In this document: piece by piece, positions 1 through 64,000 of the stretch
Position numbering within the stretch: the stretch's first letter is position 1
Layout of the letters: the number at the start of each line of letters is the position of its first letter
Assembly: GCF_029948125.1 (NCBI RefSeq)
Contig: NZ_JASAMB010000001.1
Span: 620,001 to 684,000, forward strand
DNA from: Catellatospora sp. KI3
GTDB taxonomy: Bacteria; Actinomycetota; Actinomycetes; Mycobacteriales; Micromonosporaceae
Reading direction: 5' to 3'
Length of the DNA: 64,000 bases
Made by a program: the position numbers and the translations under genes
Notes under the pieces: model-generated
The model's input: only the letters and a program-made list of their open reading frames with translations
The model's database searches: none
Told to the model about the DNA's origin: nothing

Positions 1-570
1 CAGATCGGCAACGACGCCCGCGCCGCCACCTACCGCGAAGCCCAGACGGTGCAGGCGATCGCGTGGTCGACCGAGAGCAGCCCGCCCGAGCTGCGCGCCC
101 AGATCGTGGCACTGTCCAAGCAGTACCTGCACGAGATCATCGATCAGGAGCTGCCCCGGCTGCGGGCCGGGCTGCCCGTCGGCGAGGAGGGCTGGACCGT
201 GCTGGACGACCTGCGCTCGGTCAGCGCGCGGACCCCCGCCGGCGCCGACGACGGCGGAGACAGCCCGGAGCTCGCGGTGCAGGCCGTCATGCAGGCGCGC
301 GAGGACCGGCTGGCCCTGGGCGACAAGCGGATCGGCAGCGTGACCTGGTTCGCGCTGCTGTTCGGGGCGCTGCTGGCCGGGATGCCGATCCTGTTCTTCC
401 GGTTCGAGCACATCGGTACGCAGCTGGCCATGACCACCGCGGTGGTCGGCATGATCACGCTGCTGCTGGTGACCATCCACCAGATCGAGCGCCCGTTCAC
501 CAGCACCGAACGCGTCCCCGCCACCGCCTACCAGAACGCCCTGACCCGCCTCGACGCCCTAGACGGCTGA
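1..570 (+). CDS. DUF4239-family membrane protein, 5' end outside window
   Basis: The frame is open from base 1, so the true start lies upstream. The GTG at 49 is internal, because the preceding 16 codons (QIGNDARAATYREAQT) continue the protein. The visible part is about 189 residues: a soluble helical stretch resembling the DUF4239 pattern (YREAQT, then a tryptophan, then a region of charged helices), followed by two membrane segments near the C-terminus (FALLFGALLAGMPILFF and AMTTAVVGMITLLLVTI). Such proteins have no established function and are sometimes compared with bestrophin-like channels. The last 12 bp overlap the convergent gene on the other strand. The family call is by recalled pattern and is moderately sure. 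Confidence 0.7.
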   Translation, partial: QIGNDARAATYREAQTVQAIAWSTESSPPELRAQIVALSKQYLHEIIDQELPRLRAGLPVGEEGWTVLDDLRSVSARTPAGADDGGDSPELAVQAVMQAREDRLALGDKRIGSVTWFALLFGALLAGMPILFFRFEHIGTQLAMTTAVVGMITLLLVTIHQIERPFTSTERVPATAYQNALTRLDALDG

Positions 571-975
571 CCCGCGCGGTGGGCGGGGGGCGCGGGCGCT
601 CAGGAAGGCGACCGGGCCGACCAGGGCCATCCCGCCCAGCGCGAGCAGGGCCAGGCCCAGCCACGAGTTGGCGAGCTGGTCGCCCTCGGTGGTGCCGCCC
701 ACGGCGAAGATCATCACGAGGAACCACGGCACGGCGGCGAACCACCAGCCCCACGGTGCGCCGACCGCCGTCCGGGCGAACCAGATCAGGGCGATGTTCG
801 CCCCGACCGCCAGCGGCAGCACCCACACCGCGGGCCAGCCGCCAACCCGGACCGAGGTGCACACCGCCTCGATGAACGCGGTCAGCACCGCCAGCACGAC
901 GGTGACCGCCGCCCCGGCCACGCCCAGCACCAGTCGGGTGCCGTGCGGGTCGGGGCGGTCGTCGACCGCGGTCAC
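559..975 (-). CDS. small four-helix membrane protein following mshB (DUF6113-like)
   Basis: 138 residues with about four hydrophobic segments (around residues 15-38, 46-64, 74-92 and 104-124) and a short basic, proline-rich tail. Its ATG (975) overlaps the mshB stop by 4 bp, so the two are almost certainly cotranslated. A small DUF6113-type membrane protein next to mshB is a familiar arrangement in related actinobacteria, which is the basis of the tentative family name. No catalytic motif is visible. A role in mycothiol metabolism or export would be guesswork from position alone. Confidence 0.75.
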
Positions 976-1829
976 TCCAGCCCGGCGAACAGGTCGGTCT
1001 CCCAGCCGTACGGCCCGTCGCCGCGACCCCGCTCACCCAGCGCCAGCGTGTAGTGCTCGACGCCCATGAACTCCTGCCCGAAGTTCCCGGCGATCGAGTA
1101 CAGCCAGGAGGTGTCCGGGATCTGGGTGGCGTGCGCCTTCAGCGCGGCGATCTTGGCGTCGTGGTAGTCGGAGCCGTCGATGCAGGCGGCGACCTCGTCG
1201 TCGGGCGTGCCGAACGGGAAGTCCTCGACGCTGGTGATGCCCGCGAACGGGTTGTCGGTCGAGTCGCGCAGCGCCTCGACGCCCGCCTTGAGCACGCTCA
1301 GCGGCATCGCGGTCCAGTAGATCTTCTTAGGGCCGAAGCCCCGCTCGGCGGCCAGCTCGCTGGCCCGCATCGCGACCCGGTGGGCCTGGATGTGGTCGGG
1401 GTGACCGTAGAAGCCGTTCGCGTCGTACGTGACGACGATCTGGGGCCGGACCTCGTCCATGATCGCGAGCAGGTGGGTCGAGGCCTCCTCCAGGTCCGCA
1501 CCCCAGAAGGCGCGCGGGTGCTCGTTGGCCGGGGTGCCCATCATGCCGGAGTCGCGGTAGCGCCCGGCGCCGCCGAGCTGCCGGTGGTCGATGTCGCCGA
1601 GCGCCGCCAGCGCGGCGCGCAGCTCGGTGAGCCGGTAGCCGCCGAGCTGGTCGGCCTGGCTCGCCTCCAGCTGGGCGAGCGCGGGCACGTGGATCTCGCC
1701 CTCCTCGCCGAGGGTGCAGGTCACCAGGGTCACCTTGGCGCCCTGGGCGGCGTAGTGCGCCATGGTCGCGCCGGTGCCGATGGACTCGTCGTCGGGGTGG
1801 GCGTGAACGAAGAGAATGCTGCGGGCCAC
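972..1829 (-). CDS. mshB: MshB, N-acetyl-GlcN-inositol deacetylase (mycothiol synthesis)
   Basis: Removes the acetyl group from GlcNAc-inositol in the cytosol, the second step towards mycothiol, the main low-molecular-weight thiol of actinobacteria. 285 residues, normal for the family. The N-terminus carries the zinc-binding signature HAHPDDE (H11, D13-D14, E15), and a second metal motif, GHPDH, lies near residue 145. These mark the LmbE/PIG-L fold. The related mycothiol-conjugate amidase (Mca) is the main alternative; length and the neighbouring small membrane protein favour MshB. Start is GTG 1829. Only this pathway step is in the window. Confidence 0.9.
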
Positions 1830-1896
1830 CCGGTCACTCTAGCCCGCATCAGGCAAACCGCCACGCGCCTGCCTGTCGCGTCGATAGCATCCGGCC

Positions 1897-3651
1897 ATGG
1901 GTGAGCAGCAGGTCCGGCCCGGTACGGGCGGACACACCATTGCCGTGAGCAGCGACGGCCTACGGGTCGGCCATCTGCATCACGGAGTGCTGCGAAATTG
2001 CGAACTTCCCGCCGGGCGCGTCAGCACGCTCGCCACCGGCGTCGACACGTTCGCCTTCGACCGCACCGGCGCGACCGTCGTGTGGATCTCCGGCGGCTGG
2101 CTGCACCACAACCAGGCCACCGGCCCGGTACCCACCCCGGGCCCGGTCGACCAGGCCCGGCCCGACCCGACCGGCCGCCGCCTGGCGTACCTCTACGACG
2201 GCGCCATCCGCGTCGCCCCGATCGGCCCGGTCGCCGAGGGCGGCGACGAGCTGCTGGCCGGGGAGCCGGACGGGGTGCGCTGGGGTGAGGCCGACCCGCA
2301 CGCCGGGCACTTCGGCCGCGACACCGGCTGGTGGTGGGCGCCGGACGGCGAGAGCATCCTGGCCACCCGGCGCCAGGGCGACCAGGTCTCGCTGCACCTG
2401 CTCGACCTCGACGGCGGCTGGGTGGACGTGCACTGGGACCGCGAGATCTACCCGTACCTGGGGGCGGTGCGCTGGGCCGACGGGGGGCCGCTGATCACGG
2501 TGCTGCGCCGATCGCAAGGGCACGGGCTGATCCTGGCGGTGGACCGGCGCACCGGCGAGACCCAGGTGCACGCCGAACTGGCCGATCCGCGCTGGGTGAA
2601 CCCGGTCGACGGGACGCCCCGCCACCTGGCCGACGGCCGGGTGCTGGTCGGCGGCGAGATCTCGCACGACGGGTACGACGCGCGCTGCCTGTTCGCCGAC
2701 GGCACCCTGCTCACCCCGCCCACGCTGTACGTGCGCCGGGTCGTGGGCCGCCTCGGGCCCGGCTCCACCGGCGGCGAGCTGGGCGACCTGCTGGTCGAGG
2801 CGAGCGAGGGCGAGCCCGCCGAGCAGCACCTGTTCCGGGTCCGCAGCAGCACCAGCGGCGGCATGGTGGTGCACCGGCTCACCAGCGCACCCGGCTGGCA
2901 CAGCGCCGAGTGCGGCGGCGACACAGTCGTCACCGGCCTGCGCAGCCTCGACGACGAGGACGAGCAGATCACCGTATGGCACGCCGGGCGGCAGGTCGCC
3001 GAGTTGACCCCGCGTCGGGCCGTACCGGCGAGCCTGGCCCGCCCGACCCTGGACCGCGTCACCGACCGGCGCCTGCCCACCGCGGTGCTCTACCCGCCCG
3101 GCCACGTCTTCGGCCGCCGCCTGCCGGTCCTGCTGCTGCTGCCCGACTCCCCCACCGCCCAGCAGGTACGCAGCGACCACGCCGCCTTCGCCGACGCCCG
3201 CGCCTGGACCGAGGCCGGGTTCGCGGTGGTGCTCGTCGACGGCAGGGGCACCGTCGGGGTGTCGCCGAGCTTCGAGAAGGTGACCCACCGCCGGGTGGTC
3301 GACCTCGCCGTCGGCGACCAGGCCGACGCGCTGCGCCTGCTCGCCGACAAGCACTCCGACCTGGACATGAACCGCGTGACCGCGTACGGCACCGGCTTCG
3401 GCGGCTGGCTGGCCGCGATGCTCGCCGCGCGCCGCCCGGACGCCGTCCGCGCCGCGATCGCGGTCGACCCGTGGGACTGGTCGGCGCTGCCCACGCCGCT
3501 GGCCGAGCGCTACCTGGGCCCGCGCGAGCTGGACAGCGAGGTGTACGCCCGCCACGACCTCGGCGAACTGCCCGACTCCGTCGTCACCCCCACCGACGGG
3601 AAGGAAGGGCACCTCCTTATCGCGCTACGTATGGGAAGGGCCCCTTCTTAA
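1897..3651 (+). CDS. S9-family peptidase homologue, truncated and lacking its nucleophile
   Basis: 584 residues with an N-terminal beta-propeller region like dipeptidyl-peptidase IV (WWAPDGESILATRR, DREIYPYLGAVRW) and a C-terminal alpha/beta-hydrolase region. Two things are wrong for an enzyme. The expected nucleophile box G-W-S-x-G-G reads GTGFGG, so residue 500 (codon 3394-3396) is glycine instead of serine. The protein also stops about 80 residues early: from about residue 568 the reading frame runs into a copy of the GGGCCC-palindrome repeat, which supplies the last 16 residues and the stop. The part that should hold the catalytic Asp and His is absent. It is a pseudoenzyme or a decaying gene. 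Confidence 0.8.
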   Translation: MGEQQVRPGTGGHTIAVSSDGLRVGHLHHGVLRNCELPAGRVSTLATGVDTFAFDRTGATVVWISGGWLHHNQATGPVPTPGPVDQARPDPTGRRLAYLYDGAIRVAPIGPVAEGGDELLAGEPDGVRWGEADPHAGHFGRDTGWWWAPDGESILATRRQGDQVSLHLLDLDGGWVDVHWDREIYPYLGAVRWADGGPLITVLRRSQGHGLILAVDRRTGETQVHAELADPRWVNPVDGTPRHLADGRVLVGGEISHDGYDARCLFADGTLLTPPTLYVRRVVGRLGPGSTGGELGDLLVEASEGEPAEQHLFRVRSSTSGGMVVHRLTSAPGWHSAECGGDTVVTGLRSLDDEDEQITVWHAGRQVAELTPRRAVPASLARPTLDRVTDRRLPTAVLYPPGHVFGRRLPVLLLLPDSPTAQQVRSDHAAFADARAWTEAGFAVVLVDGRGTVGVSPSFEKVTHRRVVDLAVGDQADALRLLADKHSDLDMNRVTAYGTGFGGWLAAMLAARRPDAVRAAIAVDPWDWSALPTPLAERYLGPRELDSEVYARHDLGELPDSVVTPTDGKEGHLLIALRMGRAPS

Positions 3652-3652
3652 C
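3600..3652 (+). repeat. family B palindromic repeat, copy 1, inside 3' end of the S9 gene
   Basis: Two palindromic blocks, AAGGAAGGG...CTTA at the left and AGGGCCCCTTCTTAAC at the right, flank a core resembling TATCGCTTTACGTA. The left block is degenerate (GGGCACCTCC). The other copies are at 18605-18661 and 18731-18786. This copy reads through as the C-terminal residues of the S9 homologue and provides its TAA stop. Confidence 0.85.
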
Positions 3653-3691
3653 CGCTCACCGTCCGGGCCGGGACCGTCTAGGCTCGTGATC

Positions 3692-5128
3692 ATGTCCTAT
3701 TTTGACGTGGGGGAGGCGGCCGTCGCCGCAGCTCTCGATGCCGGCGCACGGTACGCCGACGCGCGGGTGATGCACCGGCGCTACGAATCCATGGACGCCC
3801 GCAACGGCGAGATCGAGGACCTGTCCTCGACCGAGTCCGCGGGCATCGGCGTACGCGCGCTGGTCGGTTCCAGCTGGGGCTTCTACGCCGTACCCGACCT
3901 GTCCGACAGCGCGGCCCGGCTGGCCGGCGCCCGCGCCACGGCCATCGCCAAGGCCAGCGCCCGCGTCGCGGGCCGCGCCACCGACCTGGTGCCGACCGAC
4001 GTCAGCACCGCGACCTGGGCCAGCGAGTGCCTGATCGACCCGCTCGCGGTGCCGCTGTCGGACAAGGGCGACCTGCTCACGCACGCCACCAAGACCATGC
4101 GCGAGCACGGCGCCGACGTGGCCACCGCCCTCTACGCCGTCTGGGACACCCGCAAGTGGTTCGTCTCCAGCGAGGGCCACCGCATCGACCAGCACGTACG
4201 CGAGTGCGGCGCGGGCGTCCAGGCGACCAGCATCGGTGAGGGCGAGACCCAGGTCCGCTCCTACCCGGCCTCGCGCGGCCAGTACGGCACCCGCGGCTGG
4301 GAGCTGGTCCAGGGCCTGGACCTGCTCGGCAACGCCGCCCGCGTCGCCGAGGAGTCGCGCGAGCTGCTGACCGCCCCGCAGTGCCCCAGCGGCGAGACCA
4401 CCCTCATCCTGGGCCCCGAGCAGCTGTTCCTCCAGATCCACGAGTCCGTCGGCCACGCCATCGAACTCGACCGGATCCTCGGCTGGGAGGCCGCCTTCGC
4501 GGGCACCTCCTGGCTGGACCTGTCCCAGCTCGGCTCGCTGCGCTACGGCTCCGAGCTGATGAACATCACCATCGACCCGACCCTGCCGGGGGCGCTGGGC
4601 AGCTTCGGCTTCGACGACGAGGGCACCCCCGCCGCCAAGCGGTACGCCGTCCGCGACGGCATCTGGGTGGGTGTGCTCGCCGGGCGCGACTCCGCCGCCC
4701 TGGCCGGGCTCGACTACGCGGGCAGCGTCCGCGCCGACGGCTGGTCCCGCCTGCCCATGGTCCGCATGACCAACGTGGGCCTGGAGCCCGGCCCGCACAC
4801 CCTCGAGCAGATCATCGCCGAGACCGACGACGGCATCTTCATGGAGAACAACCGCTCCTGGTCCATCGACGACAAGCGGCTCAACTTCCAGTTCGGCTGC
4901 GAGGTCGCGTACGAGGTCAAGAACGGCAGGCGCGGCCGCCTGCTGCGCAACCCCAGCTACACCGGCATCGGCCCCAAGTTCTGGCAGTCCATGGACATGC
5001 TCTCCTCGGAGATCGAGTACTGGGGCACGCCGAACTGCGGCAAGGGCCAGCCCACCCAGTCCGGCCACACCGGCCACCCGGCCGCACCGGCCCGCTTCCA
5101 GGGTGTACGGGTCGGAGTCCGCGCATGA
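3692..5128 (+). CDS. tldD: TldD, metalloprotease subunit
   Basis: TldD and TldE (PmbA) form a heterodimeric zinc protease that trims small peptides, known from microcin B17 maturation and CcdA turnover in E. coli. 478 residues from ATG 3692; an in-frame GTG two codons earlier is possible. The zinc motif HESVGH (H250, E251, H254) is the TldD hallmark, and GSFGFDDEGTPA follows as in the family. The stop overlaps the start of tldE (ATGA at 5125), the standard coupled arrangement. No modified-peptide precursor is visible nearby, so its natural substrate here is unknown. Confidence 0.93.
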   Translation: MSYFDVGEAAVAAALDAGARYADARVMHRRYESMDARNGEIEDLSSTESAGIGVRALVGSSWGFYAVPDLSDSAARLAGARATAIAKASARVAGRATDLVPTDVSTATWASECLIDPLAVPLSDKGDLLTHATKTMREHGADVATALYAVWDTRKWFVSSEGHRIDQHVRECGAGVQATSIGEGETQVRSYPASRGQYGTRGWELVQGLDLLGNAARVAEESRELLTAPQCPSGETTLILGPEQLFLQIHESVGHAIELDRILGWEAAFAGTSWLDLSQLGSLRYGSELMNITIDPTLPGALGSFGFDDEGTPAAKRYAVRDGIWVGVLAGRDSAALAGLDYAGSVRADGWSRLPMVRMTNVGLEPGPHTLEQIIAETDDGIFMENNRSWSIDDKRLNFQFGCEVAYEVKNGRRGRLLRNPSYTGIGPKFWQSMDMLSSEIEYWGTPNCGKGQPTQSGHTGHPAAPARFQGVRVGVRA

Positions 5129-6441
5129 CCGACGTCGAGAAGATCACCGAACAGGTCCTCGACCTGGCCCGCCGCGCCCTGCCCGGCGGCGAGGTCGAGG
5201 CGGCCGCCGACAGCGTGCACCGCGCGCTGACCCGGTTCGCCAACTCGTTCATCCACCAGAACGTCACCGAGGACTCCGTCACCGTCCGGCTGCGCGCCCA
5301 CGTCGACGGCCGCACGGTCACCACCACGACCACCCTGACCAGCCCTGAAGGGCTGACCTCGCTGGTCGACCGCACGGTGGCCGCGGTCCGCTCCGCCCCG
5401 CGCGACCCCGGCTGGCCCGGCCTGCCCGGCCCGGCCCCGCTCCAGCTCACCGGCCAGGTGGACGCCGCCACCCGGGACGCCTCCCCCGACGACCGGGCCG
5501 CCCGGGTCCGCGCCTTCGTCGACGCGGCCAAGGGCCTGGAGACCGCCGGCTACTGCCAGACCGGCCACTGGACCGGCGCCTACCGCAGCAGCGCGGGCCA
5601 GGCCCTGACCGCTTCGGCCACCACCGCCGACCTGGACGGCATCGTCCGCGACTCCGGCGCCGACGGCGTGGCCCGCCGCTCCGGCCGCGCCCTGTCCGAC
5701 CTCGACGGCACCGCCCTGGGCACCCGCGCCTACGCCAAGGCCACCGCCCAGCGCGACCCGATCGAACTGCCGCCCGACCGGTACCAGGTCGTCCTCGAAC
5801 CCGAGGCCGTCGCCGACCTGCTCACCAACTTCGCCTACCACGGCTTCAACGCCAAGGCACACGCCGAACGCCGCAGCTTCGCCCAGCTCGGCACCGCGCA
5901 GTTCGACGCGCAGATCACCCTGTACGACGACCCGCGCCAGCCCTTCGACGTCGAGGGCAGCCCCCGGGGCCGCCTCGTCCTCGTCGACCAGGGCGTGACC
6001 AGCGCGCTGACGCAGGACCGCCGCACGGCGGCCGCCTCCGGCACCGTCTCCACCGGCCACGGCGGCGACCCGTCCTGGGGCCCGATGCCCGACAGCTTCG
6101 GCTTCGAACCCGGCAGCGCGACCGTCGACTCGATGATCTCCAAGGTGGAGCGCGGCCTGCTCGTCTCCGACCTCTGGTACACCCGCGTGCTCGACCCGCG
6201 CCAGCTCGCCCTCACCGGGCTCACCCGCAACGGCGTGTGGCTGATCGAGAACGGCGAGGTCACCCGGCCGGTCCGCAACCTGCGCTTCACCCAGGCGTAC
6301 CCGCAGGCGCTGGCCCCCGGCCAGGTCCTCGGCGTCGGCAGCGAAGCGGTCCCGCAACCGTCGCGAATGTTCCTCGGCTCCTGGACGGCCCCCGCCCTCC
6401 ACCTCGCCTCCTGGAACATCACCGGCGGCGCCTCCGGCTGA
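5125..6441 (+). CDS. tldE: TldE/PmbA, non-catalytic partner of TldD
   Basis: 438 residues starting at the ATG that overlaps the tldD stop. It shares the TldD/PmbA fold (ETAGYCQTGHW, SATTADLDGIVRDSGADGVA, and the C-terminal LGSWTAPALHL) but has no HExxxH in the position used by TldD, as expected for the partner that completes the active site without binding zinc. The reading frame is open far upstream, over tldD; that part is spurious because tldD is the better protein. The pair has no other operon partner: 272 bp separate it from the sdh operon. Confidence 0.9.
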   Translation: MTDVEKITEQVLDLARRALPGGEVEAAADSVHRALTRFANSFIHQNVTEDSVTVRLRAHVDGRTVTTTTTLTSPEGLTSLVDRTVAAVRSAPRDPGWPGLPGPAPLQLTGQVDAATRDASPDDRAARVRAFVDAAKGLETAGYCQTGHWTGAYRSSAGQALTASATTADLDGIVRDSGADGVARRSGRALSDLDGTALGTRAYAKATAQRDPIELPPDRYQVVLEPEAVADLLTNFAYHGFNAKAHAERRSFAQLGTAQFDAQITLYDDPRQPFDVEGSPRGRLVLVDQGVTSALTQDRRTAAASGTVSTGHGGDPSWGPMPDSFGFEPGSATVDSMISKVERGLLVSDLWYTRVLDPRQLALTGLTRNGVWLIENGEVTRPVRNLRFTQAYPQALAPGQVLGVGSEAVPQPSRMFLGSWTAPALHLASWNITGGASG

Positions 6442-6481
6442 CCCGCACTCACCGGGGCGACGGGCCAAGGCCCGTCGCCCC

Positions 6482-6545
6482 GTGCAGTTTCGGGGAAACT
6501 GCAGGAATCCTGGGCCGCATTCGTACACTTTCCCCGAAACTGCAC
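6482..6545 (+). repeat. family A palindromic repeat, copy 1
   Basis: Left arm GTGCAGTTTCGGGGAAACTG, right arm CACTTTCCCCGAAACTGCAC, separated by a loop containing GGAATCCTGGGC. The element starts 41 nt after the tldE stop. In this copy the left arm has CTG where the other copies have GTG. Confidence 0.9.
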
Positions 6546-6612
6546 TGATCAAAAACGACGTGACGGGTCCGGCGCAGCGGCCGAGGGCGAGTCAACCGAT
6601 CGTTAACATCAC

Positions 6613-6628
6613 AGTGTCCCCGGTCACA
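6613..6628. promoter_or_regulatory. weak CRP-like palindrome upstream of the sdh operon
   Basis: AGTGTCCCCGGTCACA. The right half TCACA matches the CRP consensus TGTGA-N6-TCACA exactly and the left half in three of five bases. The site lies about 86 bp before the chosen sdhC start. It is weaker than the sites at 29585 and 31910; supporting context is only that GlxR, the CRP of corynebacteria, is reported to control sdh. Confidence 0.35.
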
Positions 6629-6713
6629 TGATCGACATCTTTCGGCGTAACGTGTCCGTGATTGATCCACGCACGTGTTCCCACGAACTGGTATATCAGG
6701 GAGCGACGAAAAG

Positions 6714-7520
6714 ATGACGACGACGGCAACGAGGCCGATCGGCGCGCGCCCGCGCGCCGCTATCGAGGCCAAGACGTTGCGCACGGACCGCTGGTGGCTG
6801 GCGCCACTGCTGACGGTGATCGGACTGACCGCCTGGGTCGCCTACGCGACCTTCCGGGTGTTCATGCAGGCGGACTACTGGGTGGGCGCTTACCACTACC
6901 TCACCCCGTTCTACTCACCCTGCGTGTCGCTGGGCTGCGTGCCGGAGGCCGCCGAGTTCGGCCGGTTCCTGCCGGACAGCCCGCTGATCCCGTACGCGGC
7001 GCTGTCCCTGCCGTTCCTGCTGCTGTTCCGGCTGACCTGCTACTACTACCGCAAGGCGTACTACCGGTCGTTCTGGATGTCGCCGCCCGCGTGCGCGGTC
7101 CCCGACGGCCACGGCAAGTACACCGGTGAGACGCGCTTCCCGCTGATCTTCCAGAACGCGCACCGGTACGCCTTCTACGCCGCCGCTCTCATCAGCGTCA
7201 TCAACACCTGGGACGCCGTGCTGGCCATGCAGTCGCCGTCCGGCTTCGGGTTCGGCCTGGGCAACGTGATCCTGTGGATCAACGTGATCATGCTGTGGGC
7301 GTACACCGCGTCGTGCCACTCGTGCCGCCACATCATCGGCGGCCGGCTCAAGCACTTCTCCAAGCACCCGGTCCGGTACAAGCTGTGGGGCTTCGTGTCG
7401 AAGCTGAACACCCGGCACATGGGTCTGGCCTGGACGACGCTGGCCACCCTGGCGATCACGGACTTCTACATCATGGCCGTCTCCGCCGGCTGGATCAACG
7501 ACCTGCGGTTCATCGGCTGA
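6714..7520 (+). CDS. sdhC: succinate dehydrogenase membrane anchor (Sdh1-type cytochrome b-like)
   Basis: 268 residues from ATG 6714, which follows GGGAGCGACGAAAAG; an upstream in-frame GTG at 6675 has no better site. About five membrane segments are visible (for example WLAPLLTVIGLTAWVAY, LIPYAALSLPFLLLF, NVILWINVIMLWAYTA and WTTLATLAITDFYIMAV). Several histidines near membrane edges (HR, CHSCRHIIGG, RHMG) could bind haem or quinone. It precedes the flavoprotein and iron-sulfur genes, as Rv0249c does in the mycobacterial Sdh1 operon. It anchors the complex and passes electrons to menaquinone. Confidence 0.85.
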   Translation: MTTTATRPIGARPRAAIEAKTLRTDRWWLAPLLTVIGLTAWVAYATFRVFMQADYWVGAYHYLTPFYSPCVSLGCVPEAAEFGRFLPDSPLIPYAALSLPFLLLFRLTCYYYRKAYYRSFWMSPPACAVPDGHGKYTGETRFPLIFQNAHRYAFYAAALISVINTWDAVLAMQSPSGFGFGLGNVILWINVIMLWAYTASCHSCRHIIGGRLKHFSKHPVRYKLWGFVSKLNTRHMGLAWTTLATLAITDFYIMAVSAGWINDLRFIG

Positions 7521-7535
7521 GAGGGGCGACGACGA

Positions 7536-9419
7536 ATGGTCAACATCGAAGCACACGCGTACGACGTCGTCGTGATCGGAGCCGGCGGCGCCGGCCTGCG
7601 CGCGGCCATCGAGGCCCGCCTCGCGGGCAAGAAGGTCGCCATCATCTCCAAGTCGCTGTTCGGCAAGGCGCACACGGTCATGGCCGAGGGCGGCGCCGCG
7701 GCGGCGATGGGCAACGTGAACAGCAACGACAACTGGCAGGTGCACTTCCGCGACACCATGCGCGGCGGCAAGTTCCTGAACAACTACCGGATGGCCGAGC
7801 TGCACGCCAAGGAGGCGCCGGACCGGATCTGGGAGCTGGAGACCTACGGCGCGCTGTTCGACCGCACCAAGGACGGGAAGATCTCGCAGCGCAACTTCGG
7901 CGGCCACGAGTACCCGCGCCTGGCGCACGTCGGCGACCGGACCGGCCTGGAGCTGATCCGCACGCTGCAGCAGAAGATCGTGTCGCTGCAGCAGGAGGAC
8001 AAGGCGAAGTTCGGCGACTACCAGGCGCGGATCCGCGTCTTCGCCGAGTGCACCATCACCGAGCTGCTGCTGGAGGGCACGGGCGCGAAGAAGCGGATCG
8101 CGGGCGCGTTCGGCTACTACCGCGAGTCCGGCGAGTTCGTGGTGTTCGAGGCTCCGGCAGTCGTGCTGGCCACGGGCGGCGTCGGCCGCTCGTACAAGGT
8201 CACCTCGAACTCGTGGGAGTACACCGGTGACGGGCACGCGCTGGCGCTGCGCGCCGGGGCGAAGCTGATCAACATGGAGTTCCTGCAGTTCCACCCGACC
8301 GGCATGGTGTGGCCGCCCTCGGTGCGCGGCATCCTGGTCACCGAGTCGGTGCGCGGCGACGGCGGCATCCTCAAGAACTCCGAGGGCAAGCGGTTCATGT
8401 TCGACTACGTCCCGGACGTCTTCCGCAAGCAGTACGCGGAGACGCCCGAGGAGGGCGACCGCTGGTACACCGACCCCGACAACAACCGCCGCCCTCCGGA
8501 GCTGCTGCCCCGCGACGAGGTCGCCCGCGCGATCAACTCCGAGGTCAAGGCCGGCCGCGGTACGAAGGCGGGCGGCGTCTACCTCGACATCGCCTCGCGC
8601 CGCCCCGCGGCCGAGATCCTGAAGCGGCTGCCGTCGATGTACCACCAGTTCAAGGAGCTGGCCGACGTCGACATCACCGCGCAGCCGATGGAGGTCGGCC
8701 CGACCTGCCACTACGTCATGGGCGGCGTGGAGGTCGACCCGGACACCGCGTCGGCGGGCGTGCCCGGCCTGTACGCGGCGGGCGAGGTCTCCGGCGGCAT
8801 GCACGGCTCCAACCGGCTCGGCGGCAACTCGCTGTCGGACCTGCTCGTCTTCGGCAAGCGCGCGGGCGAGTACGCCGCGTCCTACACCGACGAGCTGGCC
8901 GCGCGGCCGAAGATCGACGACACGCAGGTGGCGGCCGCGGTCGAGGCGGCGCTGTCGCCGCTGACGCGCGAGGGCGGCGAGAACCCGTACACGCTGCAGA
9001 GCGACCTGCAGGACGTGATGGGCACCCTGGTCGGCATCATCCGGCGCAAGGGTGAGCTGGAGGACTCGCTGCGCCAGCTCGCCGAGCTGCGCGAGCGGAT
9101 CCAGAAGGTCGGCGCGACCGGCGGGCGCCGGTACAACCCGGGCTGGCACCTGGCGCTGGACCTGCGCAACATGCTGGTGGTGTCGGAGTGCACCGCCAAG
9201 GCGGCGCTGGAGCGCGAGGAGTCGCGCGGCGGCCACACCCGCGAGGACTTCCCGAAGATGTCCGCCACCTGGCGCAAGGTCAACCTGATCTGCTCGCTGT
9301 CGACCGAGGGCGGCGTCGACCTCGCCCACCAGCCCATCCCCACCATGACCCCCGAGCTGCTGGGTCTGTTCGAGCAGTCGGAGCTGGCCAAGTACATGAC
9401 CGAGGAGGAGTTGTCGTGA
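7536..9419 (+). CDS. sdhA: succinate dehydrogenase flavoprotein subunit
   Basis: 627 residues. Oxidises succinate to fumarate through covalently bound FAD on the cytoplasmic side of the membrane. Visible are the FAD-binding VVVIGAGGAGLRAAIEA at the N-terminus, the HTVMAEGG segment with the flavin-linking His, the substrate-loop stretch FHPTGMVWPPSVRGILVTE, and GSNRLGGNSLSDLLVFG near residue 425. The start follows GAGAGGGGCGACGACGA. The stop overlaps the GTG of sdhB by 4 bp. Orientation of the reaction in vivo (succinate oxidation or fumarate reduction) cannot be read from sequence. Confidence 0.93.
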   Translation: MVNIEAHAYDVVVIGAGGAGLRAAIEARLAGKKVAIISKSLFGKAHTVMAEGGAAAAMGNVNSNDNWQVHFRDTMRGGKFLNNYRMAELHAKEAPDRIWELETYGALFDRTKDGKISQRNFGGHEYPRLAHVGDRTGLELIRTLQQKIVSLQQEDKAKFGDYQARIRVFAECTITELLLEGTGAKKRIAGAFGYYRESGEFVVFEAPAVVLATGGVGRSYKVTSNSWEYTGDGHALALRAGAKLINMEFLQFHPTGMVWPPSVRGILVTESVRGDGGILKNSEGKRFMFDYVPDVFRKQYAETPEEGDRWYTDPDNNRRPPELLPRDEVARAINSEVKAGRGTKAGGVYLDIASRRPAAEILKRLPSMYHQFKELADVDITAQPMEVGPTCHYVMGGVEVDPDTASAGVPGLYAAGEVSGGMHGSNRLGGNSLSDLLVFGKRAGEYAASYTDELAARPKIDDTQVAAAVEAALSPLTREGGENPYTLQSDLQDVMGTLVGIIRRKGELEDSLRQLAELRERIQKVGATGGRRYNPGWHLALDLRNMLVVSECTAKAALEREESRGGHTREDFPKMSATWRKVNLICSLSTEGGVDLAHQPIPTMTPELLGLFEQSELAKYMTEEELS

Positions 9420-10420
9420 CCGTTCGTCAGTTCAAGGTCTGGCGGGGTGACGAGTCCGGCGGCCAGCTCAACGACTACCAGGTCGAGGTCAACGAGGGTG
9501 AGGTCGTGCTCGACATCATCCACCGGCTCCAGGCCACCCAGGAGCCGGATCTGGCCTGCCGGTGGAACTGCAAGGCCGGCAAGTGCGGCTCCTGCTCGAT
9601 GGAGATCAACGGTATGCCCCGGCTCGGGTGCATGACCCGGATGTCGACGTTCGAGGAGGACGAGACCATCACGGTCACGCCGCTGCGGACGTTCCCGGTC
9701 ATCCGCGACCTGGTCACCGACGTGTCCTTCAACTACCAGAAGGCCCTGGAGATGCCGGCGTTCGCGCCGCCGAAGGATGTCGAGCCGGGCGAGTACCGGA
9801 TGCAGCAGGTCGACGTGGAGCGGTCGCAGGAGTTCCGCAAGTGCATCGAGTGCTTCCTGTGCCAGAACACCTGCCACGTGGTACGCGACCACGAGGAGAA
9901 CAAGCTCGCGTTCTCCGGGCCGCGCCTGTTCATCCGCGCGGCGGAGCTGGACATGCACCCGCTGGACGCCCGCGGCGACCGCAAGGAGATCGCGCAGCAG
10001 CAGCAGGGCCTGGGCTACTGCAACATCACCAAGTGCTGCACCGAGGTCTGCCCCGAGCACATCAAGATCACCGACAACGCCATCATCCCCATGAAGGAGC
10101 GGGTCGTGGATCGCCGGTATGATCCGCTCGTGGTATTCGGACGCAAGATCCTTCGTCGTGACCAGCTGACCAGCACCGCTGTGGCTGAGCCCGCGGTGCA
10201 CTCCGGCCCGGTCACCGTGGCCGAGGGCGCCGCCCCGGTCAACTTCAGCCGCCCGCTCTCCGGGCCGCCCGGGCCGGAGGTCAACGCCGCCGGTCACGTC
10301 AACCTGAACGAGATGCTCTCCGACCGGGCCGCCGCGGCGTCCCCGTTCGGCGACGACATCACGTTCCCGGTCGACCCGAAGACCCTGAACTACTACCACC
10401 CCGGCGGCGCCGACCACTGA
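9416..10420 (+). CDS. sdhB: succinate dehydrogenase iron-sulfur subunit with unusual C-terminal extension
   Basis: 334 residues from GTG 9416, which overlaps the sdhA stop. Cysteines for three clusters are in place: 2Fe-2S (C48, C52/C57, C60, C72), 4Fe-4S (C143, C146, C149 with C153) and 3Fe-4S (C202, C208, C212). The core ends near KERVVDRRYDPLVVFGRK (about residue 245), where ordinary homologues of about 250 residues stop. Here about 85 more residues follow, poor in conserved features, Pro/Ala-rich, then ending in a more structured FPVDPKTLNYYHPGG. The extension is discussed as a finding. Confidence 0.92.
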   Translation: MTVRQFKVWRGDESGGQLNDYQVEVNEGEVVLDIIHRLQATQEPDLACRWNCKAGKCGSCSMEINGMPRLGCMTRMSTFEEDETITVTPLRTFPVIRDLVTDVSFNYQKALEMPAFAPPKDVEPGEYRMQQVDVERSQEFRKCIECFLCQNTCHVVRDHEENKLAFSGPRLFIRAAELDMHPLDARGDRKEIAQQQQGLGYCNITKCCTEVCPEHIKITDNAIIPMKERVVDRRYDPLVVFGRKILRRDQLTSTAVAEPAVHSGPVTVAEGAAPVNFSRPLSGPPGPEVNAAGHVNLNEMLSDRAAAASPFGDDITFPVDPKTLNYYHPGGADH

Positions 10421-10441
10421 GCCGCGGGCGTACCCGTACGC

Positions 10442-10478
10442 CGAAAGCCCCGCCGACCCTCCGTCGGCGGGGCTTTCG
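10442..10478. terminator. strong bidirectional hairpin terminator
   Basis: Perfect 16-bp stem CGAAAGCCCCGCCGAC / GTCGGCGGGGCTTTCG with a 5-nt loop, 21 nt after the sdhB stop and 8 nt before the end of the convergent Nudix gene. The A-run and T-run at the stem ends allow use from both sides. Confidence 0.92.
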
Positions 10479-10486
10479 CGCTGTGC

Positions 10487-10894
10487 TCAGCCGCGCAGCA
10501 GGTCGGGCAGCGCCGCGACGATCGGCGCGTCGGCGGGCAGCCACTGCACCGAGTCGAGCTCGTCGGCGGCCAGCCAGCGCAGCTCGGCGTGCTCGATGAG
10601 CTGCGGCACGCCCTTGAGCAGGCGGGCGGCGTACACCCGCAGCACCGCACGGCCGTGACCCAGCAGCACGTCCGCGCCCACCCGCTCGCCGACCTCGACC
10701 AGGACGCCCAGCTCCTCCTCGCACTCGCGCACCAGCGCCTCCGGCTCGGTCTCGCCCGGCTCGACCTTCCCGCCGGGGAACTCCCAGCGGCCGGCCACCT
10801 CCGGTGGCTCGGAGCGTTCGCAGGCCAGCACCCGCCCGTCGGCGATGATCGCGGCCCCGACGATGATTCGGATCTCTGAGGAGAAGTTAGGCAC
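10487..10894 (-). CDS. Nudix hydrolase, MutT-like
   Basis: 135 residues if started at GTG 10894 (VPNFSSEIRIIVGAAI); the frame stays open to 10963 but the extra residues look non-coding. The Nudix box is complete: G42-x5-E48-x7-R56-E57-x-E59-E60-x2-G63. With AIIADGRVLACERS before it and WEFPGGKVEPGE around it, this is the (deoxy)nucleoside triphosphate pyrophosphohydrolase type, which may clear oxidised nucleotides such as 8-oxo-dGTP. Substrate is not decidable from sequence. No Shine-Dalgarno is clear for this start. Confidence 0.85.
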   Translation of the reverse strand: MPNFSSEIRIIVGAAIIADGRVLACERSEPPEVAGRWEFPGGKVEPGETEPEALVRECEEELGVLVEVGERVGADVLLGHGRAVLRVYAARLLKGVPQLIEHAELRWLAADELDSVQWLPADAPIVAALPDLLRG

Positions 10895-10997
10895 GGCGGA
10901 CAGCGTGCCAGAGATTGGGCCTTCATGGTTAGCACTGCGTGACGAGCCGAGTCCGCCCTGCACACAGCGTCCCGTGAAGTGCTGGAAGTCGGTTTTG

Positions 10998-11017
10998 TGA
11001 GCGTGGACACGCGCTCA
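10998..11017. promoter_or_regulatory. inverted repeat in divergent promoter region
   Basis: TGAGCG and CGCTCA, 6-bp perfect arms with an 8-nt spacer, between the Nudix gene and the pterin-dehydratase-like gene. A second perfect 12-bp palindrome, GCCGATATCGGC (11075-11086), lies 28 bp before the latter's start. Either could be an operator; no regulator is implied. Confidence 0.3.
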
Positions 11018-11113
11018 AATTGCGGGCAGGATGGGTATCACCTGAGTGACGGTGCGGACAAGATTCGGCCACAAGCCGATATCGGCCACCGGGGATTGGA
11101 GCGGGAGGTGCTG

Positions 11114-11419
11114 ATGGGCGCAGTCTGGAGACGGGGCCGACGGCGCGACTACCTCAGCGACGCACTATCCCAACTCACCGGCTGGGTCCATGAGGGCGAC
11201 TGCCTCAAACGCACCCTGCCGCTCGACGACACCCAGCACGCGGTGCTCACCGAGCGGATCTCGGTCGCGGCCGACACGTTCGGCGTCCGACCGCACATCC
11301 GCCGCCTCGACGGCCGGACCCAGATCCAACTGTGCGTGGACGACGGCGGCGGATTCACCGACGCCGAGATCGGCATGGCCGCCAGGGTCGAGGCCGCCTA
11401 CCAGTCGCTCCGCGACTGA
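11114..11419 (+). CDS. pterin-4a-carbinolamine dehydratase-like protein, diverged
   Basis: 101 residues from ATG 11114; the frame is open upstream to 10979, but the 101-residue form matches the usual dehydratase length. Residues from LTGWVHEGDCLKRTLPL to GGFTDAEIGMAARVEAAY follow the order of the PhhB/DCoH family (tryptophan motif, central strand, then G-G-L-T-x-x-D). The catalytic H-H-P is replaced by VRPHIRR, so classic dehydratase activity (recycling of 4a-hydroxytetrahydropterin) is doubtful. It may be a structural or regulatory descendant. The assignment is by motif order and is moderately sure. Confidence 0.6.
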   Translation: MGAVWRRGRRRDYLSDALSQLTGWVHEGDCLKRTLPLDDTQHAVLTERISVAADTFGVRPHIRRLDGRTQIQLCVDDGGGFTDAEIGMAARVEAAYQSLRD

Positions 11420-11773
11420 CCCGCCGACCGCCCCCGACCCGCTCTCGCGCCCACCGGGCCCCCTTCCGCCAAGATCACCGTCTGCGGTCACAGGGTCGCC
11501 TTACACCGCAGCATGTGGCCGCCGACCGCGATCTATCGCGCGACACCGGCCGCCGCCTTCCCCGCATGCGCAGCCAGAGGTGCGTGCAGTTTCAGGGAAA
11601 CCTGGCCGGCGCCGGCACCGGCGCGACCGACAGCCGACGGCACAGCTCTAGCTGCGCGCTGCTGACATCAGACATGGTGGTCCTCACGCAATTTCGGGGA
11701 AAGTGCCCGAATCCGAGCTGGATTTCGTGCACTTTCCCCGAAACTGCATCTCAAGCAGCGCGAAACGGCCGCG
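11420..11773. other. gene-free gap holding family A repeats
   Basis: 354 bp between two convergent genes. It holds one full family A element (11688-11748) and a half element at 11584-11605 consisting only of the left arm, GTGCAGTTTCAGGGAAACC. A short GATCACCGTCTGCGGTCAC at 11473 resembles the GATCGCCACTTGCGGTC motif found twice near 41.0-41.2 kb. No coding potential is evident. Confidence 0.6.
11688..11748 (+). repeat. family A palindromic repeat, copy 2
   Basis: Arms GCAATTTCGGGGAAAGTGC and GCACTTTCCCCGAAACTGC with loop CCGAATCCGAGCTGG. The inner edge is 25 nt beyond the stop of the minus-strand ychF gene. The left arm has A where the others have G (GCAA for GCAG). Confidence 0.9.
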
Positions 11774-12859
11774 TCAGACGTTGAAGCGGAACTCCACCAC
11801 GTCGCCGTCGGCCATGATGTATTCCTTGCCCTCGATGCGGACCTTGCCGGCCGCCTTCGCCGCAGCCATGGAACCGGCGGCCACCAGGTCGTCGTACGCG
11901 ACGATCTCGGCCTTGATGAAGCCGCGCTGGAAGTCGGAGTGGATGACCCCCGCGGCCTCCGGCGCCGTCGCCCCGACCGGAACGGTCCAGGCGCGCGCCT
12001 CCTTCGGCCCCGCAGTGAGGTACGTCTGCAGCCCCAGGGTCCCGAACCCGACCCGGATCAGCTGGTTGAGCCCAGGCTCGGACTGCCCGATGGACTCCAG
12101 CATCTCCGCCGCGTCCTCGGGCGACAGGTCGATCAGCTCAGACTCGATCTTGGCGTCCATGAAGACGGCCTCGGCCGGGGCGACCAGCGCCCGCAGTTCG
12201 TTCAGGAAGTCCTCGTTGCCGAGCTCCGCCTCGTCGACGTTGAAGACGTACAGGAACGGCTTGGCGGTCATCAGGTGCAGCTCGCGCAGGTCGGCCAGGT
12301 CGATGCCGGCCTTGGCGGCCCCGGCGAACAGCGTGGTGCCGCTGTCGAGCACCGCGTGGGCGGCCTTCGCGGCGGCGAAGATGCCGGCCCGCTCCTTCTT
12401 GACCTTGGCTTCCTTCTCCAGCCGAGGCAGCGCCTTCTCGACGGTCTGCAGGTCGGCGAGCATCAGCTCGGTGTTGATCGTGTCGATGTCGTCCTTCGGC
12501 GAGACCTTGCCGTCGACGTGTACGACGTTGGGGTCGCTGAACGCCCGCACCACCTGGCAGATCGCGTCGCAGTCGCGGATGTTCGCGAGGAACGCGTTGC
12601 CCCGGCCCTGGCCCTTGGAGGCGCCTTTGACCAGGCCCGCGATGTCGGTGAAGCTCACCGGCGCGGGCAGGATCTTCTGCGAGGAGTACATCTCGGCCAG
12701 CTTGTCCAGGCGCGGGTCGGGCAGCCCGACGACGCCCACGTTGGGCTCGATGGTGGCGAACGGGTAGTTCGCCGCGAGCACGTCGTTGCGGGTCAGCGCG
12801 TTGAACAGGGTGCTCTTGCCGACGTTGGGCAGGCCGACGATACCGATGGAAAGACTCAC
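11774..12859 (-). CDS. ychF: YchF, redox-regulated ATPase of the Obg family
   Basis: 361 residues from GTG 12859 (SLSIGIVGLPNVGKSTLF), the family's normal size; the longer frame to 12979 adds a non-conserved leader. P-loop GLPNVGKST at residues 9-17, switch regions with FTDIAGLVKGASKGQGRGN, and FNVDEAEL in place of the guanine-specific NKxD, which explains the ATP preference of YchF. The C-terminal TGS domain ends DGDVVEFRFNV. It binds ribosomes and is linked to oxidative-stress control. It stands alone between convergent and divergent neighbours. Confidence 0.95.
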   Translation of the reverse strand: MSLSIGIVGLPNVGKSTLFNALTRNDVLAANYPFATIEPNVGVVGLPDPRLDKLAEMYSSQKILPAPVSFTDIAGLVKGASKGQGRGNAFLANIRDCDAICQVVRAFSDPNVVHVDGKVSPKDDIDTINTELMLADLQTVEKALPRLEKEAKVKKERAGIFAAAKAAHAVLDSGTTLFAGAAKAGIDLADLRELHLMTAKPFLYVFNVDEAELGNEDFLNELRALVAPAEAVFMDAKIESELIDLSPEDAAEMLESIGQSEPGLNQLIRVGFGTLGLQTYLTAGPKEARAWTVPVGATAPEAAGVIHSDFQRGFIKAEIVAYDDLVAAGSMAAAKAAGKVRIEGKEYIMADGDVVEFRFNV

Positions 12860-12996
12860 GAGCAGCGAGTCTATCCGGCCGCTTTCACCACCTTTTGATC
12901 TTGCGTATGGGAATCGCCCTCGCCACAAACCCGGCCCTTCAGCCGAGCTTCCGACCACCAACCGCGACCATCGCCCCAACGCAACAGGCCCACGGA

Positions 12997-13055
12997 TCGA
13001 TCATGAAGTTAGGGGCGCGACACACCGTCGAACACGGCCATAAGTTCATGATCGA
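12997..13055. repeat. family E palindrome (GATCATGAAGTTA type)
   Basis: Arms TCGATCATGAAGTTA (12997-13011) and TAAGTTCATGATCGA (13041-13055), 15 bp with one mismatch, around a 29-nt spacer that has its own short CGAC/GTCG pairing. Single copy here, in the gap between ychF and the ada-alkA gene. It has the look of the other intergenic palindromes in this window. Confidence 0.7.
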
Positions 13056-13149
13056 CGGGGCGGGTGGGGTGGGGGCGGGTGGGCGGGGGTGGCGGGGTGG
13101 GGTCCGATTTCCGCTAGCGGGTGGGTGGGGGCGGGCGGAGACTGGGGGT

Positions 13150-14532
13150 GTGGACAGGAACGACGGGTGGTATCGGGCGGTCAGCAGCCGGGACGGGAGG
13201 TTCGACGGGCGGTTCTGGATCGGGGTCACCTCGACCGGGATCTACTGTCGGCCGTCATGCCCGGCGCGTACGCCGAAGCCCGAGAACGTGCGGTACTTCG
13301 TGAGCGCGGCCGCCGCCGCCCGGGGCGGGTTCCGGGCGTGCCGCAGATGCGCGCCGGACGCGGTGCCCGGCTCGCCGCAGTGGGACAGCCGGGCCGACGT
13401 GACGGCGCGCGCGGTGCGGCTGATCGGCGACGGCGTGGTGGACCGCGGCGGCGTGCCCGCGCTGGCGCAGCGGCTCGGGTACACCGAGCGGCACCTGAAC
13501 CGGCTGCTCACCGACGAGCTGGGCGCCGGACCGCTGGCGCTGGCGCGTACGCAGCGGGCGCAGACCGCCAAGACACTGATCACCAATACGGCGCTGAGCC
13601 TGTCGGAGATCGCGTTCGCGGCCGGGTTCGGCAGCATCCGCCAGTTCAACGACACCATCCGCGAGGTGTACGGGTGTGCCCCGTCCGAGCTGCGCCGCGG
13701 CACGCCCCGCGCCGACGGCACCATGTCGCTGCGGCTCAGCTACCGGCCACCGCTGCACGCCGGGTCGCTGTTCGCGTACCTGGGCGCGCGGGCGGTGAGC
13801 GGGGTCGAGTCGTACGACGGCGACGCGTACACCCGGACGCTCACGCTGCCGCACGGCACCGCCACGGTCACGCTGCGGCCCGGGGACGGGTGTGTGCACG
13901 CCGAGCTGAGCCTGGCCGATGTCCGCGACCTGACCCCGGCGGTCGCGCGCTGCCGCCGCCTGCTGGACCTCGACGCCGACCCGGTCGCCGTCGACACCGT
14001 GCTGGGCGCCGATCCGGCGCTCGCGCCGCTGGTCGAGGCCGCGCCGGGGGTACGGCTGCCGCGCAGCGTGGACGGGTTCGAGGTGGCGGTGCGGGCGGTG
14101 GTCGGCCAGCAGATCAGCGTCGCGGGTGCCCGTACCGTGCTGGGACGGCTGTGCCGCGACGGCGTCTTCCCCGACCCGGACCGGCTGCTGGCGCTGCCCG
14201 ACGAGGTGTTCGCGATGCCCACCGCCCGACGGGCGACGCTGCGGCGGCTGGCCGAGGCGGTACGCGACGGGCTGGTGCTCGACGGCGGCAGCGACCGGGC
14301 CGCCACCCGCGCGGCACTGCTGGCGCTGCCCGGCATCGGCGAGTGGACCGCCGACTACATCGCGCTGCGCGCCCTGGGCGACCCGGACGTGCTGCTCCCC
14401 ACCGACCTGGGTACGCGCCGGGGCGCCAGGGCGCTCGGGCTGCCCGACGACCCCGCCGCCCTGCTGCGGCACGCCGAGCGCTGGCGACCCTGGCGCTCGT
14501 ACGCCCAACTGCGACTCTGGAGCCAAGCATGA
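13150..14532 (+). CDS. Ada-AlkA fusion: methylation-sensing regulator plus 3-methyladenine glycosylase
   Basis: 460 residues from GTG 13150; an upstream open frame (to 12895) crosses a repeat and is not coding. The N-terminal Ada zinc domain has C33, C37, C64 and C67, with exactly the spacing of E. coli Ada, where the first Cys accepts methyl groups from phosphotriesters. An AraC-type helix-turn-helix follows (SLSEIAFAAGFGSIRQF). The C-terminal half is an AlkA glycosylase: VRAVVGQQISVAGAR, then the helix-hairpin-helix LPGIGEWTADYIALRALG, with the catalytic Asp in LLPTDLG. It overlaps ogt by 4 bp, making an adaptive-response operon. Confidence 0.93.
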   Translation: MDRNDGWYRAVSSRDGRFDGRFWIGVTSTGIYCRPSCPARTPKPENVRYFVSAAAAARGGFRACRRCAPDAVPGSPQWDSRADVTARAVRLIGDGVVDRGGVPALAQRLGYTERHLNRLLTDELGAGPLALARTQRAQTAKTLITNTALSLSEIAFAAGFGSIRQFNDTIREVYGCAPSELRRGTPRADGTMSLRLSYRPPLHAGSLFAYLGARAVSGVESYDGDAYTRTLTLPHGTATVTLRPGDGCVHAELSLADVRDLTPAVARCRRLLDLDADPVAVDTVLGADPALAPLVEAAPGVRLPRSVDGFEVAVRAVVGQQISVAGARTVLGRLCRDGVFPDPDRLLALPDEVFAMPTARRATLRRLAEAVRDGLVLDGGSDRAATRAALLALPGIGEWTADYIALRALGDPDVLLPTDLGTRRGARALGLPDDPAALLRHAERWRPWRSYAQLRLWSQA

Positions 14533-14990
14533 TCACGATCAGGACACCCCTCGGCCCGTTCTCGATGTCCGGCGACGGCGCCTCGGTGACCGCCGCCGCG
14601 TTCGCCGACACGCCCCAGGCGCTGATCGCCGGCACGCCCGACGGTCCGGTGCCGGAGGCGGCCGTGGCCGCCGTGCACGCCTATTTCGACGGGGACGTGG
14701 GCGCGCTGGACGAGGTGCCCGTCGCCTGGCACGGCGGCACGGAGTACCTGCGGCAGTGCTGGAAGGTGCTGCGGGAGGTGCGCGAGCCGGTGACGTACAC
14801 GCGGCTGGCGGAGCTGACCGGGCGCCCGGCGGCGGTGCGCGCGGCGGCGCGGGGGTGCGCCCGCAACCAGATCGGGCTGTTCGTGCCGTGCCACCGGGTG
14901 CTGCGTACCGACGGCTCGCTGGGCGGCTTCCGCTGGGGCCTGGACGTCAAACGCGCCCTCCTCACCCACGAATCCACCCACCGCCCCTGA
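14529..14990 (+). CDS. ogt: methylated-DNA-protein cysteine methyltransferase
   Basis: 153 residues, start ATG 14529 overlapping the stop of the ada-alkA fusion. Repairs O6-methylguanine by moving the methyl group to its own cysteine. The acceptor is C121 in FVPCHRVLRTDGSLGGFRWG, and TYTRLAELTGRPAAVRAA forms the DNA-binding helix-turn-helix. The stretch ARGCARNQIGLF diverges from the usual AxxxNPxxxxVPCHRV but leaves the active site intact. It probably depends on the fused regulator for induction. Confidence 0.93.
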   Translation: MITIRTPLGPFSMSGDGASVTAAAFADTPQALIAGTPDGPVPEAAVAAVHAYFDGDVGALDEVPVAWHGGTEYLRQCWKVLREVREPVTYTRLAELTGRPAAVRAAARGCARNQIGLFVPCHRVLRTDGSLGGFRWGLDVKRALLTHESTHRP

Positions 14991-15026
14991 CCCGCCCCTT
15001 GACCCGCCCCGCCGGGGCTTGAATTG

Positions 15027-15083
15027 ACGCTGGCCTATCTAGAGGACGAATCGGGAAAATCCGTCTCCTAGATAGGCCAGCGT
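15027..15083. repeat. family D palindromic repeat, copy 1
   Basis: Arms ACGCTGGCCTATCTAG (15027-15042) and CTAGATAGGCCAGCGT (15068-15083), perfect 16 bp. The loop holds a nested GACG/CGTC pairing. It begins 36 nt after the ogt stop. The second copy is at 26737-26795. Confidence 0.9.
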
Positions 15084-15268
15084 TTATGGAAGGACGAGAC
15101 GGGAACCACTCGATCCGATTTCCTACTAGACCGATAGGAGTTGCGGAGATATCGTGTGCTGGTATCGCCGAGTCGCTCGTGGAGGGTTCCGTGCCGCGGA
15201 CATTCCGATGTCACCGATCGATCGCTGCCAAACCCACCCGCGGACCAGCAACGACCAGGAGATCTGAG

Positions 15269-15838
15269 ATGACGACGACCCTGCTTACCGAGCCCACCCC
15301 CGCCGTATCGCCGGCGTCGACCACGATCACCCTGCCCGTCTCGGCCCTCGGCGACGACGCCACCCAGCCGCTCACGGTCACCCTCACCCTCCAGCTGACC
15401 GGCCCGGACGCCGCCCACGCCGCCACCCGGCTGGTGCACGCCCTCGCCGACGTGGAGCCGCTGCGCGACCTGCCGGAGCTCCCCTCGCTGTCCACCGTGT
15501 CGACCCTGTCGATCCACGACGGCGAGCTGGTCCAGCCTGCCGCACCGGTCGTCATCGACCTGGTCAGCCGCAGCATCCTGATCCGCGGCCGCGCGATCCG
15601 GTTCACCCGGCGCGAGTTCGACCTGCTGCACTTCCTGGCCCGCCACCCCGGCGCCGCGTTCACCCGGCTGCAGCTGATGCGTGCCGTCTGGGGGCACGAG
15701 TTCAGCGGCGAGCGCACCGTCGACGTGCACGTGCGGCGGGTGCGCGCCAAGCTCGGCGAGCACGGCGGCGCGCTGACGACGGTGCACGGGTTCGGGTACC
15801 GCCTGGAGACGCCGAACGCCATCGCCGTGCACCGCTGA
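15269..15838 (+). CDS. winged-helix transcription factor (OmpR/PhoB DNA-binding domain only)
   Basis: 189 residues from ATG 15269, with AGGAG eight bases upstream; the frame is open to 15086 but that part has no conserved feature. The C-terminal 95 residues are a PhoB-type winged helix (FTRREFDLLHFLARHPG, RLQLMRAVWGHEFSGERTVDVHVRRVRAKLG, and the wing TVHGFGYRLE). The N-terminal part is Thr/Pro-rich and contains no receiver-domain aspartate pocket. No histidine kinase is adjacent. It likely acts without phosphorylation; target unknown. Confidence 0.85.
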   Translation: MTTTLLTEPTPAVSPASTTITLPVSALGDDATQPLTVTLTLQLTGPDAAHAATRLVHALADVEPLRDLPELPSLSTVSTLSIHDGELVQPAAPVVIDLVSRSILIRGRAIRFTRREFDLLHFLARHPGAAFTRLQLMRAVWGHEFSGERTVDVHVRRVRAKLGEHGGALTTVHGFGYRLETPNAIAVHR

Positions 15839-15859
15839 TCCGAAGTAGGGTCTGTCGCC

Positions 15860-17299
15860 ATGGCAGACGAGAAGAACAACGGCGGTAAACCCGCCGAAGC
15901 CGAGCCCGCCGACGATCTCAAGGTCACCCACCATGATCGGGGCGGGCTGCGCTACACCGCGACCGCGGGCCGGGTCGTGCTCCGCGGCGAGTCGCACACC
16001 GACGACGCGTTCGACGGGCACAAGGCGAAGGCGGAGATGTTCGTCGTGGCGTACACGCTCGACGGCGCCGACCCGGCCACGCGGCCGGTGACCTTCGCCT
16101 TCAACGGCGGACCCGGCTCGTCGAGCGTGTGGCTGCACGTCGGCCTGCTCGGTCCGCGCCGGGTGGTGATGGGCGACGCCGGTGCGCTGACCCCGCCGCC
16201 GTACGGGCTGACCGACAACCACGAGACCCTGCTGCACCACTCCGACCTGGTCTTCATCGACCCGGTGTCGACCGGTTACTCCCGGGCCGTCAAGGGCGGC
16301 AAGAGCAAGGAGTACCACGGCTTCACCGGCGACGTGGAGAGCGTGGGCGAGCTGATCCGGCTGTGGACCTCGCGCAACGGCCGGTGGTCGTCGCCGAAGT
16401 ACCTGTGCGGTGAGTCGTACGGCACGCTGCGCGCCGCGGCCCTGGCCAACCACCTGCAGGACAAGCACGGCATGTGGCTCAACGGCCTGATGCTCGTCTC
16501 CAGCGTCCTCAACATCGGCACGCTGGAGTTCCACCCGCACCTCGACGTCGCCTACCCGCTGTTCCTGCCGACCTACGCGGCGATCGCGCACTACCACGGC
16601 CTGCACGGCGACCGGCCGCTGCGCGAGGTGCTGGCCGAGGCCGAGGCGTTCGCCGATCAGGCGTACCCGTGGGCGCTGGCGCGCGGCTCGCGCCTGTCCG
16701 ACGCCGAGCGCACTGCCGCGGTCGGGCAGCTGGCCCGGCTGACCGGCCTGAGCGAGGACTACGTCGACCGGGTGGACCTGCGGCCGGAGCACGTCCGCTT
16801 CTTCACCGAGCTGCTGCGCTCGAGGCGGCGTACCGTCGGGCGGCTGGACGGGCGGTTCCTGGGCTGGGACGCCGACTACGGACGCGAGCACTGGACGTCC
16901 GACCCGTCCTTCGACGCGATCATGGGGCCGTACAGCGCGGCGATCAACCAGTACCTGCGCGCCGAGCTCGACTACGCCAACGACCTGCCGTACCGCGCGC
17001 TGTCCCCGGACGTGCACCCGTGGTCGTTCAAGGAGTTCGAGGGTGAGCACGTCAACGTGGCGCACAAGCTGGCCGCGGCGATGCGCGCCAACCCGCACCT
17101 GCGGGTCCAGGTGGCCTGCGGCTACCACGACGGCGCCACGCCGTACTACGCCTCCGAGCACACCTTCGCCCACCTGGAGATCCCGGCCGAGCTGCGCGCC
17201 AACATCGAGTTCAAGTACTACGAGGCCGGCCACATGATGTACGTCCACGAGCCGAGCCGCCTCGCGCAGTCGCAGCATCTGGCGGACTTCGTCCGATGA
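15860..17299 (+). CDS. S10 serine carboxypeptidase-like protein
   Basis: 479 residues. The S10 signatures are clear: FNGGPGSSSVWLH for the oxyanion region, LCGESYGTLRAAALANHL with the nucleophile Ser, the Asp in ACGYHDGATPYYA, and the His in YYEAGHMMYVHEPSR. No signal peptide is visible at the N-terminus (MADEKNNGGKPAEAEPADD), so it is probably cytosolic, unlike eukaryotic lysosomal relatives. It starts 21 bp after the winged-helix gene, so the two may share a transcript. Substrate not predictable. Confidence 0.9.
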   Translation: MADEKNNGGKPAEAEPADDLKVTHHDRGGLRYTATAGRVVLRGESHTDDAFDGHKAKAEMFVVAYTLDGADPATRPVTFAFNGGPGSSSVWLHVGLLGPRRVVMGDAGALTPPPYGLTDNHETLLHHSDLVFIDPVSTGYSRAVKGGKSKEYHGFTGDVESVGELIRLWTSRNGRWSSPKYLCGESYGTLRAAALANHLQDKHGMWLNGLMLVSSVLNIGTLEFHPHLDVAYPLFLPTYAAIAHYHGLHGDRPLREVLAEAEAFADQAYPWALARGSRLSDAERTAAVGQLARLTGLSEDYVDRVDLRPEHVRFFTELLRSRRRTVGRLDGRFLGWDADYGREHWTSDPSFDAIMGPYSAAINQYLRAELDYANDLPYRALSPDVHPWSFKEFEGEHVNVAHKLAAAMRANPHLRVQVACGYHDGATPYYASEHTFAHLEIPAELRANIEFKYYEAGHMMYVHEPSRLAQSQHLADFVR

Positions 17300-17302
17300 C
17301 AT

Positions 17303-17420
17303 GGCAGCCGCCTCCGCGGCTGCGGCGGGATCGCCTCGCGGCGGCGTCTTCCCTCGTCGCTGCGGGGCCTGCGGCCCCGTCACGCTCCTCAGTCCAGACG
17401 CCGCCGCGATCCCGCGTGGC
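17303..17420 (+). repeat. family C structured element, copy 1
   Basis: Begins 4 nt after the S10 stop. Hairpin GCAGCCGC/GCGGCTGC (17304-17323), then three nested helices: outer GCGGGATCGC/GCGATCCCGC (17325-17334, 17406-17415), middle GGCGGCGTCT/AGACGCCGCC (17340-17349, 17396-17405), and inner CGGGGCC/GGCCCCG (17363-17379). Between middle and inner helices lie TCCCTCGTCGCTG and TCACGCTCCTCAGTCC, which are identical in all three copies. Confidence 0.85.
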
Positions 17421-17461
17421 GTGACGGCGGCGCCGGTGACTGAGGATGGCACATTGGACCC

Positions 17462-18601
17462 GTGGATACGTTCTTGATCGTTGTCGTCTGTCTGGGGGCG
17501 GGCGGTGGGCTCGGTTGGCTCGCCGCCCGCTCGCGGTCCGCCGCCGATGTGGCGCGGCTGCAGGCCACCCTGGACGCCGCGCAGGCGGGCGAGGCCCGGC
17601 TGGAGCAGGCGATGCGGGCGCTGTCGTTCGAGGCGACCGCCCAGTCGCAGGAGGCGGTGGCGCGCGCGGTGGCGCCGCTGCACGACACGCTGCGGCGTTA
17701 CGAGCAGCGGGTCAACGAGATGGAGCACGACCGCGTCGACGCGTACGCCCAGCTGCGCGAGCAGGTCCGGGCCTCGGCGGAGATCTCGGCCGGGCTGCGC
17801 GCCGAGACGGGCCAGCTGGTCGCGGCGCTGCGCACCTCGCACGTGCGCGGCCGCTGGGGCGAGCACCAGCTGCGCCGCATCGTCGAGGCCGCCGGCATGC
17901 TGCGGCACTGCGACTTCGACGAGCAGGTCACGGCGGTGCGCGACGTCAGCGCCGACCTGACCGTGGTCCGGCCCGACCTGGTGGTACGGCTGCACGGCGG
18001 CCGCAGCGTCGTGGTCGACGCGAAGGTGCCGCTGGACGCGTACCTGACCGCGTTGGAGGCCCGCGACGAGCGCCAACGCGACACCCAGCTCGACGCGCAC
18101 GCCCGCGCCCTGCGCATGCACGTGGACGTCCTCAGCGGCCGCGCCTACTGGGAGGCGTTCGAAGCCACGCCCGAGTTCGTGGTGCTGTTCGTGCCCGCCG
18201 ACCCGTTCCTGGACGCCGCGCTGCAGCGGGACCCGTCGCTGCTGGAGCACTCGTTCTCCCGCAACGTGGTGCTGGCGACGCCGTCGACGCTGGTGGCGCT
18301 GCTGCGTACGGTCGCATACACCTGGCGCCAGGAGGCGCTGTCGCGCAACGCGGTCCAGGTGCACGAGCTGGCCAAGCAGCTGTACGCCCGGCTCGGCACG
18401 GTCAGCGGCCACCTGACCAAACTCGGCACCTCGCTGACCGGCTCGATCACCGCGTACAACGCGGCGATCGGCTCGCTGGAGCAGCGCGTCCTGGTCACCG
18501 CCCGCCGCCTCAACGAGCTGGGCGTGGGCGGCGACGAACTCCCCGAGCAGCGCCCCATCGAGCTGACCCCACGCCAGCCGCAAGCCCCCGAACTTCTCTG
18601 A
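17462..18601 (+). CDS. rmuC: RmuC, DNA recombination-limiting protein
   Basis: 379 residues from GTG 17462. One N-terminal membrane helix (TFLIVVVCLGAGGGLGWLAA) anchors it, followed by a coiled coil to about residue 120. The nuclease-like RmuC domain then begins at RGRWGEHQLRRIVEAAGML and includes VVVDAKVPLDAYL. RmuC limits inversion at short inverted repeats in E. coli, which fits a genome with many palindromes, though that link is only suggestive. It is a monocistronic gene between the family C element and a pair of family B elements. Confidence 0.93.
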   Translation: MDTFLIVVVCLGAGGGLGWLAARSRSAADVARLQATLDAAQAGEARLEQAMRALSFEATAQSQEAVARAVAPLHDTLRRYEQRVNEMEHDRVDAYAQLREQVRASAEISAGLRAETGQLVAALRTSHVRGRWGEHQLRRIVEAAGMLRHCDFDEQVTAVRDVSADLTVVRPDLVVRLHGGRSVVVDAKVPLDAYLTALEARDERQRDTQLDAHARALRMHVDVLSGRAYWEAFEATPEFVVLFVPADPFLDAALQRDPSLLEHSFSRNVVLATPSTLVALLRTVAYTWRQEALSRNAVQVHELAKQLYARLGTVSGHLTKLGTSLTGSITAYNAAIGSLEQRVLVTARRLNELGVGGDELPEQRPIELTPRQPQAPELL

Positions 18602-18604
18602 GCG

Positions 18605-18661
18605 AGGTAAGGAAGGGCCCCTTCTTATCGCTTTACGTAGCAGAGGGGCCCCTTCTTAACG
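18605..18661 (+). repeat. family B palindromic repeat, copy 2
   Basis: TAAGGAAGGGCCCCTTCTTA and GAGGGGCCCCTTCTTAAC flank the core TCGCTTTACGTAGC. It begins 4 nt after the rmuC stop and is in the same orientation as copy 1. Confidence 0.9.
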
Positions 18662-18730
18662 GCCGTGCCGCAGCCGTGATGAGCCTCGCTCCCATGATCG
18701 ACTGCAGGCTGCGAACAGCCGGAGACGAGC

Positions 18731-18786
18731 GTTAAGAAGGGCCCCTTCTACATCGCAAAGCGATAAGAAGGGGCCCTTCCTTACCC
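18731..18786 (-). repeat. family B palindromic repeat, copy 3 (inverted)
   Basis: The reverse complement of the same two-palindrome unit, with core ATCGCAAAGCGAT, 22 nt beyond the stop of the minus-strand ispH gene. Copies 2 and 3 face each other over 69 bp, each serving the 3' end of a convergent gene. Confidence 0.9.
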
Positions 18787-18808
18787 TCGGGGCCTCGCGC
18801 GCGGCGCG

Positions 18809-19774
18809 TCAGGCAGAGGCGGCTTTCATGTCGCGCTTCAGTTCCTGGGGGAGGGAGAAGGTGAGGCGCTCCTGCACCGTGAGGACCTCCTCGACGTCGG
18901 CGAAGCCGAGTTCGGCGAGGCGGGCCAGCACCTGGGTGACCAGCTCCTCGGGCACGCTCGCGCCCGAGGACAGGCCGACCGTGGTGGCGTCCGCGAGCCA
19001 CGCCGGGTCGATCTCGTGCGCGAAGTCGACCAGGTAGCCCTGGCGGGCTCCGGCCTGCACCGCGACCTCGACCATGCGGACCGAGTTCGACGAGTTGCGC
19101 GAGCCGACGACGAGCACCACGTCGCAGTCGGGGGCGATCTGCTTCATCACCTGCTGGCGGTTCTGGGTGGCGTAGCAGATGTCGTCGCTGGGCGGCGACT
19201 GCAGCAGCGGCAGCTTCTCCTTGAGCCGGGCCACGGTCTCCATGGTCTCGTCGACGCTGAGCGTGGTCTGCGACAGCCAGACGACCTTCTCCGGGTCGCG
19301 GACGGTGACCTTGTCGACCCCGTCGGGGCCGTCGACGAGCTGGATGTGGCTCGGCGCCTCGCCGGAGGTGCCGATGACCTCCTCGTGCCCCTCGTGCCCG
19401 ATCAGCAGGATGTCGTAGTCCTCGGCGGCGAAGCGGCGGGCCTCGTGGTGCACCTTGGTGACCAGCGGGCAGGTGGCGTCGATCGCCTTGAGGTTGCGCT
19501 CGCGGGCCTGGTCGTGGACCTCCGGCGCCACGCCGTGGGCCGAGAAGATGACGGTCGCGCCCTCGGGGACCTCGAAGTTCTCCTCGACGAAGATGGCGCC
19601 CTTGGCCTGGAGCGTGGAGACGACGTGCTTGTTGTGCACGATCTCCTTGCGGACGTAGATGGGGGCGCCGTACAGCTTCAGCGCCTCCTCGACGGTCTGC
19701 ACCGCCCGGTCGACGCCCGCGCAGTAACCACGGGGCTTGGCCAGCAGGACACGCTTGCGAGGAGTCTCGAACAC
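18809..19774 (-). CDS. ispH: IspH, 4-hydroxy-3-methylbut-2-enyl diphosphate reductase
   Basis: Last step of the methylerythritol phosphate pathway, giving IPP and DMAPP. 321 residues from GTG 19774 ([20 protein letters not shown]). The three cysteines that hold the 4Fe-4S cluster are in [10 protein letters not shown] (C18), [11 protein letters not shown] and [11 protein letters not shown]. The frame is open far upstream over xseA, which is spurious. The gene is divergent from xseA with only 33 bp between starts. Downstream is the family B pair. It works with uppS at 32.1 kb, which consumes its products. Confidence 0.95.
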
Positions 19775-19807
19775 CCGACCATCGTACCGTCGGCCTATGG
19801 TGAGCCG

Positions 19808-21034
19808 GTGACTGAGCAGAGCACCCCCGAGCAGCCTTGGCCCGTTCGGGTGATCAGCCAGAAGATCAGCGCCTGGATCGGCCGCCTCGGCTGGGTATGG
19901 GTCGACGGCCAGGTGGCGCAGCTCTCCCGCCGCCCCGGGTCGAGCACGGTCTTCCTGACCCTGCGCGACCCGTCGGCCGACCTGAGCCTCACCGTGACCG
20001 CCAGCCGCGACGTCCTCGACGCCGGGGCGCCGCAGCTCAGCGAGGGTGCCCGGGTCGTGGTGCACGCCAAGCCGGAGTGGTTCGCCCAGCGGGGCACGCT
20101 GAGCCTGCGCGCCGACGAGATCCGGCAGGTGGGCCTGGGCGAGCTGCTGGCCCGCCTGGAGCAGCTGAAGAAGCTGCTGCAGGCCGAGGGCCTGTTCGAC
20201 CCGCGCCGCAAGCGCAAGCTGCCGTTCCTGCCGAACCGGATCGGGCTGATCACCGCCCGAGCCAGCGCGGCCGAGCGCGACGTGCTGACCAACACCCGCC
20301 GCCGCTGGCCGTCGGTGGACTTCAAGGTGGTCCCCGTCACGGTGCAGGGGCCGACCGCGGTGCCGTCGATCATCGGGGCGCTGCAGCTGCTGGACGCCGA
20401 CGAGTCCGTGGACGTGATCATCATGGCCCGGGGCGGCGGCTCGGTGGAGGACCTGCTGCCGTTCAGCGACGAGGCGCTGTGCCGGGCGGTGTTCGCTTGC
20501 CGTACCCCGGTGATCTCCGCGATCGGGCATGAACCGGACACCCCGCTGGTCGACTGGGTCGCCGACGTACGCGCGTCGACGCCGACGGACGCGGCCAAGC
20601 GGGTGGTGCCCGACCTCGCCGACGAGATCCGGCTGATCGGGCAGGCGCGCGGGCGGCTGGAGCGGGCCGTGCGCAACCGCGTCGAGCGCGAGCAGCAGCG
20701 GCTCGACAGCATCCGCAGCAGGCCCGCGCTGGCCAAGCCGTACCAGCTGGTGGAGCACCGGTTGACCGAGGTCACCGCGCTGCGCGACCGGGCCGGGCGG
20801 TCGCTGGGCAACCGGCTGCACCGCGCCGAGAACGACCTGGACCACACGCTGGCCCGGCTGCGGGCCCTGTCACCCGCCGCGACCCTGGCCCGCGGCTACT
20901 CGATCGTGCAGCGCGCCGACGGGCACGTGGTCCGCGCGGCGGACGAGGTGGGCGCGGGCGACGCGCTGAGAGTGCGGCTGGCCGAGGGCGAGCTCGCCGC
21001 TACCGTGAACGGACCAAAGAAGGGGAAGGCATGA
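19808..21034 (+). CDS. xseA: exodeoxyribonuclease VII large subunit
   Basis: 408 residues from GTG 19808 ([19 protein letters not shown]); the upstream open frame overlaps ispH and is rejected. The N-terminal OB-fold ([32 protein letters not shown]) is followed by the catalytic region with [17 protein letters not shown] and [17 protein letters not shown], and a C-terminal helical stalk. With XseB it degrades single-stranded DNA to oligonucleotides. The stop overlaps the xseB start by 4 bp. Confidence 0.95.
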
Positions 21035-21216
21035 CCGAGCAGCTGTCGTACGAGCAGGCGCGGGCCGAACTGGCCGAGGTGGTGCAGAAGCTGGAGTCCG
21101 GCGGCGGCACGCTGGAGGAGTCGCTGGCCCTGTGGGAGCGCGGCGAGCAGCTCGCCAAGGTCTGCCAGACCTGGCTCGACACCGCCAAGGCCCGCCTCGA
21201 CGCCGCCACGTCCTGA
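21031..21216 (+). CDS. xseB: exodeoxyribonuclease VII small subunit
   Basis: 61 residues, start overlapping xseA (ATGA). The signature [20 protein letters not shown] then [18 protein letters not shown] is typical of the small subunit, a helical hairpin that packs along the XseA stalk and is needed for activity. Tight coupling suggests several copies made per large subunit through reinitiation, as the complex contains excess XseB. Confidence 0.95.
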
Positions 21217-21263
21217 CACCGCCGCACCCGACGCCCGCGGCCGGCGCCCGCTCAAGATCACTA

Positions 21264-21324
21264 CAGTTTCGGGGAAACTGCAGCTAAGCAGCCCAAGATT
21301 CCTGCACTTTCCCCGAAACTGCAC
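21264..21324 (-). repeat. family A palindromic repeat, copy 3 (inverted orientation)
   Basis: CAGTTTCGGGGAAACTGCAG and CTGCACTTTCCCCGAAACTG. Read on the minus strand, its loop is GGAATCTTGGGCTGC, matching the loops of the plus-oriented copies, so the element has a direction in spite of its palindromic arms. It lies 47 nt after xseB and 32 nt before the end of the convergent transporter gene. Confidence 0.88.
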
Positions 21325-21356
21325 GCACCCCGCCGCGCGCACCCCGCCGCGCGCGG

Positions 21357-22274
21357 TCAGCCGCGGGCGGCGATGCGGACGGCGACCAGGGTGAGCACGG
21401 CGCCGGTGACGGTCAGGGCGTCGGGGCGGCCGGCGGCGCCGGGGGCGAGGGCGTCGATGACCAGTGCGCCGAGGATCTGGCCCGCGATCATGCCCAGCCC
21501 GAGGAGCAGTACGCCGATGCGGTGCACCACCACCGCCGCGATCGCGATGAAGGTGATGCCGAGCGGCCCGCCCAGGTAGAGCCAGAACTGCGGGGGCAGG
21601 TGGCCGGGCGGGGCGCCGCGCAGCGCGTACTCGACGGCCAGGGCGAGCAGCAGCGCGCAGGTGCCGACGGCGAAGTTGAGCAGGGTGGCGGGCCACGGCG
21701 AGCCCGCCGCTCCGGCCACCCGGCCGTTGACGCCCTGCTGCCAGGCCAGCCCGAGCCCGGCCAGCAGCGGCAGCACGGCCAGGCCGGTCGCGCGCGGGTC
21801 GCCGAGGTGGGTCGACACGGCGACGAACACGGCCACCACGCACAGCGCGGCGCCGATGAGCCGGTTGCGGGTGACCGGGCGTACGCCGCCGGGCCCGATC
21901 CCGGCCCGGTCGACGGCCAGGCTGGACGCGGACTGCCCGGCGACCAGCGCCACGATGAACACCGACACCCCCAGCAGCGGCACGGTCAGGCCCTGCGTGG
22001 TGACCAGGAACGCCCCGCACGCCCCGCCGATGCACTGCCACCAGCGCAGGCTCCCGCCGCGTACGGCGGCGACGACTTTGCCGACGCCGGTGCGCATGAA
22101 CGGCAGGGCGAACAGGAGCACGACGAACCCGATGCCGAACGAGATCGTCGCGGCCGCGATGCCGTCGCCGAGCTGCCGGCCGAGTTCACCGTTGATGCGT
22201 GACTGCAGGGCGAGGCCTGCTCCGGCCAGGACGGCCAGGCCGACTCCGGCCGCGCGGGTGGTGCCGGTGTTCAC
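21357..22274 (-). CDS. DMT-superfamily transporter, YdcZ type
   Basis: 305 residues with about ten hydrophobic segments, arranged as two related halves: LAGAGLALQSRINGELGRQ begins the first and LAGLGLAWQQGVNGRVAG the second. The phrase QSRINGELGR is typical of the DMT_YdcZ family (PF04657). Substrate unknown. It starts at GTG 22274, 18 bp after the glpX stop on the same strand, so it may be cotranscribed with glpX, but no functional link is evident. Confidence 0.88.
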   Translation of the reverse strand: MNTGTTRAAGVGLAVLAGAGLALQSRINGELGRQLGDGIAAATISFGIGFVVLLFALPFMRTGVGKVVAAVRGGSLRWWQCIGGACGAFLVTTQGLTVPLLGVSVFIVALVAGQSASSLAVDRAGIGPGGVRPVTRNRLIGAALCVVAVFVAVSTHLGDPRATGLAVLPLLAGLGLAWQQGVNGRVAGAAGSPWPATLLNFAVGTCALLLALAVEYALRGAPPGHLPPQFWLYLGGPLGITFIAIAAVVVHRIGVLLLGLGMIAGQILGALVIDALAPGAAGRPDALTVTGAVLTLVAVRIAARG

Positions 22275-22292
22275 GGTGAGGGGTGCCCGCTC

Positions 22293-23291
22293 TCAGTTGA
22301 AGTCCACCGCCGAGTAGCCCGCGAGCTTCTCCAGCCGGTGGTACGAGTCGATCACACGTATGGTGCCCGACTTCGACCGCATGACGATCGACTGGGTGTA
22401 CGCCCCGTTGTCCCGGTAGCGCACGCCCCGCAGCAGGTCGCCGCCGGTGACCCCGGTGGCCACGAAGAACACGTTCTCGCCGGTGACCAGGTCCTCGGTG
22501 GTCAGCACCCGGCTCAGGTCGTGCCCGGCCGCCAGCGCCTTCTCCCGTTCGGCCTCGTCGCGGGGCCACAGCCGCCCCTGCATCGCGCCGCCGATGCACT
22601 TGAGCGCGCAGGCGGCGGTGATGCCCTCCGGCGTGCCGCCGATGCCCATCAGCACGTCGACGTCGGACTGCTCGCGGGCGGCGGCGATGGCTCCGGCGAT
22701 GTCGCCGTCGGAGATGAAGTTGATCCGGGCGCCGCTCTCGCGGACCTCGCGGATCAGGTCGGCGTGGCGGGGGCGGTCCAGGATGCAGACCGTCAGGTCC
22801 GATACGCGGACCCGCTTGGCCTTGGCGATCCGGACCAGGTTCTCGGTCCAGCCGAGCGTGATGTCGATGACGTCGGCCGCCTCCGGCCCGACGACCAGCT
22901 TCTCCATGTAGAAGACGGCGCTGGGGTCGAACATCGCGCCGCGCTCGGCGACGGCGAGCACGGCCAGCGCGTTCGGCATGCCCTTGCTCATCAGGGTGGT
23001 GCCGTCGATCGGGTCGACCGCCACGTCGACCTCGGGTCCGGTGCCGTCGCCGACCTGCTCGCCGTTGAACAGCATCGGGGCGTTGTCCTTCTCGCCCTCA
23101 CCGATCACCACGACGCCGCGCATGGGCAGCGAGTTGATCAGTTTGCGCATGGCGTCCACGGCGGCCCCGTCGCCGCCCTCCTTGTCGCCGCGGCCGACCC
23201 AGCGGCCGGCGGCCATGGCGGCGGCCTCGGTCACGCGTACGAGATCGAGGGCCAGGTTGCGGTCGAGATCCTGGGGATTACGGGTGGTCAT
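22293..23291 (-). CDS. glpX: class II fructose-1,6-bisphosphatase (GlpX)
   Basis: 332 residues from ATG 23291, with AGGAG placed correctly; 12 more codons upstream are open but have no ribosome site. Motifs: [11 protein letters not shown] and [17 protein letters not shown] for metal and phosphate binding, [18 protein letters not shown] near residue 215. It makes fructose-6-phosphate in gluconeogenesis, complementing pckG at 33.5 kb. Divergent from a DUF4245 gene, a pairing common in actinobacteria, with a GAACGTACGTTC palindrome between them. Confidence 0.96.
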
Positions 23292-23344
23292 CGTGCTGCT
23301 CCTCACCGTTGAAGCGCCTGCTCGCATCCTGTCATGCCGAACCC

Positions 23345-23358
23345 TGAACGTACGTTCG
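23345..23358. promoter_or_regulatory. TGAAC-N4-GTTC palindrome between glpX and the DUF4245 gene
   Basis: TGAACGTACGTTCG, containing the perfect 12-bp palindrome GAACGTACGTTC. It is 54 bp upstream of glpX and 60 bp upstream of the DUF4245 GTG. It matches the palindromes at 43454 (accD) and 54526 (accA). The core GAAC-N4-GTTC also occurs in actinobacterial LexA boxes, which remains an alternative. Confidence 0.45.
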
Positions 23359-23417
23359 GGTTGTTACGAAGGCGCCCTCGTGGCGGTGTGACCTGTGACA
23401 TCGGCGAAGATGGTGAG

Positions 23418-23951
23418 GTGAGCAACGCACCGGTCGAGACCGAGCCCGCCCAGGTCCCCGCCTCCAGCGGCCGTACGCCCAAGGACATGGCGCTGTCCCT
23501 GGGTGTGCTGCTCGTGCCGGTGCTGCTGCTGGTCCTGGGCTACCGCCTGTTCTACGGCTGGAACGACGCGGTGACCGTCGACCCGACCTCGGCGATCGAG
23601 AGCGCGGGCCGCGCCAGCATGGCGCCGCTGCCCGGCGCGGTCGCGCCCGACGGCTGGCAGACGGTCACGGCCAAGTGGTCCGACGGCAAGCTGCGCATCG
23701 GCTACCTGGACCGGGACAGCCACGGCGCCCGCCTGGTGCAGTCGCGTACGCCCGCGGCGGAGCTGATCCGGGCCGAGCTGGGCGACAAGGCCCAGCCCGG
23801 CGCGCAGACGTCGGTCGGCGGGGTCGGCTGGCAGCGCTACCACTCGCCCGACGGCGAGGACGCCCTGCTGCGCACCTCGGGCGACACCTCGATCCTGCTG
23901 ATCGGCCGCGACGCCGACCTGACCGCACTGGCGGGCGCGGTCTCGCACTGA
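23418..23951 (+). CDS. DUF4245 membrane-anchored protein
   Basis: 177 residues if started at GTG 23418 (VSNAPVETEP); the frame is open to ATG 23334, but that would place the GAACGTACGTTC palindrome inside the gene. One membrane helix, DMALSLGVLLVPVLLLVLGYRLFYG, then an extracytoplasmic domain with SIESAGRASMAPL-like and GWQTVTAKWSDGKLRIGYLD stretches characteristic of DUF4245. Function unknown. The conserved neighbourhood with glpX is seen in many actinobacteria but the two proteins act in different places. Confidence 0.82.
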   Translation: MSNAPVETEPAQVPASSGRTPKDMALSLGVLLVPVLLLVLGYRLFYGWNDAVTVDPTSAIESAGRASMAPLPGAVAPDGWQTVTAKWSDGKLRIGYLDRDSHGARLVQSRTPAAELIRAELGDKAQPGAQTSVGGVGWQRYHSPDGEDALLRTSGDTSILLIGRDADLTALAGAVSH

Positions 23952-23957
23952 CGCCGG

Positions 23958-24875
23958 TCAGGCGTCCCGGTAGCGGGCGGCGGTCTCGGCCAGCGTCTCG
24001 TCCAGCGGCGTGGGCGCCAGCCCGAAGGTGCGCTCGGTCAGCGACGAGTCCATCGTGAACGGCGCCTCGAACTGGTAGTAGGTCGTCCGCAGCTCCTTGA
24101 CGATGGGCGAGAACAGCCCCATGGTCCACAGCACCGGGTACGGGATGCGCGAGATCTTCGGGGCCGGGGCGCCGATCAGCTCGCCGGCCAGCGCCGCCGC
24201 GCGGCGGACCGAGACCGCGGGCGGGGTGGGCACCAGCCAGGCGCGGCCCCAGGCGCGCTCGTCCCCGGCGATCGTGACCAGGGTGCGGGCCACGTCCCGG
24301 ATGGAAGTCCAGCTGTGCGGGGCGTCCGGGTCGCCCCACACGAAGGCGCGCCGTCCCTTGACCGTAGGGGCCAGCACGTAGTCGCCGAGGGTGCTGTTGG
24401 CCTGGAAGCCGATGTAGTCGCTGGCCCGCGCCTCGGTGGCGCGGATGCGCCCGGCCTGGTGCAGGGCCAGCGCGTCCTCCCACATCCGGGCGCGCAGCCG
24501 CAGCTTCGGGTGGGTGGCCGCGAGCGGGGTGTGCTCGTCGATCGGGGCGGTGACGGGGCCGTAGCCGTACAGGTTGCCGGCCGTGGCCAGGACCGCACCG
24601 CTGCTCTCGGCGGCGCGCAGCAGCGCGTCGGCCAGCGGCGGCCAGTCGGTCAGCCAGCGGTGGTAGAGCGGGTTGGCGCAGTTGTAGAGCGCGGCCGCGC
24701 CCGCGGCCAGCTCGGACAGGCGGGCGGCGTCGGTGGCGTCGGCGGCGACGAGTTCGATGCCGGGGTCGGCCGGGCCGGTGCCGCGCCGGGTGATCACCCG
24801 GACGCGCTCGCCGCGGTCCGCGAGCAGGCGGGCGGTGGTGGAACCGACCGGGCCCGCACCGACGATGACGTGCAT
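23958..24875 (-). CDS. NAD-dependent epimerase/dehydratase family protein
   Basis: 305 residues from ATG 24875, preceded by GGGAGAG; the open frame further upstream runs through the operators and is not coding. N-terminal Rossmann motif HVIVGAGPVGSTTARLLADRG. The family's YxxxK is not obvious: the stretch TAGNLYGYGPVTAPIDEHTP holds the likely tyrosine, and the usual lysine position reads RARMWED. It is an extended short-chain dehydrogenase, possibly NmrA-like. It is divergent from a TetR gene with two matching operators between them, so it is probably that regulator's target. Confidence 0.82.
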   Translation of the reverse strand: MHVIVGAGPVGSTTARLLADRGERVRVITRRGTGPADPGIELVAADATDAARLSELAAGAAALYNCANPLYHRWLTDWPPLADALLRAAESSGAVLATAGNLYGYGPVTAPIDEHTPLAATHPKLRLRARMWEDALALHQAGRIRATEARASDYIGFQANSTLGDYVLAPTVKGRRAFVWGDPDAPHSWTSIRDVARTLVTIAGDERAWGRAWLVPTPPAVSVRRAAALAGELIGAPAPKISRIPYPVLWTMGLFSPIVKELRTTYYQFEAPFTMDSSLTERTFGLAPTPLDETLAETAARYRDA

Positions 24876-24905
24876 GTCTCTCTCCCAGATCTCTGCCTTG
24901 TTTCG

Positions 24906-24918
24906 AGAGCACCGCTCT
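24906..24918. promoter_or_regulatory. TetR operator site 1
   Basis: AGAGCACCGCTCT, a 13-bp palindrome with one central irregularity, 31 bp upstream of the epimerase start. It agrees with site 2 in 12 of 13 bases. Confidence 0.75.
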
Positions 24919-24958
24919 CTGTTGAGACCATTGAACACATCACCCGGCCGTCGCGTCA

Positions 24959-24971
24959 AGAGCACTGCTCT
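24959..24971. promoter_or_regulatory. TetR operator site 2
   Basis: AGAGCACTGCTCT, a perfect odd-centred palindrome 26 bp upstream of the TetR start. The two centres are 53 bp apart, five helical turns. A TATGCT at 24984-24989 just before the ATG could be a -10 element, making the TetR transcript nearly leaderless. Confidence 0.78.
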
Positions 24972-24996
24972 CTGAACGTTGCTATGCTCTGTCAGC

Positions 24997-25686
24997 ATGA
25001 CGGCAAAGAACCTGCGCGCCCGCGTACGCGACGAGCTGACCAGCGAGATCAAGGCGATCGCCCGCCGCCAGCTGGCCACCGACGGCGCCGACCTGTCCCT
25101 GCGCGCCATCGCCCGCGAGCTGGGCATGGTCTCCTCGGCCGTCTACCGCTACTTCCCCAGCCGCGACGACCTGCTCACCGCCCTGATCATCGACTGCTAC
25201 GACGAACTGGGCGAAGCCGCCGAGCAGGCCGTCGCCAGAGCACAGGGCAGCCTCATGGACCGCTGGCTGGCCATCGGCCACGCCGTACGCGACTGGGCGC
25301 TGGCCCACCCAGCCGACTACGCCCTCATCTACGGCTCGCCGGTGCCCGGCTACCACGCCCCCACCGACACCGTCGGCCCCGCCTCCCGGGTCACCGTCCA
25401 GATGCTCGGCCTGCTCGTGCAGGGGGTCGCCACCGGCGCGATCCCGGCCGACCCCGGCAGCCCCGAGGTGCCGCCCAGGCTGGCCGCCGAGCTGGACCGC
25501 TTCGCCGAGCAGGTACCCGGAGTGTCGCGGCGGCTGCTCGCCCGGGGCCTGACCGCCTGGGTGCAGCTGTTCGGCGCGGTCAACTTCGAACTCTTCGGCC
25601 GCCTGCAGAATCTGATCGACGACAGCCGCCGCGAGCTGTACGACCTCCAGCTGCGGGTGATGGGCGAGTACCTCGGATTCCAGTGA
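24997..25686 (+). CDS. TetR-family transcriptional regulator
   Basis: 229 residues from ATG 24997. Helix-turn-helix at about residues 35-57 (LSLRAIARELGMVSSAVYRYFPSR), then an all-helical ligand domain of the actinobacterial TetR_C type (WLAIGHAVRDWALAHPADYALIYGSPVPGY). Divergent from the epimerase gene with two AGAGCAC(C/T)GCTCT operators, one before each gene, which is the usual layout for a repressor controlling itself and its neighbour. The ligand is unknown; related regulators with this operator type often sense small lipophilic or aromatic compounds. Confidence 0.93.
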   Translation: MTAKNLRARVRDELTSEIKAIARRQLATDGADLSLRAIARELGMVSSAVYRYFPSRDDLLTALIIDCYDELGEAAEQAVARAQGSLMDRWLAIGHAVRDWALAHPADYALIYGSPVPGYHAPTDTVGPASRVTVQMLGLLVQGVATGAIPADPGSPEVPPRLAAELDRFAEQVPGVSRRLLARGLTAWVQLFGAVNFELFGRLQNLIDDSRRELYDLQLRVMGEYLGFQ

Positions 25687-25732
25687 CCCCCGCCGCATTG
25701 CCCGCCACGCACCGGCACGACACACTGTCCGG

Positions 25733-26656
25733 GTGATCGTCGTCGCCGGAGAACATGTCGTGGATCTCGTCCCCGCCGGGGACGGGTTGCTGCGTGCCGC
25801 GCTCGGTGGCGGCCCCGCCAACACCGCCATCGCGGCGGCACGGCTGGGCGCCCCCGTCGCCATGGCCGCCCGCCTGGGCCGCGACTCGTTCGGCACCGCG
25901 TTCCGCAACCGGCTCACCTCGGCGGGCGTCGACACCCGCTACGTGGTCGGCACCGCGCAGCCGTCCGCGCTGGCACTGGCTTCGGTCGGCGACGACGGCG
26001 AGGCGCTGTACGACTTCTGGCTCGCCGGTGCCGCCGACTTCGGCTGGCGCGACCGCGAGCTGCCCGACCTGCCCGACGGCAGCACGATCCACATCGGCTC
26101 GCTGGCAGCGTTCCTGCCGCCCGGCGCGGACGCGCTGGAGCGCTGGGCGCTGCGCCACCACGACCGCTGCACCATCGCGTTCGACCCGAACGTACGCAGC
26201 GTCGCGCTGGCCCGGCCCGACTCGCTGGTGCGGCTGGAGCGCCTGGTCGAGCTCTCCCATCTGGTACGGGCCAGCGAAGGCGACCTGGCCCACGCGTACC
26301 CGCACGTGCCGCCGAGCGAGACCGCGCACCGCTGGCTGGCCAGCGGCCCGAAGCTGATCGTGCTCACGCACGGCGACGCGGGCGCCACCGCGATGACGGC
26401 CGACCACGAGGTCACCGTCGCCGCCCCGGCGATCTCGATGGTCGACACCATCGGCGCGGGCGACACCGCGATGGGCGCGCTGCTGGCCTGGCTGCACGAG
26501 GCCGGCCGCCTGCGCGACCAGCTCGCCCGGGAACTGGCCCCGGAGACGCTGCGCCTGATGCTGCGCCACCTGTGCGACGCGGCCGCCCTCACCTGCACCC
26601 GCCCCGGCGCCGACCCGCCCACCCTGGACGAACTCCGCGCCTTCCAGCTGGTGTAG
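25733..26656 (+). CDS. PfkB-family carbohydrate kinase
   Basis: 307 residues from GTG 25733. N-terminal EHVVDLVPAG and GGGPANTAIAAARLG form the sugar site; the C-terminal signature DTIGAGDTAMGALLAWL carries the catalytic Asp in GAGD. The family includes ribokinase and fructokinase; the sequence GGGPANTA and the overall length favour a fructokinase-like enzyme, but the sugar is not certain. It begins 47 bp after the TetR gene on the same strand, so it could be part of that transcript. Confidence 0.88.
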   Translation: MIVVAGEHVVDLVPAGDGLLRAALGGGPANTAIAAARLGAPVAMAARLGRDSFGTAFRNRLTSAGVDTRYVVGTAQPSALALASVGDDGEALYDFWLAGAADFGWRDRELPDLPDGSTIHIGSLAAFLPPGADALERWALRHHDRCTIAFDPNVRSVALARPDSLVRLERLVELSHLVRASEGDLAHAYPHVPPSETAHRWLASGPKLIVLTHGDAGATAMTADHEVTVAAPAISMVDTIGAGDTAMGALLAWLHEAGRLRDQLARELAPETLRLMLRHLCDAAALTCTRPGADPPTLDELRAFQLV

Positions 26657-26736
26657 ACCCCGCCCCGACACGGGCCGACGGCCCTGCCCCTGCCTCGACG
26701 CGGCCCGCTCAGCACCGGCACGACCCGCTTGACATC

Positions 26737-26795
26737 GACGCTGGCCTATCTAGGACACAGATTTCACGAAATCGGCTTCTAGATAGGCCAGCGTC
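26737..26795. repeat. family D palindromic repeat, copy 2
   Basis: Arms GACGCTGGCCTATCTAG (26737-26753) and CTAGATAGGCCAGCGTC (26779-26795), perfect 17 bp. The loop holds a nested GATTTC-AC-GAAATC hairpin. It is 80 nt after the PfkB stop. Loop sequence differs from copy 1 but keeps internal pairing. Confidence 0.9.
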
Positions 26796-26887
26796 AATAA
26801 CAGGTGGGGTGGGGCGGGGCGGGGCGGATCTCCGCCGTAGGGCGCCTGTTTGAGCAGGTGGATGCAGGGCGGGAGGAGAGACGGCCG

Positions 26888-27862
26888 TCAGACCACGTCC
26901 TCGGAGGAGTGGCCGGGGAACAGGTGGGCGCTGGGGTCGATGACGATGGCGGCGTTGTTGACGGCGGTGGCGGCCTCGCCGAAGCCGGTGGCGATGAGAC
27001 GGACCTTGCCCGGGTACTCGACGATGTCGCCGGCGGCGAAGACGCGGGGCAGGTTCGTGGCCATGGTGGAGTCGACGAGGATGTTTCGTTTCCGCAGATC
27101 CAGGCCCCACTCGGCGAGCGGGCCGAGGTCGGCGGTGAAGCCCAGCGCAGCCACCACCACATCGGCCGGAATGATCTCGGTGCCGTTGAGTTCGGCCGAC
27201 TCGACCCGGTCGGTGCCGATCAGCCGGGTGACCTGGCTGTTGACCACGATGCGGACCGGTAGCGCGCTGACCTTGGCCACCGTGGCCGCGTGCGCGCGGA
27301 ACTTGTCGCGCCGGTGCACCAGCGTGACGCTGGCCGCGATCTCGGCCAGGGCCAGTGCCCAGTCGAAGGCCGAGTCTCCCCCGCCGACGATCACCACGTG
27401 CTTGCCGGCGAGCACCGCCGGGTCGGGCACGAAGAAGATCACGCCGGTGCCGGCGAAGTCCGCGGCGGCCGGCAGCGGGCGCGGCGTGAACGAGCCGAGG
27501 CCGCCGGTGATCAGCACCGCGCCGCAGCGCGCGGTGGTGCCGTCGCCGAGGCCGAGCACCGGCCGGTCGTCGGCGTAGGCGAGGGTCGCGGCCTGCACCC
27601 CCAGCCGGTACGCGGGATCGAACGCCCCCGCCTGCGCGACCAGGTTCGCGATCAGCTCGCGCCCGCGCACCTGCGGGAACCCGGCCACGTCGAAGATCAT
27701 CTTCTCCGGGTACATCGCCGTCACCTGGCCGCCCGCCTCGGGCAGGGCGTCGACGATCAAGGTGCTCAGGCCGCGGAACCCGGCGTAGTACGCCGCGAAC
27801 AGGCCGGTCGGGCCCGCTCCGATGATCGCCAGATCGACATCTGCCGTGCTGCGCTCCGTCAT
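26888..27862 (-). CDS. ferredoxin-NADP reductase, thioredoxin reductase-like type
   Basis: 324 residues. FAD motif LAIIGAGPTGLFAAYYAGFRG at the N-terminus, NADPH motif HVVIVGGGDSAFDWALAL in the middle, and RVFAAGDIVEYPGKVRLIATGFGEAA near the end. The redox-active CxxC of thioredoxin reductase is absent, which marks the YumC-like ferredoxin-NADP reductase group. It moves electrons between NADPH and ferredoxin or flavodoxin for P450s, desaturases or Fe-S enzymes. It lies 9 bp upstream-side of the trypsin gene's end, both on the minus strand. Confidence 0.9.
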   Translation of the reverse strand: MTERSTADVDLAIIGAGPTGLFAAYYAGFRGLSTLIVDALPEAGGQVTAMYPEKMIFDVAGFPQVRGRELIANLVAQAGAFDPAYRLGVQAATLAYADDRPVLGLGDGTTARCGAVLITGGLGSFTPRPLPAAADFAGTGVIFFVPDPAVLAGKHVVIVGGGDSAFDWALALAEIAASVTLVHRRDKFRAHAATVAKVSALPVRIVVNSQVTRLIGTDRVESAELNGTEIIPADVVVAALGFTADLGPLAEWGLDLRKRNILVDSTMATNLPRVFAAGDIVEYPGKVRLIATGFGEAATAVNNAAIVIDPSAHLFPGHSSEDVV

Positions 27863-27871
27863 GGGGTGAAC

Positions 27872-28672
27872 CTAGCCGCGCGCGGGCTGCTCCTCAATGG
27901 CCGCCCGGATATCGGCGGCGAACCGCGAGACCTGTGTGTAGACGCCCGGGTAGGCGGCCCGGCCGCAGCCGACGCCCCAGCTCACGATGCCGACCTGCAC
28001 CCAGCGGCCGCCGTCGCGGCGCAGCAGCGGCCCGCCCGAGTCGCCCTGGCACGCGTCCCTGCCGCCGTTGCGCAGGTCCCCGGCGCAGATCATGTCGGAG
28101 GCCACGAACGGGTAGCCCTTGCTGCGGAACACGTTCCCGCAGGTGCCGTCGCCGACGTACGGGACCTGCACCTGGCGCAGGCGGCGCTGCTGGATGAGCG
28201 CGCCTTCGCGGGTGGCGCCCCAGCCGACGACGGTCAGTGCGCCGCCGTCCAGCGCGGTGCCGGTGGGCAGGGCGACCACGGGCAGGTCGACCGAATGGGC
28301 GAGCCGGATGACCGCCCAGTCGTCGCCGCGGGTCACGTCCGTGAAGCCGGGCGCGCGGCGTACCCGCTCGCTGCGCACCTGCTCGGCCCGGCCCGAGCCG
28401 AGGTCGGCCGAGCCGATGGTCGCGACGTACGACGAGGTGGTGCCGGTGCGGCTGGCGCAGTGCGCGGCGGTGAGCACGTACCTGGAGCTGACCAGGGTGC
28501 CGGCGCAGCCGTTGTTGAGCCGTACCACGAAGGGGAACTCGGTGGCGCCCGCGAGCGTCCCGCCGACGATCTCGGGCCGGGGCGGCTCGTCCGGGCGTGC
28601 CTGCGCGGCCGACCCGAGCCCTGCCAGCCCGACCACCACGCCCAAGACCAGCGTCAACGCTCGCATAGCCAC
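27872..28672 (-). CDS. secreted trypsin-like serine protease (S1)
   Basis: 266 residues with a signal peptide (MRALTLVLGVVVGLAGLGSAAQA, cleavage likely after AQA) and a short propeptide before EIVGGTLA, whose Ile would be the new N-terminus on activation. Triad: His in LTAAHCAS, Asp in GDDWAVIRL, Ser in QGDSGGPLL. The Asp six residues before the Ser (DACQGDSGG) predicts cleavage after Arg or Lys. Six cysteines fit three disulfides. Exported, probably nutritional or developmental. Confidence 0.95.
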   Translation of the reverse strand: MAMRALTLVLGVVVGLAGLGSAAQARPDEPPRPEIVGGTLAGATEFPFVVRLNNGCAGTLVSSRYVLTAAHCASRTGTTSSYVATIGSADLGSGRAEQVRSERVRRAPGFTDVTRGDDWAVIRLAHSVDLPVVALPTGTALDGGALTVVGWGATREGALIQQRRLRQVQVPYVGDGTCGNVFRSKGYPFVASDMICAGDLRNGGRDACQGDSGGPLLRRDGGRWVQVGIVSWGVGCGRAAYPGVYTQVSRFAADIRAAIEEQPARG

Positions 28673-28760
28673 CCTCCGCCAGCCGCATCCGGCCGTCCGA
28701 TTTCACCCGATATTAGGTGGTGGCGTGCGGAGTGGCGGTCGGACTTGCCGGGCCGACCGG

Positions 28761-29447
28761 CTAATACCAGCCCTGATCCTCGGAGTGCTGCCAGGCCTTG
28801 CAGGGGTTCTGGTAGCGCCGCTGGATGTAGTCGAGGCCCCACTTGATCTGGGTGACCGGGTTGGTCCGCCAGTCGTCGCCGAACTTGGCCATCTTGTCCC
28901 CGGGCACCGCCTGCGGAATGCCGTACGCCCCGGAGCTCTTGTTCTCCGACGTGATGGTCCAGCGGGACTCCCTGGTCCACAGCTTGTCCAGGCACGGCAT
29001 CTGGTCCAGGCCGAAGCCCTCCGACAGCAGCACGGCGCAGCCGATGGCCCGGTTGCCGCTGTAGGCGCCGCAGCTCGACGGGATCGGGCCGTAGTTCTGG
29101 GTGCGCCCGGCCCCGCGGCGGCTGGCCTCGTTCTCGGCCGCGGCGGCGCGGGCGGCGGCCAGCGCCGCCTCGGCGCGGGCCCGGGCCTCGGCCAGCGCCT
29201 GCAGCGCCCGCTCGTCGGCGGTGGAGGCGAGCCAGTCCTCGATGTGGTCCTTGAGCATCTGCTGCTCGGCGGCGTCGGCGGCGTCGAGCCGACCGGCGTT
29301 GGCCGCCCCGGTCTGCCCGTCGTGGAACCGGTCCACGTACAGGCCGCCGGCCACCCCGCCGAGCAGGGTCAGCAGGGCGATGGCGCGTAGGACGATGCTG
29401 CCGCGCGGGGTGGCACGACGACGGCGGGCACGGCGGGGCCGAGACAC
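28761..29447 (-). CDS. secreted lytic transglycosylase, paralogue 1
   Basis: 228 residues from GTG 29447, preceded by AAAGGA. A basic N-terminus and one helix (IVLRAIALLTLLGGVAGGLYV) look like a signal anchor; an Ala/Glu-rich coiled coil follows to about residue 105; the C-terminal 110 residues are a soluble lytic transglycosylase-like domain. The likely catalytic Glu is in LWTRESRW, followed by SGAYGIPQAVPGDKMA and TQIKWGLDYIQRRYQNP. It cuts peptidoglycan glycan strands outside the membrane. Its catalytic domain is closely matched by the gene at 31068. A CRP-like palindrome lies 138 bp upstream. Confidence 0.9.
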   Translation of the reverse strand: MSRPRRARRRRATPRGSIVLRAIALLTLLGGVAGGLYVDRFHDGQTGAANAGRLDAADAAEQQMLKDHIEDWLASTADERALQALAEARARAEAALAAARAAAAENEASRRGAGRTQNYGPIPSSCGAYSGNRAIGCAVLLSEGFGLDQMPCLDKLWTRESRWTITSENKSSGAYGIPQAVPGDKMAKFGDDWRTNPVTQIKWGLDYIQRRYQNPCKAWQHSEDQGWY

Positions 29448-29584
29448 TCCGGAATTCCTTTCGGAGGTGCCCGCTTGCCGCGTCCAGGTGCCAGGGGTGT
29501 CGGGGGTGGACGGGGCCGGGCATCGAGGGGTTCCGGCCCAGCCTTACCCAGCGGACCGGGATCTGTCGCCCCCGTCTGGGCGAC

Positions 29585-29600
29585 TGTGACCCCGGTCACG
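29585..29600. promoter_or_regulatory. CRP-type palindrome upstream of lytic transglycosylase 1
   Basis: TGTGACCCCGGTCACG matches TGTGA-N6-TCACA in nine of ten defined bases; GTGA and TCAC halves are exact. It lies 138 bp before the gene's start. Mycobacterial CRP is known to control rpfA, another wall-lytic factor. Confidence 0.6.
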
Positions 29601-29628
29601 CCGCAAAACGTACCTTATCCGGGCGCGG

Positions 29629-30948
29629 TCACTCCTCCAGAAGGTCGGTGACCACTTCGGCGATGGCGGAACGCTCCGAACGGGTCAGCGTGACGTGGGC
29701 GAAGAGCGGATGCCCCTTGAGCGTCTCGATCACCGCCGTAACGCCGTCGTGCTTGCCGACCCGCAGGTTGTCCCGCTGCGCCACGTCGTGGGTGAGCACC
29801 ACCCGCGACCCGGCGCCGATCCGCGACAGCACCGTGAGCAGCACGCCCCGCTCCAGCGACTGCGCCTCGTCGACGATCACGAACGCGTCGTGCAGGCTGC
29901 GGCCGCGGATGTGGGTCAGCGGCAGCACCTCGAGCATGCCCCGGTGCAGCACCTCGTCGCGTACGTTGTCGTGCACCAGCGCGCCCAGGGTGTCGAAGAC
30001 GGCCTGCGCCCACGGCGACATCTTCTCGGCCTCGGTGCCGGGCAGGTAGCCCAGCTCCTGCCCGCCCACGGCGTACAGCGGCCGGAAGACGATCACCTTC
30101 TTGTGCTTGCCGCGCTCCATCACCTGCTCCAGGCCCGCGCACAGGGCCAGCGCGGACTTGCCCGTGCCGGCCCGGCCGCCCAGCGACACGATGCCGATGC
30201 TGTCGTCCAGCAGCAGGTCCAGCGCTATGCGCTGCTCGGCCGAGCGGCCGCGCAGCCCGAACGCCTCGCGGTCGCCGCGGACCAGTTTCACGGTCTTGTC
30301 GGTGTGCACCCGGCCCAGCGCGGAGCCGCGCCCGGCGTGCAGCACCAGTCCGGTGTGGACGGGCAGGCCGGAGGCCTCGTCCAGGTCGATGCCCTCACCG
30401 GCGTAGAGGGCGGTCATCTGCGCGTCCGTGAGCTCCGCCTCGGCCAGCCCCGACCACGTCGGGTCCACGGCCTGGTCGTGGCGGTACTCGTCGGCCTGCA
30501 GCCCGACCGCGGCGGCCTTGACCCGCAGCGGCATGTCCTTGCTGACCAGGGTGACCAGCTCGCCCGCCTGCGCCAGCCCCAGCGCGACGGACAGGATCCG
30601 CGCGTCGTTGCTGTCGTTGCGACCGAAATCTCGGTCCGCCGAGTGGCGGAGCGCGCTGGGCAGCAGCCGCGGGTCGGAGTGGTTGAGCTCCACCCGCAGC
30701 GTCCCGCCGATCTCGTTGACCGGCAGTGGCACGTCCAACCTTCCGTGGCGCACCCGCAGGTCGTCCAGCAACCGCAGGGACTGGCGGGCGAACCAGCCGA
30801 GTTCCGGATGATGCCGCTTGCCCTCGAGTTCGGAGATGACCACGAGTGGAAGCACGACGTTGTGCTCGGCGAAGCGACGGATCGCGGCAGGGTCGGCCAG
30901 CAGCACGGAGGTGTCGAGTACGTAGGTGCGTATCGGGACATCGACCAT
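29629..30948 (-). CDS. PhoH2-type PIN-PhoH fusion (RNase plus RNA helicase)
   Basis: 439 residues. The N-terminal PIN nuclease domain ([16 protein letters not shown], with acidic residues and [13 protein letters not shown]) is joined to a PhoH ATPase domain with Walker [13 protein letters not shown] and DEAQ Walker B ([16 protein letters not shown]). Actinobacterial PhoH2 proteins unwind and cleave RNA in an ATP-dependent way and resemble a toxin-like module. No antitoxin-like small gene is apparent upstream (30949-31067), where mycobacteria carry phoAT. It is placed between the two transglycosylase genes, all on the minus strand. Confidence 0.92.
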
Positions 30949-31067
30949 GACTCACGCTAACCGCAGAAACGCTGTTTGGCCAGCATGTTGGCGCTGATCA
31001 GCCACTTACGACCACCGATGCGAGCACATCTCGCGTCCCGCACCGGTGGTAGCAGGCAGTATTCGTG

Positions 31068-31769
31068 TCAGTACCAGTTGTTGTCCTGGAAGTGGTTCCA
31101 CGCCCCGGCGGGCGTGGAGTACCGGTTCTTGATGTAGTCCAGCCCCCACTTGATCTGGGTGGCCGGGTTGGTCTTCCAGTCGTCGCCGAACTTGGCCATC
31201 TTGCTGCCGGGCAGCGCCTGCGGGATGCCGTACGCGCCGGAGCCCTTGTTCTCAGCCCGCGCGTTCCAGCCGCTCTCGTGGTTCCACAGCTTCACCAGCG
31301 GCGACATCTGGCTGTACCCGAAGCCGAAGCTCGGCAGCAGCTTGCACGCGGTCAACTGGTTGCCCGTGTACGCCTTGCACGACGACGGCGTGGCCGAGGT
31401 CGGCTTCGGCGACGCGGGCCTGGCGGTCGGCTTCGGAGTGGTACGCCTGACCGTCGGCGTCAGCTTGGGCTTGACGGTCTGGGCCGCCGAGGGCGTGCTC
31501 TGCAGGGTTCGCGGCGACGGCGTCGCGGTGGGCGTGGGGCTCGCGCTCGGGGTGGGCGTCGCGGTGCGCTCGAAGTCGCGGCTGTACTGCTGCGCCGAGG
31601 CGTCCCGGGAGGCCAGGTCCACCGCGGTCGGCTCGTCGGCGGCGGCCAGCCGGTAGCCGCCGAAGCCGAGCAGCGCGGCGCACAGCACGCCGATGGCGAT
31701 CTTTCGCGAGTGGACACCAGCCGGCCGGGAGCGGCGGTGTCGGGCGAACGGGGTACGGGGTGTCGACAC
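31068..31769 (-). CDS. secreted lytic transglycosylase, paralogue 2
   Basis: 233 residues from GTG 31769, preceded by GAAGGGA. N-terminal signal anchor (KIAIGVLCAALLGFGGYRLAA), then a Thr/Pro/Ser-rich linker of about 80 residues suited to span the wall, and a C-terminal transglycosylase domain with the Glu in LWNHESGW. The domain is clearly paralogous to the gene at 28761 (SGAYGIPQALPGSKMAKFGD versus SGAYGIPQAVPGDKMAKFGD), but the linker is a different type: flexible here, coiled coil there. A CRP-like palindrome lies 141 bp upstream. Confidence 0.9.
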   Translation of the reverse strand: MSTPRTPFARHRRSRPAGVHSRKIAIGVLCAALLGFGGYRLAAADEPTAVDLASRDASAQQYSRDFERTATPTPSASPTPTATPSPRTLQSTPSAAQTVKPKLTPTVRRTTPKPTARPASPKPTSATPSSCKAYTGNQLTACKLLPSFGFGYSQMSPLVKLWNHESGWNARAENKGSGAYGIPQALPGSKMAKFGDDWKTNPATQIKWGLDYIKNRYSTPAGAWNHFQDNNWY

Positions 31770-31909
31770 GAGTCGGTCCCTTCGTCGGGGGTTCCGCGCC
31801 CAAGCGAGGGGGAGGGCGCCGGGAGCAGCGAGTTCGCCCGGGGAGGCGAATGCGCTGGTCGCAGACCTTGCCGAAGGGATAACCGAACTGACAAGCTCAC
31901 TACGGTGAT

Positions 31910-31925
31910 CGTGAAACTCGTCACA
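31910..31925. promoter_or_regulatory. CRP-type palindrome upstream of lytic transglycosylase 2
   Basis: CGTGAAACTCGTCACA matches TGTGA-N6-TCACA in nine of ten defined bases. Its distance from the start (141 bp) is nearly the same as for the paralogue (138 bp). Confidence 0.6.
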
Positions 31926-32002
31926 TTCTCAACAGGAGTGCAGCTAGCGCGAGGGCATCAATCGGACAGCAACAATCTGTTATCCACCCGTGACAGTGAC
32001 CC

Positions 32003-32115
32003 GCGCGATCGCGGCGGCGTCTGGACTGAGGAGCGTGACCGGGCCGAAGGCCCGGCAGCGACGAGGGAAGACGCCGCCTTGAGGCGATCACGCCGCAGCC
32101 GCCGAGGCGGCTGCC
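32003..32115 (-). repeat. family C structured element, copy 2
   Basis: Read on the minus strand it starts 6 nt after the uppS stop. Middle helix GGCGGCGTCT/AGACGCCGCC (32013-32022, 32069-32078), inner CCGGGCC/GGCCCGG (32039-32055), outer pair GCGTGATCGC/GCGATCGCGC with one wobble. The same two unpaired segments as copy 1 are present without change. Confidence 0.85.
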
Positions 32116-32120
32116 AGAAA

Positions 32121-32891
32121 CTAAGTTCCGAAGCGCCTCTGGCGGCCGGCGTAGGCGCGCAGGGCGCGCAGGAAGTCGACATGGCGGAAGTCGGGCCAGT
32201 TGAGCTCGCAGAAGTAGAACTCCGAGTGCGCCGACTGCCACAGCAGGAAGCCGGACAGCCGCTGCTCGCCGCTGGTCCGGATGATCAGGTCGGGGTCGGG
32301 CTGGCCGCGGGTGTAGAGGTGCTCGGCGATGTGCTCCACGTCGATCAGCTCGGCCACCTCCTCGATGGTGGCCCCCGCCTTGGCGTGCTCCTGCAGCAGC
32401 GAGCGCACCGCGTCGGCGATCTCCCGGCGCCCGGTGTAGCCGACCGCGATGTTGACGAACGCCCCGCCCTCGCGGCCGCCGGTGCGGTTCTCGGCCGCCT
32501 TCAGCGCCGCCGCCGTCTCGGCGGGCAGCAGGTCCAGCGCGCCGACCATGCGCAGCTGCCAGGGGTTGCCGTCCTCGGCCAGCTCGGTGACCAGGTCCAC
32601 GATGATCTGCAGCAGCGGGTCCAGCTCGGCGGCGGGCCGGCGCAGGTTGTCGGTGGCCAGCAGGTACAGCGTGACGTGGGCGATGTCGGCCTCGTCGCAC
32701 CAGCGCAGCAGTTCCTTGATCCGCGCGGCGCCGACCCGGTGGCCGTCGTTGGGGTCGACGTAGCCCATGTCGCGCGCCCAGCGGCGATTGCCGTCGCACA
32801 TGACGCCCACGTGGCGGGGGCGGGGCTTGCCCGCCAGCAGGGACGTCAGGCGGCGTTCGTACACCGAGTAGACGAGATCGCGCAGTTTCAT
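32121..32891 (-). CDS. uppS: isoprenyl (polyprenyl) diphosphate synthase, UppS family
   Basis: 256 residues. Cis-prenyltransferase that builds polyprenyl diphosphates for wall-lipid carriers on the inner membrane face. The catalytic Asp is D33 in MCDGNRRWAR; downstream signatures GHRVGAARIKELL, LYLLATDNLRRP, VNIAVGYTGRREIADAV and DLIIRTSGEQRLSGFLLWQ complete the family pattern. Actinobacteria often have two such enzymes, one making short Z,E-farnesyl and one long decaprenyl diphosphate; which one this is cannot be read. Spaced 29 bp from the Rrf2 gene upstream. Confidence 0.93.
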   Translation of the reverse strand: MKLRDLVYSVYERRLTSLLAGKPRPRHVGVMCDGNRRWARDMGYVDPNDGHRVGAARIKELLRWCDEADIAHVTLYLLATDNLRRPAAELDPLLQIIVDLVTELAEDGNPWQLRMVGALDLLPAETAAALKAAENRTGGREGGAFVNIAVGYTGRREIADAVRSLLQEHAKAGATIEEVAELIDVEHIAEHLYTRGQPDPDLIIRTSGEQRLSGFLLWQSAHSEFYFCELNWPDFRHVDFLRALRAYAGRQRRFGT

Positions 32892-32920
32892 CCAGGGCAG
32901 CCTAACGCCGCCGAAGCTGG

Positions 32921-33376
32921 TCAGCGCGGCTGCCAGGCATCGGGGGCCGTGGTCAGCTCGCGGACGGCCTCGGGCAGCTGGCCGGTGACCGCCTGGGCCA
33001 GGGTGACCTCGTCCACCACGCTGCGCACGGCCGAGCGGACGGCGACCCAGACCAGCGGCAGGTGCAGCGCGGTCCCGGTGTAGCTGGTCTGCTCGGGCCG
33101 GTGCCCGCGTACGCCCGCGAGCGGGCCGTCGACGGCGCGCAGCACCATGCCGATGGTGACCTCGGTGGGCGGCACGCTCAGGCAGTAGCCGCCGTCGGCA
33201 CCGCGCACGGCGTGGATGACGCCGCTGCGGCGCAGGTCGGCCAGGACCGCCTCCAGGAACTTGCGGGGCAGGCCCTGGGCGTCGGCGAGGGCCTGGGCCG
33301 AGATGGTGTTGGGGTACGCGTTGGCCAGCTCAAGGGTCGCCCTGACCGCGTAATCGCCTCGCGCCGAGATCTGCAC
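32921..33376 (-). CDS. Rrf2-family transcriptional regulator without Fe-S cysteines
   Basis: 151 residues. N-terminal winged helix typical of Rrf2 (MQISARGDYAVRATLELA, ISAQALADAQGLPRKFLEAVLADLRRSGVI, GADGGYCLSVPP). The region where IscR and NsrR keep three clustered cysteines has none; the only Cys is in GGYC, within the DNA-binding domain. It therefore probably does not carry the usual Fe-S cluster and may sense something else (as CymR senses protein contacts). Upstream of uppS on the same strand. Confidence 0.88.
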   Translation of the reverse strand: MQISARGDYAVRATLELANAYPNTISAQALADAQGLPRKFLEAVLADLRRSGVIHAVRGADGGYCLSVPPTEVTIGMVLRAVDGPLAGVRGHRPEQTSYTGTALHLPLVWVAVRSAVRSVVDEVTLAQAVTGQLPEAVRELTTAPDAWQPR

Positions 33377-33457
33377 GCTCCCATCATGCCCGCAGGCCCG
33401 CCGACGGTGTCAGCGGGCCTGCGAGATGTGAACGGATGTTGCGGAAATATGAACGGA

Positions 33458-35293
33458 CTACTCGGTGACGCCCAGGCGCGCCTTCAGCGCGTCCAGCTCC
33501 GCCCAGAGCACGCCGGGCAGCTTGTCGCCGAACTTCTCGAACCACTCGGTGATCTGCGGGAGCTCCTGCCGCCACTCCTCGGCGCGGACCTCCAGGGCCA
33601 GCTCGACGTCGGCGACAGGCTGCTCCAGCCCGACCAGGTCCAGGTCCTGCGCGCGCGGCACGAAGCCGACCGGGGTCTCGACCGCGCCGGCCTCGCCCTC
33701 CAGCCGGTCCACGACCCACTTGAGCACGCGCGAGTTCTCGCCGAACCCGGGCCACAGGAACCGGCCGTCGTCGCCGCGGCGGAACCAGTTGACGTAGAAG
33801 ATGCCGGGCAGCTTGTCGGCGTTGCCGTCGGCGCCCTTGCCCATCGCGATCCAGTGCCGGAAGTAGTCGCCGGCGTGGTAGCCGATGAACGGCAGCATCG
33901 CCATCGGGTCGCGCCGGACCACGCCGACCTGGCCGACCGCGGCGGCGGTGGTCTCGCTGGACAGGGTCGCGCCCTGGAACACGCCGTGCACCCAGTCGCG
34001 GGCCTGGCTGACCAGCGGGATCGTGGTCTTGCGGCGGCCGCCGAACAGGATCGCCGAGATCGGCACGCCCTTGGGGTCGTCGTACTCCGGGGCGAGGATC
34101 GGGCACTGGGTGATCGGCGTGCAGAACCGCGAGTTCGGGTGGCTGGAGACCTGCTCGGAGTCCGGGGTCCAGTCGTTGCCGTGCCAGTCCGTCAGGTGGG
34201 CCGGGGGCTGCCCCATGCCCTCCCACCAGATGTCGCCGTCGTCGGTGCGGGCGACGTTGGTGAACAGCGAGTTGCCCGAGGCGAGCGTACGCATCGCGTT
34301 GGGGTTGGTCTTCCAGTCCGTGCCCGGGGCGACGCCGAACAGGCCGTACTCCGGGTTGACCGCGTAGAGGCGGCCGTCGTCGCCGAAGCGCATCCAGGCG
34401 ATGTCGTCGCCCAGGGTCTCGACCTTCCAGCCCGGGATGGTCGGCTCCAGCATGGCCAGGTTGGTCTTGCCGCACGCCGACGGGAACGCCGCCGCGATGT
34501 AGTGCACCTTGCCGGCCGGGTTGGTCAGCTTGAGGATCAGCATGTGCTCGGCGAGCCAGCCCTCGTCGCGCCCCATCACGCTGGCGATGCGCAGCGAGTA
34601 GCACTTCTTGCCCAGCAGCGAGTTGCCGCCGTAGCCCGAACCGAACGACCAGATCTCGCGGGTCTCCGGGAAGTGCGAGATGTACTTGGTGGTCGAGCAC
34701 GGCCACGGCACGTCGGCCTGGCCCGGCTCCAGCGGGGCGCCGACCGAGTGCAGCGCCGGGACGAAGTCGGCGTCGGAGCCCATGGCCGCCAGCACCTTGC
34801 TGCCCATCCGGGTCATGATCCGCATGCTGGCGACCACGTACGCCGAGTCGGTGAGCTCGACGCCGAACATCGGGTTCTCCGCGGTCAGCGGACCCATGCA
34901 GAACGGGATGACGTACATGGTCCGGCCGCGCATGCAGCCGCGGTACAGCTCGGTCATAAGCTGCTTCATCTCGGCCGGGGCCATCCAGTTGTTGGTCGGG
35001 CCGGCGTCGGCCTCGTCGACCGAGCAGATGAAGGTGCGCTCCTCGACCCGCGCTACGTCGGACGGGTCGGTGCGGGCCCAGAACGAGTTCGGACGCTTCA
35101 CCGGGTCGAGCGGCGTCAGGCTGCCCCCGGCGACGAGCTCGCCGGTGAGCCGCGCCCACTCGGCCTCGGAACCGTCGACCCACACGACGCGGTCGGGGGT
35201 GGTGAGTTCGGCGACCTGGCGCACCCAGGCGATGAGCTTCGCGTGCTCGGTCGGATGCTGGTCTAGCCCTGCGATGACTGCCGGCGCGGTCAT
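33458..35293 (-). CDS. pckG: phosphoenolpyruvate carboxykinase, GTP-dependent
   Basis: 611 residues from ATG 35293 with GAGGAG upstream; the open frame beyond that is non-coding. It converts oxaloacetate and GTP to PEP, CO2 and GDP, the entry to gluconeogenesis. The nucleotide loop is [12 protein letters not shown], the substrate-binding Arg lies in the N-terminal half, and [12 protein letters not shown] and [20 protein letters not shown] follow. The promoter region has a palindrome at 35413 fitting either CRP or Rex. Its downstream partner in gluconeogenesis is glpX. Confidence 0.96.
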
Positions 35294-35696
35294 GGGTGTT
35301 CTCCTCGTGGTCGTCTTTGACCGACGGATACGACAGAGCAACGGCCGCTGGCCGTCTGTCGTCCGGGATGTGGGCTCAGCGTAAGCCCGGTCAGGGGCCA
35401 AAAGCCCGCTCCGGCTTGTGAATAACTGCACAAGCCTCGGTGCGACTGCACTCTCACGCACGGTTCTTCGGTGAACCGCGCACGTTTCCGCAAATCCTTT
35501 CCTCCGTCACATCTGTCACGCTCGCCCCTCCCGGCCGGGCGACCGCTGAAAATCACACGGCGCATACCCGTCACCAGACGCTCCCGAACCTGGTTAACCG
35601 ACTTCACCACGGTTTTGGCATATTCCGCAAATCGGGTGATTGGTCTAACGTCCGTAACAGCCGGTAGAAACTCGGACATTCCCCCCGGAGGCGGCT
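35294..35696. other. 403-bp divergent promoter region, pckG and the sigma fusion
   Basis: No gene. It holds the CTTGTG/CACAAG palindrome (35413-35436), a CGGTTC/GAACCG hairpin at 35461-35478, and two TGTCAC-like repeats near 35510. The right part, before the sigma fusion, is richer in A and T than its surroundings, as expected for a promoter; a Shine-Dalgarno (CGGAGG) precedes GTG 35697. Confidence 0.5.
35413..35436. promoter_or_regulatory. CRP- or Rex-like operator upstream of pckG
   Basis: Perfect 8-bp arms GGCTTGTG and CACAAGCC around AATAACTG. TGTGAATAACTGCACA matches the CRP consensus in nine of ten bases; TTGTGAATAACTGCACAA matches the Rex consensus TTGTGAA-N4-TTCACAA in 13 of 14. It lies 119 bp upstream of the pckG start. 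Confidence 0.6.
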
Positions 35697-38402
35697 GTGA
35701 CCACTGCGTACGACCCTGCCCTGGATCGGCTCGATCCGCACACCGACCACCACCTGATCGCCCTGGTACGAGGCGGTGACACCGGCGCCTACGGCCTGCT
35801 CTACCGGCGCCACTACGACAGCGCCCGACGCCTGGCCCGGGTGCTGTCCACCGACACCGCCGAGACGGACGACCTCATCGCCGAGACGTTCGCCAAGGTG
35901 CTGGCCGCCCTGCGCGAGGGCGGCGGCCCGGACAGCGCGTTCCGCGCCTACCTGCTCACCACCATGCGGCACACCCGCTACGACCGGGCCCGCCGCGAGC
36001 GCCGGCTGGAGCTCACCGACGACCTCACCCGGTACGAGACCGCGCAGCCGACCGACGATCCGACCATCTCCCGCCTGGAGACGTCGTACGCGGCGCGCGC
36101 CTTCGCCAGGCTGCCCGAGCGGTGGCGCGCCGTGCTGTGGCACACCGAGGTCGAGGGCGAGAGCCCGGCCCAGGTGGCACCGATCATGGGGCTGACCCCG
36201 AACGGGGTGGCGGCGCTGGCCTACCGGGCCCGCGAACGCCTGCGCCAGATGTACCTGCAGGAGCACATCGCCACCACCGGCAACCCGCGCTGCCACTGGA
36301 CCGGCTCGCACCTGGCCGGGTACGTGCGGGCCGCGCTGGCCCGCCGCGACCGGGCCAAGGTCGACGAGCACCTCACCGGCTGCGCCGAGTGCCGCCGCCT
36401 GCACCGCGAGCTGGCAGAGGAGAACGGCGGCCTCCGGGGGGTGTTAGCGCCCGTGCTGCTCGGCGCCGCGGCGGCGGGCTACCTGTCCGGCGCCGCCCGC
36501 CCCGCCCGCATCCCGATGCGGGGCCGACTCGCCGCCTGGCTGCACGACCGGCGCACCGCCCTGCGGACCGAGGTCGCCGCCGCGCTCACCGCACTGGCCG
36601 CCGCCTGGTGGTGGCTGGCCGGGCTGCCCCGGCGCCTGGTCGCCCGGTTCGGGGCGGGCGGGGTGGTCGCGGGCGCGGGGGTGGCGCTCGCGGCGCTGGC
36701 CGGAGTGCTGGTGTTCGCATTGATGACGGCGACGCCGGTGCCGGTGCGGCGGCCTCAGGCCATACCCGTGCCCGCTCCGGCCGGGCCCGCGTCGCCCGGC
36801 GGCGCGCCGACTGCCGCGCCCGCCCCGACGGCCGCGTCCTCCGCGACCGCCCGCAGCCAGGCCCCGCGCCCCTCGCCCGCCCGCACCGCGCCGCCGGGCG
36901 CCCCCGAACCCGTGGCCCCCGCACCCGCAGTGCCGCCCGCGCAGGCCGACCCGGCCGCCGCGGACCTGACCGCGGGCGGCAAGGGCACCCTGCCGATCCC
37001 GGTCCGGGCCCCCGGCCCGCCCGAGCGGACCACCAGCCAGACCGCCCCGGCGCCAGACACCGTCACACCAGAGGCCGCGGGACCGGACGCCGTGGGACCG
37101 GACACCGTCGCGGACACCCTGGCGCCGGGCACGGGCACTCCGGTGGCCAAGGCACGCGGACCCGTCCCGGCCGTGCCGGTCGGCCTGGCCGCGGATGCGG
37201 TACGGCTGGAGGTCACGCTCCCGGCCGGCGTGCACCTGATCGGCGCCGACGGCGGCGACGGCTGGCGCTGCGAGACCACCACCGGGGGCGCCGCCTGCGC
37301 CCATGCCGCCCTGCGCCCGGGGCAGCTGTCCACGGTGCGGCTGCCGGTCGAGGTGGACAAGACCGTCAGCGGGTTCCAGCCGGTGGCCACCTCGGTCGAG
37401 TTCGGCGGACGACGCCGCGCCGCCGCCTTCCGGGTGCCGGTGGCCCCCGCGGGCATGCGCGCCGGGTACGCCGCCAGCGGCCGGGTCGACGTGGCGCTGG
37501 CGGGCAACACGCTGCTGTCGTGCAGCCCGCGCCCGCAGTGCTTCCAGTCCGACGACAACAACCTGCTGCCGATGCTGCCGCTGCTGCCCGGCGTCGCCGA
37601 GCCGCAGGCGCCCGACGGGCTGTTCGACAAGGGCGGCCCGAAAGGCCCGGACGGGCGGATCAGCGTCCTGGCCGGGCCGAAGGCGGCCGCCGGAGCCCGG
37701 CTGATCCTGCCCCGGGGCGCCGAGGTGCGCTGGGCGGGCCTGGTCCTGGCCACCTCGTCCGACCGGTTCCCGCAGACCGTCGGCCTGCACGGGCCCAGCG
37801 GCCGGTGGCACCCCGTCGAGGTCCGGTACGGGCACGGCCAGACCAGCCCCTCGCTCACCCAGGGCTTCGCCGACGTCACCGGCCTGGTCCGTACCGGCGG
37901 CGACTGGTGGCTGGCCGCCCCCGCCGACGAGCTGCCGCACGGCAGCGGCCAGTACGCGGGCTGGAGCCTGGCCGTGGTCTACGCCCGCGACGGCGCCCCG
38001 CGCGCCGAGGCCGCCGTCTACCTGGGGCCGCGTACCGGCCACGGCGACGACGACGCCACCGTGGCCCTCGGTCCGGGCGGGCAGGTCAAGATCGGCCTGG
38101 CCCTGTGGGACGGCGACCTCAACATGGCCGGCGACTCCCTTTACATCGGGGACAGCCAGGTGGGCGTCGCGGGCAACCTCGCCGGCGGGCGCAACAGCAG
38201 CGCCGCGGCGCTGGCCTGCCGGGCCGACCCGGGCCGGTGCACCTGGCGTACGCCGGGGGTGGACGTGCTCTGGCTGGGGGCGCCGGCCGCGCCGGGCAGC
38301 ACCGCCCGGCTGCGTACCGGCCGGGATCCGCTGGAGGTCGGACTGCTCGCGGTCGTCACCGAGGCCGCGCAGACCGGCGACCACGGCGCCGCCGACCGGT
38401 AA
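35697..38402 (+). CDS. ECF sigma factor fused to ZAS anti-sigma, membrane helices and surface domain
   Basis: 901 residues from GTG 35697. Residues 17-105 are sigma region 2 (LIALVRGGDTGAYGLLYRRHY, TAETDDLIAETFAKVLAAL), 125-190 region 4. A zinc anti-sigma motif H225-x3-C229-x2-C232 follows at once. Hydrophobic stretches at about 249-264, 293-310 and a strong one at 322-343 cross the membrane, then a 130-residue Pro/Ala/Thr linker. The last 420 residues form an extracytoplasmic domain with four cysteines in the region 630-640 and after 830, and GWSLAVVYARDG plus DGDLNMAGDS, as seen in secreted actinobacterial surface proteins. A one-protein envelope sensor is likely. Confidence 0.88.
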   Translation: MTTAYDPALDRLDPHTDHHLIALVRGGDTGAYGLLYRRHYDSARRLARVLSTDTAETDDLIAETFAKVLAALREGGGPDSAFRAYLLTTMRHTRYDRARRERRLELTDDLTRYETAQPTDDPTISRLETSYAARAFARLPERWRAVLWHTEVEGESPAQVAPIMGLTPNGVAALAYRARERLRQMYLQEHIATTGNPRCHWTGSHLAGYVRAALARRDRAKVDEHLTGCAECRRLHRELAEENGGLRGVLAPVLLGAAAAGYLSGAARPARIPMRGRLAAWLHDRRTALRTEVAAALTALAAAWWWLAGLPRRLVARFGAGGVVAGAGVALAALAGVLVFALMTATPVPVRRPQAIPVPAPAGPASPGGAPTAAPAPTAASSATARSQAPRPSPARTAPPGAPEPVAPAPAVPPAQADPAAADLTAGGKGTLPIPVRAPGPPERTTSQTAPAPDTVTPEAAGPDAVGPDTVADTLAPGTGTPVAKARGPVPAVPVGLAADAVRLEVTLPAGVHLIGADGGDGWRCETTTGGAACAHAALRPGQLSTVRLPVEVDKTVSGFQPVATSVEFGGRRRAAAFRVPVAPAGMRAGYAASGRVDVALAGNTLLSCSPRPQCFQSDDNNLLPMLPLLPGVAEPQAPDGLFDKGGPKGPDGRISVLAGPKAAAGARLILPRGAEVRWAGLVLATSSDRFPQTVGLHGPSGRWHPVEVRYGHGQTSPSLTQGFADVTGLVRTGGDWWLAAPADELPHGSGQYAGWSLAVVYARDGAPRAEAAVYLGPRTGHGDDDATVALGPGGQVKIGLALWDGDLNMAGDSLYIGDSQVGVAGNLAGGRNSSAAALACRADPGRCTWRTPGVDVLWLGAPAAPGSTARLRTGRDPLEVGLLAVVTEAAQTGDHGAADR

Positions 38403-38411
38403 GCTCGGCAC

Positions 38412-38921
38412 GTGACCCCTGAACCCGCCGCCGGACTCCTCCCCCGGCTCCTCGGCCGCTTCCAGCACCTGCTGCGGGAGCTGGGCAAGTTCGGCGTAGT
38501 CGGCGGACTGGCCTTCCTGGTCGACCTGGCGGTGTTCAACCTGCTGCTGGGGCCCATGGGCTGGCTGGCCGCGACCGTCACCTCGATGACGATCGCGGCC
38601 ACCGCGGCGTTCCTGGGCAACCGCTACTGGACCTGGCGCGACCGGGAGAGCTCCAGCCTCACCCGCGAGTACGCCCTGTACTTCTTCTTCAACGCGGTCG
38701 GCCTCGGCATCACCCTGGCGGTGCTGTGGTTCAGCCACGACGTCCTCGGCGGCGCGTGGCCGGAGGTCTTCCAGACCCGCCTGGCCGACAACGTCGCGAA
38801 GTCGCTCATCGGCAACGCGTTCGCGACCGTGTTCCGCTTCTGGGCCTACCGGCGGTTCGTGTTCAACGGCCCCCGGGTGGAGCTGCCCCAGCCTGCCGCG
38901 GCGCAGGCTTCCGCAAGGTGA
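38412..38921 (+). CDS. GtrA-family membrane protein 1
   Basis: 169 residues from GTG 38412, nine bases after the sigma fusion stop. Four membrane segments (KFGVVGGLAFLVDLAVFNLLL, LAATVTSMTIAATAAFLGNRYW, ALYFFFNAVGLGITLAVLWF, and a last one ending in FRFWAYRRFVF) match GtrA, proteins thought to move lipid-linked sugars across the membrane or assist glycosyltransferases for wall polysaccharide decoration. Close spacing suggests cotranscription with the sigma fusion. The neighbouring gene is a second GtrA. Confidence 0.9.
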   Translation: MTPEPAAGLLPRLLGRFQHLLRELGKFGVVGGLAFLVDLAVFNLLLGPMGWLAATVTSMTIAATAAFLGNRYWTWRDRESSSLTREYALYFFFNAVGLGITLAVLWFSHDVLGGAWPEVFQTRLADNVAKSLIGNAFATVFRFWAYRRFVFNGPRVELPQPAAAQASAR

Positions 38922-38983
38922 GATGGCACGCATCCGGGGTTGCGGAACATGTCGTGGCGATTCTTCTCGCGTAAAGTGACCGA

Positions 38984-39715
38984 GTGCACCTTGACCAGAT
39001 GATGTGGGACCGTCTGCTGCCGGCCCGACTGCGCAGACTCGGCCCGGAGGCCCTCAAGTTCGCCATCGTCGGCGCCGGAAACACGCTGGTCAATTTCCTG
39101 GTCCTCAACGGGCTGGTGCTCACGGTCTTCCCGAACGGCGAGCTCAAGGCCAAGGTCGTCGCGACCGTCGTCGCGATGATCACCTCGTACCTGATGAACC
39201 GGCACTGGACCTACAAGGACCGGCCCAAGGACGGGGTCACCCGCGAGTTCGTCATGTTCGTCATCTTCAACGTCGCGGGCCTGGCCATCGAACTGGCCAT
39301 CATGGGCGCCACCAAGTACGCGCTCGGCCTGACCAGCCTGCTCGCCCTCAACGTGGCGGCCTTCTTCGGCCTGGTCCTGGGCACCGTGTTCCGCTTCTTC
39401 ACCTACCGCGTGTTCGTCTTCGCCCCCGCCAACACGGTCGCGGTCGGGCCCGCCGGCGCCGACGTCGACCTGGGCCCGGCGCACCTGCACGTCGCCGACG
39501 TCGAGGAGCTGCTCGACGCCGAGGCCATCGCCGCCACCGCGGCGGGGGTGCCGGTGCCCGCCCAGGTGCACCGCGACGACTTCACCCGCCTCACCGCCTC
39601 GCTCGAGGCGGAGTTCGCGGCCGAGGCCGAGCGGCTGGCCGCCCTGGACGCGGAACTCAGCGACGCGCAGCTCTCCGACGAGCTCACGCAGGCCAAGCCG
39701 CGCCCAGAGCGGTGA
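38984..39715 (+). CDS. GtrA-family membrane protein 2 with long acidic tail
   Basis: 243 residues from GTG 38984, or 238 from ATG 38999. The four-helix GtrA domain (PEALKFAIVGAGNTLVNFLVL, VVATVVAMITSYLMNRHW, FVMFVIFNVAGLAIELAIM, VFRFFTYRVFVFAP) occupies the first 155 residues. An unusual tail of about 85 residues, rich in Ala, Glu and Asp (LEAEFAAEAERLAALDAELSD), follows on the cytoplasmic side and is absent from the neighbouring GtrA. It may bind a partner enzyme. Substrate unknown. Confidence 0.9.
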   Translation: MHLDQMMWDRLLPARLRRLGPEALKFAIVGAGNTLVNFLVLNGLVLTVFPNGELKAKVVATVVAMITSYLMNRHWTYKDRPKDGVTREFVMFVIFNVAGLAIELAIMGATKYALGLTSLLALNVAAFFGLVLGTVFRFFTYRVFVFAPANTVAVGPAGADVDLGPAHLHVADVEELLDAEAIAATAAGVPVPAQVHRDDFTRLTASLEAEFAAEAERLAALDAELSDAQLSDELTQAKPRPER

Positions 39716-39725
39716 CCCGCCGGAC

Positions 39726-40292
39726 CTACTTCTCCTCGGCCTCGGCCTCGGCGCGCGTCGCCTGGGCCGGGGCCGAACTCTTGGCAGCGCGCTCGTTGTC
39801 GTTGAACGAGTACGCGTCCCGGTCCGCCTCGACCAGCTCGTACAGCGTGGTCTGGACCTTCTCCACGTGCGGGATGTCGTTCAGGACCGACTGACCGCGC
39901 TCGCCCGCCGACTCGATGGTCAGCGTGCCGCAGCCCAGCAGCCGCTCGATGAACTTCTGGTTCATCGAGTGGTCGTTGACCCGCGACAGCGGGATGTCAC
40001 GCCGGTCGCGCGAGAACACGCCGGTCTGCAGCAGCACCCGCTCGTTGGTCAGCACGTAGTGCGTCGTACGCCAGACCAGCCAGGGCCAGAACGACAGCCA
40101 CGCCACCGCCACCACGGCCAGGCCCGCGATGATGTAGATCAGCACCTCGTTGTCCAGCAGGACCAGCGCGCTGATCACCGCCGCCACTGCCAGCACCAGC
40201 ACCGTGACCGGCCGGATCATGGCCTTCCAGTGCGGGTGCAGGTCGAGCACCACATGTTCGCCGTCGGTCAGCACGTCCTCGGGGAACGCCAT
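39726..40292 (-). CDS. bacterial PH-domain (bPH2) membrane protein
   Basis: 188 residues. Two membrane helices at about 28-72 (PVTVLVLAVAAVISALVLL, VLIYIIAGLAVVAVAWLSFW), then a bPH2 domain (THYVLTNERVLLQTGVFSRDRRDIPLSRVNDHSMNQ, TLTIESAGERG) of the YdbT/YdbS type, then a charged Ala/Glu tail. Function unknown, possibly stress or envelope related. Convergent with the second GtrA gene, 10 bp apart. Confidence 0.9.
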   Translation of the reverse strand: MAFPEDVLTDGEHVVLDLHPHWKAMIRPVTVLVLAVAAVISALVLLDNEVLIYIIAGLAVVAVAWLSFWPWLVWRTTHYVLTNERVLLQTGVFSRDRRDIPLSRVNDHSMNQKFIERLLGCGTLTIESAGERGQSVLNDIPHVEKVQTTLYELVEADRDAYSFNDNERAAKSSAPAQATRAEAEAEEK

Positions 40293-40391
40293 CTTCCTTG
40301 CCTCCTATGTCGCGGGCTGTCAGTTCCTGCGCGATTGCCCGCGAGCAGGTTAGTGCCGCCCCACCACCATCCGGAATCGGCTCTATTGTCG

Positions 40392-40506
40392 GCGCCTGCC
40401 TCCGCGGGCACGGCGGACCCGCTCGCAGGCGGTGTCTTCCCTCGTCGCTGCCGGGCCTTTGGCCCGGTCACGCTCCTCAGTCCAGACACCGCCGCGGGCC
40501 CGCGTG
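40392..40506 (+). repeat. family C structured element, copy 3
   Basis: Middle helix GGCGGTGTCT/AGACACCGCC (40428-40437, 40484-40493), where C-G of the other copies is replaced by T-A. Inner CCGGGCC/GGCCCGG (40451-40467), outer GCGGACCCGC/GCGGGCCCGC (40413-40422, 40494-40503) with one mismatch. The invariant unpaired segments are again unchanged. Unlike copies 1 and 2, it does not directly follow a gene in its own orientation. Confidence 0.85.
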
Positions 40507-40564
40507 GGGGTGCTGGGCTGCGCGAGTGTCGGTGATATGACCGGAGGCGGGTGAGCGGGCCCAG

Positions 40565-40655
40565 GGTCCCGGGGTGAGCGTCGCCAGGTCCCCGGGTGGG
40601 TGGGCGCTGGGTCCCGGGATGAGCGTGGCCAGGTCCCGGGATGAGTGTGGTCAGC
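40565..40655. repeat. tandem 22-23-bp repeats
   Basis: Four imperfect units of the type GTCCCGGGATGAGCGTGGCC. They adjoin the 24-bp array and share no obvious sequence with it except G-rich GGTGAG stretches. Confidence 0.7.
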
Positions 40656-40690
40656 CGGGGCGGAGGGTGAGGTGTGATCGCCCAGGCACG

Positions 40691-40786
40691 GGGCGGGTGG
40701 TCGCCCGGTCCTGCGGGTGAGTGGTCGCCCGGCCCTGCGGGTGAGTGGTCGCCCGGTCCTGCGGGTGAGTGGTCGCCCGGCCCTGG
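40691..40786. repeat. tandem 24-bp repeat, four units
   Basis: Units at 40691, 40715, 40739 and 40763, each containing GTGGTCGCCCGG(T/C)CCTGC. The first unit starts GGGCGGG, the others GGGTGAG; the third-codon periodicity keeps several frames open. Likely variable in copy number between strains. Confidence 0.88.
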
Positions 40787-40970
40787 GGTGGGTGTGATCG
40801 GCGGGCGCGGGGTTGAAGTGATCGGCGGGGTGCGGGGTGCGTGTGATCGGCGGTTTGGGTCGGTTGGCGGGGTGAGGGGCCAGGTTGTGACCGCAGGCGC
40901 CGATCAGCACGGGTCGTGCCGCCAGAGATCAGCGTTTTAGGACGGCACAGGGGGCAACCCTGCGCACCCG

Positions 40971-41270
40971 CCTATGCGGCAGACACCCCGACAACATGAT
41001 CACCCTCGTTTCCTCAGCCATGATCGCCACTTGCGGTCGCTCGACCGGCTCAGGTGTGCAGGAATCGACCGCGCATGCCGATCATCAACGATGCCGCGGT
41101 GTGGTGATCGGGGGTCGGGGACGACGGGCGACGACCACTCGCACTCACCTACGCAGCCAACGTCCCGAGAACGCGATCAACCACCCCGCGCCCAGCCATG
41201 ATCGCCATTTGCGGTCATTCGCCCGGCTCTACGAAGAGGAAATGACCACCGATGCCGATCAAGCCGATGT
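40971..41270. repeat. degenerate direct repeat, two copies about 180 bp apart
   Basis: 40971-41093 and 41150-41270 share AGCCATGATCGCCA(C/T)TTGCGGTC, CGA(C/G)AAC, and GATGCCGATCA, with drifted sequence between. A similar GATC-x-TGCGGTC motif occurs at 11473. They look like two old copies of one intergenic element. Confidence 0.65.
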
Positions 41271-41374
41271 TGTGGGCTTCGAGATCGGAGTTTGGGACGG
41301 AACCGTGGGGCTGACGTCGCCCATCAGGCCGAAGGCGGCGATCTTGGCCGAGGTGCCCGTCCGTGGAGGTGGCC

Positions 41375-41486
41375 GTCAGCGAAAGTCGGCGTCAGCCGAA
41401 GTCGCCGTCAGCCGAGGTGGCTGTAAGCGCAGGTGGGTGTCAGCGCAGGTGGGTGTCAGCGGAGGTGGGTGTCAGCGGAGGTGGAG
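41375..41486. repeat. tandem 16-bp repeat running into the 3' end of birA
   Basis: Seven units (starts 41375, 41391, 41407, 41423, 41439, 41455, 41471) of type GTCAGCGGAGGTGGGT. The last unit is the birA stop and its preceding codons; similarity to the gene end grows towards birA, suggesting that the array arose by amplification of the gene's own tail. Confidence 0.88.
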
Positions 41487-42278
41487 GATGTCGCCTGCGG
41501 CGATGGGGCGCGGGGTGCCGTCGGGGGCGGCGATGATGAGGCGGCCGTCGGTGTCGACGGTGGTGGCGGTGCCGGTGAGCGCCGAACCGTCCGGGAGGGA
41601 TACCGACACCTCGCGGCCGACCGTGGCGCACAGCCGCACATAGCTCTCGCGTACGCCACTGGCCTCGGGATCGCCACCCGCGGCGTGCCACTGGCGGTAG
41701 CGGTCGTGCAGGCGGTGCAGCAGTGCGACGGCCAGCTCGGTACGGTCCACCGAGCGCGCCCCGGCCAGCTGGAGCGAGGTCGCGGGCAGGCCCGACGGGG
41801 TCATGGGCAGTTCGTCCTCGGCAAGGCTGACGTTGACTCCGATGCCGATCACGACAGCGCCGGGCTGGGGCACCTCGGCCAGCAGGCCCGCGCATTTGCG
41901 CCCGTCGAGCAGCAGGTCGTTGGGCCATTTGAGTCCCGCCTCAAGCCCCGCCACCGCGCGTACGGCCTCGGCCAGGGCGACTCCGGCCAGCAGCGGCAGC
42001 CAGCCCCAGCGGGCCACGTCCACGGTCGGCCGCAGCAGCACGCTGAGGGCCAGCCCGGCCCTCGGCGGTGACTGCCAGGCACGCCCCAGGCGTCCCCGCC
42101 CCGCGGTCTGCGACTCGGCCAGTACGACCAGCCCTTCGCGCTCGCCTTCGCAGGCCGCTGCCACGTCGGTGTTGGTGGAGCCGGTCTCGGCCACGATCCG
42201 TGGCCGCCAGAACGGGCCGGTCTGGTCCCGCAGCCGGACGTCGTCGAGTGGCGGGCGGGCGTCGTCGGTCACGGGCAC
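41472..42278 (-). CDS. birA: biotin--[acetyl-CoA-carboxylase] ligase
   Basis: 268 residues. Attaches biotin to the lysine in the AMKM motif of carboxylase carriers such as the alpha subunit encoded at 54.6 kb. The ATP/biotin loop is AGRGRLGRAWQSP, and LKWPNDLLLDGRKCAGLLAE is the catalytic core; the C-terminal SH3-like cap ends at GDILHLR. There is no N-terminal helix-turn-helix, so it is a non-regulatory (monofunctional) ligase. The stop codon lies inside the last unit of a 16-bp tandem repeat. The next gene upstream ends 4 bp before its start. Confidence 0.94.
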   Translation of the reverse strand: MPVTDDARPPLDDVRLRDQTGPFWRPRIVAETGSTNTDVAAACEGEREGLVVLAESQTAGRGRLGRAWQSPPRAGLALSVLLRPTVDVARWGWLPLLAGVALAEAVRAVAGLEAGLKWPNDLLLDGRKCAGLLAEVPQPGAVVIGIGVNVSLAEDELPMTPSGLPATSLQLAGARSVDRTELAVALLHRLHDRYRQWHAAGGDPEASGVRESYVRLCATVGREVSVSLPDGSALTGTATTVDTDGRLIIAAPDGTPRPIAAGDILHLR

Positions 42279-42281
42279 ACG

Positions 42282-43352
42282 CTAGCCCGCATGCCGGGCC
42301 CGGACGGGGGCAGTGTCACCGTCGGTGAACGGGCCGAGCCAGTCGGGGAGCACGATGTCGGTCTGGCCGGCGTCGGTGGCGATGCGGCGGGGACGCTGCA
42401 GGGCCTCCATCCGGTGGTGGCGGCGTACCGGTTCACCCGCGGCCGCGCTCGCGCCGCCGCCGGGGACCGCGACCAGGCCGGGTCCGAAGCCGGCGGGTAC
42501 GGCCACGGTGGGTCCGGTGGCCAGCCCGTCGCCGACGGTACGGTCCGCCAGCGGTACGGCCGCTCGCCGACGCGGCGCCGGACGGGGCACGCTTCCGTTG
42601 CTCCCGGCACTTGCCCGGTCCTGCCGGATCGGGTGCACCGAGCCGCCGACGCCGTCGGCGGGCGGGGCGAAAGCGGGGGCGGCGGCAGCGCTCTCCGACG
42701 ATACGGCGGAAGCCGAGACGGCGGCGCTGCTCCTGGACGACCTGGCCGAAGCTGTGACGGAATCGCCGCCGACAAGCGGTGCGCCCGAAGCCGAGGCGGA
42801 ATCGCGGCCGACGAGCCGTGCGGCGGAAACCGCGGCGGGATCGCTGCCGACGAGCCGTGCGGCCGAAGGCGAGGCGGGACCGACGACGAGCCCGGCGGCG
42901 GAAGGCGAGGCGGGGCCGCTGCCGACGGGTGGTGCGGCAGAGGTCGGAGCCGCGGTCGGAGCTGTCGGGTGGTTGGTGCGTGGACGGTGTGCGAAGCGGG
43001 AGTCGGTGTTGATCCCCGGCACGCCGGTGCCGACCGTCAGGGGTGGGACGCGGTCGGCGGGGTTCGGGACGGTGGTCGTGAGCCGGGGCGCCCCGGCGTG
43101 GGCGGGTACGGCGGCGCGTTCGGTCCGCCGGGGTGCGGCGGGAGTCGTGGCCGACACCGCGCCGCGCCCGGCGGGACGGGGTCGGCGCGAGCCTGGCGCG
43201 GTCCGGCCGCCGGCTCCGGGCCGGGTCGGGTTCGGCGGAGCCGAGACCGGTCGGCGTCTGCGCGTCGCGCGGGGGCGTGGTTCGCCCTGCCACGGCCGCA
43301 CCACGGCGAGCACGGTGAAGCCGCCCACCAGCAGCGCTACCCCGAAGACCAT
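42282..43352 (-). CDS. membrane-anchored low-complexity protein with 13-residue repeats
   Basis: Not recognised. 356 residues from ATG 43352; an in-frame GTG at 43376 is possible. One N-terminal membrane helix (MVFGVALLVGGFTVLAVV) is followed by a long Arg/Pro/Ala/Ser-rich region. In the middle, residues about 135-210 consist of five imperfect 13-residue repeats (for example VGSDPAAVSAARL and VGRDSASASGAPL). Near the C-terminus a more ordinary segment (IVLPDWLGPFTDG) appears. It lies between birA and the divergent accD, so its position is shared with the carboxylase genes, but its role is unknown. Confidence 0.55.
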   Translation of the reverse strand: MVFGVALLVGGFTVLAVVRPWQGEPRPRATRRRRPVSAPPNPTRPGAGGRTAPGSRRPRPAGRGAVSATTPAAPRRTERAAVPAHAGAPRLTTTVPNPADRVPPLTVGTGVPGINTDSRFAHRPRTNHPTAPTAAPTSAAPPVGSGPASPSAAGLVVGPASPSAARLVGSDPAAVSAARLVGRDSASASGAPLVGGDSVTASARSSRSSAAVSASAVSSESAAAAPAFAPPADGVGGSVHPIRQDRASAGSNGSVPRPAPRRRAAVPLADRTVGDGLATGPTVAVPAGFGPGLVAVPGGGASAAAGEPVRRHHRMEALQRPRRIATDAGQTDIVLPDWLGPFTDGDTAPVRARHAG

Positions 43353-43453
43353 CGTCACATCAGTCCTAACGACCACCCCAAACCAGACGAAACGACCACA
43401 CCCCGTACCAAGATCGACTCGTTGTTGATCCGTGCACGTGTGGCGCAGATGAC

Positions 43454-43467
43454 TGAACGAGAGTTCA
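43454..43467. promoter_or_regulatory. TGAAC-N4-GTTCA palindrome upstream of accD
   Basis: TGAACGAGAGTTCA, inside a perfect 6-bp-arm palindrome CTGAAC-GAGA-GTTCAG (43453-43468), 22 bp before the accD GTG. Shares 11 of 14 bases with the accA site at 54526. Confidence 0.55.
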
Positions 43468-43489
43468 GGGGTTCGTTAGCATCACGGGC

Positions 43490-45085
43490 GTGACGACTAC
43501 GGTGCCGAAGGACAGCAGCCAGGTGAGCCGGACGACGGCGGGCAAGCTCGCCGACTTCGACCGCAGGGTCGAGGAGGCCGTGCACGCGGGCTCCGCGCGG
43601 GCGGTGGAGAAGCAGCACGCCCGGGGCAAGAAGACCGCGCGCGAGCGGATCGAGCTGCTGCTCGACGAGGGTTCGTTCGTCGAGCTGGACGAGCTGGCCC
43701 GGCACCGGTCGACCAACTTCGGCCAGGACCGCAACCGGCCGTACGGCGACGGCGTGGTCACCGGCTACGGCACCGTCGACGGCCGCCCGGTGTGCGTGTT
43801 CGCGCAGGATTTCACGATCTTCGGCGGCTCGCTGGGCGAGGTCTTCGGCCAGAAGATCGTGAAGGTGATGGACCTGGCCATGAAGACCGGCTGCCCGGTC
43901 ATCGGCATCAACGACTCCGGCGGCGCCCGCATCCAGGAGGGCGTGGTCTCCCTCGGCCTGTACGGCGAGATCTTCTTCCGCAACGTGCGCGCCTCCGGCG
44001 TGATCCCGCAGATCTCGCTGGTCATGGGCCCGTGCGCGGGCGGGGCGGTCTACTCCCCCGCCGTCACCGACTTCACCGTGATGGTCGACCAGACCTCGCA
44101 CATGTTCATCACCGGCCCCGACGTGATCAAGACCGTCACCGGCGAGGACGTGGGCATGGAGGAGCTGGGCGGGGCGCGTACGCACAACACCAAGAGCGGC
44201 AACGCGCACTACCTGGCCACCGACGAGGCCGACGCGATCGAGTACGTCAAGGCGCTGCTGTCGTACCTGCCGAGCAACAACCTCGACCAGGCGCCGGCCT
44301 ACCCGGCCGTGGCCGACCTGGCCGTCTCCGACGTCGACGCGGGGCTGGACACGCTGATCCCGGACTCGGCCAACCAGCCGTACGACATGCACGCCGTGCT
44401 GGAGTCGATCCTCGACGACGGCGAGTTCCTAGAGGTCCAGCCGCTGTACGCGCAGAACATCCTGACCGGCTTCGGCCGGGTCGAGGGCAAGCCGGTGGGC
44501 GTGGTCGCCAACCAGCCGATGCACTTCGCGGGCTGCCTGGACATCGCCGCCTCGGAGAAGGCGGCCCGGTTCGTGCGCACCTGCGACGCGTTCAACATCC
44601 CGGTGCTGACCTTCGTGGACGTGCCCGGCTTCCTGCCCGGCACCAGCCAGGAGTGGGACGGCATCATCCGCCGCGGCGCCAAGCTCATCTACGCGTACGC
44701 GGAGGCCACCGTCCCGAAGATCACGGTGATCACCCGCAAGGCCTACGGCGGCGCGTACGACGTCATGGGCTCCAAGCACCTGGGCGCCGACCTGAACTTC
44801 GCCTGGCCGACCGCGCAGATCGCGGTGATGGGCGCGCAGGGCGCGGTGAACATCCTCTACCGTGCGGAGCTGGCCGCCGCCGACGACCCGGTGTCCCGCC
44901 GCGCCGAACTCATCGACGAGTACGAGGACACCCTGTGCAACCCGTACGTCGCCGCCGAGCGGGGCTATGTCGACGCGGTCATCCGCCCGTCCGCCACCAG
45001 GGCACACATCGTCCGGGGGCTGCGCACGCTGGCCGCCAAGCGGGAGACCCTGCCGCCGAAGAAGCACGGCAACATCCCCCTGTAG
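43490..45085 (+). CDS. acyl-CoA carboxylase beta subunit (carboxyltransferase)
   Basis: 531 residues from GTG 43490. Transfers CO2 from carboxybiotin to acetyl- or propionyl-CoA, feeding fatty-acid and polyketide synthesis. The two crotonase-like halves are visible: [21 protein letters not shown] with [20 protein letters not shown], and [21 protein letters not shown] with [19 protein letters not shown]. An Asp in GGAYDVM is what I recall as the residue favouring propionyl-CoA in PccB/AccD5-type enzymes. Works with the alpha subunit at 54.6 kb and epsilon at 46.1 kb. Confidence 0.94.
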
Positions 45086-45168
45086 CGGCATCCATCAATC
45101 ATCAGCGGTGAGTGACGCCCATGTGGCACAACGTTCACGTGCACCCTCCAGTGTGGAACGATGGCGGG

Positions 45169-46110
45169 ATGAACCTGCCGCGGCGCCATACCGTGCTGGT
45201 CGACGTGGGCTACCTCTACGCGGCCTCGGGCGAACTGGTGCTGGGCACCTCCAACCGCTCGGAGTTCAAGGTGGACGCCGAGCCGCTCATTCACGCCCTC
45301 ATCCAGCTGGCCGCCAAGCACCTGGGCGAGGACCTGCTGCGGGTGTACTGGTTCGACGCCGCCCGGGACCGGGTGCCCACCATCGACCAGCGGGTCATCG
45401 CGCAGATGGGCCAGGTCAAGCTGCGGCTGGGCAACCTGAACATGCGCGGGCAGCAGAAGGGCGTGGACGCGCAGATCCGCAGCGACCTGGAGACGCTGGC
45501 CCGGCACAAGGCGGTCACCGACGCGGTGCTGGTCGCCGGGGACGAGGACATGCTCTCGGCGATCGAGGCGGCGCAGAGCTACGGGGTGCGGGTGCACCTG
45601 TGGGGCGTCGAGCCGCCGTACGGCACCAACCAGGCCGAGCGGCTGCTCTGGGAGAGCGACACGGTGTTCACGCTGGACGCCGACACGGTCCGCCCCTACT
45701 TCACGCCCACCGGCCGCACCCGTACCCCCACGCCCGCCGAGGTGTTCTCGGGCCGCCCGGCGATCGCGCTGCCGGCCGCGCAGGTGTCGGCGGTGCCCGA
45801 GCCGCGGCCCGCCCCGGTCCGCCCGGTCGCCGCGCCGCTGCCCGAGCGCACCGAGATCGTGGACATCGGCGAGTTCGTGGCGCAGAAGTGGATCCTCGCC
45901 CGGGGGCGGGACAACATCGGCGACCTGCTGCCGGGGCCGAAACTGCCGACCGTCATCGACAAGGAGCTGCTGGTCGAGGCGGAGAAGGAGCTGGGCATCT
46001 CGCTGCGGCAGTACGAGAAGGCCCGGCTGTGGGTCCGCGACGGGTTCTGGTCGCGGGTGTATCGGGAGTTCGGCATGAGCCGGCCCCACGGGGAGGGAGA
46101 GCAGAGATGA
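45169..46110 (+). CDS. NYN-domain protein (PIN-like nuclease fold)
   Basis: 313 residues from ATG 45169 (MNLPRRHTVLVDVGYLYAA), the start typical for this group; the frame is open to 45112. The NYN/LabA-type nuclease domain covers the first 170 residues with acidic positions in VLVDVGYLY, KGVDAQIRSDLETL and VLVAGDEDMLSAIEAAQSYG. A C-terminal OST-HTH-like region (LGISLRQYEKARLWVRDGFW) follows a Pro-rich linker. Predicted RNase, role unknown. The stop overlaps accE by 4 bp, so it is coupled to the carboxylase epsilon gene. Confidence 0.85.
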   Translation: MNLPRRHTVLVDVGYLYAASGELVLGTSNRSEFKVDAEPLIHALIQLAAKHLGEDLLRVYWFDAARDRVPTIDQRVIAQMGQVKLRLGNLNMRGQQKGVDAQIRSDLETLARHKAVTDAVLVAGDEDMLSAIEAAQSYGVRVHLWGVEPPYGTNQAERLLWESDTVFTLDADTVRPYFTPTGRTRTPTPAEVFSGRPAIALPAAQVSAVPEPRPAPVRPVAAPLPERTEIVDIGEFVAQKWILARGRDNIGDLLPGPKLPTVIDKELLVEAEKELGISLRQYEKARLWVRDGFWSRVYREFGMSRPHGEGEQR

Positions 46111-46310
46111 GCGAGCAGAGCGGCCCGATCCGGATCGAGCGCGGGGTGCCGACGGCGGAGGAGGTGGCGGCCCTGGTCGCCGTACTGTCGGCGCGGCCGG
46201 TGGTGGCACCGGCCACATCGGAGCCGGTGTCGGCGTGGTGGCGCAGCGGCCTTCCGGCCGTGACCAGGCCGGGCGCGGGCGCGTGGCGGCGCTCGGGACT
46301 GCCCGCCTGA
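46107..46310 (+). CDS. accE: acyl-CoA carboxylase epsilon subunit
   Basis: 67 residues, start overlapping the NYN gene (ATGA). The pattern IRIERGVPTAEEVAALVAVL followed by a spacer and WWRSGLPA near the end is that of AccE/PccE, the small actinobacterial subunit that bridges alpha and beta subunits and stimulates the complex. The usual position is directly after accD; here an NYN gene has come between. The Pro/Ala-rich middle is short compared with some relatives. Confidence 0.88.
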   Translation: MSEQSGPIRIERGVPTAEEVAALVAVLSARPVVAPATSEPVSAWWRSGLPAVTRPGAGAWRRSGLPA

Positions 46311-46437
46311 CGGTGTGCATCCTTGCCCGATTTCGGTAGTCTGCAAGCGCTGGAATCGGTGGGCGCCCATGGCCTGACTCGTTGGCCGCGAACGGCAGCA
46401 CGCCACCGACTCGCCAATGGGGGAGGTAACAAGCGCC

Positions 46438-47010
46438 ATGGGACTGCCCGAAGAGGACAAGGGACCCGCCTGGCTGCGTGACTACGGCCGCGGCAGCGGA
46501 TACACCAAGACCAGCGCGTTCACCGGGTATGACGAGGGCACGCTGGCCATCGAGCTGGCGGATCTGAAGCTCTTCGCCGACGTGCTGGAGAAGGAGCACA
46601 TGCTCGACTACCGTCCGCACGCCAAGACGGTCTTCGAGCAGATGGCGACCGTCGTGCAGGCTCCGGACAAGCGGTTCCAGGAGCTGTGCGCGGGCATGCA
46701 GGGCCACCGCGACATGCTGGTCCAGGCCGCCGACGCGCTCGCCCGGCACGACGAGGCGGTGCTGAACTTCATCACCGCCACCCGCGAGATCGTCAAGCAG
46801 TACGGCAAGACCGACGCGCTCACCGCCGCCCGCACCACGGACGTCAACCGCGTGCTGGCCTCCGATCCGAACGCGGCGGCGCCCGGCCAGAGCGGCCAGC
46901 CGGCCGCGCCCGGCACCGGGCAGGCCACGGACCCGAAGAACGCGGTCGTCATCCCGCCGGTGGACCCGACCGCCGGCACCACCTCGGACAACGGCGGTGA
47001 CTACAAGTGA
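46438..47010 (+). CDS. helical protein of a type VII secretion-like block, first gene
   Basis: Not firmly recognised. 190 residues from ATG 46438, with GGGGGAGGT upstream. Residues 30-125 are helical (ELADLKLFADVLEKEHMLDY, DMLVQAADALARHDEAVLNF), resembling a long WXG100/PE-like hairpin, and the last 55 residues are Pro/Ala/Gly-rich. Its stop overlaps the start of a PPE-like gene, which is followed by mycosin. By position and shape it looks like the small member of a PE/PPE-type pair that is exported by a type VII system. Confidence 0.65.
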   Translation: MGLPEEDKGPAWLRDYGRGSGYTKTSAFTGYDEGTLAIELADLKLFADVLEKEHMLDYRPHAKTVFEQMATVVQAPDKRFQELCAGMQGHRDMLVQAADALARHDEAVLNFITATREIVKQYGKTDALTAARTTDVNRVLASDPNAAAPGQSGQPAAPGTGQATDPKNAVVIPPVDPTAGTTSDNGGDYK

Positions 47011-48239
47011 CGGGCACCGACTGGAACAACGTCCCCATGCAGACCATGTGGGACTGGGTGAACCACCGGCAGCTCACCCCGCACTTCGAGCAGTCCGACG
47101 GCTGGAAGAAGGCCAGCGAGCTGGCCTACCTGCACCGCGACCGGCTCCAGGTGTACCGGGAGAAGCTGGCCGCCGTCTGGCGGCCCGAGGGCAGCGAGGC
47201 GGCGAAGACCTTCCTGGCCAAGCTCGACGAGCTGATCGCCTCGGTGGCGAACGTCGCCCACGTGACCAGCGGCAACTACATGTACGCCCATGACATGCCG
47301 ATGGCCATCGACGACGCCAAGCGCAAGCTGAAGCCGATCTACGACGAGTACATGAAGTACCTGCCCGCGTCGGGGCCGAACCCGAAGACGCCGTCCGACC
47401 TGCCCAGCGGGGCGGGCACGGTGGACCAGTACCTGGCCAAGAAGCTGGGCGAGGCGCGGGCGATCATGGTAAACCTCGGTTCGGCACTGGTCATGGCGCC
47501 GTACAACATGGAGAAGCCCGCGCCGTACGTGCCACCGGGCCGCGGCACCAAGCTCGACGGCGGCGGCGACTACGGCGGCGGTGGCGGCGGCTCCCCGGCA
47601 CCGTTCGTACCGCCGATGATCCCGCCCGTCCTGCCGATCCCGGCGCCGCCGCCCCTGGCGAGCTTCACCCCCGTCACGATGCCCGTCGGCAGCGGTCCGG
47701 ACCTGTCCGGGCTCAACCCGGCGCCACCGACCACGAACGTGCCGATCGGCACCAGCCCGACCAACCCGGGCCTGCCCTCGACCCCCGGCACCCCCGGCCT
47801 GCCGCCCAACGTCATCGGCGGCCCGCCGATGACCGGCCTGCCCGGCGGGGTCAAGCCGCCGGTGATCGGCGGCATGGGCGGCGCCGCGCCGCTGGCCCGC
47901 GGCGGCGCGGGCATGCCCGGCGGCGTGATCGGCGGTGCCCCGGTCGGCGGCGCGGCCCGCGCGGCGGGCGCCCGGCCCAACCCGGTCGGCGGCATGATCG
48001 GCGGCGGCGCACCCGGTGCGGCCGGTCGCGGCGCCGCGGGCGCGCGCGGTGCGGCCGGGGTCGGCGCGCCGATGGGCGGGGTGCCGGGGCGGCCCGGCCA
48101 GCGCCGCGACGGCGAGCTCGAGGAGCACGGCGATCCGGACACGCTGTGGAGCGTGGCCCAGGGCGTGGCGCCGGTGCTGGAGGCGCCCGAGGCGCCCGAC
48201 CCGATCGACCCCGGTCCGGCGATCGGCATGTACCGGTGA
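47007..48239 (+). CDS. PPE-like protein with glycine/proline-rich tail
   Basis: 410 residues from GTG 47007, overlapping the previous stop. The N-terminal 160 residues are helical (MQTMWDWVNHRQLTPHFEQ, DRLQVYREKLAAVWRPEG with a W-x-G-like W-x-P-x-G turn) and fit a PPE/WXG-type substrate domain. Residues 180-370 are a Gly/Pro/Ala-rich tail with many GG and PG turns (GGGGGGSPAPFVPPMIPP, MPGGVIGGAPVGG). The final 40 residues are acidic (LEEHGDPDTLWSVAQGVAPV). Next to a mycosin, an exported surface component is likely. Confidence 0.72.
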   Translation: MTGTDWNNVPMQTMWDWVNHRQLTPHFEQSDGWKKASELAYLHRDRLQVYREKLAAVWRPEGSEAAKTFLAKLDELIASVANVAHVTSGNYMYAHDMPMAIDDAKRKLKPIYDEYMKYLPASGPNPKTPSDLPSGAGTVDQYLAKKLGEARAIMVNLGSALVMAPYNMEKPAPYVPPGRGTKLDGGGDYGGGGGGSPAPFVPPMIPPVLPIPAPPPLASFTPVTMPVGSGPDLSGLNPAPPTTNVPIGTSPTNPGLPSTPGTPGLPPNVIGGPPMTGLPGGVKPPVIGGMGGAAPLARGGAGMPGGVIGGAPVGGAARAAGARPNPVGGMIGGGAPGAAGRGAAGARGAAGVGAPMGGVPGRPGQRRDGELEEHGDPDTLWSVAQGVAPVLEAPEAPDPIDPGPAIGMYR

Positions 48240-49360
48240 GGCGTCTGCTCCGGACGGCGGCGGTGCTGGTCACCGCCGCCGCCACCATCGCGGTCGGCGC
48301 GGCCCCCGCGCACGCCGACCGCTTCCGCGACGACCAGTGGTTCCTGGGCTACCTCGATCTGGCCAAAGCGCACGCGATCAGCCAGGGCGAGGGCGTCACC
48401 GTCGCGGTGATCGACTCCGGCGTCGAGGCGCGCCATCCGGACCTGGCCGGCAACGTGCTGACCGGCATCGACGTGGTGACCGGGGGCAGCGGCAACGGCT
48501 GGGGCGACCTGGACGGCCACGGCACCGGCATGGCCGGGCTGATCGCCGCGCACGGCCACGGCAGCGGCGACGGCGTGCTCGGCGTCGCGCCCAAGGCGAA
48601 GATCTTCCCGATCCGGATGGCCAACGCGGCCGGCATGGGCAACGGCGACGCCATCGTGCGCGGCATCAACGAGGCGGTCAGCCGCAAGATAAAGATCATC
48701 TCGATCTCGGTGTCGGCGTTCTCATCCGTCCCGGACGACCTGATCGACGCGGTCGCCCGCGCCCGCGAGGCGGGCACGCTGGTCTTCGCGGCCAGCGGCA
48801 ACGCCCCCGAGGACTTCGTGGTCACCGCCCCGGCCCGCTACCCCGGCGCGGTCGCCGTGGGCGCCGTGGACCGCGGCGGCAACCACATGGGCTCCTCGGT
48901 GAGCGGCCCCGAGGTGCTGCTCAGCGCCCCGGGCGCCGACATCACCAGCACTAGCAAGATCAACAAGTCCGCCGGTACGCAGTACCGGCGCGGCAGCGGC
49001 ACCAGCCCCGCCACCGCGATCGCCGCGGGCGTGGCGGCCCTCGTCTGGTCCAAGTACCCGACGCTGACCGCCGACCAGGTGCTGGAACGGCTGACCCGCA
49101 CCTCGGTCGACAAGGGACCCCAGGGCCAGGACGGCGACTACGGCTTCGGCGTGGTCGACCCGGTCGCCGCGCTCACCGCCCCGGACGCGGCCCCCAGCAC
49201 CGAGCCGACCGACGGGTCCGTCGCCACCTTCAGCGCCAGCGAACTGCCCGACACCGGCGACGGCGACGGCTCGCGGCTGGGCCTGATCGCGCTGCTGCTC
49301 GGCGCGGTCGTCGTCGCGGGCGGCGTGGCCGTCGTCGTGGGCCGCCGCGTACGCCGGTAG
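48236..49360 (+). CDS. mycosin (type VII secretion-associated subtilisin-like protease)
   Basis: 374 residues from GTG 48236, overlapping the PPE-like stop. Signal peptide ending at AAPAHA, subtilase triad with Asp in VAVIDSGVEARHPDL, His in DLDGHGTGMAGLIAAHG, and Ser in GTSPATAIAAGVAALVW. The C-terminus has LPDTG (337-341), a 22-residue hydrophobic helix (LIALLLGAVVVAGGVAVVVG), then RRVRR. Mycosins stabilise and process type VII systems outside the membrane and normally end in such a helix; the LPxTG just before it is unusual. No EccB, EccC or EccD gene is in the window. Confidence 0.9.
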   Translation: MRRLLRTAAVLVTAAATIAVGAAPAHADRFRDDQWFLGYLDLAKAHAISQGEGVTVAVIDSGVEARHPDLAGNVLTGIDVVTGGSGNGWGDLDGHGTGMAGLIAAHGHGSGDGVLGVAPKAKIFPIRMANAAGMGNGDAIVRGINEAVSRKIKIISISVSAFSSVPDDLIDAVARAREAGTLVFAASGNAPEDFVVTAPARYPGAVAVGAVDRGGNHMGSSVSGPEVLLSAPGADITSTSKINKSAGTQYRRGSGTSPATAIAAGVAALVWSKYPTLTADQVLERLTRTSVDKGPQGQDGDYGFGVVDPVAALTAPDAAPSTEPTDGSVATFSASELPDTGDGDGSRLGLIALLLGAVVVAGGVAVVVGRRVRR

Positions 49361-49370
49361 CCTGCCGTCT

Positions 49371-49994
49371 ATGCCTAATCGCCCGAACCTGGTCCTCGCC
49401 TCCGCCAGCCCGGCGCGCCGCAACCTGCTCGCGGCCGCCGGGATCGACGTCGAGGTCATCGTCAGCGGCGTCGACGAGGAGGCGGTCGAGGCGACCACCG
49501 CCGAGGCGCTCAGCGGCGTGCTGGCCCGGATGAAGGCCCACGCCGTGGCCGAGCGGCTGCGCCACAGCACCCACCCGCACCCGCAGCCGCTGGTGCTCGG
49601 CTGCGACTCGGTGCTCGCCTTCGACGGCCAGATCCTCGGCAAGCCGGACAGCCCCGAGGCGGCGGCCAAGCGCTGGCAGGCGATGCGCGGCCGCAGCGGC
49701 GTGCTGCACACCGGCCACTGCCTGATCGACCTGGCCACCGACCGGATCGCCCAGGGCGACGCCGCCACCGTGGTGCACTTCGCCGACATCAGCGACGAGG
49801 AGATCGACGCGTACGTCGGCTCCGGCGAGCCGCTCTGGGTGGCCGGCTCGTTCACCATCGACGGCCTGGGCAGCTCGTTCGTCGAGCGGCTGGAGGGCGA
49901 CCACACCAACGTGATCGGCCTGTCGATGCCCCTGCTGCGCCGCATGCTGGCCGAACTGGGCTACGAGATCACGCAGTTCTGGCGGAGCCGCTGA
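49371..49994 (+). CDS. maf: Maf nucleoside triphosphate pyrophosphatase
   Basis: 207 residues. Hydrolyses modified or canonical NTPs, mostly pyrimidines, acting as a housecleaning enzyme. Signatures: LVLASASPARRNLLAAAGI at the N-terminus, VLGCDSVLAFDGQILGKP in the middle and WVAGSFTIDGLGSSFVERLEG near 160. In actinobacteria maf is often next to carboxylase genes; here the type VII-like block is inserted between accE and maf. It starts 10 bp after the mycosin stop. Confidence 0.95.
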   Translation: MPNRPNLVLASASPARRNLLAAAGIDVEVIVSGVDEEAVEATTAEALSGVLARMKAHAVAERLRHSTHPHPQPLVLGCDSVLAFDGQILGKPDSPEAAAKRWQAMRGRSGVLHTGHCLIDLATDRIAQGDAATVVHFADISDEEIDAYVGSGEPLWVAGSFTIDGLGSSFVERLEGDHTNVIGLSMPLLRRMLAELGYEITQFWRSR

Positions 49995-50025
49995 ACCCGC
50001 CCGGCGGCGGCATAGGCTCGCAGGC

Positions 50026-50685
50026 ATGAGCCGTTCCTTCATCACGGTCACCGACGAACTCCACGACTACGTCGTCAACCACGGCACCCCGCCCGACGAG
50101 CTGCAGCAGGACCTGATCGCGGAGACGGCGCGCGCCACCGGCTCCGCGGCGGGCATGCAGATCGAGCCGGAGTACGCGGCGCTGCTGACCATGCTCACCA
50201 AGCTCGTCGGCGTACGGCACGCGGTCGAGGTGGGCACGTTCACCGGCATGTCGTCGCTGGCCATCGCCCGCGGGCTGGCCGAGGGCGGGCGCCTGACCTG
50301 CTTCGACGTCTCCGACGAGTACACCTCGATCGCCCGGGCGTACTGGGCGCGCGCGGGCGTGGCCGACCGGGTCGAGCTGCGCCTCGGCCCTGCCGCGGAC
50401 GGGCTGGCGCAGCTGCCCGACGAGCCGTACCTGGACCTGGCGTTCATCGACGCCGACAAGGAGAGCTACGGGCAGTACTGGGAGCTGCTGGTGCCGCGGA
50501 TGCGCCCCGGCGGCCTGATCATCTCCGACAACACCCTGCGCGGCGGCCGCGTCCTCGACCCGAGCCCCGACGACACCGGCACCATCGCCATCGCGGCCTT
50601 CAACGCCGCCGTCGCCGCCGACCCCCGCGTCGAAACCGTCCTACTCCCCTTCTCCGACGGCGTAACCCTCTCCCGCAAACACTGA
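50026..50685 (+). CDS. class I SAM-dependent O-methyltransferase (Methyltransf_3 type)
   Basis: 219 residues. SAM-binding motif AVEVGTFTGMSSLAIARGLA with acidic loop CFDVSDEY, and metal-binding FIDADKESYGQYWELLVPRMRPGG and SDNTLRGG, as in catechol/caffeoyl-CoA-type enzymes that need a divalent metal. Substrate unknown. Its last 45 bp overlap the end of the convergent MFS gene. Confidence 0.92.
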   Translation: MSRSFITVTDELHDYVVNHGTPPDELQQDLIAETARATGSAAGMQIEPEYAALLTMLTKLVGVRHAVEVGTFTGMSSLAIARGLAEGGRLTCFDVSDEYTSIARAYWARAGVADRVELRLGPAADGLAQLPDEPYLDLAFIDADKESYGQYWELLVPRMRPGGLIISDNTLRGGRVLDPSPDDTGTIAIAAFNAAVAADPRVETVLLPFSDGVTLSRKH

Positions 50686-51882
50686 CCCCGCACCCCAACC
50701 GGGCAGGGGGGCTGGGGCCGGGGCTGGGGTGGGGGGTGTTAGGCGGAGGGCGAGGGTGGCGGCGGCGGTGAGGAGGAGGGGGATGAGGAGGAAGGCGGTG
50801 TGCGGGCCTACCTGGTCGGCGACCAGGCCGAGGGCGAGCGGGCCCGCGCCGAAGCTGACCGCCATCGAGTACGACGCCACGCCCGCCGCCCGGTCCGCCT
50901 GCCCCGCCGCGGCTCCCAGCGCCAGCCCGATCGCCAGCGGGTAGTGCATCGCGTTGCCGAGCCCGAGCACCGCCAGCCCCGCGACCGCGACCACGGGCCC
51001 GGTGGCGCTCCAGAACAGGGCGAACCCGGCCAGGCTGACGGCCAGCGCGCACAGGTACAGCGGGATGGACCGCACCCGCAGCGCGATCCGCGCCCCGCCG
51101 AGCCGCCCGATGAACATGCCCGCGACCACGGCCGACATCACGGCGGTGGCCACGCCGGGCGACATCCCGGCCCGGTCGCGCAGGACCGAGGCGGCCCACA
51201 TGGACAGCACCACCTCGACCGCGCCGGTGAGCGTCATCATCGACCAGGCGAGCCAGTACGCGCGGGGCAGTGGGCGGCGGGGGGCGGTGTCGGCCGCCGG
51301 TGCGACCGCGGGGCCGCCGGCGACGCTGATCCGGCGCAGGTACGCCACCAGGGCGAGCAGCACGATGAGGCCGACCAGCAGGCCGAAGCCGGTACGCCAG
51401 CCGAGCCCGGCCCGCATGGTGGCGCCGACGGCCAGCGGGGCGAGCAGCCCGGCGGCGCAGCAGACGGCGTTGGCCTCGCTGATGGCGGCCGGTCCGGCGG
51501 GTCCGTGCCGGTCGGACAGTGCCGCCACGATGCCGCCGATCATGGCGATGCCGGCGACCGCGATGAGCGCGGTCAGCGCCAGGGTGACCGGGTACCGCGC
51601 CGGGAGGGTGACGAAGCCGAGCACGCCCAGCGCGATGACGCCCTGGCCGCCCCACAGCACGGCGCCGCGGCCGTACCGGCGGGAAAGGACCGGGTAGAGG
51701 GCGCCGCCGAGGACCGCGCCGACGGCGATGGCGGTGCTGTGCAGGCTGGCCGCGGCGGCGCTGGTGTGCTGCTCGTCGCGCAGCAGCGGCATGACCGGCC
51801 CGAAGCCGTAGTTGAAGTAGCCCCAGAGGCCCAGTTGGAGGTAGATCAACCAGGTCGCGAGATCACGATGAAGCCGGGGCAC
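50641..51882 (-). CDS. MFS transporter
   Basis: 413 residues from GTG 51882, about twelve membrane segments, with the family loop SRRYGRGAVLWGGQG between helices 2 and 3 and a matching one after the mid-protein linker (AADTAPRRPLPR). No substrate motif is recognised. The tail (LPGWGAGSVFAGEGYAVGEGE) is Gly-rich and is encoded in the stretch that overlaps the O-methyltransferase antisense; the true stop might once have been earlier. Confidence 0.88.
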   Translation of the reverse strand: MPRLHRDLATWLIYLQLGLWGYFNYGFGPVMPLLRDEQHTSAAAASLHSTAIAVGAVLGGALYPVLSRRYGRGAVLWGGQGVIALGVLGFVTLPARYPVTLALTALIAVAGIAMIGGIVAALSDRHGPAGPAAISEANAVCCAAGLLAPLAVGATMRAGLGWRTGFGLLVGLIVLLALVAYLRRISVAGGPAVAPAADTAPRRPLPRAYWLAWSMMTLTGAVEVVLSMWAASVLRDRAGMSPGVATAVMSAVVAGMFIGRLGGARIALRVRSIPLYLCALAVSLAGFALFWSATGPVVAVAGLAVLGLGNAMHYPLAIGLALGAAAGQADRAAGVASYSMAVSFGAGPLALGLVADQVGPHTAFLLIPLLLTAAATLALRLTPPTPAPAPAPLPGWGAGSVFAGEGYAVGEGE

Positions 51883-51942
51883 TGTACGAAGCTACGCTCC
51901 TTACACTGCCCCGGCGTCCGGGTGTAACCGAGCTAACGCCGG

Positions 51943-52704
51943 TCAGCGCACCGACTTGGCGAAGGTCCGCGACGAGACGATCAGCGCGATGACGGTCAGC
52001 GGCGTGAGGATGGCCAGCGCCTGCCATACCGAGTCGTCGCCGGGGTGGCCCGCGAACAGGGCGCGCACCCCGCTCACGGCCCAGCTGAACGGGTTGAAGT
52101 CGGCGAGGCGCTGCAGCCACGCGGGGCCCATCGCGATCGGCAGCAGGATGCCCGACAGCAGCATGATCGGCTGGATCAGCGTGTTGAGCAGGGGCGCCAT
52201 CGCGTCCTCGCTCTTGAGCGCCAGGCCCAGCGCGTACCCGAGCGAGGACAGCAGCAGGGCCATCAGGCCGACCAGCAGGAACGCCAGCACCGCGTCGCCG
52301 ACGGCGATGCGCAGCCCGAACGGGTACGACAGCAGCGTCACCAGCACGGCCTGGAACATCAGCTGCACCACGTCGCGCAGCGAGCGGCCCAGCAGCAGCG
52401 CGACCCGGCTGACCGGGGTGACCCGGTTGCGCTCGATCACGCCGGCGCGCAGCTCGGCGATGATGCCGAAGCCGGAGAAGGCGCTGAACAGCGCAACCAT
52501 GACCAGCATGCCCGGCACGAACAGCTGGTAGGTCTCGCCCTGGCTGAGCGGCCTGCCCTGGCCCAGCGCCTTGCTCATCAGCGGCGCGAACAGGAACAGG
52601 TAGAACAGCGGCTGGGTGATGCCGACGATGACCCACACCGGGTTGCGCAGCAGCAGCTGCATCTGCCGCTGGAACACCAGCCAGGTGTCACGGAGGAATT
52701 TCAT
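51943..52704 (-). CDS. ABC-2 type permease, DrrB-like
   Basis: 253 residues from ATG 52704. About six membrane helices (VIVGITQPLFYLFLFAPLM, LLLSSLGYALGLAL, LIQPIMLLSGILLPIAMG, and others), with FNPFSWAVSGVRALFAGHP near the end as in daunorubicin-resistance DrrB. It starts 2 bp after the stop of the ATPase gene, so the two are cotranslated. Typical role: drug or lipid export. Substrate unknown. Confidence 0.92.
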   Translation of the reverse strand: MKFLRDTWLVFQRQMQLLLRNPVWVIVGITQPLFYLFLFAPLMSKALGQGRPLSQGETYQLFVPGMLVMVALFSAFSGFGIIAELRAGVIERNRVTPVSRVALLLGRSLRDVVQLMFQAVLVTLLSYPFGLRIAVGDAVLAFLLVGLMALLLSSLGYALGLALKSEDAMAPLLNTLIQPIMLLSGILLPIAMGPAWLQRLADFNPFSWAVSGVRALFAGHPGDDSVWQALAILTPLTVIALIVSSRTFAKSVR

Positions 52705-52706
52705 GC

Positions 52707-53663
<957 letters not shown>

Positions 53664-53729
53664 GTTGCGCTCCAGAGTCGGGGGAACCGGTGGAGCGTAG
53701 GATCAGGGTCCGACACTAGTCAAGTTTGA

Positions 53730-54335
53730 TTATTCGGTTGCGAAATCGAAGCCGCCCTGCCAGCGGGCCGCCAGCTCCGGGGAGACGTATGGCGTCCCCG
53801 CCTCGATCTCGCCCGCCACCCGCTCGCACCAGGCGATCTCGCCCTCCGCCCGGGCGATGTCCAGCTCAAGCATCCAGCGCACATGGGTCGGCTTGTTGTC
53901 CGGCACCGCCCAGCCCGAGTCCAGCGCGGCCCGCTTGCCGTCGCTGTCGGCCCGCAGCCGCCGGGCCCGGTCGCGCAGCGCCGCCGCCACCTCCGCCCGG
54001 GGCAGCTGGATCATCAGCGAGAACGCCGCCAGAAACGGGTCCTCCCCGCCCTGCTGCCCCCACAGGTACGTCGTCAGCAGGTCGCGCAGCTGCTCGTGCC
54101 CCTTGTCGGTCACCTCGTAGCGGGTGCGCGCGGGGCGGGCGCCGACCTGCTCGCTGCCGACCTCGCGCAGCGCGCCCTCGTCGGCGAGCTTCTTCAACGC
54201 GTGATAGACCGATCCCGGCTGCACGTTGGCCCACCGGTCGGCATGCCAGCTGAGCAGCTCACGCCGCACGTCGTAACCGTGCACGGGCTGGAGCAGCCGG
54301 ACCACACCCAGGATCATCATCCGCGTCGTAGACAC
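53730..54335 (-). CDS. PadR-family transcriptional regulator
   Basis: 201 residues from GTG 54335 (VSTTRMMILGVVRLL); longer frames run into the family A repeat upstream and should be rejected. The winged helix (HGYDVRRELLSWHADRWANV, GSVYHALKKLADEGALREV, RTRYEVTDKGHEQLRDLL) is followed by a C-terminal helical region of the Vir_act_alpha_C type for dimerisation. PadR regulators commonly repress drug transporters directly downstream, which fits the DrrAB-like pair here. Confidence 0.92.
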   Translation of the reverse strand: MSTTRMMILGVVRLLQPVHGYDVRRELLSWHADRWANVQPGSVYHALKKLADEGALREVGSEQVGARPARTRYEVTDKGHEQLRDLLTTYLWGQQGGEDPFLAAFSLMIQLPRAEVAAALRDRARRLRADSDGKRAALDSGWAVPDNKPTHVRWMLELDIARAEGEIAWCERVAGEIEAGTPYVSPELAARWQGGFDFATE

Positions 54336-54410
54336 GCTCGCAAGTGTGCGACGCCGCGCCCGGCCCGACTCGCGCCGGGTCCGCGCGCCCGAGCCCACGC
54401 CCATCCGTGG

Positions 54411-54469
54411 GTTTCGGGGAAAGTGCAGGAATCTTGGGCCCCGTTCGCGCACTTTCCCCGAAACTGCAC
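54411..54469 (+). repeat. family A palindromic repeat, copy 4
   Basis: Arms GTTTCGGGGAAAGTGC and GCACTTTCCCCGAAACTGC with loop GGAATCTTGGGCCCC. It lies between the divergent padR and accA starts, the only copy not near a gene's 3' end. Confidence 0.9.
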
Positions 54470-54525
54470 GGACCACGCCCGCGCCCCGGAAGCACGCACG
54501 CCGGCGCAAGCACGCGCCGTACGGG

Positions 54526-54539
54526 TGAACGGTCGTTCA
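54526..54539. promoter_or_regulatory. TGAAC-N4-GTTCA palindrome upstream of accA, site 1
   Basis: TGAACGGTCGTTCA, a perfect 6-bp-arm palindrome with GT/TC centre, about 85 bp before the accA start. Same architecture as the site 22 bp before accD. Confidence 0.55.
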
Positions 54540-54560
54540 TGAGACTCGTCACAACGCGCC

Positions 54561-54574
54561 TCAACGGTCGTTAA
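54561..54574. promoter_or_regulatory. related half-degenerate site 2 upstream of accA
   Basis: TCAACGGTCGTTAA repeats the centre of site 1 (AACGGTCGTT, identical 10 bp) exactly 35 bp downstream, at 50 bp before the start. Confidence 0.45.
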
Positions 54575-54624
54575 TGATCAACTGCGCCGATAGACTCCGC
54601 CAAGGCCCGTCGGGGAGGACGATG

Positions 54625-56382
54625 ATGACGATGCTGTCCAAAGTGTTGATCGCCAACCGAGGCGAGATCGCCGTACGTGTGGCGCGCGCCTGCCGCGACG
54701 CGGGCCTGACCAGCGTCGCCGTCTACGCCGACGGGGACCGCGACGCCCTGCACGTCACCATCGCCGACGAGGCGTACGCCCTGGGCGGTGAGACGAGCGC
54801 CGACACGTACCTGCGCATCGACAAGCTCATCGACGTCGCCCGGCGCGCCGGCGCCGACGCCGTGCACCCGGGCTACGGCTTCCTGTCCGAGAACGCCGAC
54901 TTCGCCCAGGCCGTCCTCGACGCCGGGCTCACCTGGATCGGACCCTCGCCGCAGGCGATCCGCGACCTCGGCGACAAGGTCACCGCCCGGCACATCGCCC
55001 AGCGCGCCGGTGCCCCGCTGGTGCCCGGCACGCCCGAGCCGGTCAAGGGCGCCGACGAGATCGTCGCGTTCGCGCGCGAGAACGGCCTGCCGGTGGCCAT
55101 CAAGGCGGCCTTCGGCGGTGGCGGTCGCGGCCTCAAGGTCGCCCGCACGCTGGAGGAGATCCCGGACCTGTTCGACTCGGCGACCCGGGAGGCCGTGGCC
55201 GCGTTCGGCCGGGGCGAGTGCTTCGTCGAGCGGTACCTGGACAAGCCGCGCCACGTCGAGGCGCAGGTGCTGGCCGACCAGCACGGCAACGTGATCGTGG
55301 TGGGCACCCGCGACTGCTCGCTGCAGCGCCGCCACCAGAAGCTGGTCGAGGAGGCGCCCGCGCCGTTCCTGACCGACGCGCAGCGCGCGGCCATCCACGA
55401 CTCGGCCAAGGCGATCTGCCGCGAGGCGGGCTACCACGGCGCGGGCACGGTCGAGTACCTGGTCGGGGTGGACGGAACGATCTCGTTCCTGGAGGTCAAC
55501 ACCCGCCTTCAGGTCGAGCACCCGGTGACCGAGGAGACGTCGGGCATCGACCTGGTCCGCGAGCAGTTCCGCATCGCGGCCGGTGACAAGCTGCGCTTGG
55601 ACGCCGACCCGGCCCCGCGCGGCCACTCGATCGAGTTCCGGATCAACGGCGAGGACCCGGGCCGCAACTTCCTGCCCGCCCCCGGGGCGATCACGAAGAT
55701 GCACCTGCCGGCCGGTCCGGGCGTACGCGTGGACACCGGGTTCGGCACCGGCAGCGTGATCAGCGGCAACTTCGACTCGCTGCTCGCCAAGGTGATCATC
55801 ACCGGCGAGACCCGCACCGAGGCGCTGGAGCGCGCCCGCCGCGCCCTGGACGAGATGATCGTCGAGGGCATGGCCACCGCCCTCCCCTTCCACCGCGCCA
55901 TCGTGCGCGACCAGGCCTTCGTCGACTTCACCGTGCACACCCGGTGGATCGAGACCGAGTGGGACAACACCGTCCCCGCCTTCACCGGCGCCGCCGCGGC
56001 CGAGGGCGACGAGGGCGGCCGCCAGACCGTCGTGGTCGAGGTCGGCGGCAAGCGCCTGGAGGTCTCGCTGCCGGCCTCCTTCGGGGGTACGGCCGCAGCC
56101 GCGCCCGCCGCCGCGGGCCGCCCCGCCAAGCGGGCCGCCGGCAAGCGCGGCCCCAACGTCGCGGCCGGTGGGGACGCGCTGACGGCACCCATGCAGGGCA
56201 CCATCGTCAAGCTCGCCGTCGCCGACGGCGACACCGTGGCCGAGGGCGACACCGTCGTGGTCCTGGAGGCCATGAAGATGGAGCAGCCGCTCACCGCGCA
56301 CAAGGCGGGCGTGATCACCGGCCTGTCCGCCTCGGTCGGCGAGGTCGTCCAGTCCGGCACCACCCTGTGCGAGATCAAGTAA
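54625..56382 (+). CDS. acyl-CoA carboxylase alpha subunit (biotin carboxylase plus biotin carrier)
   Basis: 585 residues from ATG 54625, 6 nt after GGGGAGG; ATG 54622 and 54631 are also possible. Residues 1-450 are biotin carboxylase ([37 protein letters not shown] loop, [17 protein letters not shown]). A Pro/Ala-rich linker leads to the carrier domain with the biotinylated Lys in [10 protein letters not shown]. Together with beta (43.5 kb) and epsilon (46.1 kb) it makes malonyl- or methylmalonyl-CoA; BirA (41.5 kb) loads biotin. Confidence 0.95.
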
Positions 56383-56399
56383 CCGCCAAGACCAGCAGG

Positions 56400-56454
56400 G
56401 TTGCCGGGCAATCGGGCGTATCTTGACCCGTCATACGCCCGGTTGCCCGGCAAC
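56400..56454. terminator. 22-bp stem palindrome after accA (family F)
   Basis: GTTGCCGGGCAATCGGGCGT and its partner ACGCCCGGTTGCCCGGCAAC, 22-bp arms with one G-U type mismatch and an 11-nt loop, 17 nt after the accA stop and 23 nt before the convergent guaB1 stop. No T-run follows, so it would act as a U-less hairpin terminator; a mobile palindrome is the alternative. Confidence 0.75.
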
Positions 56455-56477
56455 TTGAGCGATCTTGGGTTCTTCGG

Positions 56478-59870
<3,393 letters not shown>

Positions 59871-59877
<7 letters not shown>

Positions 59878-61451
59878 GCCGCTGCCTCCCTCGCGGCTCG
59901 TGCCTGCTGCTGCTGTTGCTGCTGCTGATGGCCGGACTGGCCCGGTCCGGGGTCGGGACGGCGCGCGGACGGCACCGGGACGACCGCCTCCGGCTCGGTC
60001 CACGGCTGCTCTGCCGAGCCGTCCTCCGGCAGCACCCAGGTGTCCTTCGAGCCGCCGCCCTGGCTGGAGTTGACCACCAGTGCGCCCTCCGGCAGCGCGA
60101 CCCGGGTCAGGCCGCCCGGCAGCACCCGGACCCGCTGCCCGTCGTTGACCGCGAACGGCCGCAGGTCGACGTGGCGGGGGCGCAGCCGGTCCTCGATCAG
60201 CGTCGGCACCATCGACAGCTTCACCTCCCGCTGGGCGATCCAGCCGCGCGGGTCGAGCATGATCCGCTGCCGTACGTGGTCGAGCTGCTCCCCGGTGGCC
60301 TGCGAGCCGATCACGATGCCCGCGCCGCCGGAGCCGTCGACCGGCTTGAGCACCAGCTCGTCCAGCCTGCCCAGCACGTGGGTGCGCACGTCCGGGTCGT
60401 CCAGCCGGTACGTCTCCACGTTGGGCAGCAGCGGCTCCTCGCCGAGGTAGTACCGGATCAGGTCCGGCACGTACGTGTAGAGCAGCTTGTCGTCGGCGAC
60501 GCCGTTGCCGACCGCGTTGGCGATGGTCACCTTCCCGGCACGGGCGGCGTTGAGCAGGCCCGCGACGCCGAGCATCGAGTCGGCGCGGAAGTGCACGGGA
60601 TCCAGGAACTCGTCGTCGATCCGCCGGTAGATGACGTCGACGCGCTGCTCGCCGGCGGTGGTGCGCATCGACACCTCGTTGCCCGAGCACACCAGGTCGC
60701 GCCCCTCGACCAGCTCCACGCCCATCTCGCGGGCCAGCAGCGCGTGCTCGAAGTACGCCGAGTTGTGCACGCCGGGGGTCAGCACGACCACGGTCGGCTC
60801 GTCCACTCCGGCCGGTGCGGCCGCGCGCAGCGCCTGCAGGAGCATCCCAGGGTACGACTCCACCGGCCGCACCCGCGTCGCGGTGAACACCTCCGGCAGC
60901 ACGTGCGCCATGGCCCGCCGGTTCTCCATCACGTAGCTGACCCCGGACGGGGTCCGCACGTTGTCCTCCAGCACCCGGAACTCGCCCGCCTCGTCGCGGA
61001 TCAGGTCCACCCCGGCCACGTGCACCCGCACCCCGTTGGGCGGCACGATCCCGGCCGCCTCGCGGTGGTAGTGGGCGCTGGTCACGATGAGGCGCCGGGG
61101 CACGATCCCGTCGGCGAGGGCGCGGCCCTCGCCGTACACGTCGGCCAGGAAGGCCTCCAGCGCGCGGACCCGCTGCGCCACCCCGGCCTCGACCTGCCGC
61201 CACTGCTCGGCGGCGATGATGCGGGGCACGATGTCCAGCGGGAACGGCCGTTCGACGCCCTTGAGCGCGAAGGTGATGCCCTGGTCGAGGAAGGCGCGGG
61301 CCAGCACGTCGGCGCGCAGCCGCAGCTCGCCCCCGGCCAGCGGCCGCAGCGTGGCGTGCAGCGCCTCGTAGGTGGACCGGGGCAGGCCGGGCGTGCCGAA
61401 CATCTCGTCCCAACCGGGCCCGAGCGGGTAGTCCTCGAAAAGGTCCGCCAT
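59871..61451 (-). CDS. circularly permuted ATP-grasp type 2 protein (DUF404/407)
   Basis: 526 residues. The circularly permuted ATP-grasp core carries FALKGVERPFPLDIVPRII, the acidic GEFRVLEDNVRTPSGVSYVMENR, DDKLLYTYVPDLIRYYL and KPVDGSGGAGIVIGS. First gene of the ATP-grasp/alpha-E/transglutaminase operon, predicted to form an amide bond of an unknown peptide. The C-terminus ends in eight consecutive Gln (from a CAG/CAA run at 59906-59930) before a short tail. An inverted repeat (61491-61514) marks the promoter region. Confidence 0.93.
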
Positions 61452-61490
61452 GTCCCGACGCTACGCGGATCCCATTGCGTACACGTAAAC

Positions 61491-61514
61491 GATGTGAGCG
61501 ACGAGACTCACATC
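61491..61514. promoter_or_regulatory. inverted repeat upstream of the ATP-grasp operon
   Basis: GATGTGAG and CTCACATC, 8-bp perfect arms with an 8-nt spacer, 40 bp before the operon's start. The TGTGAG/CTCACA halves resemble CRP halves but the spacing is 10 between GTGA and TCAC, so CRP is unlikely; a dedicated regulator is possible. Confidence 0.5.
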
Positions 61515-61560
61515 CCTCTATATGGAACACGCCCGCCGCGCTCGCCCCTCCAAGATCGGT

Positions 61561-61620
61561 GCAGTTTCAGCGAAAGTGCACGAATCTTGGGCGACCTTCC
61601 AGCACTTTCCCCGAAACTGC
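61561..61620 (+). repeat. family A palindromic repeat, copy 6
   Basis: Left arm GCAGTTTCAGCGAAAGTGCA, right arm AGCACTTTCCCCGAAACTGC, loop CGAATCTTGGGCGACC. It is 9 nt beyond the stop of the minus-strand DUF234 ATPase. Left arm has drifted (AGC for GGG). Confidence 0.92.
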
Positions 61621-61629
61621 AGCCAACCC

Positions 61630-63099
61630 TCAGTCTCCCCGGTAGAGGCGGTCGATGTCGATCAGCTCCAGGTCGGGGCGGGTCTTCGCCCGCGCCAGGA
61701 GGTTCGGGGTGAAGCCGGAGCGGCTGAACAGCACTAGTCTCGGCGGATCGGTGACCTTCGCCGGCGGCACCAGGTCGCGCAGATGGTCCAGCCGTGCCAG
61801 TTCCGCGACGCCGACCGGACCGCCGCCGGACTTCGCCTCGCCGATCGCGGTCACCCGGTCGCGCTCGAACGCGTTCTCACTCAACGCGACCACGTCGAGC
61901 TCGTGGCCCTGCTGGTGCTCGCGGCACGAGATCGTCGCGGACCGCACCTGGTTGGCGAACCCGCCCCGGCTCGCATCGGCGGCGTAGACGAGTGTCCACT
62001 GCCGACACAGCTCCTCGAAGTGCGGTCCGTGGATCTTCGCGGCGACGGTGTCCCGCACCCCCGGCCAGATCCGGTCGCCGCCGAGCGCGGCGATGGCCGC
62101 CTCCCGCGGGCGGGTGACGAGCTGGTGAAAACGGATCAGGGGCTCGGCGATGCGGTACACAGGCCGCCTGGCCACCAGGGCGTCCTCGACCCGCTCGATC
62201 AGCCGGACCTCCTCCAGCACGGCGAGCGGGTGGGTCAGCGCGGCGTCCGAGCGGCTGAGCCTGCCGGCGATCTCACTGCGTCGGCAGGCGCCGCCCGCGA
62301 TCGCGTTCAGCACCGAGAAGTACAGCGTCTCGTCGACCAGTTCCGGCTGCTCATAGAGCAGCACGTTGCCTTCGCGGAACATCGCCGACAGCGGGTTGAG
62401 CAGGCCCCGGTGCACCCAGCCGTCGACATCGCCGTCGGCGATCAGCCCGCCGCTCATACCGACGTAGGCGGGGGTGCCGCCGACCAGCGAGTGCACCCGG
62501 AAGGCGGCGTCCGGGTCGTCGTCCAGGCGCCACAGCCGGGCCGCGCCCCGGAAGTCGAGCGGGGCCAGGTTCATCTCCAGGACGGCGCGGCCGCGCAGCG
62601 GTGCGGTGCCGACGAGCAGCTGCCGCATGGTGGTCATGGCACTGCCGCAGAGGATGAGGCGGGTGCGGCTGTCGCGCATGGCCCGGCTCATCGGGCTGAG
62701 CGCCGTCTGGATCAGCGAAGGCAGCGCGGGCTCGTCTGCGAGCAGGTACGGGAACTCGTCGAGCACCACCAGCGTCGGGCGGCCGTCGCGCTCGCCGAGT
62801 CGCAGCAGCGCGTCGATCGCCTCCTGCCAGGTGGCGAACCGCACCGGGTCCTCGGTGCCGGTGTAGGCGCGGTACGCCTCGCTCAATGCGCGCAGGTTCT
62901 CCTGGCCGTACAGCTGCGAGGCGGTGAACATGAAGCCGCCGGCAGCCAGGCTCAGCAGTTCGAGCATGAACGTCTTGCCCTGCCGGCGACGTCCGTAGAC
63001 CAGCCCCAACGAGGCGCCGAGCGCCGGGTTCAGCGCGAAATCGGCCAGCGCACGCCACTCCCGGTCACGGGCGAGCAGCTCCGCGGGCTTGTCCAGCAT
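61630..63099 (-). CDS. archaeal-type ATPase with DUF234 nuclease-like domain
   Basis: 489 residues from ATG 63099; an upstream in-frame GTG (63111) lies inside a 19-bp palindrome. P-loop GRRRQGKTFMLELLS, Walker B TLVVLDEFPYLLADEP, sensor ILCGSAMTTMRQLL, winged helix around 260-310 (GGACRRSEIAGRLSRSDAALTHPLAVL), and the C-terminal DUF234 region with a PD-(D/E)xK-like E-L-D-V-V and I-G-E-A-K. Such AAA proteins are common in archaea and actinobacteria, perhaps with a role in genome defence or toxin-like activity; not established. Confidence 0.9.
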   Translation of the reverse strand: MLDKPAELLARDREWRALADFALNPALGASLGLVYGRRRQGKTFMLELLSLAAGGFMFTASQLYGQENLRALSEAYRAYTGTEDPVRFATWQEAIDALLRLGERDGRPTLVVLDEFPYLLADEPALPSLIQTALSPMSRAMRDSRTRLILCGSAMTTMRQLLVGTAPLRGRAVLEMNLAPLDFRGAARLWRLDDDPDAAFRVHSLVGGTPAYVGMSGGLIADGDVDGWVHRGLLNPLSAMFREGNVLLYEQPELVDETLYFSVLNAIAGGACRRSEIAGRLSRSDAALTHPLAVLEEVRLIERVEDALVARRPVYRIAEPLIRFHQLVTRPREAAIAALGGDRIWPGVRDTVAAKIHGPHFEELCRQWTLVYAADASRGGFANQVRSATISCREHQQGHELDVVALSENAFERDRVTAIGEAKSGGGPVGVAELARLDHLRDLVPPAKVTDPPRLVLFSRSGFTPNLLARAKTRPDLELIDIDRLYRGD

Positions 63100-63108
63100 G
63101 CTCCGCTC

Positions 63109-63155
63109 CACTTCATCGAAACTCCAGCTATGGTAACTGGAGTTTCGATGAAGTG
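63109..63155. promoter_or_regulatory. 19-bp perfect inverted repeat before the DUF234 ATPase
   Basis: CACTTCATCGAAACTCCAG and CTGGAGTTTCGATGAAGTG around CTATGGTAA, ending 9 nt before ATG 63099. It could be an operator for autoregulation, a terminator for the upstream lpdA (stop at 63166), or a structured leader. Confidence 0.8.
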
Positions 63156-63165
63156 CGTGGCCGAC

Positions 63166-64000
63166 TTATTCGACGTCGTGGAGCATGAGCTGGCGGGCGG
63201 CTTCGGCGATGCTGCCGGACAGGGACGGGTAGATCGTGATCGTGTGGGCCAGCTGGTCCACCGTCATGTGGTTCTCCACCGCCATCGTCAGCGGCATGAT
63301 CAGCTCGCTGGCGCGCGGCGAGACGACGACCCCGCCGACGACGATGCCGCTGGCCGGGCGGCAGAACAGCTTGATGAAGCCGTCGTCGAGCCCGGCCATC
63401 TTGGCCCGGGCGTTGCCCGCCAGCGGCAGCATGACCTGCCGGGCCGGGGTCTTGCCGCTGTCCACGTCGGCCTGCGAGACGCCCACCGTGGCCAGCTCCG
63501 GGTCGGTGAACACGTTCGCCGCGACGGTACGCAGCCGCAGCGGCGCCACCGCCTCGCCCAGCGCGTGCCACATCGCGATCCGGCCCTGCATCGCCGCGAC
63601 ACTGGCCAGCGGCAGCACCCCGGTGCAGTCGCCGGCGGCGTAGATGCCGGGCACGTTGGTCCGCGACACCCGGTCGACGGCGACGTAGCCGCCGGGGGCG
63701 ACGTTCACGCCGTACTCGGTGAGGCCCAGGTCGGCGGTGTTCGGGATGGAGCCGACCGCCATCAGCGCGTGCGAGCCGGTGACCACCCGCCCGTCGGACA
63801 GGGTGACCTCGACGCTGTCGCCGACCCGCTTGACCACGTCGGCGCGGGAGTTGTTCAGGATGGTCATGCCCCGGGCGCGGAAGACGCGCTCGATCGCCAT
63901 CGCGGCGTCGGCGTCCTCGTGCGGCATGACCCGGTCGCGCGAGGAGACCAGGGTCACCGGCACGCCCATGGCCAGGTACGACGAGGCGAACTCGGCACCG
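63166..64000 (-). CDS. lpdA: NAD(P)H-quinone dehydrogenase LpdA-like flavoprotein, 5' part outside window
   Basis: The visible 277 codons are the C-terminal part of a flavoprotein disulfide reductase-family enzyme. GAEFASSYLAMGVPVTLV is the NAD-binding segment, VPGIYAAGDCTGVLPLASVAAMQGR the FAD site, and the dimerisation domain has FTDPELATVGVSQADVDSGK. The C-terminal His-x4-Glu of true disulfide reductases is not present, since EAARQLMLHDVE ends the protein differently; this matches mycobacterial LpdA (Rv3303c), a quinone reductase. Confidence 0.88.
   Translation of the reverse strand, partial: GAEFASSYLAMGVPVTLVSSRDRVMPHEDADAAMAIERVFRARGMTILNNSRADVVKRVGDSVEVTLSDGRVVTGSHALMAVGSIPNTADLGLTEYGVNVAPGGYVAVDRVSRTNVPGIYAAGDCTGVLPLASVAAMQGRIAMWHALGEAVAPLRLRTVAANVFTDPELATVGVSQADVDSGKTPARQVMLPLAGNARAKMAGLDDGFIKLFCRPASGIVVGGVVVSPRASELIMPLTMAVENHMTVDQLAHTITIYPSLSGSIAEAARQLMLHDVE

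Follow-up and report, generated by a model that had tools for sequence, protein, structure and literature searches.

A structured intercistronic repeat with a fixed core in freely varying stems, patchily spread over an actinobacterial class

Analysis of a 64,000-nucleotide stretch of the Catellatospora sp. KI3 genome (contig NZ_JASAMB010000001.1, positions 620,001 to 684,000; hereafter the window) revealed three copies of a small, probably mobile intercistronic repeat that is structured, patchily spread over the class and built around a fixed core in free stems, and that is a new variant among such repeats. With a probability of roughly 0.6, we read this element as a MIRU-like mobile repeat, GC-rich, non-autonomous and about 115 bp long, that moves as folded DNA by means of an enzyme encoded elsewhere. 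The three copies, which a preliminary description had already located, were all confirmed in the window sequence at those places, each of them single and none in a tandem array. Their parts and neighbouring genes are as follows.

17302..17416, + strand: copy 1, full element, 115 bp, from genome BLAST and the copy alignment; element lacking at the alignable site in G002 and G008
17304..17323, + strand: copy 1, hairpin 1, 8 bp with a 4-nt loop; two-sided changes in 2/8 pairs (11 own-genome copies)
17325..17334, + strand: copy 1, outer helix, 5' strand, partner 17406-17415; two-sided changes in 4/11 pairs
17335-17339, + strand: copy 1, bulge of 5 nt on the 5' side only, after the 5' strand of the outer helix
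17340..17347, + strand: copy 1, middle (inner) helix, 5' strand, partner 17398-17405; two-sided changes in 1/8 pairs
17348..17361, + strand: copy 1, first half of the fixed core, CTTCCCTCGTCGCT
17363..17379, + strand: copy 1, apical helix and loop, 7 bp with a 3-nt loop; the part that differs between genera
17380..17397, + strand: copy 1, second half of the fixed core, TCACGCTCCTCAGTCCAG
17398..17415, + strand: copy 1, 3' strands of the middle and outer helices
32003..32116, - strand: copy 2, full element, core halves 32057-32070 and 32021-32038; element lacking at the alignable site in G005
40390..40504, + strand: copy 3, full element, core halves 40436-40449 and 40468-40485
15860..17299, + strand: gene upstream of copy 1, Peptidase_S10 (PF00450)
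32121..32891, - strand: gene upstream of copy 2, undecaprenyl diphosphate synthase (PF01255)
39726..40292, - strand: open reading frame 5' of copy 3 and reading away from it, bPH_2 (PF03703)

The window also holds tandem repeats of 22-48 bp at 40548-40853, shortly downstream of copy 3, and a 39-bp (75-bp) tandem repeat at 42744-42938 with about five copies of the 39-bp unit.

Element copies pair into a hairpin and then a long bulged stem that presents the fixed core, in the order hairpin 1, outer helix (10-11 bp), 5-nt bulge (5' side only), middle helix (8 bp), and the core halves CTTCCCTCGTCGCT...TCACGCTCCTCAGTCCAG around a variable apical helix. The three nested helices had been recognised in the preliminary description, which missed a fourth, a separate hairpin 5' of the nested ones (17304-17323), and overlooked that 5 nt bulge out asymmetrically from the 5' strand where the outer helix passes into the middle one. 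Its other structural observations were borne out, since the intervening segments TCCCTCGTCGCTG and TCACGCTCCTCAGTCC do not differ among the three window copies and the compensated changes are present (middle C-G to T-A, apical G-C to C-G, outer A-T and T-A to C-G). In six folds, on either strand, the predicted fold was much more stable than that of shuffled sequences, with z values of -3.6 to -6.7. Across the 11 copies of the window genome, which had been collected through BLAST similarity to copy 1 irrespective of the core pattern, 98.4% of cells were paired and 9 of 34 pairs carried two-sided changes; none of 500 shuffles reached the observed covariation score or percentage paired, the structure used in this test having been drawn from the same 11 sequences and their predicted folds, and the number of further pair types, one of five measures, was reached by 37 of the 500. 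The drift of paired bases around fixed unpaired ones, also claimed earlier, is evident in the same copies, where 2/33 columns of the unpaired core were variable against 21/66 paired columns (Fisher p 0.005), and again in 25 copies of three genomes (6/33 against 30/65, p 0.008).

Constancy of the core among copies collected by core pattern is given by construction, and the independent support for it comes from the BLAST-gathered copies; in Nocardia-like matches to a covariance model, R1, the core varies. Sampling by core pattern fixes the core and not the stems, and in 122 distinct copies (124 rows) taken irrespective of stem pairing, the eight positions adjoining the core were 75-91% Watson-Crick against 33-82% with shuffled partners, with pairing ending at position 9 from the core, where the bulge starts. 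Two pairs of orthologous sites further document changes of the stem that kept its pairing: in L087/L094 the stem was altered by a double change, and in L174/L186 a different inner stem lies between flanks that are 97-99% identical.

The earlier remark that no described family of this form was known to its author agrees with the Rfam searches, in which the window gave no match at gathering score and 18 other loci gave only a tRNA. Over the element, a relaxed search of six loci gave nothing beyond a weak hit to mir-1224, at 24.9 bits against a gathering score of 105, in L043. A 6C RNA (RF01066) unrelated to the element was called barely above its gathering score (47.8 vs 47) at 3021-3095 (+) of L012. 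None of the titles listed from the largely open-access literature searched (actinobacterial repeats, MIRU, core letters) names the element family, which is weak evidence for its absence from print.

BLAST with copy 1 identified 11 full copies in the window genome among the best 40 of 173 candidates, all at E <= 9.9e-26 and followed by a gap to E 0.01; the exact core pattern recovered nine. When 14 candidates were scored per genome, the element was matched in 5 of 61 genomes, its own included, and in 3 of 11 of the genus, with 11 matches in the window genome (G000), 10 in G005, 5 in G009, 9 in G033 and 2 in G019. A scan of species genomes with the core pattern yielded at least 119 stretches, of which 118 among those listed were actinobacterial, 99 from 15 named genera (among them Kribbella, Actinomadura, Herbidospora, Virgisporangium, Nonomuraea and Streptomyces) and 19 from actinobacterial bins. 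The one remaining record (L126, Spirochaetaceae) was taken as chance, because it is the only one of the 119 listed that lies outside the actinobacteria and it has no stems. The covariance model R1, built from 17 copies of which 16 were picked for pairing and hence biased by choice, found matches in at least 20 of 394 genomes and at least 12 of 138 genera of the class, and in at least 2 of 396 genomes of a phylum-wide draw; with 10-11 candidates scored per genome, its copy numbers are floors and bearer genomes may be missed. In one Kribbella genome 41 matches were obtained at E 1e-20, including two to the flanks of the query, and tandem arrays of the element with a spacing of 115-118 bp were seen in L141, L234 and L246.

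Similar DNA had no match in plasmid records (three queries) or phage records (one query). A single contig of a viral collection carried the core pattern (L189, an IMG/VR contig, 3859-3904), near the contig end and with weak stems. Actinomadura barringtoniae (L170) bears a copy of Kribbella type (GGTCATGGGGC ... GACCCCATGACC), possibly through horizontal transfer. In L013, L016, L019, L050, L052 and L062, a partial unit of about 41-49 bp, consisting of hairpin 1 and the 5' outer strand, precedes full copies; such partial units, together with a solo hairpin-1 unit in Actinomadura (see below), may represent either footprints or a mobile form of reduced size.

The element is present or absent at orthologous sites of close relatives. 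In Catellatospora, the site of copy 1 lacks it in G002 and G008, where CTTGACAT stands before and GCGTGG after the place, with no target duplication visible and an alignment directly behind the element that is not unique. At the same site, G005 carries the element in opposite orientation and G009 retains a short stretch, which we read as an element remnant. The copy 2 site is free of the element in G005, where CTTGATGAGTCA adjoins GGTCACTGTCACGG. At the place of copy 3, ten other same-genus genomes gave no element match and the right flank was not alignable, so that it does not count as a clean empty site. The Catellatospora comparison showed no direct repeats flanking copies 1 and 2.

Filled and empty sites were also found in other genera. 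At the Kribbella rsmD junction, a GTGA stop/start overlap, 4 of 11 genomes were filled and 7 empty; an empty example reads GAGAAGACGTGACGCG, and the filled sequence, GAGAAAACGTGAC-element-CGTGACACGG, shows that the upstream TGA and the downstream GTG are both kept. TGAC flanks the element on both sides in all four filled sites and CGTGAC in three of them, the fourth (L269, G451) having CATTGAC on the left, as in the empty G457, and CGTGAC on the right. Of 31 Kribbella copies, 19 have RTGAC on the left, 28 have it at the right end and 17 on both sides; in L131, L132 and L146, ATGAC occupies the right end and the left side has no such motif. Given the flanks of L269 and these three right-only copies, the RTGAC on the right may belong to the element itself instead of being a target duplication. 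No empty sites were found among the fetched Kribbella loci themselves.

At an Actinomadura junction, likewise a stop/start overlap, before a gene that we read as thiolase-like, the element lies opposite in orientation to the genes. Nine genomes were listed there: four filled, one with an array containing masked letters (G637), one with the solo hairpin-1 unit (G646), one with a short scar (G636) and two empty (G644, G645); two further genomes gave no flank match. TGA flanks both sides in all four filled sites and TGAGC in one of them (G641). In Herbidospora, the same site in two species (L073/L151) carries a core flipped between near-identical stem arms, L073 having no bulge, and such a flip could happen in hairpin-forming DNA. 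We infer the direction of change at all these sites, and the empty ones could be losses, for example by deletion between short repeats.

Copies of the element have a site preference. According to a crude GC-frame gene caller, 116 of 133 were intergenic, and copies 1 and 2 lie, as first described, directly behind stop codons in the same orientation (reading frames 15860-17299, +, and 32121-32891, -). A sandwich of stop, element and start within a few bases was observed with the core in sense in 14 of 31 Kribbella copies (one antisense) and with the core in antisense in 9 of 81 copies from other genera (one sense); of 2240 random positions, 0.7% and 0.6% showed the same arrangement. Neither a stop nor a start lay at the tested distances in 42 of the 81 non-Kribbella copies. 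The core is thus mostly sense to genes in Kribbella and mostly antisense elsewhere. This occurrence of exact cores on opposite strands relative to genes across genera is the main reason for which we place core recognition at the DNA level, since a core that switches strand between genera does not fit one that is read in mRNA.

The way in which pairing fails carries a further signal. In 81 rows, departures outside Kribbella comprised 45 of the C.A type (G.U on the minus strand) against 1 of the G.T type (plus strand), those in Kribbella 1 against 7, and 40 others were of neither type. With the outer stem and gene context included (79 rows), minus- against plus-strand wobbles numbered 33 to 0 where the genes were co-directional and antisense, 3 to 6 between sense genes and 24 to 5 in mixed gene settings. 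The asymmetry hints that the usual mRNA strand is under selection; here genus is confounded with strand, and the mixed settings lean alike.

Such wobble-type departures on the usual sense strand, together with the covariation around fixed loops and the location behind stops and before starts, are what would be expected of a cis-acting structured RNA, that is, a 3'-UTR or intercistronic regulator whose core binds a protein or ligand and whose useful copies spread by duplication. Consistent with this account, the 3' strands of Kribbella elements often bear a GGGAGG Shine-Dalgarno-like stretch and a start codon, both of which are thereby enclosed in stems. However, exact cores also lie antisense to genes, presence or absence differs between related species, and one copy stands behind a tRNA-like 3' end (L020, by eye), and we therefore consider this explanation unlikely. 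The preliminary description had taken a functional 3'-UTR RNA as its main reading, which could not be upheld in view of the sites of copies 1 and 2 without the element, the inverted element in G005 and a core strand that varies by genus. Its wording of selection on an RNA, or, in brackets, on single-stranded DNA recognised by a transposase, comes close to the reading favoured here in the bracketed option; its first option does not stand as the main one, though the wobble asymmetry hints at some selection on RNA.

Ordinary intrinsic terminators or ribosome-termination structures that resemble one another by coincidence are a far less probable source of these copies. The hairpins are very stable, two of the three window copies lie directly behind stop codons, and hairpins of the ribosome-termination or terminator type are described as widespread (PMC7518266). 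Nevertheless, a 27-letter core common to several genera and the presence or absence at orthologous sites are hard to reconcile with coincidence; moreover, no T-run was seen by eye, and some copies lie directly before start codons.

A mobile DNA element that folds into bulged palindromes recalls REP/BIME sequences, and an element of that type moved by a Y1 HUH transposase (RAYT or IS200/IS605-like) was weighed as an alternative to the MIRU-like reading. REP feet are of the GTAG type. In one study, 446 of 4,072 E. coli REP sequences lie within 15 nt of a stop codon (PMC12306157), and the element shares with REP/BIME and RAYT systems that it is an interspersed extragenic palindrome, in some cases near stop codons. 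No target duplication was seen in Catellatospora and a TTGAT-like left motif was recognised by eye in several genera, both in keeping with such a transposase. PF01797 (Y1_Tnp) was detected in 60 of the 394 class genomes, in 12 of 20 element bearers against 48 of 374 others. However, 11 of the 12 positive bearers belong to one family (f31), so that the association is confounded by kinship, and the domain is absent from 8 of the 20 bearers, namely the window genome with its 11 copies and seven further ones. The element also differs from REP/BIME in its fixed core within an internal loop and its several distinct helices. We accordingly judge this alternative improbable. HUH/RAYT as a required partner was rejected on the absence of PF01797 from the window genome. 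When 836 open reading frames near 120 loci were clustered in a search for an autonomous copy, none of the 25 clusters listed appeared transposase-like by eye.

Small mobile sequences of other bacteria offer a further comparison. In PMC2229807, RUP, YPAL/RU-2 and Correia sequences are presented as MITEs or small mobile sequences that are mostly A+T-rich. The element resembles MITEs as characterised there in being non-autonomous, under 200 bp and hairpin-forming, and differs from them in being GC-rich and in having helix sequences that vary from copy to copy.

The likeness behind the favoured reading is to the MIRUs of mycobacteria. MIRUs, with their characteristic motif and DTGA description, are insertions in a TGA stop/start overlap that carry a motif at both ends, measure about 46-101 bp, contain a small open reading frame in register with both neighbours, and have served for decades in the typing of tuberculosis; we know of no described mode of movement for them. 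The MIRU motif, searched with up to three mismatches in 198 genomes of a genus taken for Mycobacterium, occurred in 93 of these Mycobacterium-like genomes, frequently as arrays that repeat every 53 bp or so, and a reversed control pattern was absent among the matches listed. TCA (TGA on the other strand) flanked both sides in 22 of 30 distinct MIRU rows from 20 loci. A stem of GCGCC/GGCGC or ACGCC/GGCGT was fully paired in 16 of the 30 rows, in four of five positions in 10, and in fewer in 4. The double change ACGCC/GGCGT appeared in rows of L297 and L308, which share a flank and were therefore counted as one; another, in a shifted register, was seen by eye in L296.

MIRU CTCATCGCTGCGCTC could be aligned locally over 44 nt with CTCGTCGCTGCGCTC of the short-core members of the element; for the shortest-core members L100 and L102, the aligned part reached 44 nt at most, and an equally good score came from 1-4 of 5000 shuffles (1 and 2 for L102). 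Similarity to the window copy (325 and 344 of 5000 shuffles) or to a Kribbella copy (627 and 115) was not significant, and R1 at E 1e-4 gave no match in Mycobacterium-like genomes in the class search (10-11 candidates scored per genome). Both are small repeats that in part of the cases carry a TGA-type motif on both sides, both show tandem arrays and a GCGCC/GGCGC-type stem, and by eye the core orientation of MIRUs is that of the Actinomadura element; TGA flanks of the MIRU type were found at one Kribbella and one Actinomadura site and were not seen for Catellatospora copies 1-2. They differ in that MIRUs have about 53 bp per unit and have neither hairpin 1, nor the outer helix, nor the AGTCCAG half of the core, whereas the element has 115 bp with extra helices and so exceeds the MIRU size range. 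MIRUs are thus a possible to probable short relative of the element, the relationship not being proven. More tentatively, the copies could represent an undescribed, class-wide superfamily ancestral to MIRUs, in which hairpin DNA is mobilised by an enzyme that reads the core and ignores the stem, each copy carrying its own stems, including one complementary to the stop/start site that it occupies.

For the MIRU-like mobile repeat that we favour, we infer that a trans-acting enzyme recognises it at the DNA level, that the repeat is mobile at present and that it affects translation. The element would move as folded DNA, and an enzyme encoded elsewhere would read the fixed unpaired core, leaving the stem sequence free as long as it pairs. 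Insertions would survive mainly behind stops or in stop/start overlaps, where a short repeat would keep both the stop and the start. After insertion, the element probably forms part of the transcript as a hairpin between cistrons, and this hairpin may tune the translation of the following gene or uncouple it. In M. bovis, MIRUs are reported to lie in the 5' UTRs of genes (PMC4128351), which makes an effect of the element on expression plausible.

A larger structured relative of MIRUs that is polymorphic between species of harmless soil actinomycetes would give a tractable system in which to search for the enzyme. A single element family would also be remodelling translational gene junctions in several genera, and, should the core alone be fixed and the stem be free, its recognition would follow an unusual rule for a mobile element.
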